Assembly (NCBI RefSeq): GCF_017571525.1
Contig: NZ_JAGETY010000004.1
Location: 248,001-312,000, forward strand
From: Hymenobacter sp. BT559
GTDB taxonomy: Bacteria > Bacteroidota > Bacteroidia > Cytophagales > Hymenobacteraceae
Length of the DNA stretch: 64,000 nt
Direction of reading: 5' to 3'
The first letter of the stretch is position 1, and every line of letters begins with the position of its first letter. Made by a program: the position numbers and the translations under genes. Positions 1 to 64,000 of this stretch are shown here, piece after piece. The notes beneath the pieces were generated by a model. It made no database searches, was not told where the DNA came from, and saw only the letters and a list, made by a program, of their open reading frames with translations.

Positions 1-1083
1 GATGCTTTCGTTTTCATCGGCCTGGGCGGGCATCAGCAGGCCGGCGCGGTTGGGCGTGCTCAGCTCCAGCGTGATTTCTTCCGAGTCGATGTTGCTCAGC
101 ATTTCGAGCAGGAAGCGGGCGTTGAAGCCGATTTCCATGTCCTCGCCGTCGTACTGGCAGGCTAGCGTTTCCTTGGCTTCGTTCGAGAAGTCGAGGTCTT
201 CGGCCGAAATTACCAGTTCCGAGCCCGTGAGGCGCAGGCGCACCTGGTGCGTAGTCTTGTTGGAGTAGATGCTGATGCGGCGCACCGAGTTCAGCAGCTC
301 GGCTCGGTTAATAGTCAGCTTATTGGGGTTGCTGACCGGGATAACGTTCTCGTAGTCGGGATAGCGCTCGTCGATGAGGCGGCACACCAGGCGCATCTGG
401 TTGAACGAGAAGAAGGCGTTGCTCTGGTTGAACTCGACACGTACCGGCGCGGCCTCCGAGGGCAGCGAGCTTTTCAGCAGGTTGAACGCCTTGCGCGGGA
501 TGATGAGGTTGGCAGTTTGGCCGGCGCCTACGTCCTGGCGGCGGTAGCGCAGCAGGCGGTGGCCATCGGTAGCCACGAAGGTTACCTGGGCCTCGCCCAG
601 CTGCACCAGGATGCCGGTCATGGCGGGGCGCAGCTCGTCGGTGCTTACCGCGAAAATGGTCTTGTTGATGGCCCTAGCCAGCGACGACGACGGAATCTCG
701 ACCGGAGCCGAGCCCTTCACCACCGGCACGCGGGGGAAGTCGGCCGCGTTTTCGCCAGCCAGCTTGTAGCGGCCGTTGGCCGAGCTGATTTCGATGGTGT
801 AGGTTTCCTCGTCCAGGGTGAAGGTCACGGGCTGGTCGGGCAGGTTTTTGAGCGTGTCGAGCAGGATGCGGGCCGGCGCGGCAATGCGGCCCGATTCGCG
901 GGCTTCGATGGGCAGCTCGGTTATCATGCTCGTCTCCAGGTCGGAGGCGGTGATGGTGAGCTTGCCGGGCTCAATCTCAAACAGGAAGTTCTCGAGGATG
1001 GGCACCACGGGGTTGTTCGTGACCACGCCGTTGATGCTCTGGAGCTGCTTGAGCAGGGCCGAGGACGAAACAATGAACTTCAT
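1..1083 (-). CDS. dnaN: DNA polymerase III beta subunit (sliding clamp), 3'-truncated by window edge
   Basis: This is the ring-shaped clamp that holds the replicative polymerase on DNA. Reading the minus strand from the ATG at 1083 gives MKFIVSSSALLKQLQSINGV, a typical clamp N-terminus. It continues without a stop for 361 codons to the window edge, through recognisable clamp segments such as FVATDGHRLLRYR and YPDYENVIP. The family is about 370-375 residues, so only roughly the last dozen residues (the LMPMRL-type end) are missing. The frame has no stop in the window, and the open frames on the opposite strand here are shadows. About 125 bp upstream separate it from the next gene on the same strand. 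Identity is secure from the sequence; the replication role is family knowledge. Confidence 0.97.
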   Translation of the reverse strand, partial: MKFIVSSSALLKQLQSINGVVTNNPVVPILENFLFEIEPGKLTITASDLETSMITELPIEARESGRIAAPARILLDTLKNLPDQPVTFTLDEETYTIEISSANGRYKLAGENAADFPRVPVVKGSAPVEIPSSSLARAINKTIFAVSTDELRPAMTGILVQLGEAQVTFVATDGHRLLRYRRQDVGAGQTANLIIPRKAFNLLKSSLPSEAAPVRVEFNQSNAFFSFNQMRLVCRLIDERYPDYENVIPVSNPNKLTINRAELLNSVRRISIYSNKTTHQVRLRLTGSELVISAEDLDFSNEAKETLACQYDGEDMEIGFNARFLLEMLSNIDSEEITLELSTPNRAGLLMPAQADENESI

Positions 1084-1207
1084 AAAATTGGTGGGTTTAA
1101 GCTAGGTTTTGGCAGGGGGCAAAGATACGCTGAGGCCGCGGGGTTTTGGAAGACAATGGCTGGCAAATCTGGCTAGCCCCGCCGCTAGGGTATAGCTCCA
1201 TTTATTA

Positions 1208-1756
1208 CTACTTGCCCGACAAATTAATTGCCAATTGGCTGCCTTGTTCCGAGTAAAGCAAAATCTCTATAGACGGCGCGTGAACTAGCGATAGCGAGCC
1301 GCCATAGACAGTAGAGATTTCGGTGCGATATACACTTTTCGCTTCAATTGCCTTTGCAGAAGCGTCAGGCAAGAGTAATCCAGAAACCTGACCAAAACTC
1401 AGCCACTCTTTCAATCTTGCGTTGTTTATTAATATAGATTCGGCACTACCTATTACTCGGTAATCATTGTCATTTTCGCTGAATTCCTGAAATGAGCAGA
1501 AAACGTTCTGCAACTTAATAATCAAAAAAGGCCAATCTTCTAGATTATGACAAAATACTTTATTCCAAAAAGCATCTAGCTTAATTACCAAAATCCACGA
1601 GTTAGCGTCCTCAAAATAGGTATTATACCAATAGGAATCATGCAGCGTTATTACCGCCAATAGGTCGCACATTGAAGCTTTAGTGGCTTTTTTCCAATCA
1701 AAAGAAGTGGTCAACACTTTGCTAGCTAGCCAAACAGGGTATTTTTCCGCTTGCAT
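1208..1756 (-). CDS. Hypothetical protein, AT-rich orphan
   Basis: I do not recognise this protein of about 182 residues. It has no signal peptide or membrane span; it is rich in Trp, Phe and Tyr and looks like a soluble globular protein. The open frame extends upstream to 1828, but that would run through the ychF terminator hairpin at 1777-1807, so I chose the internal ATG at 1756 (MQAEKYPVWLASKV). Its base composition is visibly more AT-rich than both neighbours, dnaN and ychF, with many TTA, AAT and ATA codons, which suggests acquisition from outside. Size and position as a single-gene insert would fit an immunity-like or accessory protein, but nothing seen proves that. It is probably a real gene, given the long frame in AT-rich DNA. 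Confidence 0.6.
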   Translation of the reverse strand: MQAEKYPVWLASKVLTTSFDWKKATKASMCDLLAVITLHDSYWYNTYFEDANSWILVIKLDAFWNKVFCHNLEDWPFLIIKLQNVFCSFQEFSENDNDYRVIGSAESILINNARLKEWLSFGQVSGLLLPDASAKAIEAKSVYRTEISTVYGGSLSLVHAPSIEILLYSEQGSQLAINLSGK

Positions 1757-1776
1757 TTTCAACGAATCGTTAACGT

Positions 1777-1807
1777 AAAAAGCCCCAGCCGTTACTGGCT
1801 GGGGCTT
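1777..1807 (-). terminator. Rho-independent terminator of ychF
   Basis: The 11-bp arms AAGCCCCAGCC (1780-1790) and GGCTGGGGCTT (1797-1807) pair perfectly around a 6-nt loop. On the minus strand the hairpin is followed by a short T run. It lies 28 bp past the ychF stop codon. Confidence 0.85.
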
Positions 1808-1834
1808 CCAAGATACTGCTAGCCACACCAGGCG

Positions 1835-2935
1835 CTACACGTTAAAGCGGAAGTGCATGATGTCGCCATCCTGCACCACGTAGTCTTTGCCTTCGACGGC
1901 CATTTTGCCGGCTTCCTTGATTTTTACCTCGGTTTTGTATTCCTGGTAATCGGCCAGCTTGATAACCTCGGCGCGAATGAAACCCTTCTCAAAATCAGAG
2001 TGGATGACGCCGGCGGCGGCGGGTGCTTTGTCGCCGCGGTGCACGGTCCAGGCACGTACTTCCTGCACGCCGGCCGTGAAGTAGGTGATGAGATTCAAGA
2101 GCTCGTAGCTGGCGCGGATGAGCTTGTTCAGACCCGACTCGGTGAGGCCGTACTCGCCCAAGAACATTGCCTTTTCCTCGGGGTCTTCCATCTCGGCAAT
2201 CTGGGCCTCGATGGCGGCCGATACGAGGACTACCTGCGCGCCTTCGGCGGCTACGTGCTGGCGCAAGGCCTCCACGTGCTTGTTGCCGTTGGTAGCAATG
2301 CTGGCCTCGTCCACATTAGCCACGTAGATAACGGGCTTGATGGTGAGCAGCTGCAAATCGGCCACCGCGGCGAGGTCGTCGTCGCTGGCCTGCACGGCGC
2401 GGGCGTTCTGGCCGGCTTCGAGGGCAGCCTTGAATTTTTGAAGGCTAGCCACTTCTTTCTTAGCTACGGCATCGCCGGCTTTGGCGCTGCGCTCGCTCTT
2501 CACCAGCTTTTTATCGACGCTTTCGAGGTCTTTGAGCTGCAGCTCGGTGTCAATCACGTCTTTGTCAAACACGGGGTCAACGCCGCCGGCTACGTGCACG
2601 ATGTTGGGGTCGTCGAAGCAGCGCACCACGTGAATGATGGCATCGACCTCGCGGATGTTGGCCAGAAATTTATTGCCGAGGCCCTCGCCCTTGCTAGCCC
2701 CCTTCACGAGGCCGGCAATGTCGACAAACTCGATAATGGTAGGCAGCACGCGCTTGGGGTTCACCAACGCTTCCAGAATCTGGAGGCGCTCGTCGGGCAC
2801 GGTAATCACGCCCACGTTGGGCTCGATGGTGCAGAAAGGATAGTTGGCCGATTCGGCCTTGGCGTTGGATAACGCGTTGAAAAGCGTGGATTTGCCGACG
2901 TTCGGCAGGCCGACAATACCGCAGCGGAGGCCCAT
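1835..2935 (-). CDS. ychF: Redox-regulated ATPase YchF (Obg-family P-loop protein)
   Basis: YchF/OLA1 is a universally conserved ribosome-associated P-loop NTPase that prefers ATP. The start [20 protein letters not shown] contains the Walker A/G1 motif GLPNVGKST at about residues 8-16. The segment [20 protein letters not shown] carries the G3 region and the glycine-rich loop typical of the Obg class. A helical coiled insertion follows (about 130-200), then a C-terminal TGS domain ending in [13 protein letters not shown]. The length of 366 residues matches the family at about 363. It appears monocistronic, with a terminator directly downstream. Confidence 0.97.
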
Positions 2936-2947
2936 TATCTTGAGTGT

Positions 2948-2987
2948 TGAATTATGAGTGATGAATTATGAGTTCGCATAATTCAGC
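2948..2987. repeat. Short AT-rich direct repeat with inverted third copy
   Basis: TGAATTATGAGT occurs at 2948-2959 and again at 2962-2973, a 14-bp period, and an inverted copy of its core (CATAATTCA) follows at 2978-2986. It lies between the ychF start and the PUR-family gene. It could be a small hairpin or a protein-binding site; no function can be assigned. Confidence 0.6.
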
Positions 2988-3099
2988 TACAAAGGTACGG
3001 CGCCGGGCGGCGCTAGGGTACCAACGCGAAGCGCCGCTGCTCTTACCCAGAACAGCGGCGCGCTACTACTTTTCTTCCCCTCTAGTTCAGTGCGTGTGG

Positions 3100-3507
3100 T
3101 TAGTAGGTGCTCTCGCCCAGGTCAGAAGCCGGGCGGCTGGCCTGCCCGTCGGGCTGCTGGCCATCGGCCGGGTAGCCACCGGGGCGCGGCTCGCCGTCGT
3201 AGGCGGGGCGCGGGCGGTCGAGCTCGGCCACTTCTTCCTCGGTTAGCAGCTCGTCGCGCACAAAGTCCACAGCATCGTGCAGGGCGTCGATAAACTTATT
3301 GAAGTCTTCCTTGTAGAGAAAAATCTTATGTTTCTCGTAGCTGGCCGGGCCATCGGGGTCGGCGCCGGGGCGGCGCTTGCTTTCCGTAATGGTGAGGTAA
3401 TAATCCTGCCCGCGAGTGGCTTTTACGTCGAAGAAATACGTACGCTTGCCCGCCTTCATGCGGTGCGAATAGATTTCTTCCTGGTCCTTCGAATAACGGT
3501 CTTCCAC
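3100..3507 (-). CDS. PUR-alpha-like DNA/RNA-binding protein (DUF3276 family)
   Basis: Small PUR-domain protein of 135 residues. The N-terminal 90 residues (HRMKAGKRTYFFDVKATRG, then YYLTITESKRR and HKIFLYKEDFNKF) have the beta-strand-rich pattern of Bacteroidota and spirochaete PUR proteins, which bind single-stranded DNA and RNA. The last 40 residues are a Pro/Gly/Asp-rich, probably disordered tail. It is divergent from the DUF58 gene, with about 280 bp between the two starts, so both promoters should lie in 3508-3788. The cellular role of this family in bacteria is poorly known. Confidence 0.85.
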   Translation of the reverse strand: MEDRYSKDQEEIYSHRMKAGKRTYFFDVKATRGQDYYLTITESKRRPGADPDGPASYEKHKIFLYKEDFNKFIDALHDAVDFVRDELLTEEEVAELDRPRPAYDGEPRPGGYPADGQQPDGQASRPASDLGESTY

Positions 3508-3788
3508 AGGCTGAGGGAGAGGGAAAATAGGTGGGTTTTTACTTAGTAGCGCACTAAACTTGTGGCAGCTTAGGCAAAGATAAAGCTGGAAGTGCTTACC
3601 TAAATAAGCCGTTGCTACCCACGAAACTCACCTGGTGGCTTGCTTGTTTATCAGCACGTAAGATTATTTCAGCACGCACTCAAGGCAGGGCTAGCTACGC
3701 ACTGCCTATAAACGCCGCCCTAGATTACAGTAGTATTCTGATTGCTAATCCTGTAGTCCTTCTACCCTATTTCGTTAGCTTAAATATC

Positions 3789-4727
3789 ATGCCCACCGCC
3801 GCTCTCGACCTTGCCGCCATTCGCTCGTTTGAAAATTTGGAGCTGCTAGCCCGGCAATTGGTCGATGGCTTTATTACGGGGCTGCACCAGTCGCCTTACC
3901 ACGGCTTTTCGGTCGAGTTTAGCGAGCACCGCCTCTACAATCCCGGCGATAGTACCCGCCACGTCGACTGGAAAGTATTTGCCCGCACCGACAAGCTCTT
4001 TGTGAAGCGCTACGAGGAGGAAACCAACCTGCGCGCCCATCTGCTGCTCGACGTGAGCCCGAGCATGTATTACCCTGAGCCGGGCCACGACAAGCTCAAA
4101 TTTGCGGTGCTGGCCGCCGCCGCGCTCACCACACTTTTGCAGCGCCAGCGCGACGCCGTGGGCCTGGTAACGTTTGCCGAAACCGTGGAGCTGCAAACGC
4201 CCGTGCGCTCGACCAGCAGCCACCGCCACACGCTGCTGCTAGCCCTGCAGCAGCTGCTGGAGCGGCCCGCGCCGGCCGCCGCCTCTCGCACTGCTACCGC
4301 CCATACCGACGTGGCAGGCGTGCTGCACACCATCGCGCAGCAGATTCCCAAGCGCTCGCTCGTCATTGTCTTCAGCGACATGCTGGGGCGCGGGGCCCAG
4401 GAGCAGGAGGCCGCGCTGGCCGCCTTGCAGCACCTGCGCCACCAGCACCACGAGGTGCTGCTGTTTCACGTGCTCGACCGGGCCACCGAGTCGAACTTTG
4501 ACTTTCAGGACCGACCCTACATCTTCGAGGATGTCGAAACGGGCCAGGAAATCAGGCTGCAGCCAGCGCAGGTGCGGGCGCAGTACCGGGCCGCTATGCA
4601 GCAGTTTGAAGAAGAACTGGCGCTACGCTGCGGCCAACTGAAAATTGATTTTGTGCCCGTCGACGTGCGCGAGCCGTTTGACAAAGTGCTGCACGCCTAC
4701 CTGGTGAAGCGCGGCAAGGCGCGGTAG
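3789..4727 (+). CDS. DUF58 domain-containing protein (VWA-like)
   Basis: Cytosolic protein of 312 residues. The first 90 residues include the DUF58 hallmark RLYNPGDSTRHVDWKVFART, followed by VKRYEEETN. The segment LLLDVSPSMYY resembles the DxSxS metal-ion site of von Willebrand A domains, and LVIVFSDMLG is a later strand of the same fold. The frame is open from 3612, but the family N-terminus begins at MPTAALDLAAIRSFENLELL, so I chose the ATG at 3789. DUF58 proteins usually sit beside a MoxR AAA+ ATPase and are thought to work as a chaperone pair in envelope or metal-enzyme maturation; no moxR is present here. Two small membrane protein genes follow on the same strand. Confidence 0.9.
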   Translation: MPTAALDLAAIRSFENLELLARQLVDGFITGLHQSPYHGFSVEFSEHRLYNPGDSTRHVDWKVFARTDKLFVKRYEEETNLRAHLLLDVSPSMYYPEPGHDKLKFAVLAAAALTTLLQRQRDAVGLVTFAETVELQTPVRSTSSHRHTLLLALQQLLERPAPAAASRTATAHTDVAGVLHTIAQQIPKRSLVIVFSDMLGRGAQEQEAALAALQHLRHQHHEVLLFHVLDRATESNFDFQDRPYIFEDVETGQEIRLQPAQVRAQYRAAMQQFEEELALRCGQLKIDFVPVDVREPFDKVLHAYLVKRGKAR

Positions 4728-4843
4728 GGTACGGGGCCAGCCCCGCCCATCATCCGCGCCCGTTTGTGCCTCTATCCAAGCGCGCCGCCTCGTCGCTCAT
4801 TTCTTTCCCCTAGCACCAGGCGGGGGCAAGCCCCGTCCCTATT

Positions 4844-5086
4844 ATGTTATATCGTATTCTTCCCTACCTGCTTCTTTACGCGCTCAATGTGCCGCTAGCC
4901 TTGCTCACTGGCTACATTGCCTACTCGCACGGGCAGCGTTTTTTGCGCTGGCTGCTTATTGGGCTGGCGCTGCCATTTGTATCCGTTTTTTTGGCCATTG
5001 CGGTGGCTATTCGGCACAAGCAGCGCCTGGCGGCGGCTAGGGGTGGCGCGCCGGCCCCGGTGCCCGCGCCCGGCGAGTTTGAGTGA
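4844..5086 (+). CDS. Small two-TM membrane protein
   Basis: An 80-residue protein with two predicted membrane helices (about residues 4-26 and 34-57) and a short basic, then Pro/Ala-rich cytoplasmic tail. It follows the DUF58 gene by 116 bp and precedes another membrane protein by 70 bp, so the three may be co-transcribed. I do not recognise a family. Confidence 0.7.
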   Translation: MLYRILPYLLLYALNVPLALLTGYIAYSHGQRFLRWLLIGLALPFVSVFLAIAVAIRHKQRLAAARGGAPAPVPAPGEFE

Positions 5087-5156
5087 AACGCGGCCGTGCC
5101 CGTAGCTTCGCGGCAGTTTTTCACTGGCCGGCCAGCCCGGCGCATTCGCTTTCTGT

Positions 5157-5615
5157 ATGTACCAAACCCTCCTACTTCTTCACTCCTGGCTGCGCTGGTT
5201 TGTGCTGGGCGCGGGCCTGCTGGCCGTGCTGCGCGCCTACCTGGGCTGGACCGGCCGCCGCCCGTTCACCAAAGGCGACAACGGCATCTCGGCCGCTTTC
5301 TCCGGCTTTATGTGGCTGCAGGTCATCATCGGGCTAGGGCTGTATTTCGGCCTGAGCCCCTGGGGCCTGAATGCCATGAAGCAGCCCGGCGCCATGAAAG
5401 ACCCCACCGCCCGCTTCTTCGGCATGGAACACATTGCCGTGATGGTACTGGCCGCTATTCTGGCCCAGGTGGGCCGCATTGCGCTCAAGCGCGCCCCTAG
5501 CGATACCATGAAGCACAAGAAGGCGTTTACTTATTTCGCTATCGCGCTGGTATTAGTACTGCTCATGATTCCGTGGGGCATCTGGAACCCCGCCCGCCCG
5601 CTATTTCGCTTTTAG
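5157..5615 (+). CDS. Four-TM integral membrane protein, cytochrome-b-like
   Basis: A 152-residue protein with four hydrophobic helices, beginning MYQTLLLLHSWLRWFVLGAG. Histidines near the start of helix 1 (LLLHSW) and helix 3 (GMEHIAVMV) could be haem ligands as in small b-type cytochromes, but this is a guess from spacing only. The family of unnamed Bacteroidota membrane proteins starting with a similar LLHSWLRW motif has no assigned function that I know. The stop codon is followed one base later by an inverted-repeat element. Confidence 0.75.
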   Translation: MYQTLLLLHSWLRWFVLGAGLLAVLRAYLGWTGRRPFTKGDNGISAAFSGFMWLQVIIGLGLYFGLSPWGLNAMKQPGAMKDPTARFFGMEHIAVMVLAAILAQVGRIALKRAPSDTMKHKKAFTYFAIALVLVLLMIPWGIWNPARPLFRF

Positions 5616-5757
5616 ACCACGGATTCGGACGAATCTTTCGGATTACTCCGATTTCGTGGACGTAAAAAAGGCCGCCTAAATGGGCGGCCTTTTTATTTCC
5701 TTTAAAAGAAGGGCTAGCAAAGAGCAATAATCCGAAAAATCCGGCCGAATCCGTGGT
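5616..5757. repeat. Inverted-repeat element filling a convergent intergenic gap
   Basis: The 30-nt left arm (5616-5645, beginning ACCACGGATTCGG) and the right arm (5728-5757, ending CCGAATCCGTGGT) match at 27 of 30 positions as an inverted repeat. The left arm starts right after the stop of the membrane protein gene, and the right arm ends right before the stop of the SDR gene. A GC-rich terminator hairpin lies inside. The left half also holds a second partial copy (CCGATTTCGTGG, 5648-5659), so it can fold on itself. Confidence 0.8.
5664..5694. terminator. Bidirectional terminator
   Basis: AAAAAGGCCGCC pairs with GGCGGCCTTTTT around a short loop. An A run on one side and a T run on the other let it serve both the plus-strand membrane protein gene and the minus-strand SDR gene. 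Confidence 0.85.
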
Positions 5758-6519
5758 TTAGATACCCTGCCCCCCGCTCACTTCAATACGCTGCGCGTCA
5801 ATCCAATTAGCTTCTGGCGTGCAGAGGAAGGCGACGACCGGGCCCACGTCGGTGGGCAGGCCCACGCGGCCCATAGCGGTGAGGCCGGCGATGTGGGCGT
5901 TTATCTCCTTGTTATCGCGGGTGCGGCCACCGCCGAAGTCAGTTTCGATGGCGCCGGGAGCCACAATATTGGCCCGGATGCGGCGGCTGGCCAGTTCCTT
6001 GGCTTGGTACTTGGTGAGCGTCTCAACCGCCGTTTTCAGGCTGGCGTAGGCCGAGGAGCCGGGGAAGGTGATGCGCGTGAGGCCCGACGAGATATTGATG
6101 ATGCCGCCCCCGTCGTTGAGCAACGGCAAGGCCTGCTGCGTCAGGAAGAACGGGCCTTTCAGGTGAATATTCACCAGCTCATCGAATTGCTGCTCAGCGG
6201 TTTCGGCAAAGGGCGCATAGTAGCCCGTGCCCGCGTTGTTGATAAGAAAATCGAACCGCTCAACGCCAAACGTGGTGCGCAGGGTAGTGCCCAACTGCTC
6301 GAAGAAAGCGCCGAACGTGCTGACCTGCGAGGCATCGAGCTGCAGCGCTACAGCCCGCTGGCCTAGCGCTGCGATTTCGGCCACCACGGCGTCGGCCGCC
6401 GCCTGCTGGGTGTGGTAGGTCAGGATAACGTCGAGGCCCTTTTTGGCGAGGTTAAGGGCCATGTCTTTGCCGAGGCCGCGGCTGCCGCCGGTTACGAGGG
6501 CGATTTTAGGGGTGCTCAT
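5758..6519 (-). CDS. Short-chain dehydrogenase/reductase (SDR)
   Basis: Classical NAD(P)-dependent SDR of 253 residues. The cofactor motif TGGSRGLG lies at about 10-17, NNAG at 94-97, the catalytic Ser in NISSG (144-145), and the YxxxK pair as Tyr158 and Lys162 (YASLK). The C-terminal IEVSGGQGI is also typical. An Arg directly after the first glycines suggests NADP preference. The natural substrate cannot be told. An AraC-type regulator gene lies 77 bp upstream on the same strand; an AraC regulator next to an SDR is common and suggests the regulator controls this gene. Confidence 0.92.
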   Translation of the reverse strand: MSTPKIALVTGGSRGLGKDMALNLAKKGLDVILTYHTQQAAADAVVAEIAALGQRAVALQLDASQVSTFGAFFEQLGTTLRTTFGVERFDFLINNAGTGYYAPFAETAEQQFDELVNIHLKGPFFLTQQALPLLNDGGGIINISSGLTRITFPGSSAYASLKTAVETLTKYQAKELASRRIRANIVAPGAIETDFGGGRTRDNKEINAHIAGLTAMGRVGLPTDVGPVVAFLCTPEANWIDAQRIEVSGGQGI

Positions 6520-6596
6520 CGGGGGTTAGAAGTAAGGTGAATGAACAAGGCAAAGGTCCGGCTCGTGGCTAGCCCCTTTCTGGTGAGTAGCCCAGT

Positions 6597-7016
6597 TTAA
6601 ATGGTGACTAGTTCCGACTTTTCGACCCGCTGCGCAGCCCACTCCTGCTCGCGGTACTGCTTGGGCGTGAGTCCGGTAAAGCGCTTAAAGAACTTCGTAA
6701 AGTTCGACGGGTCGTAGGTGAGGCTGGTGGCAATGTCGGCTACCGGGCGGGTACTGTTGCGCAGCAGCGCCTGGGCCACGGCCAGAATCTCGGCCTCGAA
6801 AAAGAAGCACGGCGGCTGCCCCGTGGTCAGCTTAATGGTGTTGCTGAGGTGCGTAGGATGAATGCAGAGCTGGCTGGCAAAATCGCGGATTTCAAGCATC
6901 TCAGTGGCGCGGCCGGCCACGATGTCGGCCACGTGGCCAGCCACCAGGCGCCGGTAGTCGGCCGTTATCTCATGCTGGCGAGCCAGAATTTTCTTAGGAA
7001 TGGAAGTCGAAGCCAT
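6597..7016 (-). CDS. AraC-family transcriptional regulator (HTH domain only)
   Basis: A 139-residue protein made mostly of the two-helix-turn-helix AraC DNA-binding domain. The second HTH reads SNFTKFFKRFTGLTPKQYRE, the signature that closes AraC proteins. No separate sensory domain is present, since the region before the HTH is only about 40 residues. The frame is open to 7064; the ATG at 7016 (MASTSIPKKILARQHEITAD) gives the family-like N-terminus. It precedes the SDR gene on the same strand and is divergent from the DinB-family gene, so its promoter lies in 7017-7140. Confidence 0.88.
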   Translation of the reverse strand: MASTSIPKKILARQHEITADYRRLVAGHVADIVAGRATEMLEIRDFASQLCIHPTHLSNTIKLTTGQPPCFFFEAEILAVAQALLRNSTRPVADIATSLTYDPSNFTKFFKRFTGLTPKQYREQEWAAQRVEKSELVTI

Positions 7017-7140
7017 GGGGACGTAACAGGCGGAGCACAGAATAGTCTTTAAAGGGCTACGCACTAAGCCAGACGATGCCGCACGCGTTTTACTTTTAGG
7101 CCTCTGCTACCACGCCTCACCTTTCCTCCCTCTTACTGCC

Positions 7141-7704
7141 ATGCTTACTGATTTTCTTTCCAGCGCCCGCAAGCAGTTTGCCTATTATAAATTGCTCGGC
7201 GAGCAGGCTATGAGCCAGGTCACCGATGAGCAGCTGCACTGGCAGCCTTCGGCCGAGAGCAACAGCCTGGCCACCATTGTGAAGCACATGGCCGGCAATA
7301 TGCTATCGCGCTGGACCGATTTTCTGACCACCGACGGCGAAAAGCCCTGGCGCGAGCGCGAAGCCGAGTTTGACGAGGACCAGGCTAGCCGGGCCGAAGT
7401 GCTGGCCCGCTGGGAAGCGGGCTGGCAGTGCCTGTTTGGAGCGCTCGATGGGCTGACGGAGGCCGACCTGGCCCGCACTATCTACATCCGCAACCAGGGC
7501 CACAGCGTGACGGAGGCTATCAACCGGCAGCTGGCGCACTACCCCTACCACGTGGGGCAACTGGTATTTATAGCCCGGCTGGCGGCGGGTGAGGCGTGGC
7601 AGTCGCTCTCCATTCCGCGCGGTAATTCGGCCGCTTACAACGCGGAAAAATTTGCGCAGCCACCGCACCGGGCGCACTTCACCGACGAAAAGCTGAGCCG
7701 CTAG
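7141..7704 (+). CDS. DinB-superfamily protein (DUF1572-like)
   Basis: A 187-residue four-helix-bundle protein of the DinB/YfiT superfamily. The conserved pattern is visible: IVKHMAGNMLSRWTDFLTTD near residue 46, and later QLAHYPYHVGQLVFIARL. The three histidines in these segments form the metal site of the superfamily. Members are either thiol transferases or of unknown activity; DUF1572 proteins have no proven reaction. The start ATG at 7141 is the first in frame. It is transcribed away from the AraC regulator. Confidence 0.88.
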   Translation: MLTDFLSSARKQFAYYKLLGEQAMSQVTDEQLHWQPSAESNSLATIVKHMAGNMLSRWTDFLTTDGEKPWREREAEFDEDQASRAEVLARWEAGWQCLFGALDGLTEADLARTIYIRNQGHSVTEAINRQLAHYPYHVGQLVFIARLAAGEAWQSLSIPRGNSAAYNAEKFAQPPHRAHFTDEKLSR

Positions 7705-7823
7705 CCCCCTCTCACGCACTAAGCCAGGTATTAAATCGACATTAATAAGCCGCGGCCGCTACAATATATTCCGCCGGAGTACGTCTTTACGGGTAGTTAT
7801 CCTTTTCCTTAACACCCGTTGCT

Positions 7824-8030
7824 ATGCTCTACCTGTTTGGCCGCCTCGCCCTGAGCGACTCGCTCGATTACCACGAAAATTATCATGACGATGATTTTCG
7901 GCCCGCCACTCACAACGAGCGTAGCAGCCCGCCCGAGCCCGACGCCCGGACCGCCGCTGACCGCCAGCTTCGCCGTGCCTCCCACCTTTCGCAAGCCGAC
8001 CGGGCTAGCGCGGGCTGCCCCAATAATTAA
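7824..8030 (+). CDS. Possible small hypothetical protein
   Basis: A 68-codon frame beginning MLYLFGRLALSDSLDYHENY and then turning hydrophilic and Arg/Asp-rich. Third codon positions look GC-rich as in neighbouring genes, which mildly supports coding. No family is recognised. It is the only gene candidate in the 417-bp stretch 7705-8121 between the DinB gene and the DHS gene; the rest of that stretch holds a terminator and nothing else I can name. It could be chance. Confidence 0.3.
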   Translation: MLYLFGRLALSDSLDYHENYHDDDFRPATHNERSSPPEPDARTAADRQLRRASHLSQADRASAGCPNN

Positions 8031-8064
8031 TCTTGACTAGCCCCTCGCCGTGGGGTTTTATAGT

Positions 8065-8102
8065 AAAAAGCCCGTCCCCGACTTAACAGGGGCGGGCTTT
8101 TT
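8065..8102 (-). terminator. Terminator of the DHS-family gene
   Basis: AAAAAGCCCGTCCCC (8065-8079) pairs with GGGGCGGGCTTTTT, with one T-C mismatch. The T run on the minus strand serves the gene ending at 8122. Confidence 0.8.
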
Positions 8103-8121
8103 AGTGCCTGGTGGAAGCTGC

Positions 8122-9093
8122 CTATTGGCCGAGCACGATAGCAAAAATCAGCGGGGCCACGATGGTGGCATCGCTTTCGATGATGAATTTCGGGGTTTTC
8201 TCGCCGAGCTTGCCCCAGGTGATTTTCTCGTTGGGCACGGCACCCGAGTAGCTGCCGTAACTGGTGGTCGAGTCCGAAATCTGGGCAAAATAGCCCCACA
8301 GCGGCACGTCGTGGCGCTGCAAGTCCTGGTGCAGCATGGGCACCACGCAGATGGGGAAGTCACCAGCAATGCCACCACCAATCTGGAAGAAGCCGATTTT
8401 GCTTTCCTCGGTGGCGGTTTTGGTATACCAGTCAGCCAGGTACATCATGTACTGGATGCCGGTTTTCATAGTGTGCACGTTCTTGATGTCGCCCGAAATC
8501 ACGTGGCCGGCGTAGATGTTGCCGAGCGTCGAGTCTTCCCAGCCGGGGCAGATGATGGGCAGGTTTTTCTCAGCGGCGGCCAGCATCCACGAGTCTTTGG
8601 GGTCAATCTGGTAGTACTGCTCCAGGTCGCCCGACTTCAGAATCTGGTAGAAGAATTCGTGCGGGAAGTACGATTCGCCAGCTTGGTCGGCCTTTTCCCA
8701 GTGCTTGAGCACGGTGTGCTCGATGCGACGCATGGCCTCTTCCTCGGGGATACAGGTATCGGTCACGCGGTTCATGTGGCGCTTCAGCAACTCGTGCTCG
8801 TCGGCGGCGGTGAGGTCGCGGTAGTGCGGCACGCGCTCGTAGAAGTCGTGGGCCACGAGGTTGAAGATGTCTTCTTCGAGGTTGGCGCCGGTGCAGCTGA
8901 TAATCTGCACCTTATCCTGGCGAATAAGCTCAGCCAGCTGAATACCCATCTCGGCGGTGCTCATGGCGCCGGCCAGGGTAATCATCATTTTGCCGCCATC
9001 GGCGAGGTGCTTATTGTAGCCATCGGCCGCGTCGATGAGGGCAGCGGCGTTAAAATGGCGGAAATGATGCTTGAGGAAATTGGTGATTTGCAT
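8122..9093 (-). CDS. Deoxyhypusine synthase-family protein
   Basis: A 323-residue homologue of deoxyhypusine synthase, which uses NAD and spermidine to transfer an aminobutyl group. The catalytic lysine context is present (EKITWGKL, Lys295; compare SWGKI in eukaryotes). NAD-site segments GAMSTAEMG, SCTGANLEEDI and QIGGGIAGDFP are also clear. Bacteria lack eIF5A, so bacterial members are thought to make homospermidine or another polyamine, and some modify other targets. The length is slightly below the eukaryotic 369. It lies 114 bp downstream of hslV on the same strand, with a 31-bp-arm inverted repeat between them. The product here is inferred, not known. Confidence 0.93.
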   Translation of the reverse strand: MQITNFLKHHFRHFNAAALIDAADGYNKHLADGGKMMITLAGAMSTAEMGIQLAELIRQDKVQIISCTGANLEEDIFNLVAHDFYERVPHYRDLTAADEHELLKRHMNRVTDTCIPEEEAMRRIEHTVLKHWEKADQAGESYFPHEFFYQILKSGDLEQYYQIDPKDSWMLAAAEKNLPIICPGWEDSTLGNIYAGHVISGDIKNVHTMKTGIQYMMYLADWYTKTATEESKIGFFQIGGGIAGDFPICVVPMLHQDLQRHDVPLWGYFAQISDSTTSYGSYSGAVPNEKITWGKLGEKTPKFIIESDATIVAPLIFAIVLGQ

Positions 9094-9106
9094 GGGATGG
9101 GTTCGT

Positions 9107-9190
9107 TGTCATGCTGACGAAGGAAGCATCTTGTCAGACACGGCTTTACGTGGTTCATCCTGACAAGATGCTTCCTTCGTCAGCATGACA
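9107..9190. repeat. REP-like inverted repeat, 31-bp perfect arms
   Basis: The arms at 9107-9137 (beginning TGTCATGCTGACGAAGGAAG) and 9160-9190 are perfect reverse complements, separated by 22 bp that can itself form a small CACG/CGTG stem. It sits between hslV and the DHS-family gene. There is no T run at the end, so it is not a standard terminator. It resembles the elements at 9764-9863 and 12371-12476. Confidence 0.9.
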
Positions 9191-9207
9191 CCACTTAAAA
9201 ATGGAGA

Positions 9208-9747
9208 TTACGCCGGCTCGGCGATAATCAAATTGTGGTTGGTGTAAATGCAGATATCGGCCGCGATGTGCAGCGATTCTTCCACCATTTGGCGGGCGGT
9301 GAGGTGCGGGGCGTGCTTTTTGAGGGCTAGCGCGGCCGACTGCGCATACATGGCGCCGCTGCCGATGGCAGCTACGTCCATGTCGGGCTCCAGCACGTCG
9401 CCAGTGCCGCTTACTATCAGCAGTTCGTCTTTGTCGGCCACTACCATCATGGCTTCGAGCTTGCGTAGGTACTGGTCTTTGCGCCAGTCTTTAGCCAGCT
9501 CAATGGCAGCGCGCTTGAGGTTGTTGCCGTAGGCGGCAAGCTTCTCCTCAAAGCGGTCGAGCAGCATAAAGGCATCGGCGGTAGAGCCGGCGAAGCCGGT
9601 TACGACTTTGCCGTCGTTGAGCTGGCGCACCTTGCGCACGTTGTTTTTGGCCACATGCTTGTCCATGGTGGCCTGGCCGTCGGCCCCGAGGGCAATCTGG
9701 CCGTTGTGGCGCACCCCAAGCACGGTGGTGGAGCGGATTCTGGTCAT
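9208..9747 (-). CDS. hslV: ATP-dependent protease proteolytic subunit HslV
   Basis: HslV forms the proteolytic dodecamer of the HslUV (ClpQY) complex. The 179-residue protein carries STTVLGVRH, whose Thr7 is the expected N-terminal nucleophile after removal of the propeptide, then GQIALGADGQATM and KVVTGFAGSTADAF, all family signatures. Length is normal. The unfoldase gene hslU is not adjacent and is not elsewhere in the window, so it must be encoded at another place. Downstream on the same strand is the DHS-family gene. Confidence 0.97.
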   Translation of the reverse strand: MTRIRSTTVLGVRHNGQIALGADGQATMDKHVAKNNVRKVRQLNDGKVVTGFAGSTADAFMLLDRFEEKLAAYGNNLKRAAIELAKDWRKDQYLRKLEAMMVVADKDELLIVSGTGDVLEPDMDVAAIGSGAMYAQSAALALKKHAPHLTARQMVEESLHIAADICIYTNHNLIIAEPA

Positions 9748-9763
9748 GGGTATCTACTAAAAA

Positions 9764-9863
9764 ACTGTCATCCTGAGCTTGCGAAGAACCTTGTTTCCGT
9801 TGAACTGCCCCTTAAGGTTTCGTTCAACTGGCATAAGGTCCTTCGCAAGCTCAGGATGACAGT
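9764..9863. repeat. REP-like inverted repeat, 29-nt arms
   Basis: The arms 9764-9792 (ACTGTCATCCTGAGCTTGCG...) and 9835-9863 pair with a single mismatch. The 42-bp interior contains a further GTTGAA/TTCAAC stem, so a branched structure is possible. It lies between the E2 gene stop and the hslV start. Confidence 0.9.
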
Positions 9864-9877
9864 CGGTGGTCAATTTA

Positions 9878-11578
9878 TCAAATCAGCATCCGCATCGGGT
9901 CTTCCAGCAGGGCCTTGAGCGTCTGCAGGAAGGCGGCACCGGTGGCGCCGTCTACCACGCGGTGGTCGCAGCTTAGCGTCACCTTCATGATGTTGCCGAT
10001 GGCTAGGGCACCATCCTTCACTACAGCGGTTTGCTTGATGCCACCCACGGCCAGGATGCAGGCATCGGGCGGGTTGATGATGGCGGTAAACTCGTCGATG
10101 CCGAACATGCCGAGGTTCGAGATGGTGAAGGTGCTACCCTCCCATTCGGCGGGTTGCAGCTTCTTGCTCTTGGCTTTGCCGGCCAGCTCTTTCACCTCGG
10201 TGGCAATCTGCGACATGCCTTTGCCATCGGCGTTGCGGATAACGGGTACCAACAGGCCTTCGTCCACGGCCACGGCCACGCCGATGTTCACCACCTTGTT
10301 CTGGCGAATGCGGTCGCCGAGCCACGACGAGTTGATGGCGGGATGCTGCTTCAGGGCCACGGCCGAAGCCTTGATAACCATGTCGTTGAACGACAGCTTC
10401 ACCGGCGACAGCTCGTTGAGCTTCACGCGGGTTTCCATGGCCTTGTCCATCAGGATTTCCATCGTGAGATAGAAATGCGGGGCCGTAAACAGGCTCTCCG
10501 ACAGGCGCTTGGCAATCACCTTGCGCATCTGCGACACCGGCGTATCGGTGTAAGTGCCTTCGGCTGCAGCCGGGGCGGGCGCAGCGGCTGGCTTAGCAGC
10601 CTGCTGCTCGGGCAGGGCTGCCTGGATGTACTCGCTGGGGGCCGAAGCGGGAGCGGCGGGGGCAGCCGCCGGAGCTGGGCTAGCGCCGGGCTGGGCATTT
10701 TCGAGGTCGCGGGCCACGATGCGGCCGTTTTCGCCGCTGCCTTTAATCTGGCGCAGGTCTACGCCTTTGTCTTTGGCAATGCTCTTGGCCAGCGGGGAGG
10801 CTAGCAGGCGGCCGGTGCTTTCAGCCTGGGGGGCAGCGGCCGGGGCCGCAGCGGCTGATGCGGACGGCGCGGCCGTTTCGGCGGGCGCGGCAGCCGCCGG
10901 GGCACCGCCGCTTTGGCCACCTAGCAGGGCCTGAATATCAGCGCCTTCTTCGCCAATGATGGCTAACACGCCATCTACGGCTACTGCTTCGCCTTCCTTG
11001 GGGCCGGTGTAGAGCAGGGTGCCATCCTCGTAGTTTTCCAGCTCCATCGTGGCTTTGTCGGTCTCGACTTCGGCCAGCACGTCGCCCGACTTCACCTTGT
11101 CGCCTACCTTTTTCAGCCAGGCGGCGATGGTGCCTTCGGTCATGGTATCGCTCATCTTGGGCATGCGCACCACGGTAGCTTTCTTGCCATTGGCGGGCGC
11201 GGCCGGGGCAGCGGGGGCCGGGGCGGGTGCAGCAGCCTGAGGAGCCGGGGCGGGCGCGGGGGAAGCAGGCGCTGGCGCGGCGGCCGCCTGGGGAGCGCTA
11301 GCCCCACCCTGGCCGTTGAGCAGGACCGAAATGTCTTCGCCTTCCTTACCCACGATGGCCAGTACGCCATCTACCGGCACCGAGTCTTTCTCCTTGGGGC
11401 CGATGTAGAGCAGGGTGCCATCCTCGTAGTTTTCCAGCTCCATCGTGGCCTTATCGGTTTCGACTTCAGCCAGGATGTCGCCCGACTTCACTTTATCGCC
11501 TACTTTTTTGAGCCAGGCCGCGATAACCCCTTCGGTCATCGTGTCGCTCATTTTCGGCATTTTTATAATTTCGGCCAT
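9878..11578 (-). CDS. pdhC: Pyruvate dehydrogenase complex E2, dihydrolipoamide acetyltransferase
   Basis: E2 forms the core of the pyruvate dehydrogenase complex and moves acetyl groups from E1 to CoA. Two lipoyl domains are present (about 1-80 and 140-215), each with the ETDKATMELE lipoyl-lysine motif (first at Lys43). Ala/Pro-rich linkers follow each, then a peripheral subunit-binding domain (LLASPLAKSIAKDKGVDL), another Ala/Pro linker, and the catalytic acyltransferase domain ending DHRVVDGATGAAF. The frame is open to 11635, but MAEIIKMPKMSDTM at 11578 is the normal E2 start. The protein is 566 residues. E1 genes are absent here, and the E3 gene is at 45252-46646. The 2-oxoglutarate complex is a less likely alternative, since those E2 proteins usually have one lipoyl domain. 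Confidence 0.95.
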   Translation of the reverse strand: MAEIIKMPKMSDTMTEGVIAAWLKKVGDKVKSGDILAEVETDKATMELENYEDGTLLYIGPKEKDSVPVDGVLAIVGKEGEDISVLLNGQGGASAPQAAAAPAPASPAPAPAPQAAAPAPAPAAPAAPANGKKATVVRMPKMSDTMTEGTIAAWLKKVGDKVKSGDVLAEVETDKATMELENYEDGTLLYTGPKEGEAVAVDGVLAIIGEEGADIQALLGGQSGGAPAAAAPAETAAPSASAAAAPAAAPQAESTGRLLASPLAKSIAKDKGVDLRQIKGSGENGRIVARDLENAQPGASPAPAAAPAAPASAPSEYIQAALPEQQAAKPAAAPAPAAAEGTYTDTPVSQMRKVIAKRLSESLFTAPHFYLTMEILMDKAMETRVKLNELSPVKLSFNDMVIKASAVALKQHPAINSSWLGDRIRQNKVVNIGVAVAVDEGLLVPVIRNADGKGMSQIATEVKELAGKAKSKKLQPAEWEGSTFTISNLGMFGIDEFTAIINPPDACILAVGGIKQTAVVKDGALAIGNIMKVTLSCDHRVVDGATGAAFLQTLKALLEDPMRMLI

Positions 11579-11664
11579 CGGAGTTGCAGGTTGGGATTGG
11601 GGGCCAAAATTAGCCGCCAAAACGTGGGGAAACAATCGGCCGCAAGGCCGCTAGGGGAGTGAAG

Positions 11665-12288
11665 TTAGCGCGGAGGCGCCAAGTGGCTAACGTCTAAGAA
11701 ATTGCGGATGGTGTAGTGCCCGCCCGTGCGGTGCAGCTTGTAGAGGCAGAGGTTCTGGTGCTCAAAGCCATCCATGTAGCGCAGCGGGTAGCCGAGCAGC
11801 TGGCACAGCAGCACGCGCAGGGCGCGGCCGTGCAGGCACACCAGCACGATTTCGTCCTGGGACCGGCTTTCGAGCAGGTCGATAAACGGGCGCTGGCGGG
11901 CCGCTACCTCGGCCGGGCTTCCGCCGCCGGGCAGGCGCGCGTGGTCATCGCCGGCCTTCCAGGCGTCCAATACGCGGGCATATTCGGCGTCTTCCTCGGG
12001 CGTGATGCGGGTGCCCTCGCGGGTGCCCCAGCTTATCTCGTTGAGGCCGGCGTGCTCTTCGTGCGGCAGGCCGGCGTCGATAAACTGCTGCACCGACTGC
12101 CGGGTGCGCTTGAGCCTGGAGGTGTACACGCGGGCAAAGGGCATATGCTGATAAGCGGCCCAAAACTGCGCGGCCTGCTCGCGGCCCCGCGCATTAAGGT
12201 CCGAGTCGACCCCACTGCCCTGCACAATGCCTTGCACGTTGAAGTCGGTCTGGCCGTGGCGAAGAAGATAAAGCTGCTGAACTGGCAC
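11665..12288 (-). CDS. Histidine phosphatase (phosphoglycerate mutase-like) family protein
   Basis: The RHG motif LYLLRHGQTDFN near the N-terminus supplies the phospho-accepting histidine, and LVCLHGRALRVLL near residue 150 supplies the second catalytic histidine. The open frame runs to 12468, but the first 60 codons cross the inverted repeat at 12371-12476 and match no family. I therefore place the start at the GTG at 12288 (reading MPVQQLYLLRHGQ), giving 207 residues, the usual size. Substrates of this family range from phosphoglycerate to alpha-ribazole phosphate; none can be chosen here. It is divergent from the menaquinone genes. Confidence 0.9.
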   Translation of the reverse strand: MPVQQLYLLRHGQTDFNVQGIVQGSGVDSDLNARGREQAAQFWAAYQHMPFARVYTSRLKRTRQSVQQFIDAGLPHEEHAGLNEISWGTREGTRITPEEDAEYARVLDAWKAGDDHARLPGGGSPAEVAARQRPFIDLLESRSQDEIVLVCLHGRALRVLLCQLLGYPLRYMDGFEHQNLCLYKLHRTGGHYTIRNFLDVSHLAPPR

Positions 12289-12370
12289 GAGGGTAGGCGG
12301 AGTAGTTTTGCCGAACAATGCCGTAAAGTACGGGTTGGCTACTGCGTTGTTCGTTTTCCCTGGCCGGTTA

Positions 12371-12476
12371 AAAATCGGTTGTCGTGGCGAGCCTGCGAAG
12401 CAGTTGCCCCCGCACGACACCCGCACAACTCGCCCTGGGGCAATGGCTTCGCAAGCTTGTCCTGACAACCGATTTT
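12371..12476. repeat. REP-like imperfect inverted repeat
   Basis: AAAATCGGTTGTC at 12371-12383 pairs with GACAACCGATTTT at 12464-12476. The pairing continues with mismatches through TGCGAAGC/GCTTCGCA and TTGCCCC/GGGGCAA. The right-hand arm (read as GTCAGGACAAGCTTGCGAAG) resembles the GTCATCCTGAGCTTGCGAAG arm at 9764. It sits in the divergent spacer between the histidine phosphatase and the thioesterase. Confidence 0.8.
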
Positions 12477-12485
12477 AGCCCTACA

Positions 12486-12920
12486 ATGACTCTCGACGAC
12501 GTAAAAACCTGGGTTTCGCACCGCCCTACCCTAGCCGACACGCTCGGCATTGAGCTCACGGCCCTCACCGAAACGTACCTTGAAGGCCGCATGCCCGTCG
12601 ATGGCCGCACCCACCAGCCGATGGGCCTGCTGCACGGCGGCGCGTCGGTGGCCCTGGCCGAAACGCTGGGCAGCATCGGGGCCGCCACGCGCATCGACGT
12701 GACGCGCCAAGCCTGCGTGGGCCTCGAAATCAACGCCAACCATATTAAGGGTGTGCGCGAGGGCTGGGTGCGGGGCCAGGCCACGGCCCTGCACGTAGGC
12801 CGCACCACTCAGGTGTGGGAAATCCGCATCACGCACGAAGAAACCGGGGCCCTGGTGTGCATTAGCCGCATCACGATGGCAGTGATAGACCTGCCCGCTG
12901 CCAAAGAAAAACAAGCCTGA
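12486..12920 (+). CDS. Hotdog-fold thioesterase, probable DHNA-CoA hydrolase (MenI-like)
   Basis: A 144-residue PaaI/YdiI-type hotdog thioesterase. The core QPMGLLHGGASVALAETLGS matches the catalytic helix region of E. coli YdiI, and a family-type HIKGVREGWVRGQA strand follows. The frame is open from 12384, but that part crosses a repeat; the ATG at 12486 gives the standard N-terminus. Its stop overlaps the menF start by one base (TGATG), which indicates translational coupling. Because menF, menD, menB and menE follow, I infer that it hydrolyses 1,4-dihydroxy-2-naphthoyl-CoA in menaquinone synthesis. The fold is secure; the substrate is inferred from context. Confidence 0.88.
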   Translation: MTLDDVKTWVSHRPTLADTLGIELTALTETYLEGRMPVDGRTHQPMGLLHGGASVALAETLGSIGAATRIDVTRQACVGLEINANHIKGVREGWVRGQATALHVGRTTQVWEIRITHEETGALVCISRITMAVIDLPAAKEKQA

Positions 12921-14152
12921 TGCGCACCGCTGAACCCCGGCTTCTTTCGTGGCCCACCGCCGCTAGCCCCGATGCGTGGGCCCGGCTGCGCCACTTGGTG
13001 GCGGGTGCCTTGCGCACGGGCCGGCCGCTGGCGCTCTGGCGCGAGCCGGAGGCTAGCCAGCCGCGCCTATTGGTGGCGCGCGCGCTCGAAGCTTCCTATA
13101 CGGGCCTGCCGCCCGCGCTCGATGCCCAGGCGCCGGCGGGCTTCGCATTTTTCCCGTTTCGCGATTCTGACCACAACCCGGCGCTTTTCCTGCCCGCCGA
13201 TGTGCAGTACGACCTGGCCGAACCCGCAGTGGTGCGCATTGCCCCCGCCGCCCGCGAGCTGGTGCCCAACCTCACGGCCTGGCTAGCCCTGCCCACACCG
13301 CCCGCGCTGGCCTGGCACTACAGCACCCAGCCCGCGCCGCCCGCCGCCACCGAGGCTGAGTACACGCAGCTGGTGCGCACTGGTGTAGCGGCGATTGAGG
13401 CCAAAGAAGTGGTGAAAGTGGTCACCTCGCGGGTGGCGCATCAGCCGCTGCCGGTGGGCTTCGACCCGCTAGCGGCCTTTCGGGAGCTGAGCCAGCAGTA
13501 TCCGCGCGCTTTTGTGTCGCTGGTGAGCGTGCCGGGCGTGGGCACCTGGCTAGGGGTGTCGCCCGAGGTGCTGGCCGAAGTAACGGCCGATGGCTTTTTT
13601 CACACCATGGCCCTGGCCGGCACCCAGCCGCTGGTGCCGGGCCGCTCGCCGCAAGATGCCATCTGGCGGCAGAAGGAAATCGAGGAGCAGGCCTTGGTAG
13701 CGCGCTACATCGTGAGCTGCTTCAAGCAGTTGCGCCTGCGCGAATACCACGAGGCCGGCCCGCGCACGGCGGTGGCGGGCCAGCTGTTGCACCTGCGCAC
13801 CGACTTTGAGGTCGATTTGAAAAACGTGCCCGCGGCTGCTTCGCTCGGCACCGACATGCTGCGACTGCTGCACCCTACCTCGGCCGTGGGTGGCATGCCC
13901 AAAGTAGCCGCGCTGGAGTTTTTGCAGCGCCACGAGGGCTACGACCGCGCCTATTACAGCGGCTTTTTGGGGCCGGTAAACGTGGCTAGCCCCGGCGTAT
14001 CGCGCCTCTACGTGAACCTGCGCTGCCTGCAGCTACGGCCCACCGAGGCGGTGCTTTACGCTGGCACCGGCCTCACCGCCGAGTCGGACCCTAGCCGCGA
14101 GTGGCAGGAAACGGAGCTGAAGCTGCAAACCGTAGCCGCAGTGCTGGGGTAA
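12920..14152 (+). CDS. menF: Isochorismate synthase MenF
   Basis: Converts chorismate to isochorismate, the first committed step of menaquinone synthesis. The C-terminal chorismate-binding fold is clear: EAKEVVKVVTSRV, FVSLVSVPGVGTWLGVSPEVL, HTMALAGTQP, HPTSAVGGMPK and YYSGFLGPV. Length 410 is normal for stand-alone isochorismate synthases. The start overlaps the thioesterase stop by one base. No isochorismate pyruvate lyase or siderophore genes are nearby, and menD lies downstream, so the menaquinone role is favoured over siderophore synthesis. Confidence 0.93.
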   Translation: MRTAEPRLLSWPTAASPDAWARLRHLVAGALRTGRPLALWREPEASQPRLLVARALEASYTGLPPALDAQAPAGFAFFPFRDSDHNPALFLPADVQYDLAEPAVVRIAPAARELVPNLTAWLALPTPPALAWHYSTQPAPPAATEAEYTQLVRTGVAAIEAKEVVKVVTSRVAHQPLPVGFDPLAAFRELSQQYPRAFVSLVSVPGVGTWLGVSPEVLAEVTADGFFHTMALAGTQPLVPGRSPQDAIWRQKEIEEQALVARYIVSCFKQLRLREYHEAGPRTAVAGQLLHLRTDFEVDLKNVPAAASLGTDMLRLLHPTSAVGGMPKVAALEFLQRHEGYDRAYYSGFLGPVNVASPGVSRLYVNLRCLQLRPTEAVLYAGTGLTAESDPSREWQETELKLQTVAAVLG

Positions 14153-14318
14153 GGCAAGGTGGTAAGCCGCGCGGGAACAAGTGCCGCGTTGCTTTCTTTG
14201 GCACTCCCAGTTTTCCTTCTCCTTACTGAAAAGAAGGTCAGACAAACCGGACGTTCTTTTAATGTTGCGGATGTTTTCGCCGTACTGTCAACCCTCCTCC
14301 CATCCTTAGCCTCTGCCT

Positions 14319-16457
14319 ATGCGCCTGCTTCCATTACTCTTATTGTTGAGCAGCTGGGCGGCCCCGGCCCAGGCACAATTACCGGCTTTGCTGCAGGCGT
14401 ATGCGCGCACCAGCGCCGTGCCGGGGCGCGAGGAAGAAGCTAGCCGCTTTATAACCGAATTGTTTAAGGCCGGCACCCTGCGCACGGACCGCCTTGGCAA
14501 CCTGGTGCTGGTGGTGGGCAGTGGCAGCCCGCGCCGGCTGCTGGTGGCGCCGCTCGACGAGCCGGGCTACGTGGTGAGCCAGATTCAGGCCAATGGCTAC
14601 CTGCGGGTAGCGCCGGTGGGTGGGGGCGCCACGGGCGCGCTGTACCATCAGTTTTTGGAAGGGCACGACGTGCGCATTGGCACGGCCAGCGGGCCGCGCA
14701 ATGGTATTTCGGGCGTGCCCTCGTCGCACTACGACAACCTGCGGGCTACGCCCGAGCGCACCCTGGCCCCCTTTTCGTGGCAGGCAGCTTATTTGGATGC
14801 AGGCGCGGGCTCGGCGGCAGCCGTGGCACAGCAGGGCATTCGGCTGCTAGACCCCGTAACGCTCGAAAAAAAGCCCGTGCTGGTGGGCCAGCAGTGGGTA
14901 GCCGCGCCGGCCATGCGCGAAAAGGCCGCCGCCGTGGCGCTGGCTACCGCCGCCCAGTCCCTGCTGGCTGCGCCGCCCGCCGGCACCACGGTCATCGCCT
15001 GGACAACCCTCGACCTGCTCAATGGCAAGGGCTTTGAGGCCGTAGCCAATCAATATGGCCCCTTCAAAGAGGTGTACCGATTCGACCGCAATCTGGAAGC
15101 CGAGCCCTCTGGCACCGGCCAGTTTTTAGCTGACCAGGAGTTCTCCTCCTTACCCGGCCAAATTCTGGCCACGCCCACCCGGGCAGCCCGCAAGCCAGTA
15201 CTGCCCAATGCCCAACTTGCTGCTGCCCACACCTACCTGCTAGGCCTGCCCGCCCGCTACGCCCACACGCCCGTCGAGGCTGTGGCCGTGGCCGATGTGC
15301 AGCAGCTCATCAGGGCGTGGCTGGCGGCAGCGGGCGCACCGGGCGCCACGGTAGCCACCGTGGCTAGCCCCCCTGCCGTGCCAAAACCGCCTGCGCCCGC
15401 CCCCACGCCCGAAGCCCAGCTCTTGGCCGGCCTGGTGGGCCAGTACGGCGTGAGCACGGCCGAGACACCAGTTCGCGAGTTCATCGCCAAGCAGCTACCA
15501 GCCTGGGCCAAGCCCACTATAGACCAGGCCGGTAACCTTATTTTGAACTTCGGCCAGGGCAAGAAGCACCTCGTCTTCGTGGCTCACATGGACGAGGTAG
15601 GCTTCGTAGTCGATTCTATTCGGCCCGATGGGCGGCTGGTGCTCAGCCTGAAGGGCGGCGCGTTTCCGTGGCTGTGGGAGGCGCAGCCGGCCCTGCTGCA
15701 CCGCCCGGGCCAAGCCGATGTGCCAGCCGTGTTTGAGCCCCGCCCGCAGTATCTGAGCGCTACTAAGCGGGCTGCGGCCGCTATGCCCACCGTGTTTGCG
15801 GGCTACGCCTCGGCGCAGCAGGCGCGGGCGGCGGGCATCGAGCCGGGCCGCACCACCGTGACCATGCCCAAGGCGCTGCGCCCGCTAGGCCCCACCCGGG
15901 CCGCCGCCCGCGGCCTCGACGACCGCGTGGGCTGCGCGGCCCTGCTGCTGAGCCTGCGCCACCTCGACCCCGCCAAGCTGCCCTGCCGCGTCACCTATGT
16001 GTGGTCGACGGGCGAGGAAATCGGCCTGCTGGGTTCAGCCTTTGCCGCCCAGAGCCTGCGCGACGCCAACGTGGTGTACCCGATTGACACCTTCGTGTCG
16101 TCGGACGCGCCGCAGGAGTCGCCTGCCTTTGGCTACTGCCCGCTCGGGCAGGGCGCGGTCATTCGGGTAGTCGAGAGCATCAATTTTGCGCGGCGCGACC
16201 TGGTGCAGGGCGTGCACGCGCTGGCCGACCGCCAGCATATTGCTATTCAAGAGGGTATGACGGTGGGCGGCACCGACGGGCTGGAGTTTATGAACTACGG
16301 TATTCCGTCGGTACCGCTGTCGTGGCCCGGCCGCTACTCCCACTCGCCCGTAGAAGTGCTCGACTACCGCGACATGGCCAGCCTGGTGCGCCTGCTCGGC
16401 GCGCTGCAAGCCGAGGCCCCGGCCACCAAGCCCGGCCGCCCCACCCACCGCCCCTAA
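14319..16457 (+). CDS. Secreted tandem M42-family metallopeptidase with degenerate N-terminal copy
   Basis: A 712-residue protein with a signal peptide (about 1-20, ending AQA) and two M42-like domains. The C-terminal domain (about 365-700) has the expected metal and catalytic residues: VAHMDEVGFV (His423), GLDDRVG (Asp534), STGEEIGLLG (Glu566/Glu567), SSDAP (Asp596) and RYSHSPVE (His675). The N-terminal domain (about 21-345) repeats the same order, but has VAPLDEPGYV (His replaced by Pro78) and LDLLNGKGFE in place of the Glu-Glu motif. It keeps RYAHTPVE (His315). A Pro/Ala linker joins them. Usual M42 enzymes are single-domain, cytosolic and about 350 residues. It lies between menF and menD, 8 bp before menD, so it is probably co-transcribed, although no link to menaquinone is known. 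Confidence 0.88.
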   Translation: MRLLPLLLLLSSWAAPAQAQLPALLQAYARTSAVPGREEEASRFITELFKAGTLRTDRLGNLVLVVGSGSPRRLLVAPLDEPGYVVSQIQANGYLRVAPVGGGATGALYHQFLEGHDVRIGTASGPRNGISGVPSSHYDNLRATPERTLAPFSWQAAYLDAGAGSAAAVAQQGIRLLDPVTLEKKPVLVGQQWVAAPAMREKAAAVALATAAQSLLAAPPAGTTVIAWTTLDLLNGKGFEAVANQYGPFKEVYRFDRNLEAEPSGTGQFLADQEFSSLPGQILATPTRAARKPVLPNAQLAAAHTYLLGLPARYAHTPVEAVAVADVQQLIRAWLAAAGAPGATVATVASPPAVPKPPAPAPTPEAQLLAGLVGQYGVSTAETPVREFIAKQLPAWAKPTIDQAGNLILNFGQGKKHLVFVAHMDEVGFVVDSIRPDGRLVLSLKGGAFPWLWEAQPALLHRPGQADVPAVFEPRPQYLSATKRAAAAMPTVFAGYASAQQARAAGIEPGRTTVTMPKALRPLGPTRAAARGLDDRVGCAALLLSLRHLDPAKLPCRVTYVWSTGEEIGLLGSAFAAQSLRDANVVYPIDTFVSSDAPQESPAFGYCPLGQGAVIRVVESINFARRDLVQGVHALADRQHIAIQEGMTVGGTDGLEFMNYGIPSVPLSWPGRYSHSPVEVLDYRDMASLVRLLGALQAEAPATKPGRPTHRP

Positions 16458-16465
16458 CCGACTTC

Positions 16466-18283
16466 ATGAACCCACTCCAAGCCGTTTTCAACATCGCCGA
16501 AATCTGCGCCCGGCACGGTATTACTGACGTTATTCTGTCGCCGGGCTCGCGCTCGGCGCCACTCACGCTGGCGTTTGCGCGCCACCCGGCCTACCAGGGC
16601 CTGCTGCGCGTGGTGCCCGACGAGCGCGCGGCCGCTTTCATCGGGCTGGGCATTGCGCAGGCCACGCGGCGGCCGGTGGTGCTGGTGTGCACCAGCGGCA
16701 CAGCCGGCCTCAACTATGCGCCAGCCGTGGCGGAGGCCTTTTTTCAGCAAATTCCGCTGTTAATTCTCACCGCCGACCGCCCGCCCGAATGGATAGACCA
16801 GCTCGACGGCCAGACCATCCGGCAGCGCAATCTCTACGGCGCACACGCCAAGGGCACCTTCGACTTCCCGGCCGATACCTCGCACGCCGACGCCAAGTGG
16901 CACGCCGAGCGGATTATCAATGAAGCTATTAACCTGACCCTAGCGGGCCCCGCCGGCCCGGTGCACGTGAATGTGCCACTGCGCGAGCCTTTTTACCCCA
17001 AGGCCGGCGAAGAAGTAGCATATGAGGCCAGCGTCAAGATTATCCGCGACGAGCACGCCACTACCACCCTGCCTCCCGGCGAGATTCTGGACTTGCGCCG
17101 GCGGCTGCGCGATGCCGGGCAGGTGCTGGTAGTAGCAGGCCAGCAGGCCGGGCAGGCCAGCCTCACGGCCGCGCTTTACGAGTTTGCCGCCGTGCGCCAG
17201 CTGCCCGTGGTGGCCGACAGCATCGCCAATCTGCAAGACGTGCCGGCCGTGCGTAGGCAGGATATTTTTCTGGCGGGCTTGTCTAAAGAGCAGAAGGAGT
17301 CCCTCAAGCCCGACTTGCTCATCACCTTTGGCCAGTCGCTGATTTCTAAGGCGTTAAAGCTGTTTTTGCGCGAAGCTTCCCCGGCCCAGCACTGGCATTT
17401 GCAGGCTAGCGGCGAGGCTGCCGATACCTTTCGCAGCCTCACCCGGGTTATTCGGGTGGCGCCGACGGTGTTTTTTCAGCAGCTTACCGCTTCCGAAACC
17501 AAAGACTACAACCGGGCCGAAAGCCTTGGCCCTGGCTACTTTCTCAGCCTGCGCGAAGCCCAAAAGGTGACGGAGGACACCGCGCTGGCCGAAAGCCCGG
17601 ATGCCCCGGCCGCCCCTAGCCTGACGTGGCAACAGGCCGACAGCCTGGCGGCTAACTTCCTGGCTCGCTTTTTTGCCGCCGAAGGCCAGCCGTTCAACGA
17701 GTTTTCGGCCATGCAGCGGGCGTTGGCCAGCCTGCCCGAGGGCACCGCCCTGCACCTGGCCAACAGCATGGCCGTGCGCTACGCCAACATTATCGGCCTG
17801 CCCGAGGGCAAGCAAGTAGCGGTGTTTGCCAACCGTGGCACCAGCGGCATCGACGGCTGCACCAGCACGGCCGTGGGGGCGGCCCTGGCCCAGCCCGAGC
17901 GGCCGGTGGTGCTACTGACCGGTGACGTGGCGTTTTTCTACGACCGCAACGCCTTCTGGCACAACTACCCCGCGCCCAACCTGCGGGTGGTGCTCTTCAA
18001 CAACCACGGTGGCGGCATTTTCCGGCTCATCGACGGACCGCGCCAGCAGCCCGAGCTCGACGAGTTTTTTGAAACTCATCAGGCACTTACGGCCGAAAAC
18101 CTGTGCCGCGATTTTAAGCTGCGCTATTTGCCCGTTTCATCTTTTGCTGAACTTGAAGCCGCGCTACCGGTTTTCTTTGCGGCCGAAAGCGGCGCGGCAG
18201 TGCTGGAAATCTTTACCGATTCCAAAACCAACGCGGCGTTTTTTGAAGAATACCGTACCGCTGTTAAGCAAGCTTTTTCTTAA
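16466..18283 (+). CDS. menD: MenD, SEPHCHC synthase (thiamine-diphosphate enzyme)
   Basis: Joins isochorismate and 2-oxoglutarate in the second step of menaquinone synthesis. The start [20 protein letters not shown] and the following [15 protein letters not shown] are the MenD signature, with a TPP-type N-terminal domain. [18 protein letters not shown] followed by [12 protein letters not shown] is the diphosphate/Mg site in the C-terminal domain. Length 605 exceeds E. coli MenD at 556 but is common in Bacteroidota. The frame is open upstream to 16322 inside the peptidase gene; the ATG at 16466, 8 bp after the peptidase stop, is the real start. Confidence 0.96.
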
Positions 18284-18312
18284 CTATTTCAGCGCACCTT
18301 ATTTCATTTTTT

Positions 18313-19137
18313 ATGCCCGAACCCATTCAGTGGACGCCCATTAAGGAGTTCCAGGAAATCCTTTTCTCCCAGCACGGAGGCATCGCTAAAATCAGCATCA
18401 ACCGGCCGCAGGTGCACAATGCCTTCACGCCGCTCACGGTGCAGGAAATGATTGAGGCGATGGATATTTGCCGCAATCGCTCCGATATCGGCGTCATCAT
18501 CTTCACCGGCGAGGGCGGCCAGGCGTTCTGCTCGGGCGGCGACCAGAGCGTGCGCGGGCACGGCGGCTACGTAGGCGAGGACACTGTGCCGCGCCTCAAC
18601 GTGCTCGACTTGCAGAAGATGATTCGCAGCATTCCGAAGCCCGTGATTGCCATGGTAGCGGGCTGGGCTATTGGCGGCGGCCACGTGTTGCACGTGGTCT
18701 GCGACCTGACCATCGCGGCCGATAACGCCCGCTTCGGCCAGACCGGCCCCAAGGTGGGCTCGTTCGACGGCGGCTTTGGGGCTAGCTACCTGGCGCGCAT
18801 CGTGGGCCAGAAGAAAGCCCGCGAAATCTGGTTTCTCTGCGACCAGTACAACGCCCAGGAAGCCCTCGATATGGGCCTGGTGAACAAAGTAGTACCGCTC
18901 GACAAGCTCGAAGAAACCACCCTGCAATGGTGCGACAAAATCTTGCAAAAGAGCCCGCTAGCCCTGCGTATGCTCAAATCGAGCTTCAACGCTGAGCTCG
19001 ATGGCCAGGCTGGTATTCAGGAGCTGGCCGGCAACGCCACGCTGCTCTACTACCTCTCCGACGAGGCTAAGGAGGGCAAAAATGCCTTCCTCGAAAAGCG
19101 TAAGCCCGATTTTGATAAGTTTCCGAAGTTTCCGTAG
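18313..19137 (+). CDS. menB: 1,4-dihydroxy-2-naphthoyl-CoA synthase MenB
   Basis: A crotonase-family ring-closing enzyme of menaquinone synthesis, 274 residues. [39 protein letters not shown] and [20 protein letters not shown] are MenB signatures, and [20 protein letters not shown] carries the conserved Asp/Gly loop. The C-terminal [16 protein letters not shown] is typical. It begins 29 bp after menD and is followed by a strong terminator, so it closes the thioesterase-menF-peptidase-menD-menB transcription unit. Confidence 0.97.
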
Positions 19138-19154
19138 GCCAGAGCTACTCTTTG

Positions 19155-19197
19155 AAAAAGTGCGCCACCCCGGCTAGGCCGGGGTGGCGCACTTTTT
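19155..19197 (+). terminator. Strong terminator after menB
   Basis: A 20-bp perfect stem (AAAAAGTGCGCCACCCCGGC with its reverse complement) closes a 3-nt TAG loop and is followed by a T run. It may act in both directions. Confidence 0.92.
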
Positions 19198-19306
19198 TTA
19201 GCCAAGCCAACCAAAGATTACCCAGCAGATAACCGCCTGGGCGGCCCCGCAGTATAAGCCTTCAAAACACCTCTTTCTACGTTTTTTACTAAAAAATGAG
19301 CGCACG

Positions 19307-19678
19307 ATGAAGGAAATGCACAAAGTAAAATGGCTAAAAGAACCTGAAAAGCACGACTATGCAGCAGCTTATTCGTATCTGAGCCTGATATATAAACCAG
19401 GAATGTCCAAAAAGCTCGTGAAGGAGCTACAGGATGCTGACCTGGAGAGCTTTAAGGCTAAGGATATTTTTCGTGCCTCTGCGCTGCCGCTGCTCGGCAT
19501 CAGCAATTACCACGTCGAGCAATACTATGCCAAGCTGACGCATAGCGAGAAAATATCACCGATACTGCTGGTGCGCGACACCGCGCACGGGCGCGTTGTC
19601 ATTGCCGATGGCTACCACCGCCTATGCGCCGTGTATGCCATAGATGAGGACGCGAACATCCCGTGCAAAATTGTGTAG
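19307..19678 (+). CDS. Stand-alone ParB/Srx-like domain protein
   Basis: A 123-residue protein. The C-terminal half, ISPILLVRD then GRVVIADGYHRLCAVYAI, matches the ParB/sulfiredoxin-like fold with a degenerate DGxHR motif (ADGYHR). The N-terminal 60 residues are helical and charged. There is no HTH or chromosome-partition context. Stand-alone proteins of this fold include nucleases, ATP-using kinases and enzymes of unknown role; I cannot choose among them. Its codons are more AT-rich than those of menB. It forms part of the insert that separates menB from menE. Confidence 0.65.
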   Translation: MKEMHKVKWLKEPEKHDYAAAYSYLSLIYKPGMSKKLVKELQDADLESFKAKDIFRASALPLLGISNYHVEQYYAKLTHSEKISPILLVRDTAHGRVVIADGYHRLCAVYAIDEDANIPCKIV

Positions 19679-19719
19679 TACTCAACAAGATACGGCTCTC
19701 AGAAGTGTACTAAGGGCTA

Positions 19720-19911
19720 CTAGAAGCTAAAGCCCAGCGCGTGCAGGCAGGCGCACCAGCTGAAGAAGTAGCGGCGCGATTCGTGCTTGCGCCATTTCTT
19801 TATGGCTTTGGCACGGGCCTTTACTTCGTCGCGCGTGAAGCAGGGGGCGGCTGGGGCAACAGGAGCAGCAACTGGAGCTACGGCAGCAAACGGAAGCGAT
19901 AACGTAGTCAT
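19720..19911 (-). CDS. Small basic hypothetical protein
   Basis: A 63-residue protein if started at the ATG at 19911 (MTTLSLPFAAVAPVAAPVAP). It has an Ala/Pro/Val-rich N-terminus and a basic C-terminal half (RDEVKARAKAIKKWRKHESR) ending in aromatic and Cys residues. The frame is open to 19989. It is divergent from the alpha-amylase gene. No family is recognised; coding status is plausible but unproven. Confidence 0.45.
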   Translation of the reverse strand: MTTLSLPFAAVAPVAAPVAPAAPCFTRDEVKARAKAIKKWRKHESRRYFFSWCACLHALGFSF

Positions 19912-20040
19912 GGCAGTAGGCGCTTGGTGATGTGTAAGTATACGATGCCCGAACGAAAAAAGCAAGTACTCACTCACTATACTTTCCAATTAAGGGCGTT
20001 AAGCTGCCGTAATTTGTTCCTACTACGTCTCCTTACTCCG

Positions 20041-21390
20041 ATGAGAAAGTATCTGCTACTGGTGCTGTTGAGCGCCTGTGCGCTTTCGCAGGCGTTTGGG
20101 CAGGCTACTGCCGTGCCCGCCCGGCCCCTCACCCACCCTGCCTGGATTGAGCAAGGCAATATCTACGAGGTGAATGTGCGCCAGTACACGCCCGAGGGCA
20201 CGCTCAACGCCTTCGCCAAGCACCTCGACCGCCTAAAGGCGATGGGCGTAGAAACGCTGTGGTTTATGCCCCTCAATCCTATCAGCAAGGTGGGCCGCAA
20301 GGGTAGCCTGGGCAGCTATTACGCCGTAGCCGACTACACCAAACTTAACCCCGAGTTTGGCACCATGGCCGACTGGCAGCGCCTGGTGAAAGCCGCGCAT
20401 GCCAAAGGCCTGAAGGTGATTATCGACTGGGTGCCCAACCACACCGGCGCCGACAATCGCTGGCTAGCCCAGCACCCTGGCTTTTTTGTGAAGAACAAGG
20501 AGGGCCAGCCCGCCGTGGCCTTCGACTGGGACGATACCAAACAGCTCGACTATAAAAACCCGGAGATGCAGGACAGCATGATTGCGGCCATGCGCTACTG
20601 GGTGAAAAGCAGCGACATCGACGGCTTTCGCTGCGACGTAGCCTGGAACGTACCGGCTAGCTTCTGGCGGCGCGCCATCCCGACGCTACGCCAAGGCAAA
20701 AACCTGTTTATGCTGGCCGAGGGCGACAGTGCCTACCTGCCCCAGAGTGGCTTCGATGCGGTGTACCCCTGGCACATGTTTCATGCTATGGAAAAGGTGG
20801 CCGCTGGCAAGCGCCCCGCCACGGCGCTCGACAGCATCTGGCGCGAGCAGCAGGCCAAGTATCCCAAGGGCACCATTCAGCTGTACTTTACCAGCAACCA
20901 CGATGAAAATAGCTGGAATAAAGCCGATTATGGCTCTTTTCCGGGCCGGGTGCACGCGCCCTTCGCCGTGTTTACCCAGACCATGGGCAATGGGGTACCG
21001 CTCATTTACAGCGGGCAGGAAGAGCCGGTACTGCGCCCGCTCAAGTTTTTCGATAAGGACCCGATGGCCTTCGGCAAATACCAGCGGGCCAAGCTCTACA
21101 AGACCCTGCTCGACCTGCGCAAGCGCAACCCGGCCCTAGCGGCCGATGCCTCCTTCCGCAAGGTGCACGTGGGCGACGACCGCACCGTGTACGCCTACGT
21201 GCGCGAGAAGGCCGGCAAGAAGGTGCTGGTTATCCTGAACTTATCAAATAAAGAGCAGACTATCAGCGTGAAGGAAAAGGCGCTTCAGGGCAAGCCCTAC
21301 AACCTGTTTATGTATACCAATGAGCCGCTCACGAGCAAGCCGTGGAAGGTGGAACCCTGGGGCTACGTGGTGTACGAGTATGGGCGGTGA
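20041..21390 (+). CDS. Secreted alpha-amylase family glycoside hydrolase (GH13)
   Basis: A 449-residue protein with a signal peptide (MRKYLLLVLLSACALSQAFG). All four GH13 regions are visible: DWVPNHTG, GFRCDVAWNVP (nucleophile Asp199), LMLAEGDS (acid/base Glu227) and TSNHDENSW (Asp288). A short C-terminal beta domain ends WKVEPWGYVVYEYGR. It probably cleaves alpha-1,4-glucans in the periplasm or outside; the exact substrate is unknown. The frame is open from 19924, but the signal peptide begins at 20041. It sits between menB and menE and has no pathway link to them. Confidence 0.93.
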   Translation: MRKYLLLVLLSACALSQAFGQATAVPARPLTHPAWIEQGNIYEVNVRQYTPEGTLNAFAKHLDRLKAMGVETLWFMPLNPISKVGRKGSLGSYYAVADYTKLNPEFGTMADWQRLVKAAHAKGLKVIIDWVPNHTGADNRWLAQHPGFFVKNKEGQPAVAFDWDDTKQLDYKNPEMQDSMIAAMRYWVKSSDIDGFRCDVAWNVPASFWRRAIPTLRQGKNLFMLAEGDSAYLPQSGFDAVYPWHMFHAMEKVAAGKRPATALDSIWREQQAKYPKGTIQLYFTSNHDENSWNKADYGSFPGRVHAPFAVFTQTMGNGVPLIYSGQEEPVLRPLKFFDKDPMAFGKYQRAKLYKTLLDLRKRNPALAADASFRKVHVGDDRTVYAYVREKAGKKVLVILNLSNKEQTISVKEKALQGKPYNLFMYTNEPLTSKPWKVEPWGYVVYEYGR

Positions 21391-21484
21391 TATGCTAGGC
21401 GGCTGGCGCATCTATCTAAGTAGAAGCAGGTGGCTTGCTGACCACGTAGCCGGGTCTAGCGCCGCGGCAGCCTAATTTTGCCCC

Positions 21485-22600
21485 ATGCCCAGCCCCAATC
21501 TCCCCACCTCGCTCCTGCTAAATGGCCGCGAGTTCAGCTACGACAGCATTCAGCAAACGCCTAACCCGCACCTTGACCTCAACGGCTACGAGGCCAAAGT
21601 GCTGGAGCTGCTGCGCCAGTGGCTCACGGGCGCCCACGAGTTTGGGCTGCGCACCTCGGGCAGCACGGGCCAGCCGCAGCTCATCACCCTGAAGCGGCGG
21701 CAGCTGGTGGCCTCGGCCCGGCGCACCGGCGACTACTTCGACCTAGGGCCCGGCGACCGCGCGCTGGTGTGCCTGAACTGCGACTTTATCGGCGGCAAGA
21801 TGATGCTGGTGCGCGGCCTGGAGCGCGACATGCGCCTGACCGTGGTGGAGCCCCACGCCGACCCGTTTGACTTCGTGCCCGCCGAGGCTGAGTTTGACTT
21901 CGCGGCCTTTGTGCCGCTGCAGATGCGGGCCGTGCTGGCCGCCGGGCGGGTTAGCCGGCTCAATAAAATGCGGGCCATCTTGGTGGGTGGCGCGCCCGTG
22001 GAGCCCAGCCTGCTGGCCGAGATTCAGAAGCTGAAAGTGCCGGTGTTTTTGACGTATGGCATGACCGAAACGGCCTCGCACATGGCCTTGCGCCGCCTCA
22101 ATGGCCCGCACGCTAGCCCCTATTACCACGTGCTGCCGGGCCTGCATCTGGGCCAGGACGAGCGCGGCTGCCTCACGGTGCGCGGCGACGTGACCGACGA
22201 CAAGCTCGTGGTGACCAACGACCGCATCGAGCTCATCGACAAGCACACCTTCGACTGGCTGGGCCGGGTTGATTTTGTGATAAACTCGGGCGGCGTGAAG
22301 GTGCAGGCCGAGAAAGTAGAGCTGGTGCTCGATGTGGCCCTGGCCGAGCTGGGCCAGAATCGCCGCACCTTTGTGGCGGGCCGCCCCGACGAGCGCCTCG
22401 GCCAGGCCGTAACGGCCTACGTGGAAGGCGAGCCCCTGGCTAGCCCCCTCGAAAAGCGCCTGCTGGGCTTGCTCACCGCCCGCCTGGGCAAGTATGAGCT
22501 GCCCAAGGCCGTGGTGTACGTGCCCACCTTCAAGGCTACGGCCTCGGGCAAGCTGGACCGGGCGGCCACGCTGCGCGGCACCGAGGCCCCACGCCGCTAG
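21485..22600 (+). CDS. menE: o-succinylbenzoate-CoA ligase MenE (AMP-binding)
   Basis: Adenylate-forming ligase of 371 residues. LRTSGSTGQPQLITLKRRQL is the P-loop motif A3, VFLTYGMTETASHMAL the A5 motif, GRVDFVINSGGVKVQ the A8 hinge, and the C-terminal ATASGKLDRAA carries the catalytic lysine. It is shorter than E. coli MenE (451), as is usual in Bacteroidota. MenE makes OSB-CoA, the substrate of MenB. Its position near menF/menD/menB supports the specific name over a generic acyl-CoA ligase. Confidence 0.9.
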   Translation: MPSPNLPTSLLLNGREFSYDSIQQTPNPHLDLNGYEAKVLELLRQWLTGAHEFGLRTSGSTGQPQLITLKRRQLVASARRTGDYFDLGPGDRALVCLNCDFIGGKMMLVRGLERDMRLTVVEPHADPFDFVPAEAEFDFAAFVPLQMRAVLAAGRVSRLNKMRAILVGGAPVEPSLLAEIQKLKVPVFLTYGMTETASHMALRRLNGPHASPYYHVLPGLHLGQDERGCLTVRGDVTDDKLVVTNDRIELIDKHTFDWLGRVDFVINSGGVKVQAEKVELVLDVALAELGQNRRTFVAGRPDERLGQAVTAYVEGEPLASPLEKRLLGLLTARLGKYELPKAVVYVPTFKATASGKLDRAATLRGTEAPRR

Positions 22601-22631
22601 CCTTATTCACTTGCGCATCAACGATTTGCTT

Positions 22632-23495
22632 ATGCCACCCCTGGCGCGGAAGCGCTACATATTGGGCGGCTTGCTGCTGGCTGGCCTGGCCCGGCCGGGC
22701 CACGTGCTGGCCCAGGTACCCGACTCGACCAGCGCCCCGGTGGCCGCCGATACGGCGGCCGCGCCGGTGGTGGCCCCTAGCAGCAGCGGCGCTAGCGGCC
22801 TGCCGTCGTCGGAGTTTGAAACCTACAATGTGAGCGGGCAGGGCATCCGCTACACGGCGGCGCTTACGGGCATCTACAGCACGGGCACCGTCGAGCGCAT
22901 CTACTTCACTACCAGTCACACGGCCAACCTGGCGCTGGGCCAGCACTGGCTGCTGCCGGCAGCCTTCAACTTCAGCTATGGCAAGCAGGACCGCGTGCTG
23001 CGCGAGCGTGAGGTGCTCGGCCTGTTTACGCCGGCTTACCAAGTGGGCAGGCTGAAATACTACGCCCTGGCCGAGGGCGAGCAAAGCAACCTGCGCGCTA
23101 TCGCGCGGCGCCTGGTGGGCGGCGCGGGGGTGGGCTACCAGTTTTACCTCGACTCGCTGCGCAACGAGGTTAGCCTCAGTCAGTTTTTTCTCTACGAGCA
23201 CACGCAGTACCTCGAAGAGCTGCTGCGCAGGGTGCCGCGCAGCTCAACGCGCCTCAAGCTGCGCCTCAAAAAGGGGCCGGTGGTATTCACGGCGCTGGCT
23301 TTTTACCAGCCCTCGCTGCAAGACGTTACGGGCGACTTTCGGGTGAACTCGACTAGCAGCCTGAACTTTACGGTGAGCCGGCACTTGGCGCTCACGGCTA
23401 CCTACGCCTATTCGTACGAGAGTGTGGCCGTCGAAGGGCGCAGCCCGCTCAACACCAATCTGACGGTGGGCTTTACGTATTCAACTGGCAAATAA
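22632..23495 (+). CDS. DUF481-like outer membrane beta-barrel protein
   Basis: A 287-residue protein with a signal peptide (about 1-27) and a Ser/Ala/Pro-rich spacer. It then has alternating amphipathic strands (HTANLALGQHWLLPAAFNFS, KYYALAEGEQSNLRAIARRL, SLNFTVSRHLALTATYAYSY) and ends on FTYSTGK, as outer-membrane barrels do. The SYGKQDRV...LGLF pattern resembles DUF481 proteins. It starts 31 bp after menE. Its 3' end is only 4 bp from the stop of the convergent next gene. The role is unknown. Confidence 0.75.
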   Translation: MPPLARKRYILGGLLLAGLARPGHVLAQVPDSTSAPVAADTAAAPVVAPSSSGASGLPSSEFETYNVSGQGIRYTAALTGIYSTGTVERIYFTTSHTANLALGQHWLLPAAFNFSYGKQDRVLREREVLGLFTPAYQVGRLKYYALAEGEQSNLRAIARRLVGGAGVGYQFYLDSLRNEVSLSQFFLYEHTQYLEELLRRVPRSSTRLKLRLKKGPVVFTALAFYQPSLQDVTGDFRVNSTSSLNFTVSRHLALTATYAYSYESVAVEGRSPLNTNLTVGFTYSTGK

Positions 23496-23499
23496 GCGC

Positions 23500-24270
23500 T
23501 TATTCGCCGTAGGTGCGCCGCCGAGTGCGGTCATTCATACTATGAATGCGCAGGTCTTTCTGCGAAAAAAGCGGCTCGTGGTTGCGCAGGATGCGCAGCA
23601 GCGGCACAAGGAGAATCTTGGCCCGCAGGTAGAAAATGGGGCCGCTGATTTCGCGGCGCACCACCTCATCCACAAACAGCGGCTGGCGCCAGCCGGCCCC
23701 GGCCCCGAGGCTAGCCCAGGAAAATACGCGCATCTGCGCGGCTACCGAGGGCTCGATGAGGGCAATGAAATCGCGCGGGGTGCTTGAGCGGGTGCCGGGC
23801 CGGTCTTCGTTGTTGTACTCGACGCGCACCGCGCCCATGCCACCCTGTAGGTTGGCGCCGAGCTCCCAGCGCGGGTTTTCGAGCACGATGTATTCGCCGT
23901 AGAGCGCCACGTTGTAGAAGCGCAGAGTGGCGTCGGGGTCGTCGGTGGCATTGTCGGGCGGTTCGAGGCGGGTGGGAATGCGGCTACTCAGGAAATAGAA
24001 CGCTAGGCCCGTACGCACCCGGCCCCGCCACTCAAGGCCGAGCTTGAGGCCGTTGATAATGGAGAAGTGGCTATTAATGATGGAATACCGCGAGTCGATT
24101 TGCAGCACGGGCCGGCGGCGGGCAAACACTGGAGCTGGCTTTGACGAGTCGGGCGGCGCCGGCGCGGCACTGGCAGGCCCAGCTAGGCTCAGTGCGAGCA
24201 GCACCGCCCACCAACAGCCGCAGCTCGACCAAGCCCGACGCCAAACCACTTGAATACTAAACACAACCAA
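23500..24270 (-). CDS. Predicted secreted/outer-membrane protein
   Basis: A 256-residue protein with a hydrophobic N-terminal signal (about 15-38, ending ASAA). Several possible beta strands follow (KLGLEWRGRVRTGLAFYFLS, RFYNVALYGEYIVL, WELGANLQGGMGAVRVEYNN), which suggests a small barrel. The C-terminus is basic (MNDRTRRRTYGE), which is odd for a barrel end. No family name comes to mind. It is convergent with the DUF481-like gene, with a 4-bp gap and no terminator visible between them. Confidence 0.7.
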   Translation of the reverse strand: MVVFSIQVVWRRAWSSCGCWWAVLLALSLAGPASAAPAPPDSSKPAPVFARRRPVLQIDSRYSIINSHFSIINGLKLGLEWRGRVRTGLAFYFLSSRIPTRLEPPDNATDDPDATLRFYNVALYGEYIVLENPRWELGANLQGGMGAVRVEYNNEDRPGTRSSTPRDFIALIEPSVAAQMRVFSWASLGAGAGWRQPLFVDEVVRREISGPIFYLRAKILLVPLLRILRNHEPLFSQKDLRIHSMNDRTRRRTYGE

Positions 24271-24372
24271 ATAAAAATAACACCTGCACGGGCAAGGTAC
24301 GCGGTGCGTCCTTAACCCGTTTTAATGAAGTAAATATGTAGAAACACGGAGGCTCTCAACCAGCGCTTTCCC

Positions 24373-25911
24373 TTAAAGTTTCAGCGCCTGCTCCAAGGCA
24401 TTGTCGATGGCCGGGCTGGTGGAGGGCCGGGGCGGGTTGTTGGCAATGATGCGGCCATCGCGCCCAATGAGCCAGTAGCTCGGAATGGACTGCACATTGA
24501 AGGCGCGGGGGGCAGCCCCGTCGAAGGCGCCGCCATCGTGCAACTGCACGGCGTTGGGGCTAGCCACCTGCTTGGTCGCCAAGTACTTCTGCCAGTCGGC
24601 GGCCTGGCTATCGAGCGATACGTAGAGGAACACTATGTCGCGGCCCGCAAACTTGCGGCGCAATTCAAGGCTAGCCGGCATTTCGGCCAGGCAGGGCGCG
24701 CACCAGGTGGCCCAGAAGTCGAGGTATACCACCTTGCCGCGCAAGCTGCTGAGCGATACCTTCTTGCCGCTGGCATCGAGCAGCGTAAAATCGGGCGCGG
24801 GCTGGCCACTGGCTAGGGCCAAGTGGGTGCGTACAGCCTGCCGCACCTCCCGGGCAATGGTCGAATCGTGGTTGTGGGCCCGGAAGTCGGGCAGCAGCGG
24901 GCGTATGTCGGTATGTTCGCTCTCTACCTTGCCCAGCAGGTACTGGCCCACAGCTACGTCGCGCACGCGGCCCTCGCCCAGGGCCTCGGTGGCACGCTGG
25001 TAGAGGCGGCGCCCGGCGGCGGGACCGGTAGGCAGGTTACCGTCCTCGTCGTTGAGCTGGGTGAAGCCATAGGTCATGAGCAGACCCTGGAAAGCACTCT
25101 GCGTCAGGGCCGAATCCTGGCTAGCCAGCTGCATTTCGCTTAAAAAATCGTAGTAGCTCACCGGCAGCGTGGCGTAGCCGGCCTGGCGCCGCTCGGCCGA
25201 CTGGCGCGAGGTGTAGCTGAGCAGCGAGCTGGCCCACTCGTCGGCAATGGCCTGGCGCTGCTGGTGCACAAAAGCGGCGGGCATGGGCTTGGCCACGGCG
25301 AAGGCGGCGAGCGCGGCCAGCCGCTGCTGGCGGTAGGTATCGGCGGCGCGGCGCAGCTCGGCGGCGCTGAGGCGGCCGGCGCGGGCGTCGGGCGTACGGC
25401 CGGCCTCGTCGTCCTGGCTAGCCAGCAGGCTGCTTTGGGTCAGGTAGTTATTGGCATTCGCACCGCGCCCGGCAAAGGCCAGGGTACGCTCAAAGCGGCT
25501 GGCATCGAAGGTCAGGCGCAGGGCGTCGCCGGGCGAGAGGTAGAGCGTGGCGTAGGTGTTCTCATACCCTAGCCGGGCCTCGGTGGGCGCGGCCAGTCGG
25601 GGCACCGTCAGCCGGAAGTCGCCGGCCGGGCTCAGCCGGGCCTCCACCGTTTGGGTAAGATGGCCGCGCCAGTCGGGCCCGTAGCTGAGGCTGATGGTGC
25701 GGGCCGTGGGCGCATCCACATGGCCGCTGACAGTGGTGCCACCCGCCGCCAGGGCGGGGCTAGCCTGCCGAAACGCCGGCGCTTTAAATGGCGGCGGGGC
25801 CGGGCGCTGGGCGGCGGCCAGCAGCGGCAGCCCGACCCAACCCAGGCAGGCCAGCGCCTTTATAATTAAACGGTTAGCTGCAACGGTGCGGCAACTGGAC
25901 GGAGCACCCAT
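24373..25911 (-). CDS. TlpA-family thiol-disulfide oxidoreductase
   Basis: A periplasmic or membrane-anchored protein of 512 residues with an N-terminal hydrophobic signal (about 14-34). A long helical and beta-rich N-terminal part is followed by a C-terminal thioredoxin-like TlpA domain (about 375-512), with YLDFWATWCAPCLAEMPASL and the active-site cysteines 404 and 407. Bacteroidota have many such proteins, often beside envelope genes, and few have known partners. A paralogue lies immediately upstream on the same strand with the same architecture, so the two look like a tandem duplication. Confidence 0.9.
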   Translation of the reverse strand: MGAPSSCRTVAANRLIIKALACLGWVGLPLLAAAQRPAPPPFKAPAFRQASPALAAGGTTVSGHVDAPTARTISLSYGPDWRGHLTQTVEARLSPAGDFRLTVPRLAAPTEARLGYENTYATLYLSPGDALRLTFDASRFERTLAFAGRGANANNYLTQSSLLASQDDEAGRTPDARAGRLSAAELRRAADTYRQQRLAALAAFAVAKPMPAAFVHQQRQAIADEWASSLLSYTSRQSAERRQAGYATLPVSYYDFLSEMQLASQDSALTQSAFQGLLMTYGFTQLNDEDGNLPTGPAAGRRLYQRATEALGEGRVRDVAVGQYLLGKVESEHTDIRPLLPDFRAHNHDSTIAREVRQAVRTHLALASGQPAPDFTLLDASGKKVSLSSLRGKVVYLDFWATWCAPCLAEMPASLELRRKFAGRDIVFLYVSLDSQAADWQKYLATKQVASPNAVQLHDGGAFDGAAPRAFNVQSIPSYWLIGRDGRIIANNPPRPSTSPAIDNALEQALKL

Positions 25912-25969
25912 AACAAAATCGGCAATAGCCAGACAAAGATACTTGGGCCCTGCCCCGCCGCCCGGTGGG

Positions 25970-27388
25970 CTAGCGCTTCAGCGCCTGCTCGATGGCGGCC
26001 ACGGTTTCGGGCCCGTCAGAGGGGCGCGAAGCATACACGGTGACAAAACGACCATCGCGCCCGATGAGGTAGTACGTGGGGTAGCCATTTACCAGGTAGG
26101 TGGCCGCCAGGCTACTGTCAGGCGCGCGCAGGTGTACGCTGCTAGGGCCAGTGAAGTGCTTATCGGCCAGTGCTTGCTGCCACTTGGCTTCGGCATCGCC
26201 CACCGAGATATAGAGAAATACAACATCACGGCCTTCAAACTGCTTTTTGAGGGTGGGAGCAAATTCAGTCATCTCCCGCATGCACGGGCCGCACCACGTG
26301 CCCCAGAAGTCGAGGTACACCACCTTGCCCTTCAGGTCGGCCAGCGACACCTGTTTGCCGGTATTATCAGTGAGGGTAAACGCAGGGGCTAGCTGCCCGG
26401 CACTGAGCTGCTGGCGCTGGGCAAAGGCCTGCCGCACTGAGCGAGCTACGGCCGAGTCGCGGTTGTGCTGCCGAAAGGTGGCATAAAATACTTTCGCGCC
26501 GGCCGGATTATTGCGAATAGAATTGAATAACACTGCTTCCATCGTCCAGTTACGCGCCTTGGTATCGCCCAACTCGGCGGTAGCTAGCTGGTAGAGGCGC
26601 GGGCCTTGCGCAGGGTCGGTACTGAGCCGACCAGAGGGCACTAAGCGGCTCTGATAGCCCATCACAAAATTGGCCACCAGCGAGTTATCAATCAGGCTTC
26701 GGCCCCAGTGCCGGCTCACCTGCTTCACAAAAGGCTCCTTCAAAAAGCTGTAGTAGGCTTCGGGAAGGGGCTCGCCTGCTGCCGAGGTCGGGTTCATGGT
26801 GGCGTACATGAGCAGTGTGGTGGCCCAGTTGGTATTGATGGCTAACTGCTCATCCTGAATAAACTCGGCCGGTAGTGAGTGAGCCTTGGCGTAGCTGGCC
26901 AGGTTAGCCAGCCGGCGCTCGCGGTAGGCATCGCTGAGACGGCGAATTTCAACAGGCGTGGTCGTGCGCAGGTTGTTCTGCGGCCGGGGCAGGTCGGGGG
27001 CAGCAGGGCCATATTGATAGGTATAGAGCGAGTGAGCCAGGTAATTATTGACCTCACTGCCTTTGCCGGTATATCCCAGGGTCCGGTCGAAATCCTTGAA
27101 GTCGAGTAGCATTACCAACTGGTCGCCCGGCTGCAGATACAGTTGCGTACGCTGGCCAGCGCAGCTGAATTCCGTAGGGGTGCTTTGCGTCAGGTCTTTT
27201 AGCTGAATCTGAAAGTCGCCGCTGGCGCTGAGGGGCGCTTTTACGCGCCGCTCGCCTATAAAGAGTAGCACGGTGTCGCCGGCCGGCGCGTGCGCGAGGT
27301 GGCCGTGCAGGCGCGTAACGGGCGGCGCCGGGCTAGCCAGCAAATGAAGCGTGGTGCTCAGCGCGAGAGTCAGTAGCAGGGGCAACAT
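25970..27388 (-). CDS. TlpA-family thiol-disulfide oxidoreductase, paralogue
   Basis: A 472-residue protein from the ATG at 27388 (MLPLLLTLALSTTLHLLASP, a signal sequence); the frame is open to 27445 without a family-like extension. The C-terminal TlpA domain has YLDFWGTWCGPCMREM with cysteines 366 and 369. It shares its layout with the following gene, including DQLVMLLDFKDFDRTLGYTG against DALRLTFDASRFERTLAFAG in the N-terminal half. The two genes are 58 bp apart and probably form one unit. Confidence 0.9.
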   Translation of the reverse strand: MLPLLLTLALSTTLHLLASPAPPVTRLHGHLAHAPAGDTVLLFIGERRVKAPLSASGDFQIQLKDLTQSTPTEFSCAGQRTQLYLQPGDQLVMLLDFKDFDRTLGYTGKGSEVNNYLAHSLYTYQYGPAAPDLPRPQNNLRTTTPVEIRRLSDAYRERRLANLASYAKAHSLPAEFIQDEQLAINTNWATTLLMYATMNPTSAAGEPLPEAYYSFLKEPFVKQVSRHWGRSLIDNSLVANFVMGYQSRLVPSGRLSTDPAQGPRLYQLATAELGDTKARNWTMEAVLFNSIRNNPAGAKVFYATFRQHNRDSAVARSVRQAFAQRQQLSAGQLAPAFTLTDNTGKQVSLADLKGKVVYLDFWGTWCGPCMREMTEFAPTLKKQFEGRDVVFLYISVGDAEAKWQQALADKHFTGPSSVHLRAPDSSLAATYLVNGYPTYYLIGRDGRFVTVYASRPSDGPETVAAIEQALKR

Positions 27389-27574
27389 AAGGGGGCGATG
27401 GGTAGCGTGGAAATTAGATAACGCAATATAATGACCTGAATGCAACCAGACAGCTGCTTCACCCCGTCGCTCGGCGGCTTGGCCCCGGGCGCGGGCGGCT
27501 TCACCCGTTTTGGGCTAGCCGGGTCATGAGCAAGTCCGTAGTTTTGAAGCAGTTACTAGCCCCTTCCTCAGCCC

Positions 27575-28054
27575 ATGCTCACGCCCGACTTCCTATTTTC
27601 CCTGGCCAACCCGCTCGCTATGCTGGGCTGGGCGCTCCTGGTGCTAGCCCCGCGCTGGCGCGTTACCAACGCCTTGGTACTCAGTGGGGCGTGGTCGCTA
27701 GGGCTGGCCCTGGCCTACGCTGCCCTCATCACCACGCACTACTTGGGCGGGCACGGCGCCGAGGGCGGCTTTGGCTCGCTGGCACAGGTGGCGGCGCTCT
27801 TTCAAGACCCCTGGGCGCTGCTGGCGGGGTGGGTGCACTACCTGTGCTTCGACCTCTTCACTGGCGCCTGGGAGGTGCGCGATGCCCAGCGCCGGGGCGT
27901 GCCGCACGTAGCGCTGGTACCGGCGCTAGGGCTCACGTTCCTGTTTGGGCCGGTGGGGCTGCTGGTGTATTTCGGCGTGCGCCGGGCTTTCGGGCAAAAA
28001 AGCATCTCGCAACCTACTAACAACCAACATTATGAAAACGCTCTCGCTCGCTGA
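27575..28054 (+). CDS. ABA4-like (DUF4281) membrane protein
   Basis: A four-TM protein of 159 residues. LFSLANPLAMLGWALLVLAP at the start, WVHYLCFDLFTGAWEVRDAQ in the middle and FGPVGLLVYFGVRRAFG near the end match the ABA4-like family. This family includes plant ABA4, needed for neoxanthin formation, and bacterial homologues of unknown role. The stop lies inside the next gene, a 23-bp overlap, so the two are translationally coupled. The pair leads into a LytS/LytTR gene pair. Confidence 0.85.
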   Translation: MLTPDFLFSLANPLAMLGWALLVLAPRWRVTNALVLSGAWSLGLALAYAALITTHYLGGHGAEGGFGSLAQVAALFQDPWALLAGWVHYLCFDLFTGAWEVRDAQRRGVPHVALVPALGLTFLFGPVGLLVYFGVRRAFGQKSISQPTNNQHYENALAR

Positions 28055-28895
28055 TTTCGCACAGGATGCCCCTAGCACGGCTGCTACCAACAACTTGGGC
28101 AACCGCTTTATTGAGGCGATGCGCATACTGCGCTGCGCCAACGCGCCGCTCGCCTACGCCGGCTGGCTCAATGTAGGGCTAGCTGGGCTAGCCCTGGTGC
28201 TGCTGCCCCTCGACCACCGCCACGTCACGGGGCTGCTGGTGTGGCTGAAGCCGCTGAAATTCTCGTTGTCCATTGTGGCCTATGCCTGGACGCTGGGCTG
28301 GCTGCTGGCTAGCCTGCCGGCCGCCGCGCAGCCTGCCGTGCGCCGCCTGAGCTGGGGCGTAGCCGCCAGTATGGTGGTCGAAATCGCGGTTATTTTCGTT
28401 CAGGCGGCGCGCGGCACCAGCTCGCACTACAACGCGAGCAGTCCGCTCAACGGCGCCCTATTTGGGCTGATGGGCCTATTTATTGTGGTGAATACGGCTA
28501 TGACTGTCTGGGCTTTATACCTGGCGTGGCGCCACCGGCCGGCCGGGTCGGCGGGCTACGTATGGGGCCTGCGGCTCGGGCTACTGGTGTTTCTCATCGG
28601 CTCAGTGCTGGGCGGGTTTATGATTCATAATCAGCAGCACACGGTGGGCGCCCCCGACGGCGGCCCCGGCCTGCCCGGCCTGGGCTGGAGCACCGTGGCC
28701 GGCGACCTGCGCGCGGCGCATTTTCTGGGCATGCACGCCTTGCAGGCGCTGCCGCTGCTGGGCTGGGCGCTGGGCCGCTGGGTGCCGCGCCGGGCGGTGG
28801 TGCTCACCTGGCTGGGCACGGCGCTGTATGCGGCGGCGGTGGCGGGGCTGCTGCTGGGGGCACTGGCCGGGCGCCCGCTGGTGGCTATGCACTAG
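28032..28895 (+). CDS. Polytopic membrane protein, unknown family
   Basis: A 287-residue protein with a soluble N-terminal 35 residues and then about seven hydrophobic segments (for example LAYAGWLNVGLAGLALVLLP and LFGLMGLFIVVNTAMTVWAL). Conserved-looking His and Asn residues occur in HNQQHTVGAP and HFLGMHALQALPLLG. I do not recognise the family. The ATG at 28032 (MKTLSLADFAQD) overlaps the ABA4-like gene by 23 bp; the frame is open further upstream, but only inside that gene. It is followed 30 bp later by a histidine kinase gene. Confidence 0.8.
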   Translation: MKTLSLADFAQDAPSTAATNNLGNRFIEAMRILRCANAPLAYAGWLNVGLAGLALVLLPLDHRHVTGLLVWLKPLKFSLSIVAYAWTLGWLLASLPAAAQPAVRRLSWGVAASMVVEIAVIFVQAARGTSSHYNASSPLNGALFGLMGLFIVVNTAMTVWALYLAWRHRPAGSAGYVWGLRLGLLVFLIGSVLGGFMIHNQQHTVGAPDGGPGLPGLGWSTVAGDLRAAHFLGMHALQALPLLGWALGRWVPRRAVVLTWLGTALYAAAVAGLLLGALAGRPLVAMH

Positions 28896-28925
28896 GCCTA
28901 CTTATTTGCCCCGACCTTCGCCTGC

Positions 28926-29936
28926 ATGAACGACCGGCGCTTTCTGCTCTTTGGCATACCCCTGCTGGCCGCGCTAGAGCTGGTGCCCCGCGGCAGCTAC
29001 AGCCAGCCGCTAGGGTGGCACTGGCTGGTAGACTACGGGGTGGCCCTGCTGTTTACCATCACGCTCTGGCTCGGCAACCGCGCGCTGTGGCAATGGCTGC
29101 TGCGCCGCTGGCCACAGCAGGCCGCCACGGCACGCCGCCTGTGGTGCCTGGCCGCCGCCGGCGTGGCCTATACGGCGGCCGCTTCGCTGACGCTGGCCGG
29201 GCTGCTGGCCATGCTGCAAGGCTACCACCTGCACCTGGCCGACGAGCTGCGCGAAATCAGCCTGAACCTGGTTTCGACGTTTATCGTGCTTTTACTCTAC
29301 GAAAGCCGGCACCTGTTTGTGCAGTGGGAAGCCAATCTGCGCCGCGCCGACCACCTGGCTCAGGCTAGCACCCAGGCCCAGCTCGATACCCTGGCCCAGC
29401 AGCTCGACCCGCATTTTCTCTTCAACTCGCTCAATACCCTGGCCGCGCTCATCGAGCCCCAGAACGAGCCCGCCCAGCACTACGTGGAGGGCCTGGCTGA
29501 TGTCTACCGCTACGTGCTGCTGAGCCGCGAGCGCCCTACCGTGCCGCTGGCCGAGGAGCTGGCTTTTGTGCAGACCTACGTGGCGCTGCAAAAGGTACGC
29601 TTTCGCGATAATGTGCTGGTAAGCTACGACGTGCCCACCGCCGCGCTGGCCCGGCGCGTGGCCCCGCTCAGCGTGCAGGGGCTGGTCGAGAATGCGCTTA
29701 AGCACAACGAGGCCTCGCGGGCCCGCCCGCTGCATCTGCGCCTGGCAGCCGATGTGGCCAGCCTGCGCGTCGAAAATACCTGGCAGCCCCGCGCCGCCGG
29801 GCTAGCCCCCGGCACCGGCACGGGCCTGGCCAACGTGCGCCAGCGCTACGCGCTGCTCGGGGCTAGCCAGCCGGTGCAGGTGCAGCAGGCGGGAGACATC
29901 TTTGCCGTCACGCTGCCACTGCTGCCCCCTGCCTAG
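28926..29936 (+). CDS. LytS/YehU-type sensor histidine kinase
   Basis: A 336-residue kinase with about four N-terminal membrane helices (to about 128), a short coiled region, and the His_kinase domain QLDPHFLFNSLNTLAALIEP (phospho-accepting His163). A degenerate HATPase_c domain follows (VENALKHNEA, then GTGLANVRQRYALLG). There is no extracellular sensor domain, so the membrane helices are the likely input. It lies 15 bp before its LytTR partner. It is probably part of one unit with the ABA4-like and membrane protein genes, whose products might take part in the signal. Confidence 0.93.
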   Translation: MNDRRFLLFGIPLLAALELVPRGSYSQPLGWHWLVDYGVALLFTITLWLGNRALWQWLLRRWPQQAATARRLWCLAAAGVAYTAAASLTLAGLLAMLQGYHLHLADELREISLNLVSTFIVLLLYESRHLFVQWEANLRRADHLAQASTQAQLDTLAQQLDPHFLFNSLNTLAALIEPQNEPAQHYVEGLADVYRYVLLSRERPTVPLAEELAFVQTYVALQKVRFRDNVLVSYDVPTAALARRVAPLSVQGLVENALKHNEASRARPLHLRLAADVASLRVENTWQPRAAGLAPGTGTGLANVRQRYALLGASQPVQVQQAGDIFAVTLPLLPPA

Positions 29937-29951
29937 CCCGCCATTTTCGCC

Positions 29952-30782
29952 ATGCTGCCCCTGCGCATTTTAGTTTTTGAGGACGAGTACCCGGCCGCCG
30001 AGCGCCTGCGGCGCCTGCTGGCCCAGGCCGCGCCCACGGCCGAGGTCCTGGCCGTGCTCGACACGGTAGCCGGCGCGCTGGCCTGGCTAGCCACCCACCC
30101 CGCGCCCGACCTCATTCTCAGCGACATTCAGCTGGCCGACGGGCTCAGCCTCGACGTATTTGCCCAAGCTGTAGTGGCGTGCCCAGTCATTTTCACCACC
30201 GCCTACGACCAGTATGCGCTGCAAGCCTTCCGGGCCAATGGCATCGACTACCTCCTGAAGCCCCTCAAGCTGCCCGAATTGCAGGCGGCGCTGGGCAAGC
30301 TGGCAGCGCTGCAAGCCGGGAGCCGCGAAGCCCAAAAGAAGCTAGCTGCTGCGCACAGCTCCACTCCGCATTTAGTATCCACCTCCCCTACTATTTCCAT
30401 CGAGCGCCTGCTCGATGCGCTGCCCCGGCCCCAGCGGCCCTATAAAACGCGGTTTTTGGTGCGGCAGGGCGAGCACCTGCTGCCACTGCCCGCCACCGAA
30501 GCAGCCTGGTTCCAGAGCCGCCACGACACCACTACCCTCGCTACGCTCGATGGCCGCCGCTTCGTGGTAGAGTACACCCTGGAGCAGCTCGAAGGCCTGC
30601 TCGACCCTGGTCAGTTTTTCCGCCTCAACCGCCAGCTCATCGCCCAGCTACCGGCCGTGCGCCGGCTCGCGGCCCACTTTGGCGGCAAGCTGCTGGTAGA
30701 GCTAGCCCCTGCCCCCACCGACGAAATACTGGTGAGCAAGGAAAAAGCCGGCGCCGTGAAAAGCTGGCTGGAGGGCGGCTAG
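29952..30782 (+). CDS. LytTR-family response regulator
   Basis: A 276-residue regulator. The receiver domain (1-125) has the acidic pair FEDE and phospho-acceptor Asp58 (LILSDIQLADG), then FTTAYDQYALQAF and the conserved Lys in YLLKPLK. A linker and a C-terminal LytTR DNA-binding domain follow (RFLVRQGEHLLPLPATEAAW, then QFFRLNRQLIAQL). It is the cognate regulator of the preceding kinase. It resembles the regulator at 31012-31866 strongly (for example DIQLADGLSLDVF against DIHLADGLSFELF). Confidence 0.93.
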   Translation: MLPLRILVFEDEYPAAERLRRLLAQAAPTAEVLAVLDTVAGALAWLATHPAPDLILSDIQLADGLSLDVFAQAVVACPVIFTTAYDQYALQAFRANGIDYLLKPLKLPELQAALGKLAALQAGSREAQKKLAAAHSSTPHLVSTSPTISIERLLDALPRPQRPYKTRFLVRQGEHLLPLPATEAAWFQSRHDTTTLATLDGRRFVVEYTLEQLEGLLDPGQFFRLNRQLIAQLPAVRRLAAHFGGKLLVELAPAPTDEILVSKEKAGAVKSWLEGG

Positions 30783-30838
30783 CCCCCGCTACCTAGCCCG
30801 CCTTTCCGCGTATCCCGTCGCTTGAATGGCAATTCGCT

Positions 30839-31009
30839 ATGAACGCGGTTAAATTGAAAATCAGCCCATTGCGCCACCTTACCGACGCCATGCGCAAGAT
30901 AGAGCACTGGCTGGAAGCCGGCGCCCGCCTGGGCGAGTTTCTCGTGCCGGCTACCGAGTCGGCCCACATGTTCGCGGCGGGCCAGCCCGTGCGCCCCGTC
31001 GTGGGCTAG
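30839..31009 (+). pseudogene. C-terminal remnant of a Uma2-family nuclease-like gene
   Basis: A 56-codon frame. The segments ISPLRHLTDAMRKIEHWLEA and GARLGEFLV, followed by AAGQPVRPV, resemble the end of Uma2 (DUF820) proteins, where a Ser-Pro, a helix ending WLEAGARLGW, and a Y-R-PGQP segment occur in this order. Uma2 proteins are about 190 residues, so the N-terminal two thirds with most of the nuclease core is missing. The match is from memory of the family pattern and is short. It sits exactly between two convergent two-component systems. Confidence 0.5.
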
Positions 31010-31011
31010 GG

Positions 31012-31866
31012 CTAGCGGTCGAGCCAGTTTTTGAATACGCTCACTTTTTCGCGGCTCACCAGCACCGGGCCTTCGCTCTCGGGCGGGGCGGGCTTCAGAA
31101 TGGTTTGCAGCCGCGAGTTGGTGTAATGAATAATATCGGCGATGGCGGCCTGCCGGGCCAGAAAGGCCCGATTCAGGCGGAAAAATTGGCTCGGGTCGAG
31201 CAGACCTTCAAGCTGTTCCATGGTGTAGTCCACCACATACTTGCGGCCGTCGGTGCTTTGCAGCAGAGTTGTTTTTTCGAGGCTGAAAAAGTAGGCCACC
31301 TGCTCGACGGGCACCACCTTGAGGTGCTCGCCCACGCGCACCACAAACTGACTTTTGTAGCTGGCCACGGGCGCCGGCTGGCGCAGCTGCTGCAAAAGAG
31401 CCGCCAGCGTTGCCGCATCCAAGCCGGGCACTGATGAGCCGTTTTCCGCCGCTGGTTTTGTGCTGGAAACCGAACTTTTTGTACTAAAGTCCCCACGGGA
31501 AGCAATAGGTAAACGCTGCTGCAATTTTACCACTGCCTGCCTAATCTCCTCTTCGTCAATGGGTTTAAGCAGGTAATCGACGCTATTGACTTTAAACGCC
31601 CGCACAGCATACTGGTCGTAGGCTGTAGTAAAAACGACCGGGCACGTCACGGTTACCTGCTCAAACAGCTCAAAGCTGAGGCCATCGGCCAGGTGAATAT
31701 CCAGAAACAGTACGTCGGGCGCGGGGCCGGCTTGCAGAAGGGCCACGGCCTGCGCCACCGACTCGGCGGGGCCCAGAATCTCAAATGGCACGGCTTGTTT
31801 TTGGAGCAGGCTCGCCAGGCGGCGGGCCGCTAGGGGCTCATCTTCGACAAGTAAGGCGCGGAGCAT
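31012..31866 (-). CDS. LytTR-family response regulator
   Basis: A 284-residue regulator with a receiver domain (Asp56 in VLFLDIHLADG, VEDE at the N-terminus, KPIDEEE with the conserved Lys) and a C-terminal LytTR domain (SQFVVRVGEHLKVVPVEQVA, then QFFRLNRAFLARQ). A Ser-rich linker of about 40 residues lies between them. The kinase of the same system is at 32422-33558, with a small membrane protein gene between. It is a paralogue of the regulator at 29952, in opposite orientation. Confidence 0.93.
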   Translation of the reverse strand: MLRALLVEDEPLAARRLASLLQKQAVPFEILGPAESVAQAVALLQAGPAPDVLFLDIHLADGLSFELFEQVTVTCPVVFTTAYDQYAVRAFKVNSVDYLLKPIDEEEIRQAVVKLQQRLPIASRGDFSTKSSVSSTKPAAENGSSVPGLDAATLAALLQQLRQPAPVASYKSQFVVRVGEHLKVVPVEQVAYFFSLEKTTLLQSTDGRKYVVDYTMEQLEGLLDPSQFFRLNRAFLARQAAIADIIHYTNSRLQTILKPAPPESEGPVLVSREKVSVFKNWLDR

Positions 31867-31896
31867 AGCAAGAAATCAAAAAGAACGACGGATAGC

Positions 31897-32385
31897 TTAG
31901 CGGTGCACGGCCAGGCTATCGCGCAACTGCCAGATGCGCTGGCCCAGGGCCGCCGCGTGGTAGAAGTAGTTGGTTTGGGCCAGCTGCGCCACCTCGCCAT
32001 CGGCCGAGGTAGACAGGCGCAACATAATAGTGCGGCTGTGCAGATGCTGGGCCGCCGCCAGCTCGGGCCGCAGGCGCACCTCCAGCGTGGCCTCTAGCAG
32101 CGGCTCGAAGGCTGGGGTAACGACCACGGGGCGCAGCTGCTGCAGGGTGAGCAGCAAGGTGCGCAGCAGGGCCGGCGCACGCACCTGAAACGGACGGGTT
32201 TGCCCCGCCAGCAGCGGGTACACGGTAATGCTTTCCACGTCGCTGAGTTGGGCCCGGTGCAGGGCCTGCTCTACGGCCACGTGCCCGTTTGGGGTAGCAC
32301 CCTTGCGCACCAGCAGCCACCCAATACCCGTGGCAATGACGGCGCACAGCACCCATAGTAGTTCGGAATAGCTTCGCTTTATCAC
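31897..32385 (-). CDS. Membrane-anchored hypothetical protein between kinase and regulator
   Basis: A 162-residue protein with one N-terminal membrane helix (about residues 8-26, LLWVLCAVIATGIGWLLV) and a soluble domain that is probably periplasmic. The domain begins with VESITVYPLLAGQTRPF and includes a TLEVRLRPELAAAQ strand region. I do not recognise it. It lies 30 bp before the response regulator and 36 bp after the kinase gene, so it is co-transcribed and may modulate the kinase. Confidence 0.75.
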   Translation of the reverse strand: MIKRSYSELLWVLCAVIATGIGWLLVRKGATPNGHVAVEQALHRAQLSDVESITVYPLLAGQTRPFQVRAPALLRTLLLTLQQLRPVVVTPAFEPLLEATLEVRLRPELAAAQHLHSRTIMLRLSTSADGEVAQLAQTNYFYHAAALGQRIWQLRDSLAVHR

Positions 32386-32421
32386 TTCTCAAAAAGCCGA
32401 GCCTGGCTAGTGGCGGCCCAT

Positions 32422-33558
32422 CTACAAGGCTAGCAGCGGCAAAGTAACCACGAAGTCCTCGCCCACCGGGCCGGCTTCTACCGAGCGGGGCGTGAGAAAG
32501 CCGTAACGGGCGCGCAGGTTAGCCAGGCCCCGGCCACTGGTTTCATCGGCAGCAAGGCGGCGGGGGCGCAGGGTGTTGCGCACGGTGAGCGTGGCGCTGG
32601 GCACATCTACCGCCACGCGCAGGTGCAGGGGGCTGGCCTGGTAGGCAGTATTGTGCTTGAGGGCATTTTCGAGCAGCAATTGCAGGGCCAGCGGCGGCAG
32701 GTAGAGGCTAGCCAGCGCGGCCGCGGGCGGGCGCTCGAACTCAACCTGCAGGGCTTCGTCGAGGCGGGTTTTTTGCAGAAAAACGTAGGATTCAGCAAAG
32801 GCCAGCTCTTCGCTCAAGGGCACGAGCTCCTGGCTCTGGCTGTCGAGCACGTAGCGATACACGCTGCTGAGCTGACGAATGAAGCGCACGGCGCGCTGCG
32901 GCTCTTCCTCCACGAGGCTGGTGAGGGCATTAAGCGAGTTGAAGAGAAAATGCGGGTCTACCTGCCGGCGCAAGGAGTCGAGCCGGGCCACGGCCGACTC
33001 TTTTTCGAGGCGCTCGGCCCGCACGGTAGCCTCGCGCCAGGAAAGCAGAAATGAGCGCGAGTGCATAAACAGCGACACCACCACCGTAGTGGCCAGCGGA
33101 AAAGCCGAGCGCTCCCAGAAGCCGTGCCGCAGGGTGTAGCCCAGCGGCTTGTGGTAGAGCACCAGCACCGTGAACTCGCCCATCACCACCAGCACCAGCA
33201 GGGAGGCCAGCAGCGACACCCCCACCGTGAGCAGCAGCCGCCGGATGGGCTGCTCGCTCCAGCCGGTGCGCAGGTTGAGGGCGTCGGCGGTGAAGGCATT
33301 GGCAAACCAAAGCCCCGCCGAGTAGCAAAACGAGATGCCCAGCGAAATGGCGTAGCCGACGGGGTCGCGCCAGGGCGGCGGCGAGAACAGCAGCGCCGTG
33401 CCCATGCACACCAGCAGTATCCAGCCCAGCACCCGGCCGAAGGCGCGCACGTTGGAGCGCTCGACGGTGGTAACCCAGGGCGTGCCGCGGGACACCGCAT
33501 CGGCGTAGGGCGGGGTGGCGGGCGCAGGAGGCAGCAAGGCAGGCATGGCGGGCAGCAT
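32422..33558 (-). CDS. LytS/YehU-type sensor histidine kinase
   Basis: A 378-residue kinase with four membrane helices (about 42-175), the His_kinase motif QVDPHFLFNSLNALTSLVEE (His203) and a C-terminal ATP-binding segment (LENALKHNTAYQ, GRGLANLRARYGFL). The first 35 residues are a Pro/Ala-rich soluble extension. It heads the unit kinase - small membrane protein - LytTR regulator. It is a paralogue of the kinase at 28926, in opposite orientation. Confidence 0.93.
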   Translation of the reverse strand: MLPAMPALLPPAPATPPYADAVSRGTPWVTTVERSNVRAFGRVLGWILLVCMGTALLFSPPPWRDPVGYAISLGISFCYSAGLWFANAFTADALNLRTGWSEQPIRRLLLTVGVSLLASLLVLVVMGEFTVLVLYHKPLGYTLRHGFWERSAFPLATTVVVSLFMHSRSFLLSWREATVRAERLEKESAVARLDSLRRQVDPHFLFNSLNALTSLVEEEPQRAVRFIRQLSSVYRYVLDSQSQELVPLSEELAFAESYVFLQKTRLDEALQVEFERPPAAALASLYLPPLALQLLLENALKHNTAYQASPLHLRVAVDVPSATLTVRNTLRPRRLAADETSGRGLANLRARYGFLTPRSVEAGPVGEDFVVTLPLLAL

Positions 33559-33641
33559 AAAAGAGCAGGCTTAAAAGTAGAGCCCGCCGGCCCAACGCCG
33601 CCAGGGGCGGGAAGCCGGCCGGGTTGCCAAAGGCAGTGGGT

Positions 33642-34334
33642 TTATTTGGCGGCCGTGGGGGCTTCGTACTGCTTGAGGCGGCCCAGCAGCTGCTCCTGGC
33701 CCCAGGTGGGGGCTAGCGGGCTAGCCGGCCGGAAGGCGGCAAACCGGGCCTTGGCCTGCTCATACAAGGGGCGGGCGGTGGCCGCCCCGCCGCCAAACGC
33801 GACGGGGGTATAATACACGTTGTTGGCCTCAACGAGGTAGGGCCGCGGATTGGCCGGGTTGAGGGCTTCGGCGCGGTCGACGGCTTCGGTCACTTTGGCT
33901 GAGTATTCCTGGGCGCGCACGGCGGGCTCGATACTGAGCCGGGCCTGGTAGAGGTAGGCTTGCAGAGTCAGCAGCTCCGACTCGTCGCCCTTCAGGCGCA
34001 GGGCCTGGGCTAGGGCTGCCTCGGCGCGGTCAAGAGCCTTGTCTTTTACGGGCGCGGCTTCTTTGCCCGTAAACGTGCTGATGACCAATGCGTAGGCTTG
34101 GTAGTAGCGGGGCAGCCAGTCGGCCGGGGCCACGGCGGCGGCACGCTCCAGCTTGGCTGCCAGGGCTTGCAGTTCGGCGGCATCGCCGGTGTGCATTACC
34201 TGCCCGATGGTGGCGCCGAGCTGCTCGGTGTAGCCGGGGGGCGTAGCAGCAGCCGGCGCGGCTGCGGGGGCGGTTTGAGCGGTGGCGCCGAGGCTGGCAG
34301 TAGCGAGAGCGAGGGTGAACAACAGCTTTTTCAT
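33642..34334 (-). CDS. Secreted TPR-like protein
   Basis: A 230-residue protein with a signal peptide (MKKLLFTLALATASLGATAQ) and a short Ala/Pro spacer, then helical hairpins with TPR-type pattern (AAELQALAAKLERAAAVAPA, LDRAEAALAQALRLKGDESE, LYEQAKARFAAFRPASPLAP). It is probably periplasmic. TPR proteins mediate protein contacts; no partner is evident. It lies 83 bp upstream of the kinase gene on the same strand but is not clearly part of that unit. Confidence 0.8.
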   Translation of the reverse strand: MKKLLFTLALATASLGATAQTAPAAAPAAATPPGYTEQLGATIGQVMHTGDAAELQALAAKLERAAAVAPADWLPRYYQAYALVISTFTGKEAAPVKDKALDRAEAALAQALRLKGDESELLTLQAYLYQARLSIEPAVRAQEYSAKVTEAVDRAEALNPANPRPYLVEANNVYYTPVAFGGGAATARPLYEQAKARFAAFRPASPLAPTWGQEQLLGRLKQYEAPTAAK

Positions 34335-34558
34335 GACTCAGAAAGGGGGTAAGGGGTGGCGTCCGGGTTAATGATTCAAAGGTGGTGGCAGGCCCGGCCG
34401 GCCCAAAATGCCCGTTGCCGAAGCGCCCAAAGCCGCCCCCGAAACCGCCGAAACACTGGAAGGAGCGTTGGTCGCCAGCCAGGGCAGCAGAAGCCAGCGG
34501 CCTGCGTGGCGGCGCGGCCTACTTCTGCTGGCCAGGGCGTTTACTGTCGGCTCCCCCT

Positions 34559-34765
34559 ATCTCGTACCCGCTCTACATCACGCACTACCGGCTGGTGTAC
34601 GTCTACACTGGCTGGGTGAGTCGGCACAAGGTGCCGCTGGCGCCGGGACTGCCCTGGACGGCGCTCACGTTTGCAGTGGCCGCGGCGCTGGCCTACGCCT
34701 GCCTCAACTTTTACGACGAGCCCGTGCGCCGCTGGCTGCGCCAGCGCGTGCTGGCCCGCAGCTAG
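34559..34765 (+). pseudogene. C-terminal remnant of an acyltransferase-3 (OafA-like) gene
   Basis: The frame reads ISYPLYITHYRLVYVYTGWV and then ALAYACLNFYDEPVRRWLRQ. These are the last two conserved pieces of acyltransferase-3 membrane proteins (SYPLYLTH helix, then the final helix ending in YDxPVRRWLR). Whole proteins are about 350-400 residues with ten helices, so nearly all of the gene is missing. The upstream 170 codons in this frame are Pro/Lys-rich and do not fit. The stretch 34335-34919 holds nothing else I can name. Confidence 0.65.
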
Positions 34766-34919
34766 CCCCACAATAAAGATGGCGCCGGGCAAAGCCCGAC
34801 GCCATCCCGGCATCCTTTCCGCACAGTGCTTTCCCTTTACCGGCTTACTGATGCCAACGACGCGCCTTTTTACCACGCGGCAGCTGGTTTTATTTCTTAG
34901 CAACGGCTAGCCGACCTCC

Positions 34920-37157
34920 TCAATCGGGCGCCACCGAGGTGTCGCCGGGGCTTTTCTTATTGATGGAGATGAGCAGCGCGGCCACCACCATCTGGGGGGC
35001 TAGCTGGCGCACGGGCACGGCGGCATACCGGCCGCTGGCCGCATCGGGCGTGGTGGCGTAGCGGTAGCCGAACACGTTGTCGCGGCCCAGCACGTTGGTC
35101 ATGCTCAGGTGCACGATGGTGAACTGCCCGGCCAGGTGCGTGAGGTAGCTCAGGCTGAGGTCGAGGCTTTGGAAGCTGGGGGTGCGGCCTTGGTTGAAGC
35201 CCGGCTGGTTGGGGTCGAAGTAGGCGCGCGGGCTGCCGTAGCTGTAGGTGCCGCTGAGCTGGGTGTGCAGGCTAGCCAGCCAGTACTTGCCTACCACGCT
35301 CAGGTTGTGGGTGGCGGCGAAGGTGGGCACGGCCGCGGCGAGGTCGGCGCGGGCCTGGCGGCGGGTGTCGAGCAGGCCATAGCTCACCCAGAAGTCAATT
35401 TTCTTGAACGTCTGGTAGCGGTCGCGGAAGAACAGGTCGAGCCCGCGGGCGTAGCCCTGGCCGCTATTGCCGTAGCGGCTGGCATCGAGCACGTTGTAGC
35501 CGTCGAAGCGCGTCAGCTTCTGGTAGTCCTTATAATAGAGCTCCGCCCGCAGGGTGCGGCTGGCCGTGCTGCGCTGGTAGCTCAGGATATAGTGCGCAGC
35601 TTGCTCGAAGCCCAGCGCAGGCTGCACGCGCAGCAGGTCGTTGGTAGGCGTTTGGTAAAACAGCCCGCCTGCCGCCGAGAGCTGGCTGCCGGCCCCCAGC
35701 TGCCAGGCCAGCGCCAGGCGCGGCGCCAAGTTGGCGTGGTTCAGCAGGGCCGAATATTCGCTCCGTACCCCTAGCCGCCCGCTGAGGCGTGGCGCCAGGC
35801 TCAGGTCGCTTTCGCCAAACACGGCGGTGCGCTGCTCGCTAAAGCCGGGGGTGTACACCGGAGCATCAGGCGTGGCCTGGTAGCGCAGGGCGTAGCGCTG
35901 GGCCGTAGTTTCGGCGCCCAGCTTGAGATTAAACCACGTGCTGGCCGAGTCGTTGGTGAGCACGAGGCGGGCAGTGGCGGTCTGCTCGGTTTCGTCGATA
36001 ACCTGGGGCTCAGGGCGCAGGGTGTTGTGCTCGCGGCTCAGGGCCAGGCCGGTGTTCAGGCTCCAGCCGCGGCGCAGGGCGCTGCGATAAGTGGCGTTGA
36101 GGTAGTAGTTGTCGTTGCGCAGGGCAGTGAGGCGGCCGTTTTGGGCAAATGCAGCTTCGGGGTCGGGCTGGCGGGTGGCTACCTGCTGGCTGGCATAGGT
36201 GGCGTAGATTTTCAGCAGGCCGGTTTCGCCGGTGCGGTGGGCTAGCCGCAGGCTGCCACCCAGCCGCTGCGGGGCCTGCTGCCAGCGCTGGTCGGGCGCG
36301 GTGAGGCCGTAGTAGGGCGTGAGGTTGGTGTAGTCGAGGCTAGCTGAGGCCGAAGTCCGCTCCCAGCGCCGGGTGCGGCTCAGGGAGCCGCCCACGCTTA
36401 GCAGCGAAATGCCGGTCTGGGTTTCGGGGTCAAGGTCTATCGAGCTCAGGTTTACCACCGCGCTCAGCGCCTGCCCATACTCGGCCGAGTAGCCGCCGGT
36501 GCTAAACAGCGTGCCTTTGAACAATGTAGGTGAAAAGCGCCCCCTAGCGGGCACGCCGCTCACGGCGCCGCCGTAGGGGCTGGCCACGGGCAGGCCGTCG
36601 AGGTAGGTACGGGTTTCGGAAGCGGCCCCGCCGCGCACAAAGAGCTTGCCCTCCTCGCCCACCCGGGTGGTGCCGGGCAAGGTATTCAGCGCGGTGGCGA
36701 TGTCGGCATTGGCCCCGGCGGTAGTCAGAATATCGAGCGGCTTGAGCACGGCGGCGCGGCGGGCATCGCTGGCCTCGAAGGCGCCGGCCATTACCACCAC
36801 ATCGCTCAGGGCGGCGCGGCTTTCGCGCAGGTGGTGAGTGGGCAGGGCTAGGGGGCCACCCACGGCCGGCAGGGCCAGCGGCGTTTCCTGCAGTTCGTAG
36901 CCGACGAGCGTAACGACCAGCGGCAGCGTGCCCGTGGCCGAGGTGGCGAAGGTGAACTGGCCCAGCGAGTCGGTGGTAGCGCCGTCGAAAGTGGTTTTGA
37001 GGAATACGTTGGCGCCCGGCAGGGGGCGGCCGGCTGCGTCGAGCACTAGGCCGCTGAGGCGCGTGGTGGCGTGGGTGGCGGGGCTAGCGGCGGGGCTTTG
37101 CGCGAGGGCGACGGGGGCAGCGGCGGCAAGCAGGGCGGCGAGGAAGGCAGTTTTCAT
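34920..37157 (-). CDS. TonB-dependent outer membrane receptor with carboxypeptidase-like N-terminal domain
   Basis: A 745-residue protein. It has a signal peptide (MKTAFLAALLAAAAPVALAQ), a carboxypeptidase D regulatory-like domain (about 30-120, SGLVLDAAGRPLPGANVFLK), then a plug domain (LSDVVVMAGAFEASDARRAA, TRVGEEGKLFVRGGAASETR, YLDGLPVASPYGG) and a long barrel. It imports an unknown ligand with TonB energy. It has no SusD partner next door and no FecR/sigma pair, so iron or small-molecule uptake is as likely as glycan uptake. The frame extends to 37190, but the signal peptide starts at 37157. The last residues (NKKSPGDTSVAPD) form an unusual polar tail after the barrel. Confidence 0.92.
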   Translation of the reverse strand: MKTAFLAALLAAAAPVALAQSPAASPATHATTRLSGLVLDAAGRPLPGANVFLKTTFDGATTDSLGQFTFATSATGTLPLVVTLVGYELQETPLALPAVGGPLALPTHHLRESRAALSDVVVMAGAFEASDARRAAVLKPLDILTTAGANADIATALNTLPGTTRVGEEGKLFVRGGAASETRTYLDGLPVASPYGGAVSGVPARGRFSPTLFKGTLFSTGGYSAEYGQALSAVVNLSSIDLDPETQTGISLLSVGGSLSRTRRWERTSASASLDYTNLTPYYGLTAPDQRWQQAPQRLGGSLRLAHRTGETGLLKIYATYASQQVATRQPDPEAAFAQNGRLTALRNDNYYLNATYRSALRRGWSLNTGLALSREHNTLRPEPQVIDETEQTATARLVLTNDSASTWFNLKLGAETTAQRYALRYQATPDAPVYTPGFSEQRTAVFGESDLSLAPRLSGRLGVRSEYSALLNHANLAPRLALAWQLGAGSQLSAAGGLFYQTPTNDLLRVQPALGFEQAAHYILSYQRSTASRTLRAELYYKDYQKLTRFDGYNVLDASRYGNSGQGYARGLDLFFRDRYQTFKKIDFWVSYGLLDTRRQARADLAAAVPTFAATHNLSVVGKYWLASLHTQLSGTYSYGSPRAYFDPNQPGFNQGRTPSFQSLDLSLSYLTHLAGQFTIVHLSMTNVLGRDNVFGYRYATTPDAASGRYAAVPVRQLAPQMVVAALLISINKKSPGDTSVAPD

Positions 37158-37360
37158 GGGGCCGGCGGTTGAGGCGGATAACTGTCCCAAAGGTGCCCGG
37201 CCCGCCCCGCGGCAATCAAGTAAAAGCTACCGAGCCAGCAAAAGCGAGCGCCCAACCGTAGGCCGGCGCGGCTGAGCCTGAGCGCAGCAACACAAAAGGC
37301 GGCCAGCCGTTCAAGCCAGGGCAGCGCTTACCTTCGCCTTGCCCTAAGCTTTTTTGCCCC

Positions 37361-38647
37361 ATGCCCGCCCCCACGCTTCCCGTCGATTATCAGAACGTTT
37401 TTCGCTCGCTGCCCGAGAATTTTCTGCTCATCGCGCCCAACCCGGAAGCCACTATCCTCGACAACACCGACAGCCACGTGGCGGTGTCGCTTAAGCGCCG
37501 GGAGGAAGTAATAGGCAAGCCTTTTTTCGAGGCTTACCCCGCCAGCGACGAAAGCGGGGCGGCCCAGATTCGCGAATCGCACGAGCACGTGCGGCGCCAC
37601 CTCGAGCCGCACACCATGCCGCTCATTCGCTACGACCTGGAGCGCCCCACCGAGCAGGGCGGTGGCCTCGAAGAGTTTTATTGGGAAGCCACCCATTACC
37701 CTGTTCTCGACGCGCAGGGGCAGCTGCAGTACATTTTGCAGCGCACCCAAAACGTAACCGAGCAGCTGCGCGCCGCGCGCCTTGCCGCCGAAACCCAGCA
37801 AAAGCTGGCCGAAGAGCAGGAGCGCACCCGCTTTATTCTGGAAAACCTGCCGGTGCTTATCTGGACGGCCACGCCCGACGGCCAGCGCGATTACTTTAAC
37901 CCGCGCTGGCTAGGCTACACGGGCCGCGAAATGGCCGACGAGCTGGGTGAAAAGTGGCTTGCCGACCTGCACCCCGACGACCGCGAGCGCGTGCGCACGC
38001 AGTGGGGCCAGGCGGTGGCGGCCGGCAACCCCTACCAGGTAGAATACCGCCTGCGCCGCTACGACGGCCAGTACCGCTGGATACTGAGCCGCGCCCAGCC
38101 CCGCCGCGATGCCGAGGGCCGCATCAACTTGTGGGTGGGCGGCGCTACCGACATCCACGACCAGAAAATGATGGTGCAGGAAATTTTGGAGGCCAATGAG
38201 CAGCAGGCCGTGCTCTCGGAGCAGGCTTACCAGAACTACCAGCTGGCCGAAAGCCAGCGCGCCATGTACCAGGGGCTTTTTATGCAGGCGCCGGCGCTCA
38301 TCTGCATCCTGCGCGGCCCCGAGCACCGCTACGACTTCGTCAACACGGCCTACCAGTCGCTCTTCCCCGGGCGCCAGCTGCTGGGTTGCACTGTAGCTCA
38401 GGCGCTGCCCGAAGTAGTCGACCAAGGCATCGCGTCCCTGCTCGACGGGGTGTATCAAACCGGCGAAACCTTTACCGGCAATGAGCTGCTCGTGGAGCTC
38501 CAGGCCCGGCCCGACTCGCCCGCCATGCGCCCGGCGTACTTCAATTTTACTTACCAGCGCTTCAGCGAACAGGGCCAAGTGGCAGGTATTACGGTCTTTG
38601 CCTTCGAAGTAACGGAATTGGTGAACGCCCGTAAAGCCCTGGAATAG
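37361..38647 (+). CDS. PAS-domain protein without a recognisable output domain
   Basis: A 428-residue soluble protein with three PAS-like domains: about 7-130 (LPENFLLIAPNPEATILDNT), 160-285 (LENLPVLIWTATPDGQRDYF, WLADLHPDDRERVRTQWGQA, ending WVGGATDIHDQK) and 315-425 (YQGLFMQAPALICILRGPEH, ending VTELVNARKALE). Coiled-coil linkers connect them. The stop comes where PAS-histidine kinases usually continue into a coiled coil and kinase domain. The next 208 bp contain no kinase-like reading frame. It may be a truncated kinase or a genuine sensor that acts through a partner; the CZB-like protein encoded downstream is a candidate. Confidence 0.85.
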   Translation: MPAPTLPVDYQNVFRSLPENFLLIAPNPEATILDNTDSHVAVSLKRREEVIGKPFFEAYPASDESGAAQIRESHEHVRRHLEPHTMPLIRYDLERPTEQGGGLEEFYWEATHYPVLDAQGQLQYILQRTQNVTEQLRAARLAAETQQKLAEEQERTRFILENLPVLIWTATPDGQRDYFNPRWLGYTGREMADELGEKWLADLHPDDRERVRTQWGQAVAAGNPYQVEYRLRRYDGQYRWILSRAQPRRDAEGRINLWVGGATDIHDQKMMVQEILEANEQQAVLSEQAYQNYQLAESQRAMYQGLFMQAPALICILRGPEHRYDFVNTAYQSLFPGRQLLGCTVAQALPEVVDQGIASLLDGVYQTGETFTGNELLVELQARPDSPAMRPAYFNFTYQRFSEQGQVAGITVFAFEVTELVNARKALE

Positions 38648-38855
38648 CGGTAATACGCTGGGTTACCGCCAACTCTACCCTCCCTAACCCCCGGCTGTAT
38701 GGGCCAGGCTAACGGCGATTTGGCCGTTAATTTGCTTGGCCGCCCCCACGCGTCCGAAATTAACCTCGACAGGTAGCCGGCCTTCTTGCGAGTAAGTGCC
38801 CCGCCCCAGCCAGCGGGCGCCATCCTCGGCTAGCCCTTTTCTCCCCGCACCTTTT

Positions 38856-39206
38856 ATGGAGCTTTCCGCCCTCGACTTTCAGCAAGCCCGCGTCAAGCAG
38901 GTGTTGTTTAAGTCGCGCCTGCGCTCGGTGCTCTACGGGGTGCGCGAGCCCGAGCCCAGCTTGTTTACGCTGCAAGAAAACCCGCTGGGCCAGTGGCTGA
39001 ATACGGTGCTTAAGCCGCAGTATGGCCAGCGCCCTGAGATAGCCGGCATCGAGCGCCTGCTGCGCCAAACCCTCGACACGGGCCAAGCCCTAGTGCGCCA
39101 GCACCAGCGCGGCGAGATGGAGCAGGCCCGCGCCGGCCTGGAACATATTGAGCGCCTGGCCAGCGAAATCGACCAACTGCTTACGGCCGTGGAGCACAGC
39201 AGCTAG
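38856..39206 (+). CDS. CZB-like four-helix protein lacking zinc ligands
   Basis: A 116-residue all-helical protein. The pattern DFQQARVKQVLFKSRLRSVL, then ENPLGQWLNTVLKPQYGQRP and a long helix ending LASEIDQLLTAVEHS, follows the chemoreceptor zinc-binding (CZB) domain. The canonical ligands are replaced: the first helix has Val where His is normal (A-x3-H-x2-WK pattern), the Cys-Pro-Leu-Gly motif reads Asn-Pro-Leu-Gly, and the His pair of the third helix is Leu/Arg. The fold assignment is from pattern only. The frame is open from 38796; the ATG at 38856 fits the domain start. It follows the PAS protein gene on the same strand. Confidence 0.6.
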   Translation: MELSALDFQQARVKQVLFKSRLRSVLYGVREPEPSLFTLQENPLGQWLNTVLKPQYGQRPEIAGIERLLRQTLDTGQALVRQHQRGEMEQARAGLEHIERLASEIDQLLTAVEHSS

Positions 39207-39286
39207 CGCCAGCCCTTTGCCGTTGAGCTGCCGCGTTTCCGCGCCCGCAAACCCGGGCAGGCACGACATTTCGCTACCGGGCCGGC

Positions 39287-39535
39287 CTAGCGGCTTATTT
39301 CGCCCAGCGAAATCAGTGGCAGGTAATCGCTCAGGCCGCTAGGCCGGTCGAAGACGTGGATGAACAGGATGGCCTCGTCGCCGCGGCTGTGCCATACCTC
39401 GGCATAGAAGTTTTCGACGGCAAACAGGCGCAGGTCGAAGCTGTCTTCGGTGCGCTCGGCCAGGGGCCGGCCGTGCCGGGCCAGGTGCGCCGCCTGGTGG
39501 CGCTGGTGCAGGTTTTTAAAAGCGGCAATCGTCAT
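39287..39535 (-). CDS. Small hypothetical protein
   Basis: An 82-residue soluble protein. The segment FDLRLFAVENFYAEVWHSRG and then AILFIHVFDRPSGLSDYLPL looks like a compact alpha/beta domain and has a natural amino-acid balance, so I believe it is real. The family is not recognised. It is divergent from the YfcC-type transporter gene, with 83 bp between starts, so the two may share a regulatory region. Confidence 0.7.
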   Translation of the reverse strand: MTIAAFKNLHQRHQAAHLARHGRPLAERTEDSFDLRLFAVENFYAEVWHSRGDEAILFIHVFDRPSGLSDYLPLISLGEISR

Positions 39536-39618
39536 AGGGCTATCCCGAAGATACGCCCGCCGGGCGGCGCAGCCAGCGGCTAGCCCAGCTTAGGGGCTGC
39601 GCGGCGCACCTTTGCGGC

Positions 39619-40962
39619 ATGAAATCGTTTCGCTTTCCGCACCCGCTGGTGCTGCTCACGCTGTTTATCATCCTGGCCGCTGCCCTGAGTTATGTGCTGC
39701 CCGCTGGCCAGTTTGCCCGCCGCCCCAATGCCGCCACCGGCCGCGAAGTGGTAGTACCCGGCTCCTACGAGCGCGTCCCTAGCACGCCCGTGAGCCCGCT
39801 GCAAGTAGCTGTGGCCGTGCCCAAGGGCTTGGCCGATGCGGGCGCGGTCGTATTCCTGATTTTTCTGGCGGGCGGCGCCTTTACGGTAGTCGACCAGACG
39901 GGCGCGCTGCGCCATGGCGTCGACTGGCTGCTGCGCCACGCGCAGGGGCGCGAGGTAGCCGTTATTCCGCTCGTATCATTATTATTTGCCACTATGGGCG
40001 CCCTCGAAAACATGGGCGAAGAGATAATTGCCCTCGTGCCCGTGCTGCTGGTGCTGATGCGCCGGCTAGGCTACCCTGTGCTTACGGCCGTGGCGGCCAG
40101 CCTGGGGGCGGCCGTGGTGGGTGCGGCGTTCAGCCCCATCAATCCTTTCCAGGTGGGCATTGCCCAGAAGCTGGCGCAGCTACCGCTGCTGTCGGCGGCG
40201 GGCTACCGGCTGGTGTTTCTGGCCATCGCGCTGGTTATCTGGATAAGTGGCACCCTGCGCCACGCCTCCCGCCACCGCACCACCCCCGACACTGCGGCCC
40301 AAGATGTCGCCGCCGCCGGGGCCAGCCGCCACGGCTTAGTATTGCTGTTATTGCTAGCGGCATTCAGCACGTTTGCCTACGGCGTGGTACGGCTCGAATG
40401 GGATTTTGACCAAATGGCGGCGCTGTTTCTGGTGCTGGGCATTGGGGCGGGGCTAGTGGGCGGGCTAGGCCTCACGGGCACGGCCGAAGGCTTCGTGGCC
40501 GGCTTTCGCGACATTGCCTTTTCGGCCATCCTCATCGGCTTTGCGCGAGCCATTTTTGTGGTGCTTGAGCAGGGGCACATTGTCGATACCCTTGTGCAGG
40601 GCCTGGCCACGCCGCTAGCCCACCTGCCCGTGGCGCTGGCCGCCCTGGGCATGATGGGCGTGCAAGGTGCCTTGCACCTTCCGGTGCCCAGCGTGAGCGG
40701 CCAGGCCGTGCTCACCATGCCGCTGCTGGTGCCCCTCTCCGACCTCATCGGCCTGCCCCGGCAAGTGACGGTGCTAGCCTACCAATACGGCGCCGGCCTC
40801 ACCGAGCTGCTTACCCCCACCAATGGCGCGCTCATGGCCATGCTGGCCGCCTGCGGCGTGCGCTTCGACCAGTGGCTGCGCTTCGCGGCGCCGCTCTATG
40901 GCCTGCTGCTGGCGCTGGGCGCGGCCGGGGTGCTACTGGGTATTTGGCTAGGCCTGGCCTGA
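39619..40962 (+). CDS. YfcC-family (DcuC/ArcD superfamily) membrane transporter
   Basis: A 447-residue protein with 11-12 predicted membrane helices. The start MKSFRFPHPLVLLTLFIILA, the periplasmic FARRPNAATGREVVVPGSYE segment, and conserved GALENMGEEIIALVPVLLVL and AAFSPINPFQVGIAQ motifs are typical of YfcC proteins. Some relatives are arginine/ornithine antiporters or C4-dicarboxylate carriers; the substrate here is unknown. It ends in front of a 357-bp gene-free stretch. Confidence 0.9.
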   Translation: MKSFRFPHPLVLLTLFIILAAALSYVLPAGQFARRPNAATGREVVVPGSYERVPSTPVSPLQVAVAVPKGLADAGAVVFLIFLAGGAFTVVDQTGALRHGVDWLLRHAQGREVAVIPLVSLLFATMGALENMGEEIIALVPVLLVLMRRLGYPVLTAVAASLGAAVVGAAFSPINPFQVGIAQKLAQLPLLSAAGYRLVFLAIALVIWISGTLRHASRHRTTPDTAAQDVAAAGASRHGLVLLLLLAAFSTFAYGVVRLEWDFDQMAALFLVLGIGAGLVGGLGLTGTAEGFVAGFRDIAFSAILIGFARAIFVVLEQGHIVDTLVQGLATPLAHLPVALAALGMMGVQGALHLPVPSVSGQAVLTMPLLVPLSDLIGLPRQVTVLAYQYGAGLTELLTPTNGALMAMLAACGVRFDQWLRFAAPLYGLLLALGAAGVLLGIWLGLA

Positions 40963-41319
40963 ACGGCACATGGCGCCTAAACACCGCCTCTTGCCACTTA
41001 AAGTTGCTTACCAACCAGTAAGCCAACCGGTATTGGCTCCGTTCACTATGCTTAAACTCTGGGCTCCTTGTGTAACAATTGGTGATGCTTACGATAGGCA
41101 ACACCCGCTGCATTAAAGCTCAACAATTACGAGTAAGCGTGCTAAACTCATTGTGCTTTAAACAATCAAAGCCAATTTGCATATTTTCTAGAAAATTCTT
41201 TTCTTTGGACTCCTTGCTGAAAAATTTCTTACAATAACTGTAAATAGGCTCCATAAATGTTGACATTTCAACACCATAAGTTAAGCTTAACTTTGTGCAT
41301 CATCCTTAACTAATGTATA
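40963..41319 (+). promoter_or_regulatory. AT-rich gene-free leader before the T9SS beta-helix gene
   Basis: This 357-bp stretch has no credible gene and is clearly more AT-rich than its surroundings from about 41140. Near its end TAACTTTG (41288-41295) fits the Bacteroidota -7 element TAnnTTTG. A TTGACA lies at 41260, its first base 28 bp upstream, a little farther than the usual -33 spacing. The distance from the -7 motif to the ATG is about 25 bp. It is a candidate promoter, not a proven one. Confidence 0.45.
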
Positions 41320-43449
41320 ATGGTCAGAAAACTGGTACTTATATTATTTCTTATCTTATACCTCACTTCGCTTGCTCACGCAGTTACCTACTACGTGAGT
41401 TCGCAGGGTGATGACGCGCAGGCTGGCACTTCGGTAGCTACAGCCTGGCGTTCTATCACGAAAGTGAATGCTGTTACATTCCAACCCGGCGACCGGGTGC
41501 TGTTTGAAGGTGGGCAAACATTTGCTGGCAGCATTACCCTAAAAGGCGCGGGTACCCGTGCCCAGCCCTTGGTAGTAAGCTCTTACGGCACTGGGCCGGC
41601 TACTATTGCCAGCGGTACCTCTAGCGGTTTTTACAGCTACAACGCGGCCGGCATTGAATTGCGGCGTCTCACCTTCGTGGGCGATGGCCTACTTACTAAC
41701 ACCGGCTCGGGCGTGACCTTTTACCTTGATTCACCCAGCACTACGCTCAGCTACCTGCGCCTCGATAGTCTCGATGTCAGTGGCTATCGCGAATCAGGCA
41801 TCTTGATTAGTAGCTGGAACGGCAGCAGCGGCTATGATGATGTGCGTATCACGGCTAGCCTGGTTCATGCCAATGGGGCGGCTGGCCTGCAATCTTACTC
41901 GCAGGACCTAGCAGCGCATCACAATTGGTATGTTGGTAATTGCCAAGCATTTGACAACTCAGGGCGCAGTGATGCCTATTACAACAATACGGGTAATGGC
42001 ATTGTGCTGGGCGGCATCGATGGCGCACTAATCGAATACTGCAAAGCCTACCATAACGGCTGGCTCAACGCTTACGTAAGCGGCGGCCCCGTTGGCATCT
42101 GGGGCTACTGCTGCAACAACCTGACTATCCAGAAGTGCGAGGCGCACCACAATATGACCGGCACCGCACACGATGGCGGCGGCTTCGACTTGGACGGTGG
42201 CTGCACCAATTCGGTGCTTCAATATAACTACTCGCATGACAACCAAGGCGCGGGCTACCTGCTGGCTCAGTACTATTATGCACCGCCAATGCACGACATT
42301 ATTATTCGATACAATGTAAGCAAAGATGATGCGCGCCGCAACAACCAAGGCGCTATTGAAATATGGTCGTCGGGCGCCAGCGGCGGCATCCAAAGAACTG
42401 ATATTTATAATAATACGGTGCTATTAAGCCCGCCCGACGATGGCTCACACCCTATGGCTGTATATATTGCAAGCTGCGACTATACCGACTTAACCATCCG
42501 CAACAACGTGTTTCAGACCACGGGAGGGCTGGAGGCATTGCACACCATATGCACTACCAATCTGAGCTTGCAAGGCAACTGCTACTGGAACCCTAGCCAA
42601 CTAACGCTGAACTGGAACGGCACTATTTATGGCGACCTGGCTACGTGGCGCACTGCTACCAACCAGGAGCAGCTTGCTAGTGGCCGCGCCACTGGCCTGA
42701 GCGTCGACCCCCAGTTGCCCAGCCCTGACCCGACCATGGCTCTGCCGGCTACCTCGCCGCTGCGCGGGGCTGGCATCAACTTAGAATATGAATTTAATAT
42801 TAACCCCGGCCCGCAGGACTTTGCCGGCAACCCTACGCCAGTGGCCCCTACTCCGGGCAATATTGGTGCCCTCGAAAATGTAAGCGGCATGGCTGCCACG
42901 CCGCTGCCCGTCGTACTCACCGACTTTGCGGTGACGCGCGTGGGCACGGCGGCCAAGCTCAGCTGGCGCACGGCCACGGAAGTAAGCAACGCCTATTTCA
43001 CGCCCGAGGTTAGCTTCAATGGCACCACCTTTACCAGCCTAAGCCGAGTTCCGGGCCAAGGCAGCAGCATCCAGCCGCATAGCTACACCTATACCGACGC
43101 TGGCTTGGCGCAATACCCCGCCGGCCCGGTATACTACCGCCTGCGCCAGGTAGATACCAATGGCACGGGCACCTTTTCGCCCGTGCGTACGCTCACCGGT
43201 GCTACGCCACCGGCGGCCAGCCTGCTCAGCTTCAAGGTATATCCTAACCCAGCTCCCGCCACGGCACAAGTGCTCGTAAAGGCCGAAGCCGGCGCCCAGG
43301 TGCAGTTGCTCAATATTCAAGGGCAACTCATTGCAAATGCCACAGTGGCCGGCGACGGCACCGTTATCCTGCCCACCAGTGGCCTAGCGGCAGGCCTCTA
43401 CATTGTGCGCTGCGGTACCCAGAATACCAAGCTGCTGCTCACCAATTAG
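41320..43449 (+). CDS. Secreted right-handed beta-helix protein with T9SS sorting domain
   Basis: A 709-residue protein with a signal peptide (about 1-21), then TYYVSSQGDDAQAGTSVATA, the start typical of parallel beta-helix pectate-lyase-like proteins. The helix region (about 25-480) has repeated Asn-rich rungs (IEYCKAYHNG, IQKCEAHHNMTG, LQYNYSHDNQGAG, IRYNVSKDDARRNNQG, DIYNNTV). A fibronectin-like module follows (about 529-625, LPVVLTDFAVTRVGTAAKLS), then a type A T9SS tail (about 630-709, FKVYPNPAPATAQVLV, ending GLYIVRCGTQNTKLLLTN). It probably acts on or binds polysaccharide outside the cell; the catalytic residues are not certain. Its leader and first codons are AT-rich. Confidence 0.88.
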   Translation: MVRKLVLILFLILYLTSLAHAVTYYVSSQGDDAQAGTSVATAWRSITKVNAVTFQPGDRVLFEGGQTFAGSITLKGAGTRAQPLVVSSYGTGPATIASGTSSGFYSYNAAGIELRRLTFVGDGLLTNTGSGVTFYLDSPSTTLSYLRLDSLDVSGYRESGILISSWNGSSGYDDVRITASLVHANGAAGLQSYSQDLAAHHNWYVGNCQAFDNSGRSDAYYNNTGNGIVLGGIDGALIEYCKAYHNGWLNAYVSGGPVGIWGYCCNNLTIQKCEAHHNMTGTAHDGGGFDLDGGCTNSVLQYNYSHDNQGAGYLLAQYYYAPPMHDIIIRYNVSKDDARRNNQGAIEIWSSGASGGIQRTDIYNNTVLLSPPDDGSHPMAVYIASCDYTDLTIRNNVFQTTGGLEALHTICTTNLSLQGNCYWNPSQLTLNWNGTIYGDLATWRTATNQEQLASGRATGLSVDPQLPSPDPTMALPATSPLRGAGINLEYEFNINPGPQDFAGNPTPVAPTPGNIGALENVSGMAATPLPVVLTDFAVTRVGTAAKLSWRTATEVSNAYFTPEVSFNGTTFTSLSRVPGQGSSIQPHSYTYTDAGLAQYPAGPVYYRLRQVDTNGTGTFSPVRTLTGATPPAASLLSFKVYPNPAPATAQVLVKAEAGAQVQLLNIQGQLIANATVAGDGTVILPTSGLAAGLYIVRCGTQNTKLLLTN

Positions 43450-43480
43450 TGCTGCCTACTAGGGCGACCTAAGATGCCTC

Positions 43481-43534
43481 CGCCAGCCCAGCAGTTGTTT
43501 AAGGAAGCTTCCTTAAACAACTGCTGGGCTGGCG
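43481..43534. repeat. 54-bp perfect palindrome
   Basis: The arms 43481-43507 and 43508-43534 are exact reverse complements with no spacer (CGCCAGCCCAGCAGTTGTTT ... centre AAGCTT ...). No T run follows, so it is not a plain intrinsic terminator, though a transcript from the beta-helix gene would form a very stable hairpin. It lies 31 bp past that gene and 40 bp before the next start. Confidence 0.95.
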
Positions 43535-43574
43535 ACTTTAACAGGCGCCCGTTTTTGTTGACTGCCTATCACTC

Positions 43575-44108
43575 ATGTTTACTCCCGACCTCGACCCACT
43601 GCGCTATCCCATTGGCCAGCCGCAGTTGCCCACCGCGCCGCTCACAGCCGCCGAGCGGGCGCCTTACCTTCAGCAGCTCGCCGAGCTGCCTGCCCAGCTT
43701 ACGGCCGCCGCCCGCCGCGTGGGCGGCGAGCGCTTGCAGCTGCCCTACCGCCCCGGGGGCTGGACCGGCCGCCAGGTAATTCACCACGTGGCCGACTCGC
43801 ACCTGAATGCCTACACACGCTTCCGGCTAGCCCTCACGGAGGATAACCCGACCATTCGCCCCTACGACGAAGCGGCATGGGCCGAGCTGCCCGATGTGGC
43901 CGCCACGCCCATCACGGTGTCGCTAGCCCTGCTTGAGAGCTTGCACAGCCGCTGGGGTACGCTGCTGCACCACCTCGACGAGGCGCAGTGGCAGCGCACC
44001 TTTTACCACCCTGGCTCCCAGAAAACGGCTACCCTGGCCCAGACGCTGGTGCTCTATGCCTGGCACGGCCGGCACCATCTGGCACACCTGGAATTGCTAG
44101 CCCAATAG
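43575..44108 (+). CDS. DinB/YfiT-family putative metal-dependent transferase
   Basis: A 177-residue protein beginning DLDPLRYPIGQPQLP, the N-terminal signature of YfiT-like proteins. RPGGWTGRQVIHHVADSHLN and YAWHGRHHLAHLELL give the three-histidine metal site of the DinB fold. Bacillus YfiT is a bacillithiol transferase; whether this one uses a thiol substrate is unknown. It is a second DinB-superfamily gene in the window, only distantly similar to that at 7141. It starts 40 bp after the palindrome. Confidence 0.9.
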   Translation: MFTPDLDPLRYPIGQPQLPTAPLTAAERAPYLQQLAELPAQLTAAARRVGGERLQLPYRPGGWTGRQVIHHVADSHLNAYTRFRLALTEDNPTIRPYDEAAWAELPDVAATPITVSLALLESLHSRWGTLLHHLDEAQWQRTFYHPGSQKTATLAQTLVLYAWHGRHHLAHLELLAQ

Positions 44109-44123
44109 GGCAAGCTTAAAAAT

Positions 44124-44161
44124 AAAAACCCGCCCGGCTACTGCTAGCTGGGCGGGTTTTT
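44124..44161. terminator. Bidirectional terminator
   Basis: AAAAACCCGCCC pairs with GGGCGGGTTTTT, with further imperfect pairing near the loop. It lies between the convergent YfiT-like gene and the TPR lipoprotein gene. Confidence 0.85.
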
Positions 44162-44181
44162 GCGTTAGTCAATACACAAAG

Positions 44182-45048
44182 CTACTTCTTGATGGGCCGC
44201 ACCATGCTGCTACCCTTGCCGTAGCGGCGCAGGCTTTTTTCGGCTTCTGGGTTGAGTTTGGCGGCTTTTTCCAGGTCTTTGCGGGCCTCCTTCATGCGGT
44301 CGAAGCTGGCATAGCTGATGCCCCGGTACTCGATGGCATCGGCGTAGAGCGAGTCGAGGGCAATGGCGCGCGTAAAGTCGGCCACGGCCGGCTTGTACTG
44401 ATACATCTGCATTTTGGCTACGCCCCGGCCGAAGTAGGCCTCCTTGTCATCGGGCCGCAACTTCACGGCGCCACTAAAGTCGTTGGCGGCCGCCTTGTAC
44501 TCTTTCAGCATCAACTCATTGACAGCCTTATTGTAGTACACATCGGGGTTGCCACGCATGGTGCGCAGGGCGGCTACGTAGTCTGGCTTGGCCTCTTTAT
44601 AGTTTTTAAGATTGGAGTAAGCCTTGGCCCGCTCAAGGTGGGCGCGGGCATCCTTGGGCCGGGTTTGCAGCACGAGGTTGGCCCTAGCCAGCTGGTAGCG
44701 GTAGTCGGCAGTACTCATCTTGCGCTCGGCTGCGCGCTCGGCCGAGGCCGCGGCCGCCGATAGGGCCGTGGGGTCGACTACCGCCGAAGCGGCTTCGGCC
44801 GATGGGGTATCCAAGGTTTCGGCCGGTATTTCGGGGACCGTGGGTGCGGCGGTGGCGGCGGGGTCGGGCGTGGGCAGGGCCGTTACGTCGGTAGCCGGGG
44901 CGGTGGTCTCAGTAGTAGTGGGGGTGCTGCGCGTCGTGGCGGCCGTGCTGGCCGTGGGCCGGTCGGTTTCTGTGGCGGTGGCGCAGCCGCTGGCGAAGGC
45001 TAGCAGTGCGAGCGCGACAGGCGCATAAATAGTAGAGAGCGACTTCAT
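44182..45048 (-). CDS. TPR-repeat lipoprotein
   Basis: A 288-residue protein with a lipoprotein signal (MKSLSTIYAPVALALLAFAS followed by Gly-Cys at the lipobox). A Thr/Pro/Ala-rich linker of about 70 residues follows, then about four TPR repeats (AHLERAKAYSNLKNYKEAKP, VYYNKAVNELMLKEYKAAAN, AYFGRGVAKMQMYQYKPAVA, AIEYRGISYASFDRMKEARK). It is probably attached to the outer membrane and works as a protein-interaction scaffold; the partner is unknown. The promoter should lie in 45049-45251, shared with lpdA on the other strand. Confidence 0.9.
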   Translation of the reverse strand: MKSLSTIYAPVALALLAFASGCATATETDRPTASTAATTRSTPTTTETTAPATDVTALPTPDPAATAAPTVPEIPAETLDTPSAEAASAVVDPTALSAAAASAERAAERKMSTADYRYQLARANLVLQTRPKDARAHLERAKAYSNLKNYKEAKPDYVAALRTMRGNPDVYYNKAVNELMLKEYKAAANDFSGAVKLRPDDKEAYFGRGVAKMQMYQYKPAVADFTRAIALDSLYADAIEYRGISYASFDRMKEARKDLEKAAKLNPEAEKSLRRYGKGSSMVRPIKK

Positions 45049-45251
45049 TGAAAAGATGACTGAGCAGGCTAGCCGGCCAGGGTGCCGGCACTTTTTCCCT
45101 TCTACGGAAAAGTGCGGCTAGGGTAACGCCCCAATGCAAGCCCTACTCTAAAAAGTCGCTCGAACCGCTAGCCCGGCGCCGGGGTTATCTTTGCCCGCCC
45201 CGGCCTGGCTGGCGGCTTTTCCTATTTCATTCCTCCGTTTAAGTTAACCTC

Positions 45252-46646
45252 ATGGCATTGCAATTTGACCTGGTAGTAATTGGCTCAGGGCCCGGTGGGT
45301 ACGTGGCCGCCATCCGCGCCGCACAGCTAGGGCTGAAAGTAGGCGTGGTAGAGCGCGAAAGCCTCGGCGGCATCTGCCTCAACTGGGGCTGCATCCCCAC
45401 CAAGGCCCTGCTCAAAACCGCCCAGGTATACGAGTACCTCCAGCACGCCCAAGACTATGGCCTCACGGTGCAGGGCGCGGGCTTCGACTTCAACGCCGTT
45501 ATCAAGCGCAGCCGGGGCGTGGCCGACGGCATGAGCAAGGGCATCAACTTTCTATTTAAGAAAAACAAAATCGAGGTTGTAAACGGCACCGGCAAGCTGC
45601 TAGCCCCTGGTAAGGTAGAAGTGACCAAGGCTGACGGCACCAAGGAAACCGTAGAGGCCAAGAGCATTATTCTGGCCACCGGCGCCCGCGCCCGCCAGCT
45701 GCCCAACCTGCCCATCGACGACAAGAAAATCATCGGCTACCGCAAGGCCATGACTCCCGACAGCCTGCCCAAGCGTATGGTAGTGGTGGGCTCGGGCGCC
45801 ATCGGTGTCGAGTTTGCCTACTTCTACCGCTCGCTCGGCACTGAGGTAACCATTGTGGAGTACCTGCCGCGCATCGTGCCCGTAGAGGACGAAGAGGTGT
45901 CGCGCCAGATGGAGAAATCGTACAAGAAGCTGGGCATCAACATCCTCACCAGCGCCGAGGTAACCAAAGTAGACACCAGCGGCGCAGGCTGCAACGTGTT
46001 TATCAAAACGGCCAAGGGCGAACAGCAGATTGCCTGCGACGTGGTGCTGAGCGCCGTGGGCGTGCAAACCAACCTCGAAAACATCGGCCTCGAAGAGCTC
46101 GGCATCAAGACCGAGAAGGGCCGCGTGCTGGTCGATAATTTCTACCAGACCAACGTACCCGGCATCTACGCCATTGGCGACATCATTCCGGGCCCGGCGC
46201 TAGCCCACGTGGCTTCGGCCGAGGGCATCATCTGCGTCGAGAAAATCACGGGTCATAACCCCGAGCCGCTCAACTACCAGAACATTCCCGGCTGCACCTA
46301 CGCCCAGCCCGAAATTGCCAGCGTGGGCCTCACCGAGGCCGAAGCCAAGGCCAAGGGCTACGACATTCGAGTGGGTAAATTCCCGTTCTCGGCCTCGGGC
46401 AAAGCCTCGGCCGCCGGTGCCAAAGACGGCTTTGTGAAAGTGATTTTCGACAAGAAGTACGGCGAGTGGCTGGGCGCCCACATGATTGGCGCTAATGTGA
46501 CCGAGATGATTGCCGAAGTGGTAGTGGCGCGTAAGCTCGAAACCACCGGCCACGAAATCATCAAGGCGGTGCACCCCCACCCCACCATGAGCGAGGCTAT
46601 TATGGAAGCTGCCGCTGCTGCTTACGATGAGGTAATTCACTTATAA
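45252..46646 (+). CDS. lpdA: Dihydrolipoyl dehydrogenase (E3)
   Basis: A FAD enzyme that re-oxidises the lipoyl groups of 2-oxoacid dehydrogenase complexes. The 464-residue protein has the FAD motif GSGPGGYVAA, the redox cysteines 42 and 47 in GGICLNWGCIP, the NAD motif VVGSGAIGVEFAYFY and the C-terminal catalytic HPHPTMSE (His443). It is the natural partner of the E2 at 9878-11578, though 34 kb away. It is followed by a terminator and looks monocistronic. Confidence 0.97.
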   Translation: MALQFDLVVIGSGPGGYVAAIRAAQLGLKVGVVERESLGGICLNWGCIPTKALLKTAQVYEYLQHAQDYGLTVQGAGFDFNAVIKRSRGVADGMSKGINFLFKKNKIEVVNGTGKLLAPGKVEVTKADGTKETVEAKSIILATGARARQLPNLPIDDKKIIGYRKAMTPDSLPKRMVVVGSGAIGVEFAYFYRSLGTEVTIVEYLPRIVPVEDEEVSRQMEKSYKKLGINILTSAEVTKVDTSGAGCNVFIKTAKGEQQIACDVVLSAVGVQTNLENIGLEELGIKTEKGRVLVDNFYQTNVPGIYAIGDIIPGPALAHVASAEGIICVEKITGHNPEPLNYQNIPGCTYAQPEIASVGLTEAEAKAKGYDIRVGKFPFSASGKASAAGAKDGFVKVIFDKKYGEWLGAHMIGANVTEMIAEVVVARKLETTGHEIIKAVHPHPTMSEAIMEAAAAAYDEVIHL

Positions 46647-46666
46647 AAAATTGTAATGTTCGCTGA

Positions 46667-46696
46667 AAAGCCGGCCTAGCAGATAGGCCGGCTTTT
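46667..46696 (+). terminator. Terminator of lpdA
   Basis: The 13-bp stem AAAAGCCGGCCTA/TAGGCCGGCTTTT closes a 4-nt loop and is followed by a T run. Confidence 0.9.
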
Positions 46697-46744
46697 TTTA
46701 CATCTATATTTGAAAGCTATTTTTCATCTTCATTCTTTTTCCAT

Positions 46745-47467
46745 ATGCAAAAAGTATTTACCCATTCACTAGCTCTCGGTTTGCTGGCGAGTACACTGCT
46801 GGGCAGCGGCTGCGCGGCGTCGTACACGCCCATGCACCCCGAGCATGTGGCTACCTACCAATCATCCCCGGCTGGCTCGCCCCTGCAGTTTGGCTATCAA
46901 TACGATGCGTTGCGCCTGCGTGGCCGCAATAAGAAGTACGCCAAGAAAGAGCAGAAGCATGGCTACCACGTAGTAGCCGTGCGCGTCACGAACAACACGG
47001 CGGCGGAAATCAACTTCTCGCGCGATGCCGTGCTGTATTGCGGCGACCGCCCCGTGCAGCCCGTTGCGCCCCAGATTGCTGCGCAGGATATGAAGCAGGG
47101 AGTTTGGATTTATTTGCTCTACCTCCCGCTCAACTTCACTATCGGCGGCACCACGACCAGCAATGGCTACGGCCAAACCACGACCACGGGCGGTACTTAC
47201 TTACCCACCGGCCCGTTCATTGCGGGCGGCAATATCCTGGGTGCCTCCCTGGCTAATGCCAACTTTCGGCGCGACCTCGAAGCTAATGACCTCATCAACC
47301 GCAACATACGCCCCGGCGAAACGGTGTATGGCCTCATCAGCCTGCGCGAGCCTAGCGTGGCGCCGCTACGCCTCGAACTGCGCACGGTAGCCAGCGCCGC
47401 GCCACTGAGCGCACCAGCCCCGGCACTGCCGCCCGCCAGCTCACCCACGCCCGGGGGCGGCAACTAA
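46745..47467 (+). CDS. Predicted lipoprotein, unknown family
   Basis: A 240-residue protein with a lipoprotein signal (ALGLLASTLLGSGC, Cys at about 23) and a soluble beta-rich domain (YHVVAVRVTNNTAAEINFSR, the pattern of a domain that binds or carries a conserved Asn-Asn turn). A Gly/Thr-rich hydrophobic stretch (VWIYLLYLPLNFTIGGTTTS) follows, then a C-terminal Pro/Ala-rich tail. The family is unnamed to me. It is convergent with the YceI gene across a 33-bp-arm hairpin. Confidence 0.75.
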   Translation: MQKVFTHSLALGLLASTLLGSGCAASYTPMHPEHVATYQSSPAGSPLQFGYQYDALRLRGRNKKYAKKEQKHGYHVVAVRVTNNTAAEINFSRDAVLYCGDRPVQPVAPQIAAQDMKQGVWIYLLYLPLNFTIGGTTTSNGYGQTTTTGGTYLPTGPFIAGGNILGASLANANFRRDLEANDLINRNIRPGETVYGLISLREPSVAPLRLELRTVASAAPLSAPAPALPPASSPTPGGGN

Positions 47468-47487
47468 GTGGCTTGCGCCAGCACATG

Positions 47488-47556
47488 GCTAGCCCCATTG
47501 GGCACAAAAAAGGCCCCGCAGCGTGCGGGGCCTTTTTTGTGCCCAATGGGGCTAGC
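47488..47556. terminator. Very long perfect hairpin, probable bidirectional terminator
   Basis: The arms 47488-47520 and 47524-47556 are exact reverse complements of 33 nt around a GCG loop. The inner part (AAAAAAGGCCCCGCA and its complement with a T run) has terminator form in both directions. The outer part (GCTAGCCCCATTGGGCAC) extends it well beyond a normal terminator. It lies between two convergent genes. Confidence 0.95.
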
Positions 47557-47562
47557 GAGCAA

Positions 47563-48210
47563 TTAGGCTTGCTTAGCTACCACGTTGAAGGTCAGGTCGA
47601 ACGTGTCGTAGATGGCCTTATCGCCGATGCTGTCGAAGAAAGTCTTCGAGCCATACTTCAGGCCAAACTTGGTGCGGTCGATGGTTACCTTACCGGTGGC
47701 GGCAGCTACGCCGTTTTTAACGCCTACTTTGGCGGGGAAGCTGATTTGCTGCGTCACCCCTTTGATAGTGAGGTCGCCAGTGATGGTGGCGTTGTCGGCG
47801 TCGGCCTTGGCACCAGCAATCGGCTTCACACTAGTGATTTTGAACGTCGAAGTAGGATACTTCTCTACGCCAAAGAAGTCGTCGCTGCTCATGTGACCCA
47901 CAAATTTGGCGTGGTTGGCGGCGTCGGTGATGTCGGTGGCTTTCATCGACTTCATGTCGACGGTCACGGTGCCGCCTACTACCTGGTTGCCATTCACTTG
48001 CAGCTCGCCGCTAGTGAACTGCATGGTGCCGTTGTGGCCGTGGGTTACGGCTTTGCCTTCCCAGCCCAGGGTGCTCAACTGCGGCTGTACTTTGTAAATT
48101 ACCACCTTGGCGGCTACGCTGGCCGGAGCTTTAGGAGCTTTGTGAGCAAACGCAGCGGGAGCAGCCAGCAGGGCAGCGCCGAGCAGAACGGGCATTAAAA
48201 ACTTTTTCAT
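47563..48210 (-). CDS. YceI-family periplasmic protein
   Basis: A 215-residue protein with a signal peptide (MKKFLMPVLLGAALLAAPAA, cleaved near AFA) and the YceI lipocalin-like beta barrel: LGWEGKAVTHGHNGTMQFTS, GTVTVDMKSMKATDI, HMSSDDFFGVEKYPTSTFKI, and VTIDRTKFGLKYGSKTFF. The family binds polyisoprenoid-type lipids and is found with various envelope and stress roles. It lies 68 bp downstream of a MarR regulator on the same strand. Confidence 0.95.
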   Translation of the reverse strand: MKKFLMPVLLGAALLAAPAAFAHKAPKAPASVAAKVVIYKVQPQLSTLGWEGKAVTHGHNGTMQFTSGELQVNGNQVVGGTVTVDMKSMKATDITDAANHAKFVGHMSSDDFFGVEKYPTSTFKITSVKPIAGAKADADNATITGDLTIKGVTQQISFPAKVGVKNGVAAATGKVTIDRTKFGLKYGSKTFFDSIGDKAIYDTFDLTFNVVAKQA

Positions 48211-48278
48211 GAGTTGGGGTAAAAGAAAAAAGGAGTTAGTTGAAAATGACAGGTAGCGGGCACACAGGCCCTAGCCAA

Positions 48279-48737
48279 TTAGTGTGCCCGAAGCTTGTCG
48301 AGCAGGTCGTTGAGTTGCTTTAGCTCGTCTTCACTCAGGGCATCAGGGCCATGCTGGCGAAACTCGGTGAGGCCGCTTTCGTCAATCTGGCGCAGCAGGG
48401 CCAGCCCCGCCTCGGTGATGCGAATGTCTACGGCGCGGCGGTTGGCGGGGCACACGGTGCGCGTCACGAGCTTTTTTTCCTCCAGCTTGTCCACGATGCG
48501 CGAGGCGTTGCTGGTCTTGTCCAGCATACGCTCGATGAGCATGGCCACGGTGGCCGGCTTGGGGTGCTGGCCGCGCAAGATGCGCAGCACGTTAAATTGC
48601 GGCAGCGTGAGGCCGTAGGGGCGGAAAGCGGCTGCCTGCCGCAGCGACAGCCAGCCCGACGTGAACAGAATGTTCAGGTAGGCTTTTTGGCCTTCACTTT
48701 GGAAGGAAGTTTGCTTTATTTCGTCTTCGAGGCGCAC
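48279..48737 (-). CDS. MarR-family transcriptional regulator
   Basis: A 152-residue winged-helix regulator. YGLTLPQFNVLRILRGQHPK and TVAMLIERMLDKTSNASRIV form the HTH, and the wing is KLVTRTVCPANRRAVDIRIT. Length and layout are typical. It precedes the YceI gene on the same strand; MarR-YceI pairs are frequent, so it probably regulates itself and yceI. A candidate operator lies just upstream at 48767-48787. The ligand is unknown. Confidence 0.93.
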   Translation of the reverse strand: MRLEDEIKQTSFQSEGQKAYLNILFTSGWLSLRQAAAFRPYGLTLPQFNVLRILRGQHPKPATVAMLIERMLDKTSNASRIVDKLEEKKLVTRTVCPANRRAVDIRITEAGLALLRQIDESGLTEFRQHGPDALSEDELKQLNDLLDKLRAH

Positions 48738-48766
48738 GGTGTTTTTGAATTACAGCTGCAAATTTA

Positions 48767-48787
48767 ATGTACATACATCAAATGTAC
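48767..48787. promoter_or_regulatory. Candidate MarR operator
   Basis: ATGTACAT (48767-48774) is a palindrome and a second ATGTAC follows at 48782-48787, 15 bp away. It is 30 bp upstream of the marR start in an AT-rich promoter region, which fits an auto-regulatory site. This is inference. Confidence 0.4.
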
Positions 48788-48879
48788 CAACACCGTTCCC
48801 GCATTTTACTATTTTTTTTTTGCTGCGTAGAAGGGGCTGCCCGCTAGGCAGTCCTCACTCTTTCTTTTTCTAACACCTT

Positions 48880-49449
48880 ATGCGCTTCTCTTCTTATTTC
48901 GCTGCTACTTTGCTAGGGACTTCCCTTTCGCTGACTGCCCTCACCAGCCAGGCGCAGTCGGGCGGCACGCCTATTCGCCCCAACCGCAACGCCCAGTTTG
49001 TATTTCGCAATGGCGAGGTAGTGCAGCGGCTGGGCACCCAGATTACCCCCCTAGCCCAGAACGTGCGCCTGCCCAATGGCACGAAAATCAACGTAAAGAG
49101 CGGCATTGTCGAGTTTCCGGGCGGTAAGATTACCAGTCTGCACGAAAATGACTACATCAATGCCGAAGGTGGCATTGTATTCAGCACGCCGCAGAGTGCG
49201 GCGGCGGCGCGCGGCGACAACTCGGTGGACGCCAATGCCAAATACGACAAATACGTGCAGGTGGGCACCGCCCCTACTACCATCACAGCCGATGCGCCCA
49301 ACGAGCGCGAGCAGCTGCTGATGCAGAAGATAGAGCTACTCAACCGCAAGGTGACGCTGCTGCAGCAAACCCACCCCAATGCGCCCAGCACCGATGCTGT
49401 AGACCGCCAGCTGCAAGACCTGGATGCCCGCATTAAAGCCATGAAATAA
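48880..49449 (+). CDS. Secreted protein, DUF6799-like
   Basis: A 189-residue protein with a signal peptide (about 1-26, ending SQAQ). A small beta domain follows (FRNGEVVQRLGTQITPLAQN, RLPNGTKINVKSGIVEFPGG), of the type seen in Hymenobacter DUF6799 proteins. The C-terminal coiled coil (REQLLMQKIELLNRKVTLLQ and later RQLQDLDARIKAMK) may mediate oligomerisation. The function is unknown. It is divergent from marR. Confidence 0.75.
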   Translation: MRFSSYFAATLLGTSLSLTALTSQAQSGGTPIRPNRNAQFVFRNGEVVQRLGTQITPLAQNVRLPNGTKINVKSGIVEFPGGKITSLHENDYINAEGGIVFSTPQSAAAARGDNSVDANAKYDKYVQVGTAPTTITADAPNEREQLLMQKIELLNRKVTLLQQTHPNAPSTDAVDRQLQDLDARIKAMK

Positions 49450-49484
49450 GCTGAGCGTCCGCTTTCAGCCGTGCGGCAGCTGCC

Positions 49485-50510
49485 TTATGCAAGGCGGCTG
49501 CCGTTTTCGTTTTCAAGTAGCTCGCCATTCTCTTCCTGCACCAGCCCAAAGGGCTCGTCGCGCACTACCAAAATACCGTCGAGGTCGTGCACCTCGGCCA
49601 GGGCGCTCACTTGCAGCGCCGACCAGATACCGAGTGAGGTTTCGACCATGCAACCCAGCATAGGCAGCAGGCCGTGGGCGCGGGTCTGGCGCAGCAGTTC
49701 GATGCCGCGCTGGTAGCCGCCGGCCTTCATCAGCTTCACGTTCACGCCGTGAAACTGCCGGGCGATGGCCTCAAAATCTGCCTCGTCAGTTACCGACTCA
49801 TCGGCCAGCAGTGGCAGGCCCACGCGCGAGCGCAGGTAGCGGTAGTCGTCGGCACAGGCGGCGGGCAGCGGTTGCTCCAGCAGCCGCATCTGCAGGCCAG
49901 GCACCCTAGCGGCTTGCTCCAGAAAGCGCAGCAGGCTATCGGCATCGGGCCAGGCCTCGTTGCCATCTACGAGCACGGCGCGGCCGGGTAGGGCCGCCGC
50001 CACGGCGCGCAGCAGGTCGAGGCCGCCGCCCTGGTCTACCTTCACTTTCAGCAGCTGAAAGCGCCCGGCGCGCTGCGCAGCCACGAAGCCAGCTACCTCG
50101 CCGGGCGCCATAATGGGCAGGGTAAAGGCCGTGGCCACCCGGGTGGCGGGCCGGGGCACACCTAGCCACTGCCACACGGGCTGCCCGGCGCGGGCCGCTA
50201 GGCAGTGCGTGAGTGCCGACTCTAGGGCAAAGCGCAGGGCATGGGCCACCGGCCGGGCCGCCAGCAGCGCCGTAAGCTCGGGCAGGGTACCGGCCTGGGA
50301 CAGGCCGTGGGCTAGCAGGTCGTCAAACTGGGCTTGCAGCAAGGCCGGCGACTCGCCATAGCGCACATTGGGCGCAGCCTCGCCCCAGCCGCTGGTGCCG
50401 GCCTGGGTGGCGCGCAGCACCAGGTTGGTCTTAGTGGTAGAGGCGTTGCGCGAGATTTTCCACACGTAGTTGAGCGGCAGCTCGAGGGTGGTCAGGGTCC
50501 AGGTAGTCAT
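49485..50510 (-). CDS. Enolase-superfamily dipeptide epimerase (MenC alternative)
   Basis: A 341-residue enzyme of the muconate-lactonizing subgroup. The catalytic lysine lies in LLKVKVDQGG, metal ligands in VLVDGNEAWP, RLLEQPLP and LLADESVTDE, the second catalytic lysine in GVNVKLMKAGG, and GCMVETSLGI closes the barrel as in L-Ala-D/L-Glu and related dipeptide epimerases. These recycle murein peptides or racemise dipeptides. o-succinylbenzoate synthase (MenC) belongs to the same superfamily, and menC is otherwise missing from this window, so this alternative is open. The start MTTWTLTTLELPLNYVW at 50510 is preferred over 50537. Confidence 0.85.
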   Translation of the reverse strand: MTTWTLTTLELPLNYVWKISRNASTTKTNLVLRATQAGTSGWGEAAPNVRYGESPALLQAQFDDLLAHGLSQAGTLPELTALLAARPVAHALRFALESALTHCLAARAGQPVWQWLGVPRPATRVATAFTLPIMAPGEVAGFVAAQRAGRFQLLKVKVDQGGGLDLLRAVAAALPGRAVLVDGNEAWPDADSLLRFLEQAARVPGLQMRLLEQPLPAACADDYRYLRSRVGLPLLADESVTDEADFEAIARQFHGVNVKLMKAGGYQRGIELLRQTRAHGLLPMLGCMVETSLGIWSALQVSALAEVHDLDGILVVRDEPFGLVQEENGELLENENGSRLA

Positions 50511-50667
50511 GAAGGCGGCAGGGGCTAGCGCCCGCAAAGGTGGCGCCCACGCTTACATAAAGCCTACGTGCGCAGCGGCTACCCGGCTACTGGCTCGGCC
50601 CGCCGCCCGGGTTTCGGCCGGCAATGCCGTACTTTGATGCCTATTTCAGTTTGCTTTCATTTAGTGC

Positions 50668-52131
50668 ATGAAGTTTTCTCGCTCGGCCCTGTTGGCCGGT
50701 TTGCTTATTCTTGTAGCCGCCGCGCTCACGTATTGGGGGCTCGAGCACACGCCGGCCCTAGCGGGCATATCTGCTACAAACGAGCCAATTAATGACCACC
50801 CAGGTGGGGGTATCGGCACCCTGGCCACCGTGGCCCGCTGGCTAGCCCTTGGGGCACTGGCTTTGGCCGTGGCCCCCCGCCGCTCGCTCACGGGCTGGAT
50901 AGTGCTGGCGATGCTGGCCGGTATAGAGCTCGGGCACGATGCCCCGGCCGTGGCCCTGAACCTGAAGGTGCTGAGCGACGCTTTTTTGCGGCTCGTCAAA
51001 ACGATTATCGCCCCGCTGGTTTTTGCCACGCTGGTGGTCGGCATTGCGGGCCACGCCAACCTCAAGCAGGTGGGGCGCATGGGCCTCAAGGCGCTGGTTT
51101 ACTTTGAGGTTGTCACCACGTTTGCCCTGCTTATCGGGCTAGCAGCCATCAATATTACCAAGGCCGGTGTGGGCATTAAACACACGGCCATCGCCGAAAA
51201 AGCCGATGCGCTGGCAGCGGCGGCCCCGCAAACCGCGTCCGAAATCATCCTGCACATCTTCCCCGAAAACATTGCCAAGTCGGTGGCCGAAGGGCAGGTG
51301 CTGCAAGTGGTAGTATTTGCCATCATTTTCGCTATTGGCCTGGCCCTCACGCCCGAAAAGCCGCGCCACACCATGCTGGCCTTCTGCGAAAGCCTCTCCG
51401 AAGTCATGTTTAAGTTCACTAATGTGGTGATGTACTTCGCGCCGCTAGGGGTGGGTGGGGCCATGGCCTACACCGTGGCCAAGATGGGCTTCGGGCCGCT
51501 TCTCAATGCCTTTCAGCTGCTGCTCACGCTGTACGGCGCGCTCATCGGCTTTGTGCTGCTAGTGCTGCTGCCGGTGGCGCTGCTCATGCGCATTCCGCTG
51601 CGGCGCTTTGTGGCGGCCGTGGCCGAGCCGGTAAGCATTGCCTTTGCCACTACCAGCAGCGAGGCGGCGCTGCCCCGCGCCATGGAAGCCATGGAAAGCA
51701 TCGGGGTGCCGCGCCGCATTGTGGCCTTCGTGATGCCCACGGGCTATTCGTTTAACCTCGATGGCACCACGCTTTATTTGTCGCTGGCAGCTGTATTTGT
51801 GGCGCAGGCCGCGGGCGTGCCCCTCTCGTTTGGCGACCAAGCACTGCTCGTTTTCACCCTTATGCTCACTAGCAAGGGCGTGGCGGGTGTGCCGCGCGCC
51901 TCCCTCGTTATACTGCTAGCCACCCTGCCGTCGTTCAATTTGCCCGCCTGGCCGGTGTTCATCATCCTGGGTATCGACGCGCTCATGGACATGGCCCGCA
52001 CCTCCGTGAATGTGCTCGGCAACTGCCTGGCCTCGGCCGTGGTGGCGCGCTGGGAGGGCGAGTTTATCGACAACTACGAGGCCCCGGCCGAGCTGCTAGC
52101 CCCCGAGCCGGCCGTGCCCGCCGGGCACTAA
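50668..52131 (+). CDS. Dicarboxylate/amino acid:cation symporter (DAACS family)
   Basis: A 487-residue transporter. After an extended N-terminal part with two helices come LSDAFLRLVKTIIAPLVFAT, the tip-like PVSIAFATTSSEAALPRAME (re-entrant serine-rich loop) and VMPTGYSFNLDGTTLYLSLA (NMDGT-type motif, here NLDGT). These are signatures of GltP/DctA carriers. It uses sodium or protons to take up glutamate, aspartate or C4-dicarboxylates. The N-terminus is longer than in GltP (extra helix before residue 60). Confidence 0.95.
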   Translation: MKFSRSALLAGLLILVAAALTYWGLEHTPALAGISATNEPINDHPGGGIGTLATVARWLALGALALAVAPRRSLTGWIVLAMLAGIELGHDAPAVALNLKVLSDAFLRLVKTIIAPLVFATLVVGIAGHANLKQVGRMGLKALVYFEVVTTFALLIGLAAINITKAGVGIKHTAIAEKADALAAAAPQTASEIILHIFPENIAKSVAEGQVLQVVVFAIIFAIGLALTPEKPRHTMLAFCESLSEVMFKFTNVVMYFAPLGVGGAMAYTVAKMGFGPLLNAFQLLLTLYGALIGFVLLVLLPVALLMRIPLRRFVAAVAEPVSIAFATTSSEAALPRAMEAMESIGVPRRIVAFVMPTGYSFNLDGTTLYLSLAAVFVAQAAGVPLSFGDQALLVFTLMLTSKGVAGVPRASLVILLATLPSFNLPAWPVFIILGIDALMDMARTSVNVLGNCLASAVVARWEGEFIDNYEAPAELLAPEPAVPAGH

Positions 52132-52332
52132 GCAGCCCAGTAAAATAGCACTTTCTCGGACTATTGAAACAAACTACCTCCGCTGCTTTTTACCAGGAAA
52201 AAGGCAGCAGCACCTAGCGGTAATTGCGTCCGCCTCTTTAACTTAGCCTTCAAATTTCTCCTTTCCATCGATTCTCTGTCTGATATCTAATAGCGTCTTG
52301 GCATATTTCAACTGCCCCATGCTTGCCTCCTC

Positions 52333-52989
52333 ATGAACTATTTTTTTTCCGCCAGCCGCGCTCTTTTACTTACGACTTTCGCGCTAGCCGGCCTCGGAGC
52401 CTGTAAGTCGGTGAAAGGCACCTTTACACACGTGCCCACGGCTACTATCTCGAAGCGCCTGCCCCCGCTCGAAATCACTGCCGACCCGGGCCCGCTAGCC
52501 ATGAACGACGGCGCCCTACCCGAAGACCCGCTGCGCATGTTTAAGGCCGAGATGCAGCGCAACGTGGTTGAGCCCACCGACACGGCTACCTTCGGCTACG
52601 CCCGCCTGGTAGTGACCAAGGTAAAGACCGTGCGCACCGGCCGCAGCCTGCAAGCCGCTCAGGTAATCACCTTTTTGATACCCAGCATCTTCGGCGCGCC
52701 ACTCGAATGGTATAAAACGGACATCCAGGCCGAAGTGCAGATGATGAACGCCAGCGGCGAGCTGCTGGGCACCTACACCGGCAAGGGCACTTCCAACGTG
52801 AAAGTGGCCATGTACAGCGGCTACTCCCAAACCGAGGCCCCGCGCTTGGCCGACGTGCTGGCTCTGCGCGAAGCCCTGGCCCAGATTCGGCCGCAGCTCG
52901 ACACCGCCTCGACGCGCCTGCGCCCGCTAATGCTCACCGGCGGCTCGGTAAATAACCCCACGCTGCCCGGCGGCAGCACCAAGCAGTAA
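52333..52989 (+). CDS. Predicted lipoprotein
   Basis: A 218-residue protein with a lipoprotein signal (LLLTTFALAGLGAC, Cys at about 24). A soluble domain includes FGYARLVVTKVKTVRTGRSL and PLEWYKTDIQAEVQMMNASG, and a Gly-rich basic tail follows. It resembles unnamed Hymenobacter lipoproteins; no function is known. A second lipoprotein gene follows 95 bp downstream. Confidence 0.75.
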   Translation: MNYFFSASRALLLTTFALAGLGACKSVKGTFTHVPTATISKRLPPLEITADPGPLAMNDGALPEDPLRMFKAEMQRNVVEPTDTATFGYARLVVTKVKTVRTGRSLQAAQVITFLIPSIFGAPLEWYKTDIQAEVQMMNASGELLGTYTGKGTSNVKVAMYSGYSQTEAPRLADVLALREALAQIRPQLDTASTRLRPLMLTGGSVNNPTLPGGSTKQ

Positions 52990-53084
52990 TTTTAGCGGGC
53001 GGCCCGACCGCCCTTCGTATGGCCCGGCTTCGGCAAGGTGCTCCCCGAGGGCACTGCTGGGGCCGGGTTTTACGTTATCTAGCC

Positions 53085-53750
53085 ATGACTCTCCTTCTTC
53101 GCGGCGCGTTCTGCGCCTCCCTGCTAGCCCTGGTAGCCGGCTGCTGCGCCAATAGCACGAATACCTGCGACGACTTGTACGCTGACTCGCTGTATTTTAA
53201 GCTGAAAGCTAAACCTGACAACTCAACCGATAAGTCATACTTCTCAGCCGCTGAGCTCGATACGGTGTACTTGCAGCGCTACACACCGGCCCACCCCGCC
53301 ACGCAGCCCAACGGGATTACCCCGGGCACGCCCGCCGCCCCGGCCACGTATTCTGACCCGGTCAGCATTATCCGGGCCAAGCAAAACATCAGCCTCAACA
53401 GTGGCTTGCGCGCCCACCTGCGGCAAGCCGGATTTTCCGATGCCGATACCCTACTGATTATCAGCAATAATTCGCCCTTTTCGCCCAGCACCACGGGTGG
53501 CAAGCTCAGCGCTTATCACTACTTGCTAACAGTGCAAAACAAGCCCGTGCGGCCCGGCCAGACTTATCAATTCGACCTGGACTCCATTCAGCTAAAAGGC
53601 CAGTATAATGCAAACAGCTGCACCACCTGCTACCAGAATACGTTCAAGTATTTTGACATAAACAAGGGCAAGGCAAAGGGCGAGGTCACAGAAAAAGACG
53701 GTAAGCCTATTGCGACTCTATTAAGCAAAAACGAGGCGAATAGTAAATAG
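53085..53750 (+). CDS. Predicted lipoprotein
   Basis: A 221-residue protein with a lipoprotein signal (MTLLLRGAFCASLLALVAGC). The mature part is hydrophilic and contains further cysteines (TNTCDDLY, NSCTTCYQNTF), which could form disulfides. The frame is open from 53019, but the lipobox requires the start at 53085. No family is recognised. It lies after another lipoprotein gene on the same strand. Confidence 0.75.
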   Translation: MTLLLRGAFCASLLALVAGCCANSTNTCDDLYADSLYFKLKAKPDNSTDKSYFSAAELDTVYLQRYTPAHPATQPNGITPGTPAAPATYSDPVSIIRAKQNISLNSGLRAHLRQAGFSDADTLLIISNNSPFSPSTTGGKLSAYHYLLTVQNKPVRPGQTYQFDLDSIQLKGQYNANSCTTCYQNTFKYFDINKGKAKGEVTEKDGKPIATLLSKNEANSK

Positions 53751-53841
53751 CCCGCTACGCGGCAACTCCGTTTTAGCTTCTAAGCTGAAGTTTCTCGTTA
53801 CCGCACCAGCCCGCGCTCTATTCACTCCCGTTTTTATCCCC

Positions 53842-56232
53842 ATGCCTGCCTCTGCCCCTATTGTTTCGTCGGCCGCCACCGAGGCCCTAGCCACGCCGCC
53901 CGGCACGGAGCCCACGATGGTCGATGTGGCATCGGTTGGCTTTCCTTTTGCCACGCACCTGAGCCTGGAGCCACTCATTGCGTACTGGCAGCATCGCGAG
54001 CAGGATGCCAACCCCGGCGTGGCACACCTGGCCCGCGCCGTGATGGCGCAGGTGCAGAATATGCCCTGCGGCCGGGGCGGGCTAGCCGATATTGAAGACC
54101 TGGCGGGCTGCACCGAGGCCGTCGATACGCTGATGACAGCCGTGTTTCCGCCCGCCACCAGGGCCACGGCCATCAGCGGGGCGGTGCCGCCGTTTCAGCG
54201 CCAGAGCTTTTACTATACCCCGCGCTTTGCCGAGGTGCTGCTGGGGCGCGACCACATTATCAAGCAGCCGCTCAACGTGGACCTGGCCACCATGGAAATG
54301 CACATGGTGCGCATGGCCTACCTGCTCATTCTGGTGCGCGAGTACGGGGCTGAAGTGCCCGACCAGGGCGCCTTTATTTTTACGGTGCCTGACTATCAAA
54401 TTGGTCTTTACCGGCACTACGGGCTGAGCTTCGACTCGACGTTTGTGCAGGTGCAGGTAGTGGGCGAAAAACCCGAGCTAACGCCCGAGCAGGTGCTGGA
54501 GCTGGTGCGCAACCGCCACCGCCTCGACTTGTGGCGGAAACTGCTACCGGCCGAACACTTTGTATTTGAAGGTTTTCACGTGTTGCAGCTCGTCGACGTG
54601 ACCACCCAGGAAATCTTGTCGGAGCTGAAATACGACCTGCTGGAGCGCGACGTGCTGCAAGCGCCCGACCGCCTCGAGCAGATTCAGGAAAAGCTACGGG
54701 TACTTTTCGCCCGGCCTTCGCTGCAAGTGGGCATCGCGGCCTACGACGAGCGCAAGCACGCCTTCGTGGACTTTGGCCGCAAAATCAACCATAGCTTCCT
54801 CACCAAGCAGTTGCAGGGCCAGCAGCTCGAAGCCGAGTTTCGGCAGCTCTACGAGCGGCTGCTACGCGAGCGCCGCCCGCTGGTGCTCGAAGATGTGGCT
54901 ACCGAGCCCGATATTCCCGAAGGTCTGCGCCAGCAGATTCTACGCATGGGCATTCACTCAGCTATCCTGGCGCTACTGCCCTACGGCCCCGACACGGTGG
55001 GCCTGCTCGAGCTAGGCTCGCCGGAGGCCAATAGTCTCGATGAGTTTGATTTAGAATTAGTTAACCAATTTGTACCGCTGTTTGCGGTGGCGGTGAAGCG
55101 CAACGCCGAAGACCTCGAAACCCGCATTCAGGCGGTTATTAAGGAGAAGTTTACGGCCATTCACCCTACCATGGAATGGCGCTTCAACGACGCGGCCCGG
55201 CGCCTACTGGCCAAGCAGGAAGACGGCAACCGCACCGCCGAGATGGAGGCAATCGTGTTTGAGGAAGTGTACCCGCTGCACGGCTCCTGCGATATCAGGG
55301 GCAGCAGCGTGGCCCGCAACGAGGCCGTGCAGGGCGACCTCATCGAGCACCTGACCCTAGCCAACCGGGTGCTCAAAAAGGCGTCCGATTTTCAGCAGCT
55401 GCCTATTCTGGACGAGCTTAAGTTCTACGTTACCAAGAACCTGCGCCGTCTGCGGCAGGGCATCATCAGTGGCGACGAGGTGAGCATTTATGACTCGCTA
55501 CGCACCGAGGTCGAGCCGCTGTTTGAATATCTGGCTCAGAACAACGTGGAGCTGCGCCCGGCCATTGCGGCCTACTGGCAGCAGATAGACCCGCGCCTGG
55601 GCATCCTGTATCACCGCCGCCGCGACTTTGAGGAGAGTGTGACGCGCATCAATGACACCATCAGCGACTACCTCGACGAGGAGGAGGAAAAGGCGCAGCA
55701 AATGTTTCCGCACTACTTCCAGCGGCTGAAAACCGACGGCGTGGAGCACAACATTTACGTAGGCGGTAGCCTGGTGCAAGACAAGCCTTTCGACCTGGTT
55801 TTCCTGAAAAACCTGCGGCTGTGGCAGCTGCTGGTGATGGTCGAGATTACGCGCCGCACCCACGCCATCAAGGCCGAGCTGCCCGTGCAGCTCGATACCA
55901 CCCAGCTTATCCTCATCCATTCGCAGCCGCTGAGCATCCGCTTCCGGCAAGATGAGCGCCAGTTCGACGTCGACGGGGCGTATAACATTCGCTACGAGAT
56001 AATCAAGAAGCGCATCGACAAAGCCACGGTCCTCGGCACCGGCGAGCGCCTTACGCAGCCGGGCCAGCTAGCCCTCGTGTATGCCCAGCCCCGCGAGGCC
56101 ACCGAATACCTCGAATACATCGACTACCTGCAAGACCGCAACTTGCTGCTGCCAGAGGTGGAGGAACTGGAGTTGGAAGAGTTGCAAGGCGTGAAGGGCT
56201 TGCTAGCCCTGCGCGTACGGGTAAAGCTGTAG
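53842..56232 (+). CDS. Large GAF-domain protein without catalytic domain
   Basis: A 796-residue soluble protein with no signal peptide. Residues about 290-430 form a GAF domain (LQVGIAAYDERKHAFVDFGR, PLVLEDVATEPDIPEGLRQQ, GLLELGSPEANSLDEFDLEL). The N-terminal 280 residues are helical. After the GAF domain comes VYPLHGSCDIRGSSVARNEA, a segment I associate with Bacteroidota GAF proteins, then a mostly helical C-terminal half. No kinase, cyclase, phosphodiesterase or DNA-binding motif is visible. It may bind a small ligand and pass the signal by protein contact. It ends at a strong terminator. Confidence 0.85.
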   Translation: MPASAPIVSSAATEALATPPGTEPTMVDVASVGFPFATHLSLEPLIAYWQHREQDANPGVAHLARAVMAQVQNMPCGRGGLADIEDLAGCTEAVDTLMTAVFPPATRATAISGAVPPFQRQSFYYTPRFAEVLLGRDHIIKQPLNVDLATMEMHMVRMAYLLILVREYGAEVPDQGAFIFTVPDYQIGLYRHYGLSFDSTFVQVQVVGEKPELTPEQVLELVRNRHRLDLWRKLLPAEHFVFEGFHVLQLVDVTTQEILSELKYDLLERDVLQAPDRLEQIQEKLRVLFARPSLQVGIAAYDERKHAFVDFGRKINHSFLTKQLQGQQLEAEFRQLYERLLRERRPLVLEDVATEPDIPEGLRQQILRMGIHSAILALLPYGPDTVGLLELGSPEANSLDEFDLELVNQFVPLFAVAVKRNAEDLETRIQAVIKEKFTAIHPTMEWRFNDAARRLLAKQEDGNRTAEMEAIVFEEVYPLHGSCDIRGSSVARNEAVQGDLIEHLTLANRVLKKASDFQQLPILDELKFYVTKNLRRLRQGIISGDEVSIYDSLRTEVEPLFEYLAQNNVELRPAIAAYWQQIDPRLGILYHRRRDFEESVTRINDTISDYLDEEEEKAQQMFPHYFQRLKTDGVEHNIYVGGSLVQDKPFDLVFLKNLRLWQLLVMVEITRRTHAIKAELPVQLDTTQLILIHSQPLSIRFRQDERQFDVDGAYNIRYEIIKKRIDKATVLGTGERLTQPGQLALVYAQPREATEYLEYIDYLQDRNLLLPEVEELELEELQGVKGLLALRVRVKL

Positions 56233-56250
56233 CGCCAGCGCTGACACGTA

Positions 56251-56303
56251 AGCCGGAATAAGAAATTGTTACTTAAGTACAATTTCTTATTCCGGCTTTT
56301 TTA
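56251..56303 (+). terminator. Long hairpin terminator after the GAF gene
   Basis: AGCCGGAATAAGAAATTGT (56251-56269) pairs exactly with its complement ending at 56297, and the loop TACTTAAGT can extend the stem with one bulge. A T run follows at 56297-56302. Confidence 0.92.
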
Positions 56304-56670
56304 GCTAGAAAACATAATTATTTGGGCTATTTATTCACTAATAAGCTATAATTTTGTGACTTTTCAAGTATTTAACCTTTTTTTATTTTTTATCAAAAAG
56401 TGTTGATTAGCTTTGACAGTACAATTTAGCCACCCACTCTATCCGAGTGTTTTATCATTACGCAGTTAGGCAATAGAGTTATCCAGCTAGTTAGTAAAGT
56501 GAGCCCGCCGGCGGCCGTAATGGCCGCCGGTTACGGGCAGCTGAAAGTAGTGTTTAGGTTATGAGTGAATATCTACAGTCTGTTACCGGAGCTGCCTTAG
56601 CAGCTACTATACCCTTCGCTAGCAAGTACTTCTGCGCTCCGCGCACGCTCACTAGCTCCCTGGCCATCTG
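56304..56670 (+). promoter_or_regulatory. AT-rich leader with GC-rich hairpin before the heparinase-like gene
   Basis: No gene is visible in these 367 bp. The first 170 bp are strongly AT-rich and contain TAATTTTG (56349-56356), which fits the -7 element TAnnTTTG, with TTTG at 56321. A GC-rich hairpin (CCGGCGGCC at 56508-56516 with GGCCGCCGG at 56522-56530, flanked by GCCCG and CGGGC) lies about 140 bp before the ATG with no T run. If the promoter is real, the mRNA has a structured leader of about 300 nt. Confidence 0.45.
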
Positions 56671-59631
56671 ATGAGATGGCCATTCTTTTGGGGGCTGCTC
56701 TGCTGCTGGCTGGCAGCGGGCAGCCTGCGGGCACAGTCGGGCAGCTGGGCACCGGCGGGTGCTGACCCCACTTACCCCCGCACGCTTTTGAAAAACAGCT
56801 CCTTGGAGCAGGTGCGTGAAGGCTTGGCCATTCCCAGCAGCCAGGCGCTGTACGCCGGGCTATATGCCGACGTGCAGGGCGCCCCGACTACGGATAACAC
56901 CTCGGCTACCGGGCGGCGGGCGCGGGCCACATTTGCCAAGAATGCCGCTTTTGTGGTGCTGCTGGGCCGGCAGCCGGTGGGTGTCGGGCTAGCCCCTCTG
57001 CCCCCTGCCCAGCGCGCGGCACTCGTTGCCACGACCCAGGCACTGCTGGAAAGTATTAATACCAACGTGGAGGTCTTTGCGACCTGGACGGGCACCACCC
57101 CCTACACCGAGTGGCAGTGGCGCTCGAAGGAGCTGATTGACTACCTGATAGCCTACGACCTGCTGCGCGGCGCCGGCGAAACGACGGCTACGCTAGGGGC
57201 TAGCCAGGCGCGCTTGCAGGAGTTTGCCGGCAACCTTTATCAGCAGGCGACCACGCCGTTTATGGGCTTCACCTTTTTCGGCACCATCAAAAACAATCAT
57301 GCCCTGATGACGGCGGCTGCGCTGGGCACGGCGGCCGTGGTACTGAGCGAGGCTGGTAGCCCCGACCGCACCCGGCAGCCCGCCGCCTGGGCCGGCGCAG
57401 GCCTTTACCAAATCGATAATGTGCTGTGGCGCGATGCCCAGCGGCAGTCGGACTCGACCCAGGTGGCGGGCTACGCCGAAGGCCCGTATTACTGCAAGTA
57501 CGCGCTGCTCAACTGCCTGCCGTTTTTTCGGGCGCTGGGCAACTTTTTGCCGGATGCCCGCCAGGCGTACACCTTCGGGGCTAGCACCCGCTCCATCCAA
57601 AACCCCTACTTCGACCCCAAGTATACGCGGCTGTATGACTGGCTGACGGCTATTATGCTGCCCGATGGCCGCCTGCCAGCGCTCGAAGACTCGTACGTGG
57701 ACATGGCCATGCCCGAGCTGGCCCTCACTGGCCAAGGTCGGTACGTGCAACCCCTAGCGCTGAGCAGCCTCACCGGCAGCCCCATGAACTCGCTGACGGC
57801 CCAGCTGCGCGATGCTACCGTGGATATGCGCGCCGCTTACCTGGCCGCGGCGCTAGGCCCTGCCGCCCTCCCCTACCCGGCTCTCACGGTGCTGCCAGCC
57901 AGTGGCAACCTTATTTTCCGGACGCGGAGCGACTCGGCCGCCACTTACCTGCACCTCTACGGCCGGGGCGGGCTAGCCCAGGCCAACGCTGGCGGCCATA
58001 GCCAGGGCGATGCGGGCAGCTTTCTGCTGTATGCCCACGGCCAGCTGTTGGCCCTCGACCCCGGCTACCTCAGCTACGCCCGGCGGGCCGAGGTAGGCCA
58101 GGCTACCAATCACAACCTGGTGCTGGTAGATGGCGCCGGGCCCGCCATAGGCACGCCCGGTGCCGCCAGCCCGGTCCAGAGTACCATTCAGCACGCGCTG
58201 CAAACTTCGCAGCTTACTTACGGCGAGGTGCAGACAGCCTACCAGGGGGCTAGCGTGGTGCGGAGGGCGTTGTTTGTGCGCAATAGCTATTTTTTGCTGG
58301 CCGACGAGGTGCGCGCCGCTGCGCCGCATACCTACACGTGGCAGCTGCACGGCGCGGGCCTGGCGGGCGGCTCGGCCAGCACCGGCACCTTTGCCGACAG
58401 CCTGGCGCAGCACGAGGGCACCTGGCAAAAAAACGGGGCTAGCCTGCTGGCCCACGTCACGGCCACGGGTGGTGCTACGGCCTACAGCACCGCCACCAAC
58501 GTACACGAAACCACTTACAACACCGCCGAAAACCACACTACGCTGCTGGTGCAGCAAAGCGGCCGCGCCCAAACGCAGTTTCTGGCGGCGCTGTATCCTT
58601 ATGCCAATGGTGCCCGCCCGCGCTTTCGCACCACCAGCACGGCGGGGACTGCCGCACTGGCCCGCACCGGCGGCGCCTACACTGATGTAGCTTTTACCCA
58701 GGCCGATACGCTGCTGCAAGCCGATGCCAGCGGGCTGCTGCCCCAGGTGGTACGTGCCGATGGGCAGCTGAATTTTTATTCGGCTGACAGCACCGGCGGG
58801 TTTGCCCAGCTTTTTATGGTGCAGGGCACCAGTCTTTATCTTGATACGACCACTGTAGCACGAGCCACCAACCGGGCCACCATCAGCTGGCAAAAAAGCA
58901 GCCCCACCGGCTATGCAGGCTCGGTGAGCCGGGCCACCAGCCTGGTGCTGGCCCTAGCGAGTGCGCCGGCCAGCGCTACGGGCCCGGGCCTGACCAGCAG
59001 CTACTACGATGCCGCCCGCCACCAGCTGCAGCTTAGCTTTAGCCAGGCTTCGGCGTTTGTGGTGCAGCTAGCCACCCCAGCGCCGCTGCCGGTGGTGCTA
59101 ACGGCCTTCACGGCCCGGCGCCAGGCAGCCGGCCGCGTGGCGCTGGCTTGGCAAACGGCTAGTGAGCTGGCAAGCCAGGGCTTTGCCGTGCAGCGCCAGC
59201 TTCAGCCAGGCGCGGCCTTCGAAACGCTGGGGTTTGTGCCGAGCCAGGGCCACGCTCAGCAGCCCGCCCGCTATGCCTACGTAGATGGTTTTGCCCCGCA
59301 CGCTACGGTCTATTATCGCCTGCAGCAGGTAGAGAATAATGGCGCCACCACGTATTCGCCAGTAGTGGCCGTGGCCGCTGCGCCCGCGGCGGCTGCGCTG
59401 CTCGCCTGGCCCCAGCCCGCGCAGCACACACTGTGGGTGCAGTACACTGACCCACTGACTGTTGTCAGCCTGCGTCTGCTCGACGCTACCGGGCGCGTAG
59501 TGTACCAGGCGTGCTTCCAGCAGCAAACACAGCTCGACGTGAGCGCACTGGGAGCAGGCCTTTATTACCTGCAAGCGCAGGATGCGACCGGCCAGCCCCT
59601 AGCCAGCCAAAAAATACTTCTGACACGCTAG
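56671..59631 (+). CDS. Secreted heparinase II/III-like lyase with T9SS sorting domain
   Basis: A 986-residue protein. It has a signal peptide (about 1-22, ending LRAQ) and an alpha-toroid lyase domain (about 40-400) with FFGTIKNNHALMTAAALGTA and VAGYAEGPYYCKYALLN, both typical active-site stretches of polysaccharide lyases. A heparinase II/III beta-sandwich follows (about 415-700; NAGGHSQGDAGSFLLYAHGQ holds the metal/catalytic His, and YLSYARRAEVGQATNHNLVL comes after it). A fibronectin-like module (about 805-905) and a type A T9SS tail (about 906-986, ending GQPLASQKILLTR) complete the protein. It probably cleaves an acidic glycan outside the cell. It shares its C-terminal module with the beta-helix protein at 41320. 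Confidence 0.88.
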   Translation: MRWPFFWGLLCCWLAAGSLRAQSGSWAPAGADPTYPRTLLKNSSLEQVREGLAIPSSQALYAGLYADVQGAPTTDNTSATGRRARATFAKNAAFVVLLGRQPVGVGLAPLPPAQRAALVATTQALLESINTNVEVFATWTGTTPYTEWQWRSKELIDYLIAYDLLRGAGETTATLGASQARLQEFAGNLYQQATTPFMGFTFFGTIKNNHALMTAAALGTAAVVLSEAGSPDRTRQPAAWAGAGLYQIDNVLWRDAQRQSDSTQVAGYAEGPYYCKYALLNCLPFFRALGNFLPDARQAYTFGASTRSIQNPYFDPKYTRLYDWLTAIMLPDGRLPALEDSYVDMAMPELALTGQGRYVQPLALSSLTGSPMNSLTAQLRDATVDMRAAYLAAALGPAALPYPALTVLPASGNLIFRTRSDSAATYLHLYGRGGLAQANAGGHSQGDAGSFLLYAHGQLLALDPGYLSYARRAEVGQATNHNLVLVDGAGPAIGTPGAASPVQSTIQHALQTSQLTYGEVQTAYQGASVVRRALFVRNSYFLLADEVRAAAPHTYTWQLHGAGLAGGSASTGTFADSLAQHEGTWQKNGASLLAHVTATGGATAYSTATNVHETTYNTAENHTTLLVQQSGRAQTQFLAALYPYANGARPRFRTTSTAGTAALARTGGAYTDVAFTQADTLLQADASGLLPQVVRADGQLNFYSADSTGGFAQLFMVQGTSLYLDTTTVARATNRATISWQKSSPTGYAGSVSRATSLVLALASAPASATGPGLTSSYYDAARHQLQLSFSQASAFVVQLATPAPLPVVLTAFTARRQAAGRVALAWQTASELASQGFAVQRQLQPGAAFETLGFVPSQGHAQQPARYAYVDGFAPHATVYYRLQQVENNGATTYSPVVAVAAAPAAAALLAWPQPAQHTLWVQYTDPLTVVSLRLLDATGRVVYQACFQQQTQLDVSALGAGLYYLQAQDATGQPLASQKILLTR

Positions 59632-59636
59632 GCCAG

Positions 59637-60368
59637 CTAGCGTGGGACTGTCATGTCGCCGGCCTGGTTGTCCAGCTTCTGTTCTTCTCTCCAAAATAAG
59701 AGAACGCCCGTGCGCAGCAGCACCAGCCACGCCATGCCGCCCGCAAAGCCCGCTACTACGTCGGTGGGGTAATGCACGTGCAAATACATGCGCGAGCAGC
59801 CGATGAGCAAGGCCCAGACTACCAAGAGCGTAGCCCACCCCCAGCGCCGGCTATGCTGCACCGCCAGCCAGGCCAGGCAGCCGTAAAAAGCCATGCTCAT
59901 CATGGCATGGCCGCTCGGAAAGCTGAGGCCATATTGGTAGATGAGTGCCGTGGTGGGCCGGTCGCGGTGAAACCAGGCTTTGAGCAACTCATTCAGTATC
60001 ACGGCCCCTCCCATGGCCAGCAGCAGTTCGATGGCGTAGCGCCGGTAGCCGCGCCGATAGAGCACCAGTGGCGCAAGTAGGCTAGCCGGCACGAAAAACA
60101 GCACGGAGCCGAAAAAGGTGAGCCGGAATACCCACCACGTCAGCCACGGGTGGGTGGCTCGAAGCGCATCCATCTGAGCAAAGCCCCAGTCGTCGAAAAC
60201 CTGCGAGTGCTCACGAAAGACCACCCGCGTAAGGTAGAAAAACAACCCAAACGCCGCCAGAAACAGCGCGCTGCCTACCAGCACCTCGGCCGTGAGCAAC
60301 CCGGCTAGCCCGGCCGCGCGCGCAGCAGGACGAACGGGAGGGTCGGGAGGCGCAACGGGAGCGGACAT
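59637..60368 (-). CDS. PAP2-family membrane phosphatase
   Basis: A 243-residue protein with about six membrane helices. The three lipid-phosphatase motifs are present: KAWFHRDRP (motif 1), SFPSGHAMM (motif 2) and SRMYLHVHYPTD (motif 3, catalytic His). It probably dephosphorylates phosphatidic acid, undecaprenyl diphosphate or a related lipid in the envelope. The frame is open to 60437, but MSAPVAPPDPPVRPAARAAG at 60368 is a better start. The first stretch is Pro/Ala-rich and cytoplasmic. It is convergent with the heparinase-like gene, with 5 bp between the stops. Confidence 0.93.
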   Translation of the reverse strand: MSAPVAPPDPPVRPAARAAGLAGLLTAEVLVGSALFLAAFGLFFYLTRVVFREHSQVFDDWGFAQMDALRATHPWLTWWVFRLTFFGSVLFFVPASLLAPLVLYRRGYRRYAIELLLAMGGAVILNELLKAWFHRDRPTTALIYQYGLSFPSGHAMMSMAFYGCLAWLAVQHSRRWGWATLLVVWALLIGCSRMYLHVHYPTDVVAGFAGGMAWLVLLRTGVLLFWREEQKLDNQAGDMTVPR

Positions 60369-60466
60369 GGCAGGCTCAGCGGAAAAAAGTTGGTTGAACG
60401 AAATTCCCCGGCCTTTGGCCAATTCCAGGCTGTGCATCTGGTAGAGCGACGCTGCAGGTCAACAAA

Positions 60467-60495
60467 AAAGCCAGCCCTTTGCGGGGCTGGCTTTT
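60467..60495 (-). terminator. Terminator after tRNA-Leu
   Basis: AAAAGCCAGCCC pairs with GGGCTGGCTTTT; the minus-strand T run directly follows. It lies about 10 bp past the 3' end of the tRNA. Confidence 0.85.
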
Positions 60496-60506
60496 CATAA
60501 AACTCG

Positions 60507-60588
60507 TGCGCTCGGAGAGACTCGAACTCTCACACCTTGCGGAACTGCCGCCTGAAGACAGCGCGTCTACCAATTTCGCCACAAGCGC
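60507..60588 (-). tRNA. tRNA-Leu (anticodon CAG)
   Basis: On the minus strand the acceptor stem GCGCTTG pairs with CGAGCGC (one G-U wobble). The D region is GCGAAATTGGTAGACGC, the anticodon arm CTGTC-TTCAGGC-GGCAG gives anticodon CAG, and a long variable arm (TTCCGCAAGGTGT) marks a class II tRNA. The T arm carries GTTCGAGTC. The 3' CCA is not encoded. Confidence 0.95.
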
Positions 60589-60825
60589 AAACGAAGCTCA
60601 GCAGCGGGGCCACCCGGTCGGTGGTTGCTGTTGGTGGTGCAAAGATAGCAGGCTGCCTCGGCTTCACGCAAGCGTAACGCAGAATTTTGGGGGCGGCCAC
60701 GGCGGGACAAATGGCCGGAAAATTGTTTTTCAGCGACTTGCGCCGTCATTTTTTCTCACAAAAAAATGCGCAGGCTACTTATTGGCTGCGCTAAGCCGTC
60801 ATTTACCGGGCTTTTTCTCTTTACC

Positions 60826-61527
60826 ATGCCTTCTGATTCTTCGATTCCAACTTCAACCACCCACGCCGCCGACTTTGGGCCTGCCGCCTGGTTTTACGAT
60901 ACGCTGGCAGGGCTAATATTTGGCGGGGCGCTTCGGCGGTCGCAGCGCGCCACTTTGGCGGCCGGGCTACCGCCCAACCCGGCGCTCCGCGTATTGGTGC
61001 TGGGGGGCGGCGCAGGCTGGGTGCTGAGCGAGCTATGGCGGCTGCGCCCCCAGGCCCAGGTGCTCTACGTCGAAGTATCAGAGGCTATGCTGGCCCGCAC
61101 CCGCGCCCGGCTGCGGCGGCACCCCATGCCAGCCGGCGCCGCCCTGGAACTGCGCCAGGGTAGCGAGGCCAGCGTGCGGCCCGACGAGCGCTTTGATGTT
61201 ATTATCACCTTTTTCGTGCTCGACTGCTTTACGCAAGCGGCCCTGCCTGGCGCGCTAGCCCGGCTGCACGCCGCCCGCCACCCCGGCGCGCCCTGGCTGG
61301 TGACGGATTTTTGGCCGGCCCGGCGTGGCTGGCGGCGCTGGCTGCTGCGGGCCATGTACTGGTTCTTTGGTTTCACAGTGGGTTTGCGAGCCTGGCAAAT
61401 GCCTCCGTGGCCAGCCGAGCTAGCCGCGCTAGGCTTACGCTCTAGGTGGGAGCAGCACTTCTTTGGCAGGGCTATAGCCGGGATAATCCTAAATGAAGCA
61501 CCAGCAGAAGCAAACGAAATATCCTAA
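60826..61527 (+). CDS. Class I SAM-dependent methyltransferase
   Basis: A 233-residue protein with motif I VLVLGGGAGWVLSEL, motif post-I LYVEVSEAML and motif IV FDVIITFFVLDCF. The C-terminal half holds LVTDFWPARRGWRRWLLRAM and a hydrophobic patch that suggests association with a lipid or membrane. The target is unknown. The frame is open to 60766; the ATG at 60826 (MPSDSSIPTSTTHAADFGPA) starts the family-like region. It is the last gene before the M61 peptidase. Confidence 0.85.
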   Translation: MPSDSSIPTSTTHAADFGPAAWFYDTLAGLIFGGALRRSQRATLAAGLPPNPALRVLVLGGGAGWVLSELWRLRPQAQVLYVEVSEAMLARTRARLRRHPMPAGAALELRQGSEASVRPDERFDVIITFFVLDCFTQAALPGALARLHAARHPGAPWLVTDFWPARRGWRRWLLRAMYWFFGFTVGLRAWQMPPWPAELAALGLRSRWEQHFFGRAIAGIILNEAPAEANEIS

Positions 61528-61627
61528 AAAAACCGCTTGGCAGTACTTATTTCCTATTTACTTTGCATCGGCTAAAACTAGGCCAGTCCCACTATCAATA
61601 CAATTTAGCATTATTCAACTGGTTTTT

Positions 61628-63898
61628 ATGAAAAAACTTCTTCGCACGAAAGGTCTGGCTGGCATGGCACTGGTAAGCTTGCCCAGCCTGGCTTTGGCCC
61701 AGGCTCCGGGCGCCAAGCTGCTCGCCGCGATAACGGTGCCGGCCCCTGCTCGGAAAACGGCCCCTAGCGTCTCTACTAAACCCAAACTGGCCGCTCCGGC
61801 TAAACCCACCGCGGCACCTGCCAAGCCTGCTACCGGCCCGGCCGCCAAACCACTACCCCTGGCAGCACGGCCAGCCGCGCCCCCGGTGGCCCGCCCGGCA
61901 GCCAAGCCCGTAATTGCCCCAAACGCTAAAGCGGTGGCTATGCCAGCGGTGAAGCCGGCTGCGGCGCCCCTCGCCAAAGCAGCCCCGGCACCGGCCTCCC
62001 AGCCAGCGCCCAGCGCACCAGCGGCCCAGCCAACCGCGCTCCCGGCTGCTATGCCGGCCCCTAGCGCCGCTCCCAAGCATGTAGCATCCGTCAAAGCCGA
62101 TGGCCCAGCCGTGCGCTACGCCGTTTCTTTTCCGAATGCCGTGCACCACGAGGCACGCGTAGCGGCCACTTTTGCGGGGCTACCTGCCGGCCAGAAGCTG
62201 GTGGTACGTATGGCACGCTCCTCGCCAGGACGCTATGCCCTACACGAGTTCGTGAAGAACGTCTACTACACCATTGCTACCGATGGCGCGGGCAAATTAT
62301 TGACTATCAATCGCCCTGACCCCTACTCCTGGGAAGTAACGCCGGGTGCCGATGGCACCGTGCAGTTCAACTACACGGTGTATGGCGACCGCTCGGACGG
62401 CACGTTTGCGGGCATCGACCAGCAGCATGCGCACCTGAATATGCCAGCGGTGTTTTGCTACGCCCAGGGCCTGGAAAACCGTCCGGCCGAGGTAAAATTT
62501 GAATTGCCGGCCAACTGGAAAGTAGCTACGCAGCTGCGCGCGGCCGGCGACGACAAAACGACGTTTACGGCTCCCAACCTCCAGTATTTTATGGACAGCC
62601 CCACGGTGCTGGGGTCGCCGCAGTTCCTGCACACCTGGCAGGATGGCGGGCGCAACTTCGAGATGGCGACCTACTACAGCGGCCCCGCCGGCGAGGTCGA
62701 CGCCTTCGTGAAGAAAACCCAGAAGGTGGTGCGCGAGGCGGCCGGCGTGTACGGCGGCGAGTATCCGCAGTTCGACTTTGGCCGCTACACGTTCCTGGCC
62801 GACTACCTGCCCCAGGCCACTGGCGACGGTATGGAGCACCGCAACTCGACCTCGCTCACGTCGTCGCAGCCGCTGCGCGAGGAAGGCGCCCTGCACAACC
62901 TGGGCACCGTATCGCACGAGTTTTTTCACTCCTACAACACCGAGCGCATCCGCTCGCAGGGCCTGGAGCCGTTTGACTTTCAGCGCACTAACATGAGCGA
63001 CGCGCTCTGGTTTGGCGAAGGCTTCACGCAGTACTACGGCGAGCTCATTCTGCGCCGTGCCGGCTTCTACGACGACGAGCAGTTTTTTGAGCGCGTGAGC
63101 TCGTGGGTAAATGCGCGCCTCAACTCGCCGGGCGCCCGGTATGCCTCGCCCATCGACATGAGCCGGCAGGCGGCCTTCACCGACGCGGCCGTGTCGCTCG
63201 ACCCCACCAACCGTGGCAACACCTACCTGTCGTACTACATTCAGGGTGCGGGGCTAGCCCTCTGCCTCGACCTGCAGCTGCGCCAGCGCTACCACACCTC
63301 GCTCGATAAGTATATGCAAGCCATGTGGCAGGAGTTTGGCAAGCCCCAAACGGCCTCGCTAGCCCCTGCTAAGGCCTACACGGTAAAAGACTTGCAGCGC
63401 GTGCTAGGCACCGTGGCCAAAGACACGGCCTTTGCAGGCACGTTTTTTCGGCGCTACATCTACGGGCACGAAGCGCCGCGCTTCAGCGAAAACCTGGCGA
63501 CGATGGGCCTGGCAGTGGTGCCCGTGAAGGCGCTCGCCGCCGCCCTGCCCCGCCAGGTGGAGTTTGATGAGGAAGGCCGCTGCATTCTGAACCGCAACAC
63601 CACCATCGGCTCGGGCTTGTACAAGGCCGGCATCGACCGGGGCGACCAGATTGTGACCCTCGACGGCGAGAAAATAGACAACATGGCTACCCTCGAAAGC
63701 ATTATGCGCCGCCACACTCCTGCCGACCTCGTGCCGGTGCGCGTGCGCAACCGCGCCGGCGTGGAGCGCAGCGTGCAGGTAGTGCTCACCGAAGACACTA
63801 ACGTGCAGGTGCAAGCCATGGAAAGCGTGGAGAAAATGACCGCCACCGCCGCTCAAAAAGAGCAGCGCGCCGCTTGGCTCGCCAGCGCTGCCAAGTAG
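61628..63898 (+). CDS. Secreted M61-family glycyl aminopeptidase with Pro/Ala-rich stalk and PDZ domain
   Basis: A 756-residue protein. It has a signal peptide (about 1-24, ending LALAQ), an Ala/Pro/Lys-rich low-complexity stalk (about 25-160, many AKP and PAAKP repeats), the N-terminal M61 beta domain (RYAVSFPNAVHHEARVAATF), then the zinc catalytic domain with HEFFH at 430-434 and WFGEGFTQYYGELILRRAG. A C-terminal PDZ domain (about 655-740, GIDRGDQIVTLDGEKIDN) and a helical tail follow. M61 enzymes release N-terminal glycine or alanine. Usual M61 proteins lack the long stalk. The ATG at 61628 is the first that gives a signal peptide. A terminator follows. Confidence 0.92.
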   Translation: MKKLLRTKGLAGMALVSLPSLALAQAPGAKLLAAITVPAPARKTAPSVSTKPKLAAPAKPTAAPAKPATGPAAKPLPLAARPAAPPVARPAAKPVIAPNAKAVAMPAVKPAAAPLAKAAPAPASQPAPSAPAAQPTALPAAMPAPSAAPKHVASVKADGPAVRYAVSFPNAVHHEARVAATFAGLPAGQKLVVRMARSSPGRYALHEFVKNVYYTIATDGAGKLLTINRPDPYSWEVTPGADGTVQFNYTVYGDRSDGTFAGIDQQHAHLNMPAVFCYAQGLENRPAEVKFELPANWKVATQLRAAGDDKTTFTAPNLQYFMDSPTVLGSPQFLHTWQDGGRNFEMATYYSGPAGEVDAFVKKTQKVVREAAGVYGGEYPQFDFGRYTFLADYLPQATGDGMEHRNSTSLTSSQPLREEGALHNLGTVSHEFFHSYNTERIRSQGLEPFDFQRTNMSDALWFGEGFTQYYGELILRRAGFYDDEQFFERVSSWVNARLNSPGARYASPIDMSRQAAFTDAAVSLDPTNRGNTYLSYYIQGAGLALCLDLQLRQRYHTSLDKYMQAMWQEFGKPQTASLAPAKAYTVKDLQRVLGTVAKDTAFAGTFFRRYIYGHEAPRFSENLATMGLAVVPVKALAAALPRQVEFDEEGRCILNRNTTIGSGLYKAGIDRGDQIVTLDGEKIDNMATLESIMRRHTPADLVPVRVRNRAGVERSVQVVLTEDTNVQVQAMESVEKMTATAAQKEQRAAWLASAAK

Positions 63899-63922
63899 GC
63901 CGCACCCATTTTTTACGCAACA

Positions 63923-63957
63923 AAAAGCCCCGGCCGAATGTATCGGCCGGGGCTTTT
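63923..63957. terminator. Terminator after the M61 peptidase gene
   Basis: AAAAGCCCCGGCCGA pairs with TCGGCCGGGGCTTTT around a 5-nt loop. A and T runs at either end suit both directions; the neighbouring gene on the minus strand also ends here. Confidence 0.9.
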
Positions 63958-63978
63958 CTATTACCTGAAAACCTAGCC

Positions 63979-64000
63979 CTAGCGGCGACGGCCGAAGAAG
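63979..64000 (-). CDS. 3' end of a gene cut by the window edge
   Basis: Minus-strand codons read Phe-Phe-Gly-Arg-Arg-Arg followed by TAG at 63979-63981. Only six sense codons are visible, so the product cannot be named. A basic Arg-rich end of this kind is seen in RNA-binding proteins, but that is a guess. Confidence 0.4.

Follow-up and report, generated by a model that had tools for sequence, protein, structure and literature searches.

A gene in the window, meaning the whole 64,000-nucleotide stretch of Hymenobacter sp. BT559 analysed here, encodes a protein in which two fused M42 peptidase domains have degenerated in a complementary manner: the N-terminal domain retains the histidine of the M42 active-site loop and has lost its metal site, and the C-terminal domain retains all metal ligands and lacks the loop histidine. 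This complementary degeneration is a new result. It is proposed, as a reading that we consider moderately probable, that the product functions as an exported M42-type aminopeptidase in the form of a single-chain asymmetric pseudo-dimer, the N-terminal domain of which would donate its loop to the active site of the C-terminal domain.

Domain organization of the tandem M42 protein

The window protein begins with a signal-like segment, followed by a degenerate M42 domain and, after a linker, by an intact one; the coordinates in the window are as follows.

14319..16457, + strand: tandem M42 protein, whole gene, 712 aa, ATG start (open reading frame; PF05343 in both halves)
14319..14378, + strand: signal-peptide-like segment, residues 1-20 (MRLLPLLLLLSSWAAPAQAQ; sequence features only)
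14382..15353, + strand: N-terminal M42 pseudo-domain, residues 22-345 (N profile against PhTET1; metal ligands lost)
15339..15410, + strand: Pro/Ala-rich linker, residues 341-364 (weakest constraint; pLDDT dip)
15411..16418, + strand: C-terminal catalytic M42 domain, residues 365-700 (model match to 9qr6; ligands invariant)

The presence of two M42-like domains in tandem, as claimed in a first-pass annotation of this DNA, was borne out by Pfam Peptidase_M42 (PF05343), which matched both halves over its cut-off, the C-terminal half across profile positions 1-292 (E 1.7e-49) and the N-terminal half, in its best match, across positions 1-163 (E 1.8e-24). Profile-profile comparison of the two halves returned a probability of 99.8 across 302 columns, which places the tandem well past chance. 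In hmmsearch against the M42 peptidases of the PDB, the N-terminal profile matched PhTET1 (2cf4; E 2e-43, profile positions 2-316 of 325), and the best E for the C-terminal profile was 8.7e-67. The N-terminal half is, accordingly, M42 by profile across nearly its whole length, which, as far as profiles can show, speaks against an unrelated fold, a possibility that the same annotation had raised. NCBIfam contained no family whose cut-off was reached by the tandem protein, and Pfam searches with the entire protein and with each half gave no M18 match at E <= 1, a range in which the HMMER filters drop most weak matches.

In a fold search, residues 363-702 of the single-chain AlphaFold2 model superposed on 9qr6 with a Z of 42.2 and an rmsd of 1.8 over 337 aligned residues; the search with the whole model returned mainly C-domain matches, and the fold assignment of the N-domain is based on the profiles together with the AlphaFold2 model of the window protein. 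The pTM values of 0.86 for the window protein and 0.85 for a Terriglobus homologue suggest a fixed arrangement of the two domains, which is in keeping with loop donation. Model confidence dips within the linker of the window protein (mean pLDDT 66, residues 351-360), and the loop region of the Terriglobus model is of low confidence (block means 56 and 61), an observation which weighs against loop donation.

The signal-peptide-like start noted previously is apparent as sequence features only, namely an Arg at position 2, a hydrophobic run and AQA followed by Q, and a hydrophobic run near the start is present in 21/21 full-length rows of the family alignment. Judging by hydropathy and motif, the protein appears to be exported out of the cytoplasm.

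Complementary degeneration of the metal site and the active-site loop

Residue conservation was assessed in the N- and C-domains (19 each) and in 36 single-domain M42 proteins, the last taken from loci L137-L165 (28 of 29) and from a set of 41 proteins (8 used). The half alignments left out L128 and L131 (partial), L132 (split, and added back in the residue counts) and L124, L130 and L133, which are close relatives of kept rows.

14550..14552, + strand: Pro78, replacing the first metal-binding His; Pro 18/19, Ala 1/19 (N-domain alignment)
14727..14729, + strand: His137, the active-site-loop His of M42, retained in the pseudo-domain, 19/19 (aligned to Pro-Pro-His of PhTET1 and PfTET3)
14796..14798, + strand: Asp160, equivalent of PfTET3 Asp137, 19/19 (alignment with PfTET3, PMC4745047; numbering counted by hand along the alignment)
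15585..15587, + strand: His423, metal ligand, 19/19 (C-domain alignment)
15750..15752, + strand: Tyr478, where the loop His would lie in the catalytic domain; Tyr 15/19, Trp 3/19, Phe 1/19, His 0/19 (C-domain alignment)
15918..15920, + strand: Asp534, bridging metal ligand, 19/19 (C-domain alignment)
16014..16019, + strand: Glu566 (general base) and Glu567 (metal ligand), 19/19 (C-domain alignment)
16104..16106, + strand: Asp596, metal ligand, 19/19 (C-domain alignment)
16332..16343, + strand: Arg672-Tyr673-Ser674-His675; R 19/19, Y 18/19, H 19/19 (R311/Y312/H314 in PfTET3 numbering)

The catalytic Glu and all five metal ligands are present in 19/19 C-domains (H423, D534, E566, E567, D596 and H675), as had been stated for the window protein. 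At the metal site of the N-domain, the first His, the bridging Asp and the second Glu are each found in 0/19 rows and the last His in 2/19, the D534 equivalent being K, R, G, A, T, N or E and the E567 equivalent L, W, S or Q. The replacement of the first His by Pro78 thus stands as described, and at the position of the general base, E566, Glu or Asp is still present in 14/19. The reportedly kept RYAHTPVE does include a His (H316) in the window protein; this His is, however, not conserved, being present in 5/13 Hymenobacter N-domains and 2/19 of the wider set. The D596 column, with Asp in 2/19 and Glu in 6/19 N rows, is unsurely aligned there and poorly aligned in the single-domain M42s (Asp 20/36), and nothing is drawn from it. 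No replacement set of conserved ligands was seen among the invariant residues of the N-domain, whose invariant acids (E38, D57, D80, E81, D160 and E320) are all shared with single-domain M42s; a complete substitute metal site, raised earlier as a possibility, is therefore not apparent, and by sequence the N-domain appears to be an inactive homologue.

The loop His is present in 19/19 N-domains, 0/19 C-domains and 35/36 single-domain M42s, the Asp137 equivalent in 19/19, 5/19 and 36/36, and the Arg311 equivalent (R or K) in 7/19, 19/19 and 36/36, respectively. Three His positions are kept by at least 35 of the 36 M42s; the C-domain retains both metal ligands among them and is without the loop His only, which is, in turn, the sole conserved His of the N-domain. 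These complementary counts across the three sets already favour a trans action of the loop His.

Other features of the alignment sit less comfortably with loop donation, among them the Asp still found in 5/19 C-domains and the Arg in 7/19 N-domains. A His occurs at position 477, beside Y478, in 3/14 Hymenobacter C-domains, and H461 of the C-domain is near-invariant (17/19, as against 29/36 in M42) and could have some role of its own. Likewise missing from the C-domain is another M42 His that is conserved less well (column 593, within a stretch of poor alignment; 27/36 in M42), such that the loop His is not its sole difference from M42. While the C-domain loop is shortened in Bacteroidota, it is full-length in L125, L126, L127, L129 and L132 (18-21 residues, compared to 14-21 in M42).

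A proposed loop donation in trans and its alternatives

In the proposed mechanism, the C-terminal domain would bear the only working two-metal site, and the N-terminal domain would serve as its dedicated partner, retaining the PDZ-like dimerization domain and the active-site loop. With the two domains packed in a dimer-like manner, this loop would cross the pseudo-twofold interface so that His137 could touch the substrate in the C-terminal site, and Asp160 would hold Arg672 and Tyr673, its proposed partners, next to His675, the last metal ligand. The reciprocal half of the interface would be free to decay, as may be reflected in the loss of the C-domain loop His and the shortened loop of Bacteroidota and, on the N-domain side, in the disappearance of the metal site and, mostly, of the Arg. 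The enzyme would likely serve nutrition by extracytoplasmic peptide trimming, with no part in menaquinone synthesis. The earlier suggestion that the pseudo-domain could control oligomerization or substrate access can, on these sequence comparisons, be sharpened to provision of the loop His that the C-domain is missing.

Precedents for such contacts have been described. In human DNPEP (family M18), His170 of the opposing subunit completes the active site and a His170Phe substitution abolishes activity, and the authors of that study regard the loop His as conserved in M42 (PMC3472314). His123 of PhTET2 may lie close to the active site of the adjacent subunit, and H123 and loop mutants exhibit substrate binding that is up to tenfold worse (PMC8993905); in PfTET3, Arg311 and Tyr312 form a bridge with Asp137 of the other subunit in the dimer (PMC4745047). 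Against loop donation, the loop His was located more than 20 Å from the active site in the TET2 cryo-EM structure (PMC8993905), and trans action in M42 itself is, therefore, unproven; structural distances from loop His to site range from approximately 4 to more than 20 Å, the loops often being disordered (PMC8993905, PMC3472314).

An alternative which we consider unlikely, but which merits attention, is that the N-domain serves only as a folding and stabilizing partner of the catalytic domain, or of a larger particle, by way of its PDZ-like interface, His137 being kept for folding or the interface and not for the substrate. The PDZ-like part is as conserved in the N-domain as in the C-domain (mean identity 45.8% in each), and the second catalytic part is less so (37.8% versus 59.6%), a pattern that is also in line with loop donation. 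Many invariant residues of the N-domain, glycines among them, lie at positions in common with M42, and since TETs treated with chelator dissociate into dimers or monomers (PMC4745047), a domain without metal may depend on fusion to stay in place. This alternative nevertheless leaves unexplained why the C-domain has lost a His which all but one of the single-domain M42s keep and which is the only conserved His of the N-domain.

It is improbable, in our estimation, that the N-domain has instead acquired a new ability to bind, for instance, a peptide, a wall polymer or a partner protein by way of an invariant LDEPGY motif and an altered cleft. P82 is present in all 19 N rows, the same position being Val, Leu, Ile or Thr in C-domains and Ile or Val in M42, and L79-D-E-P-G-Y84 is unbroken across 21/21 rows. 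However, D80 and E81 are invariant in C-domains and M42 as well, and the wider set was obtained by a pattern scan restricted to copies that carry APLDEPGY or L[FY]HQFLEG, so that the invariance of the motif is partly built in. Furthermore, the N-domain is without an added domain or insert, and by-eye inspection of 16 non-Hymenobacter loci revealed no general gene partner. A fucosidase-like gene is located directly upstream of the tandem at 3 of these 16 loci, two of which are near copies.

Distribution, selection and a split form

The first-pass annotation had raised the question of conservation in Hymenobacteraceae; the tandem is present in only 13/204 genomes of this family. Twelve further complete orthologues were identified in Hymenobacter (72-90% identity), and further tandems occur in other Bacteroidota and in Acidobacteriota. 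When a plain phylum sample was searched for the N-domain, only the genome of the window was recovered (1/395 at E <= 1e-40), and the family thus looks rare. A plasmid search (49 records) returned none that covers 80% of the query, the 20 listed covering 39-48%.

Across the 13 Hymenobacter orthologues, dN/dS was 0.146 for the N-domain versus 0.152 for the C-domain (77/78 pairs each), and the linker was the least constrained of the compared regions (median 0.46, 56/78 pairs), pairs with undefined dS or dS < 0.05 having been dropped (1/78, 1/78 and 22/78, respectively). In a tree, the N-domains form one group and the C-domains another, with broadly similar branching. Each residue loss was probably a single ancestral event, and the above counts, therefore, measure conservation and are not independent replicates.

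In the Eisenbacteria locus L132, the halves are read as two genes, judged from one MAG contig, which overlap by 4 nt (GTGA), each possessing a signal-like start and encoding subunits of 342 and 368 aa, with a loop-His and metal-site pattern identical to that of the fused forms. A frameshift or assembly artefact was rejected, as the downstream gene opens with its own hydrophobic signal-like segment at the place of the linker and the genes share the GTGA overlap. The split pair, the equal selection on both domains and the similar trees are in agreement with loop donation.

Purifying selection and cross-phylum conservation support the view that the degenerate N copy matters and is not decaying. 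A neutral relic of tandem duplication heading for loss was, therefore, rejected as very improbable: the metal site is lost and the second catalytic part is approximately 25 residues shorter (median 84 versus 108), but selection matches that on the active half, invariant blocks extend across phyla and the N-half is retained even as a separate gene.

It is conceivable, although we rate this somewhat short of probable, that these proteins constitute a rare yet widespread exported "half-site" M42 family, in which a pseudo-peptidase would give a His in trans, either fused (Bacteroidota, Acidobacteriota) or encoded by an overlapping gene (Eisenbacteria), and which would act as a free pseudo-dimer without a TET shell. 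TmPep1050, which is probably a dimer in solution and has leucine aminopeptidase activity (PMC3511314), is compatible with loop donation. The CelM dimer is barely active relative to its dodecamer (6.4 versus 291.7 umol/min/umol; PMC3511314) and TET dimers are poor at cutting long peptides (PMC4745047), which speaks against an active free pseudo-dimer.

Genomic context

Two genes of menaquinone synthesis flank the tandem gene and are listed for context only.

12920..14152, + strand: menF-like isochorismate synthase (NCBIfam TIGR00543, E 7.1e-57, below curated cut-off)
16466..18283, + strand: menD (NCBIfam TIGR00173, over cut-off)

The distance of 8 bp between the tandem stop and the menD ATG (16466) agrees with that previously given, and the tandem gene is thus probably co-transcribed. 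A promoter scan returned 0 sites versus 0.2 in shuffles, and a terminator scan 3 sites versus 2.4. In 11/13 complete Hymenobacter copies, the gene is placed between menF and menD, and it is thus not always beside menD, as had been asked; the remaining two are on contigs of 38 and 47 kb, with men genes absent from the stretches fetched, and a fragment of the gene in G028 adjoins menD. The presumed link to the men locus did not extend to the 16 non-Hymenobacter loci, none of which has a men gene (within ~6 kb or to the contig end). The menI-menF-menD-menB order is kept at 20 Hymenobacter loci picked from genomes without the tandem, its absence there being by choice and not a finding (menD of G010 is in two frames). 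The enzymes of this pathway act in the cytosol. The position of the tandem gene looks incidental, and a role in menaquinone synthesis, which its placement and the 8-bp gap might imply, was rejected on gene context as scarcely credible, given the loci without men genes, the order maintained without the tandem and a signal-like start that points outward.

Significance and comparison with known peptidases

Whether the M42 loop His acts on its own or a neighbour's active site is unsettled (PMC8993905, PMC3472314). While any mutation in a homo-oligomer strikes all subunits simultaneously, the tandem carries the His and the metals on separate halves of one chain, such that H137 can be mutated with the catalytic domain untouched and the long-suspected cross-subunit mechanism of M42 becomes directly testable. 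The tandem also documents a strongly selected pseudo-peptidase domain within M42, for which no example was found in the literature searched.

Like the M42/TET peptidases (PhTET1, PhTET2, PfTET3, M. jannaschii MJ0555 and TmPep1050), both halves are M42 by profile, and the C-domain has a full two-metal site and superposes at Z ~42. TETs are cytosolic, tetrahedral dodecamers assembled from six dimers. In contrast to the single-domain TET subunit of ~350 aa, a size met among the tandem relatives only by the split L132 pair, the tandem has two domains in 712 aa, one of them without a metal site, has its loop His and its metal site in separate domains and possesses a signal-like start, by hydropathy and motif only. 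Its N-domain is also without ~25 residues of the second catalytic part, a region that may contribute to the oligomer contact in TET. Insulysin-type M16 peptidases likewise fuse an active and an inactive half in one chain, although they are unrelated in fold and family and form a clam-shell chamber. The PhTET2-TET3 hetero-dodecamer similarly assembles two distinct M42 subunits into a single particle (PMC4745047), but its six TET2 and six TET3 subunits are all enzymes, whereas the partner in the tandem is degenerate and fused. A mechanistic parallel to the proposed loop donation is M18, to chains of which the C-domain superposes at Z ~24-28: in human DNPEP, a loop His of the opposing subunit completes the two-metal site, within a dodecamer of like subunits (PMC3472314), and in the tandem this function would fall to a dedicated, fused partner.

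Domain architecture of the tandem M42 protein

A single open reading frame (ORF) encodes two M42 domains in one chain, arranged as follows.

14319-16457, + strand: tandem M42 ORF, 712 residues
Residues 1-20: signal-peptide-like segment, by sequence appearance
Residues 22-345: degenerate M42 domain (N-domain)
Residues 341-364: Pro/Ala-rich linker
Residues 365-700: intact M42 domain (C-domain)

The protein is probably exported, judging from its leading segment. Pfam M42 matched both halves, and a profile-profile comparison of the N-half with the C-half aligned 302 columns at a probability of 99.8, with the N-profile alone matching PhTET1 (E 2e-43, profile positions 2-316 of 325). The residues by which the first-pass annotation had described the two domains (P78, H423, D534, E566, E567, D596, and H675) were all correct in the window protein.

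Complementary residue loss

In an alignment of 19 N-domains, 19 C-domains, and 36 single-domain M42 proteins, the metal-site positions were intact throughout all 19 C-domains. The N-domain metal site carries Pro or Ala in place of the first His and has lost the bridging Asp and the second Glu, with the last His present in 2 of 19; the column of Asp596, which is poorly aligned, holds Asp in two N-domain rows and Glu in six. The active-site-loop His (Pro-Pro-His in TET proteins) is present in 35/36 M42 proteins and 19/19 N-domains and in none of the 19 C-domains, where it is replaced by Tyr (15), Trp (3), or Phe (1); His occupies position 477, adjoining Y478, in 3 of 14 Hymenobacter C-domains. 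Of the three His residues present in at least 35 of the 36 M42 proteins, the C-domain retains H423 and H675 without the loop His, which is the only one that the N-domain retains. H461 is kept in 17/19 C-domains (29/36 M42 proteins), and a less conserved M42 His, at column 593 (27/36 M42 proteins), is also absent from the C-domain.

In PfTET3, Arg311 and Tyr312, beside the metal ligand His314, form a bridge to the dimer mate's Asp137 (PMC4745047). Counting along the alignment matched His117, Asp137, and Arg311/Tyr312/His314 of PfTET3 to H137, D160, and R672/Y673/H675, respectively. The Asp137 equivalent is present in 36/36 M42 proteins, 19/19 N-domains, and 5/19 C-domains, and its Arg311-equivalent partner (Arg or Lys) in 36/36, 7/19, and 19/19, respectively, the reverse direction of the interface being decayed in most rows. 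Provided that the loop acts across the dimer, this pattern means that each half retains what the other half needs. The picture was unchanged from that of an initial alignment (18 N-domains, 18 C-domains, and 39 M42 proteins), and each loss probably goes back to a single ancestral change that has persisted over deep time, rather than to independent repeats.

Predicted structure and selection

AlphaFold2 models of the window protein (21 family rows) and of its Terriglobus albidus homologue (17 rows) reached mean pLDDT values of 87.9 and 83.2 and pTM values of 0.86 and 0.85, respectively. As pTM is so high for two linked domains, the models suggest a fixed N-C arrangement. The C-domain superposed on M42 structures with Z of about 42 (9qr6, rmsd 1.8, 337 aligned). 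Mean pLDDT of the loop-His block was 86 for the window protein (residues 131-140), but the corresponding region of the Terriglobus model (residues 141-160) had means of 56 and 61.

As judged from coding sequence, the degenerate N-domain is kept by selection. Among 13 orthologues, median pairwise dN/dS, a simple Nei-Gojobori count rather than a site model, was 0.146 for the N-domain and 0.152 for the C-domain (77/78 pairs each); the linker gave 0.46 (56/78 pairs). Mean pairwise identity in the PDZ-like part was 45.8% in both domains; in the second catalytic part it was 37.8% in the N-domain versus 59.6% in the C-domain, the N-domain part falling short by about 25 residues (median spacing, 84 versus 108).

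Distribution, split form, and origin

The N-domain was found at E <= 1.4e-150 in 13 of 204 Hymenobacteraceae genomes, all Hymenobacter (120 of the 204 by our count), the next matches lying near 1e-8; one further genome, G028, holds a C-terminal fragment of the gene at a contig end. A pattern scan of an 84,980-species collection recovered 23 loci, assigned by record title to Hymenobacter (7), other Bacteroidota (9), Acidobacteriota (6, including Terriglobus albidus), and Candidatus Eisenbacteria (1). The family is wide but sparse, since an even sample of 395 genomes of the phylum matched at E <= 1e-40 in the window's own genome only. That genome also encodes a divergent M42-like gene (G000:C1:19631-20155; 311-aa frame, profile positions 107-292 only), possibly resembling Cytophaga hutchinsonii 3cpx.

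On the Eisenbacteria contig (L132), the halves are separate genes of 342 aa (N-half, 5911-6939) and 368 aa (C-half, 6936-8042) with a 4-nt overlap, and each opens with a signal-like hydrophobic stretch. The loop His and Asp are found on the N-gene, which also has Arg (RYAR); the C-gene carries the metal ligands, has Tyr in place of the loop His, and still retains Asp. Occurrence as a gene pair in one lineage, represented by this one metagenome-assembled contig, and in fused form in others would be expected of an obligate 1:1 partner. N-domains, C-domains, and single-domain M42 proteins formed three separate groups in an unrooted tree (support 100/99 each), which is compatible with either internal duplication or two separate recruitments; N and C branch broadly alike, with L132 placed differently in each and a long-branch warning from the program. 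No tandem or pseudo-domain M42 protein was listed in searches of open-access literature.

Genomic context

The gene does not always adjoin menD: it lies between menF and menD in 11 of 13 complete Hymenobacter copies, and a men match was found at none of 16 loci elsewhere (covered to about 6 kb, or as far as the contig end). The two remaining copies, in G118 (H. siberiensis) and G029, lie on contigs of 46.8 and 38.0 kb with no men match on the fetched stretches, and are likely plasmid-borne; the G118 contig carries Rep3 initiator and ParA-type ATPase genes, and in G029 the gene begins 486 bases away from the contig end. At both loci (L078 and L079), the gene adjoins an isochorismatase-like hydrolase ORF, with transposase- or recombinase-like ORFs nearby (all named by eye).

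Twenty comparator men loci, picked from Hymenobacter genomes without the tandem gene, share the order menI, menF, menD, menB, with 27-457 nt separating the menF and menD matches. When Men proteins were placed on a quick tree, the 12 men-locus carriers fell within one group of 18 that includes six non-carriers, requiring a minimum of six changes (at least four forced), a pattern that we read as one insertion followed by repeated loss.

Several men ORFs were irregular. In two related Hymenobacter genomes, menD of G005 (L072, about 10580-10600) and G020 (L073, about 10600-10625) has the same frame break near codon 107, at a C run, the pieces being otherwise 75-93% identical to the window MenD; a shared mutation, frameshifting, or sequencing error could each account for it. 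The G005 menF (L072, 6759-7999) comprises two ORFs in different frames, and menD of the comparator G010 (L104, 1110-2974) matches in two frames. In the window, the MenI-like thioesterase ORF (12384-12920), starting at an upstream GTG, is probably too long, because in the orthologues the match starts from residue 35 (about 12486).

Outside Hymenobacter, eight chosen neighbours were scanned: alpha-L-fucosidase, penicillin amidase, M19 dipeptidase, S58 peptidase, sulfatase, metallo-beta-lactamase-fold, outer-membrane barrel, and PSCyt/PSD1 proteins. A fucosidase-like ORF lies directly upstream at L118, L122, and L133 (by eye, that of L118 alone being scanned). These neighbours weakly favour scavenging over a pathway, and the protein may have a nutrient role.

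Proposed mechanism and comparison with known enzymes

We propose that the tandem protein has one working metal site, that its N- and C-domains would form a stable pseudo-dimer, and that His137 probably acts in trans. A free pseudo-dimer, rather than a tetrahedral shell, is tentatively envisaged because part of the catalytic half, close to the TET apex contacts, is missing from the N-domain.

Data on known dimers speak against a free pseudo-dimer. The CelM dimer is barely active versus the dodecamer (6.4 versus 291.7 umol/min/umol), although TmPep1050, probably a dimer, is active (PMC3511314); among TET enzymes, the dodecamer is far better than the dimer at cutting long peptides (PMC4745047). 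Given such low dimer activity, a larger assembly may be required by the tandem protein, unless it has remedied the deficit by ordering its loop.

Precedents in related enzymes, together with the PfTET3 bridge, point to a trans loop. In human DNPEP (M18), a bound substrate analogue is touched by His170 of the opposing subunit, and His170Phe abolishes activity; its authors note that this His is conserved in M42, whose loops are wholly or partly disordered (PMC3472314). Loop His123 of PhTET2 may lie near the neighbouring subunit's active site, and H123F, H123Y, and H123K, together with loop or Pro-Pro changes, reduced activity and worsened KM up to about tenfold, but the distance is about 4 to over 20 A in crystal structures and over 20 A by cryo-EM (PMC8993905). 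The tandem M42 protein offers a testable handle on this question left open by the M42 field, whether the loop acts across subunits. Its natural C-domain has, at the loop position, residue kinds (Tyr and Phe) that weakened TET2 as mutants.
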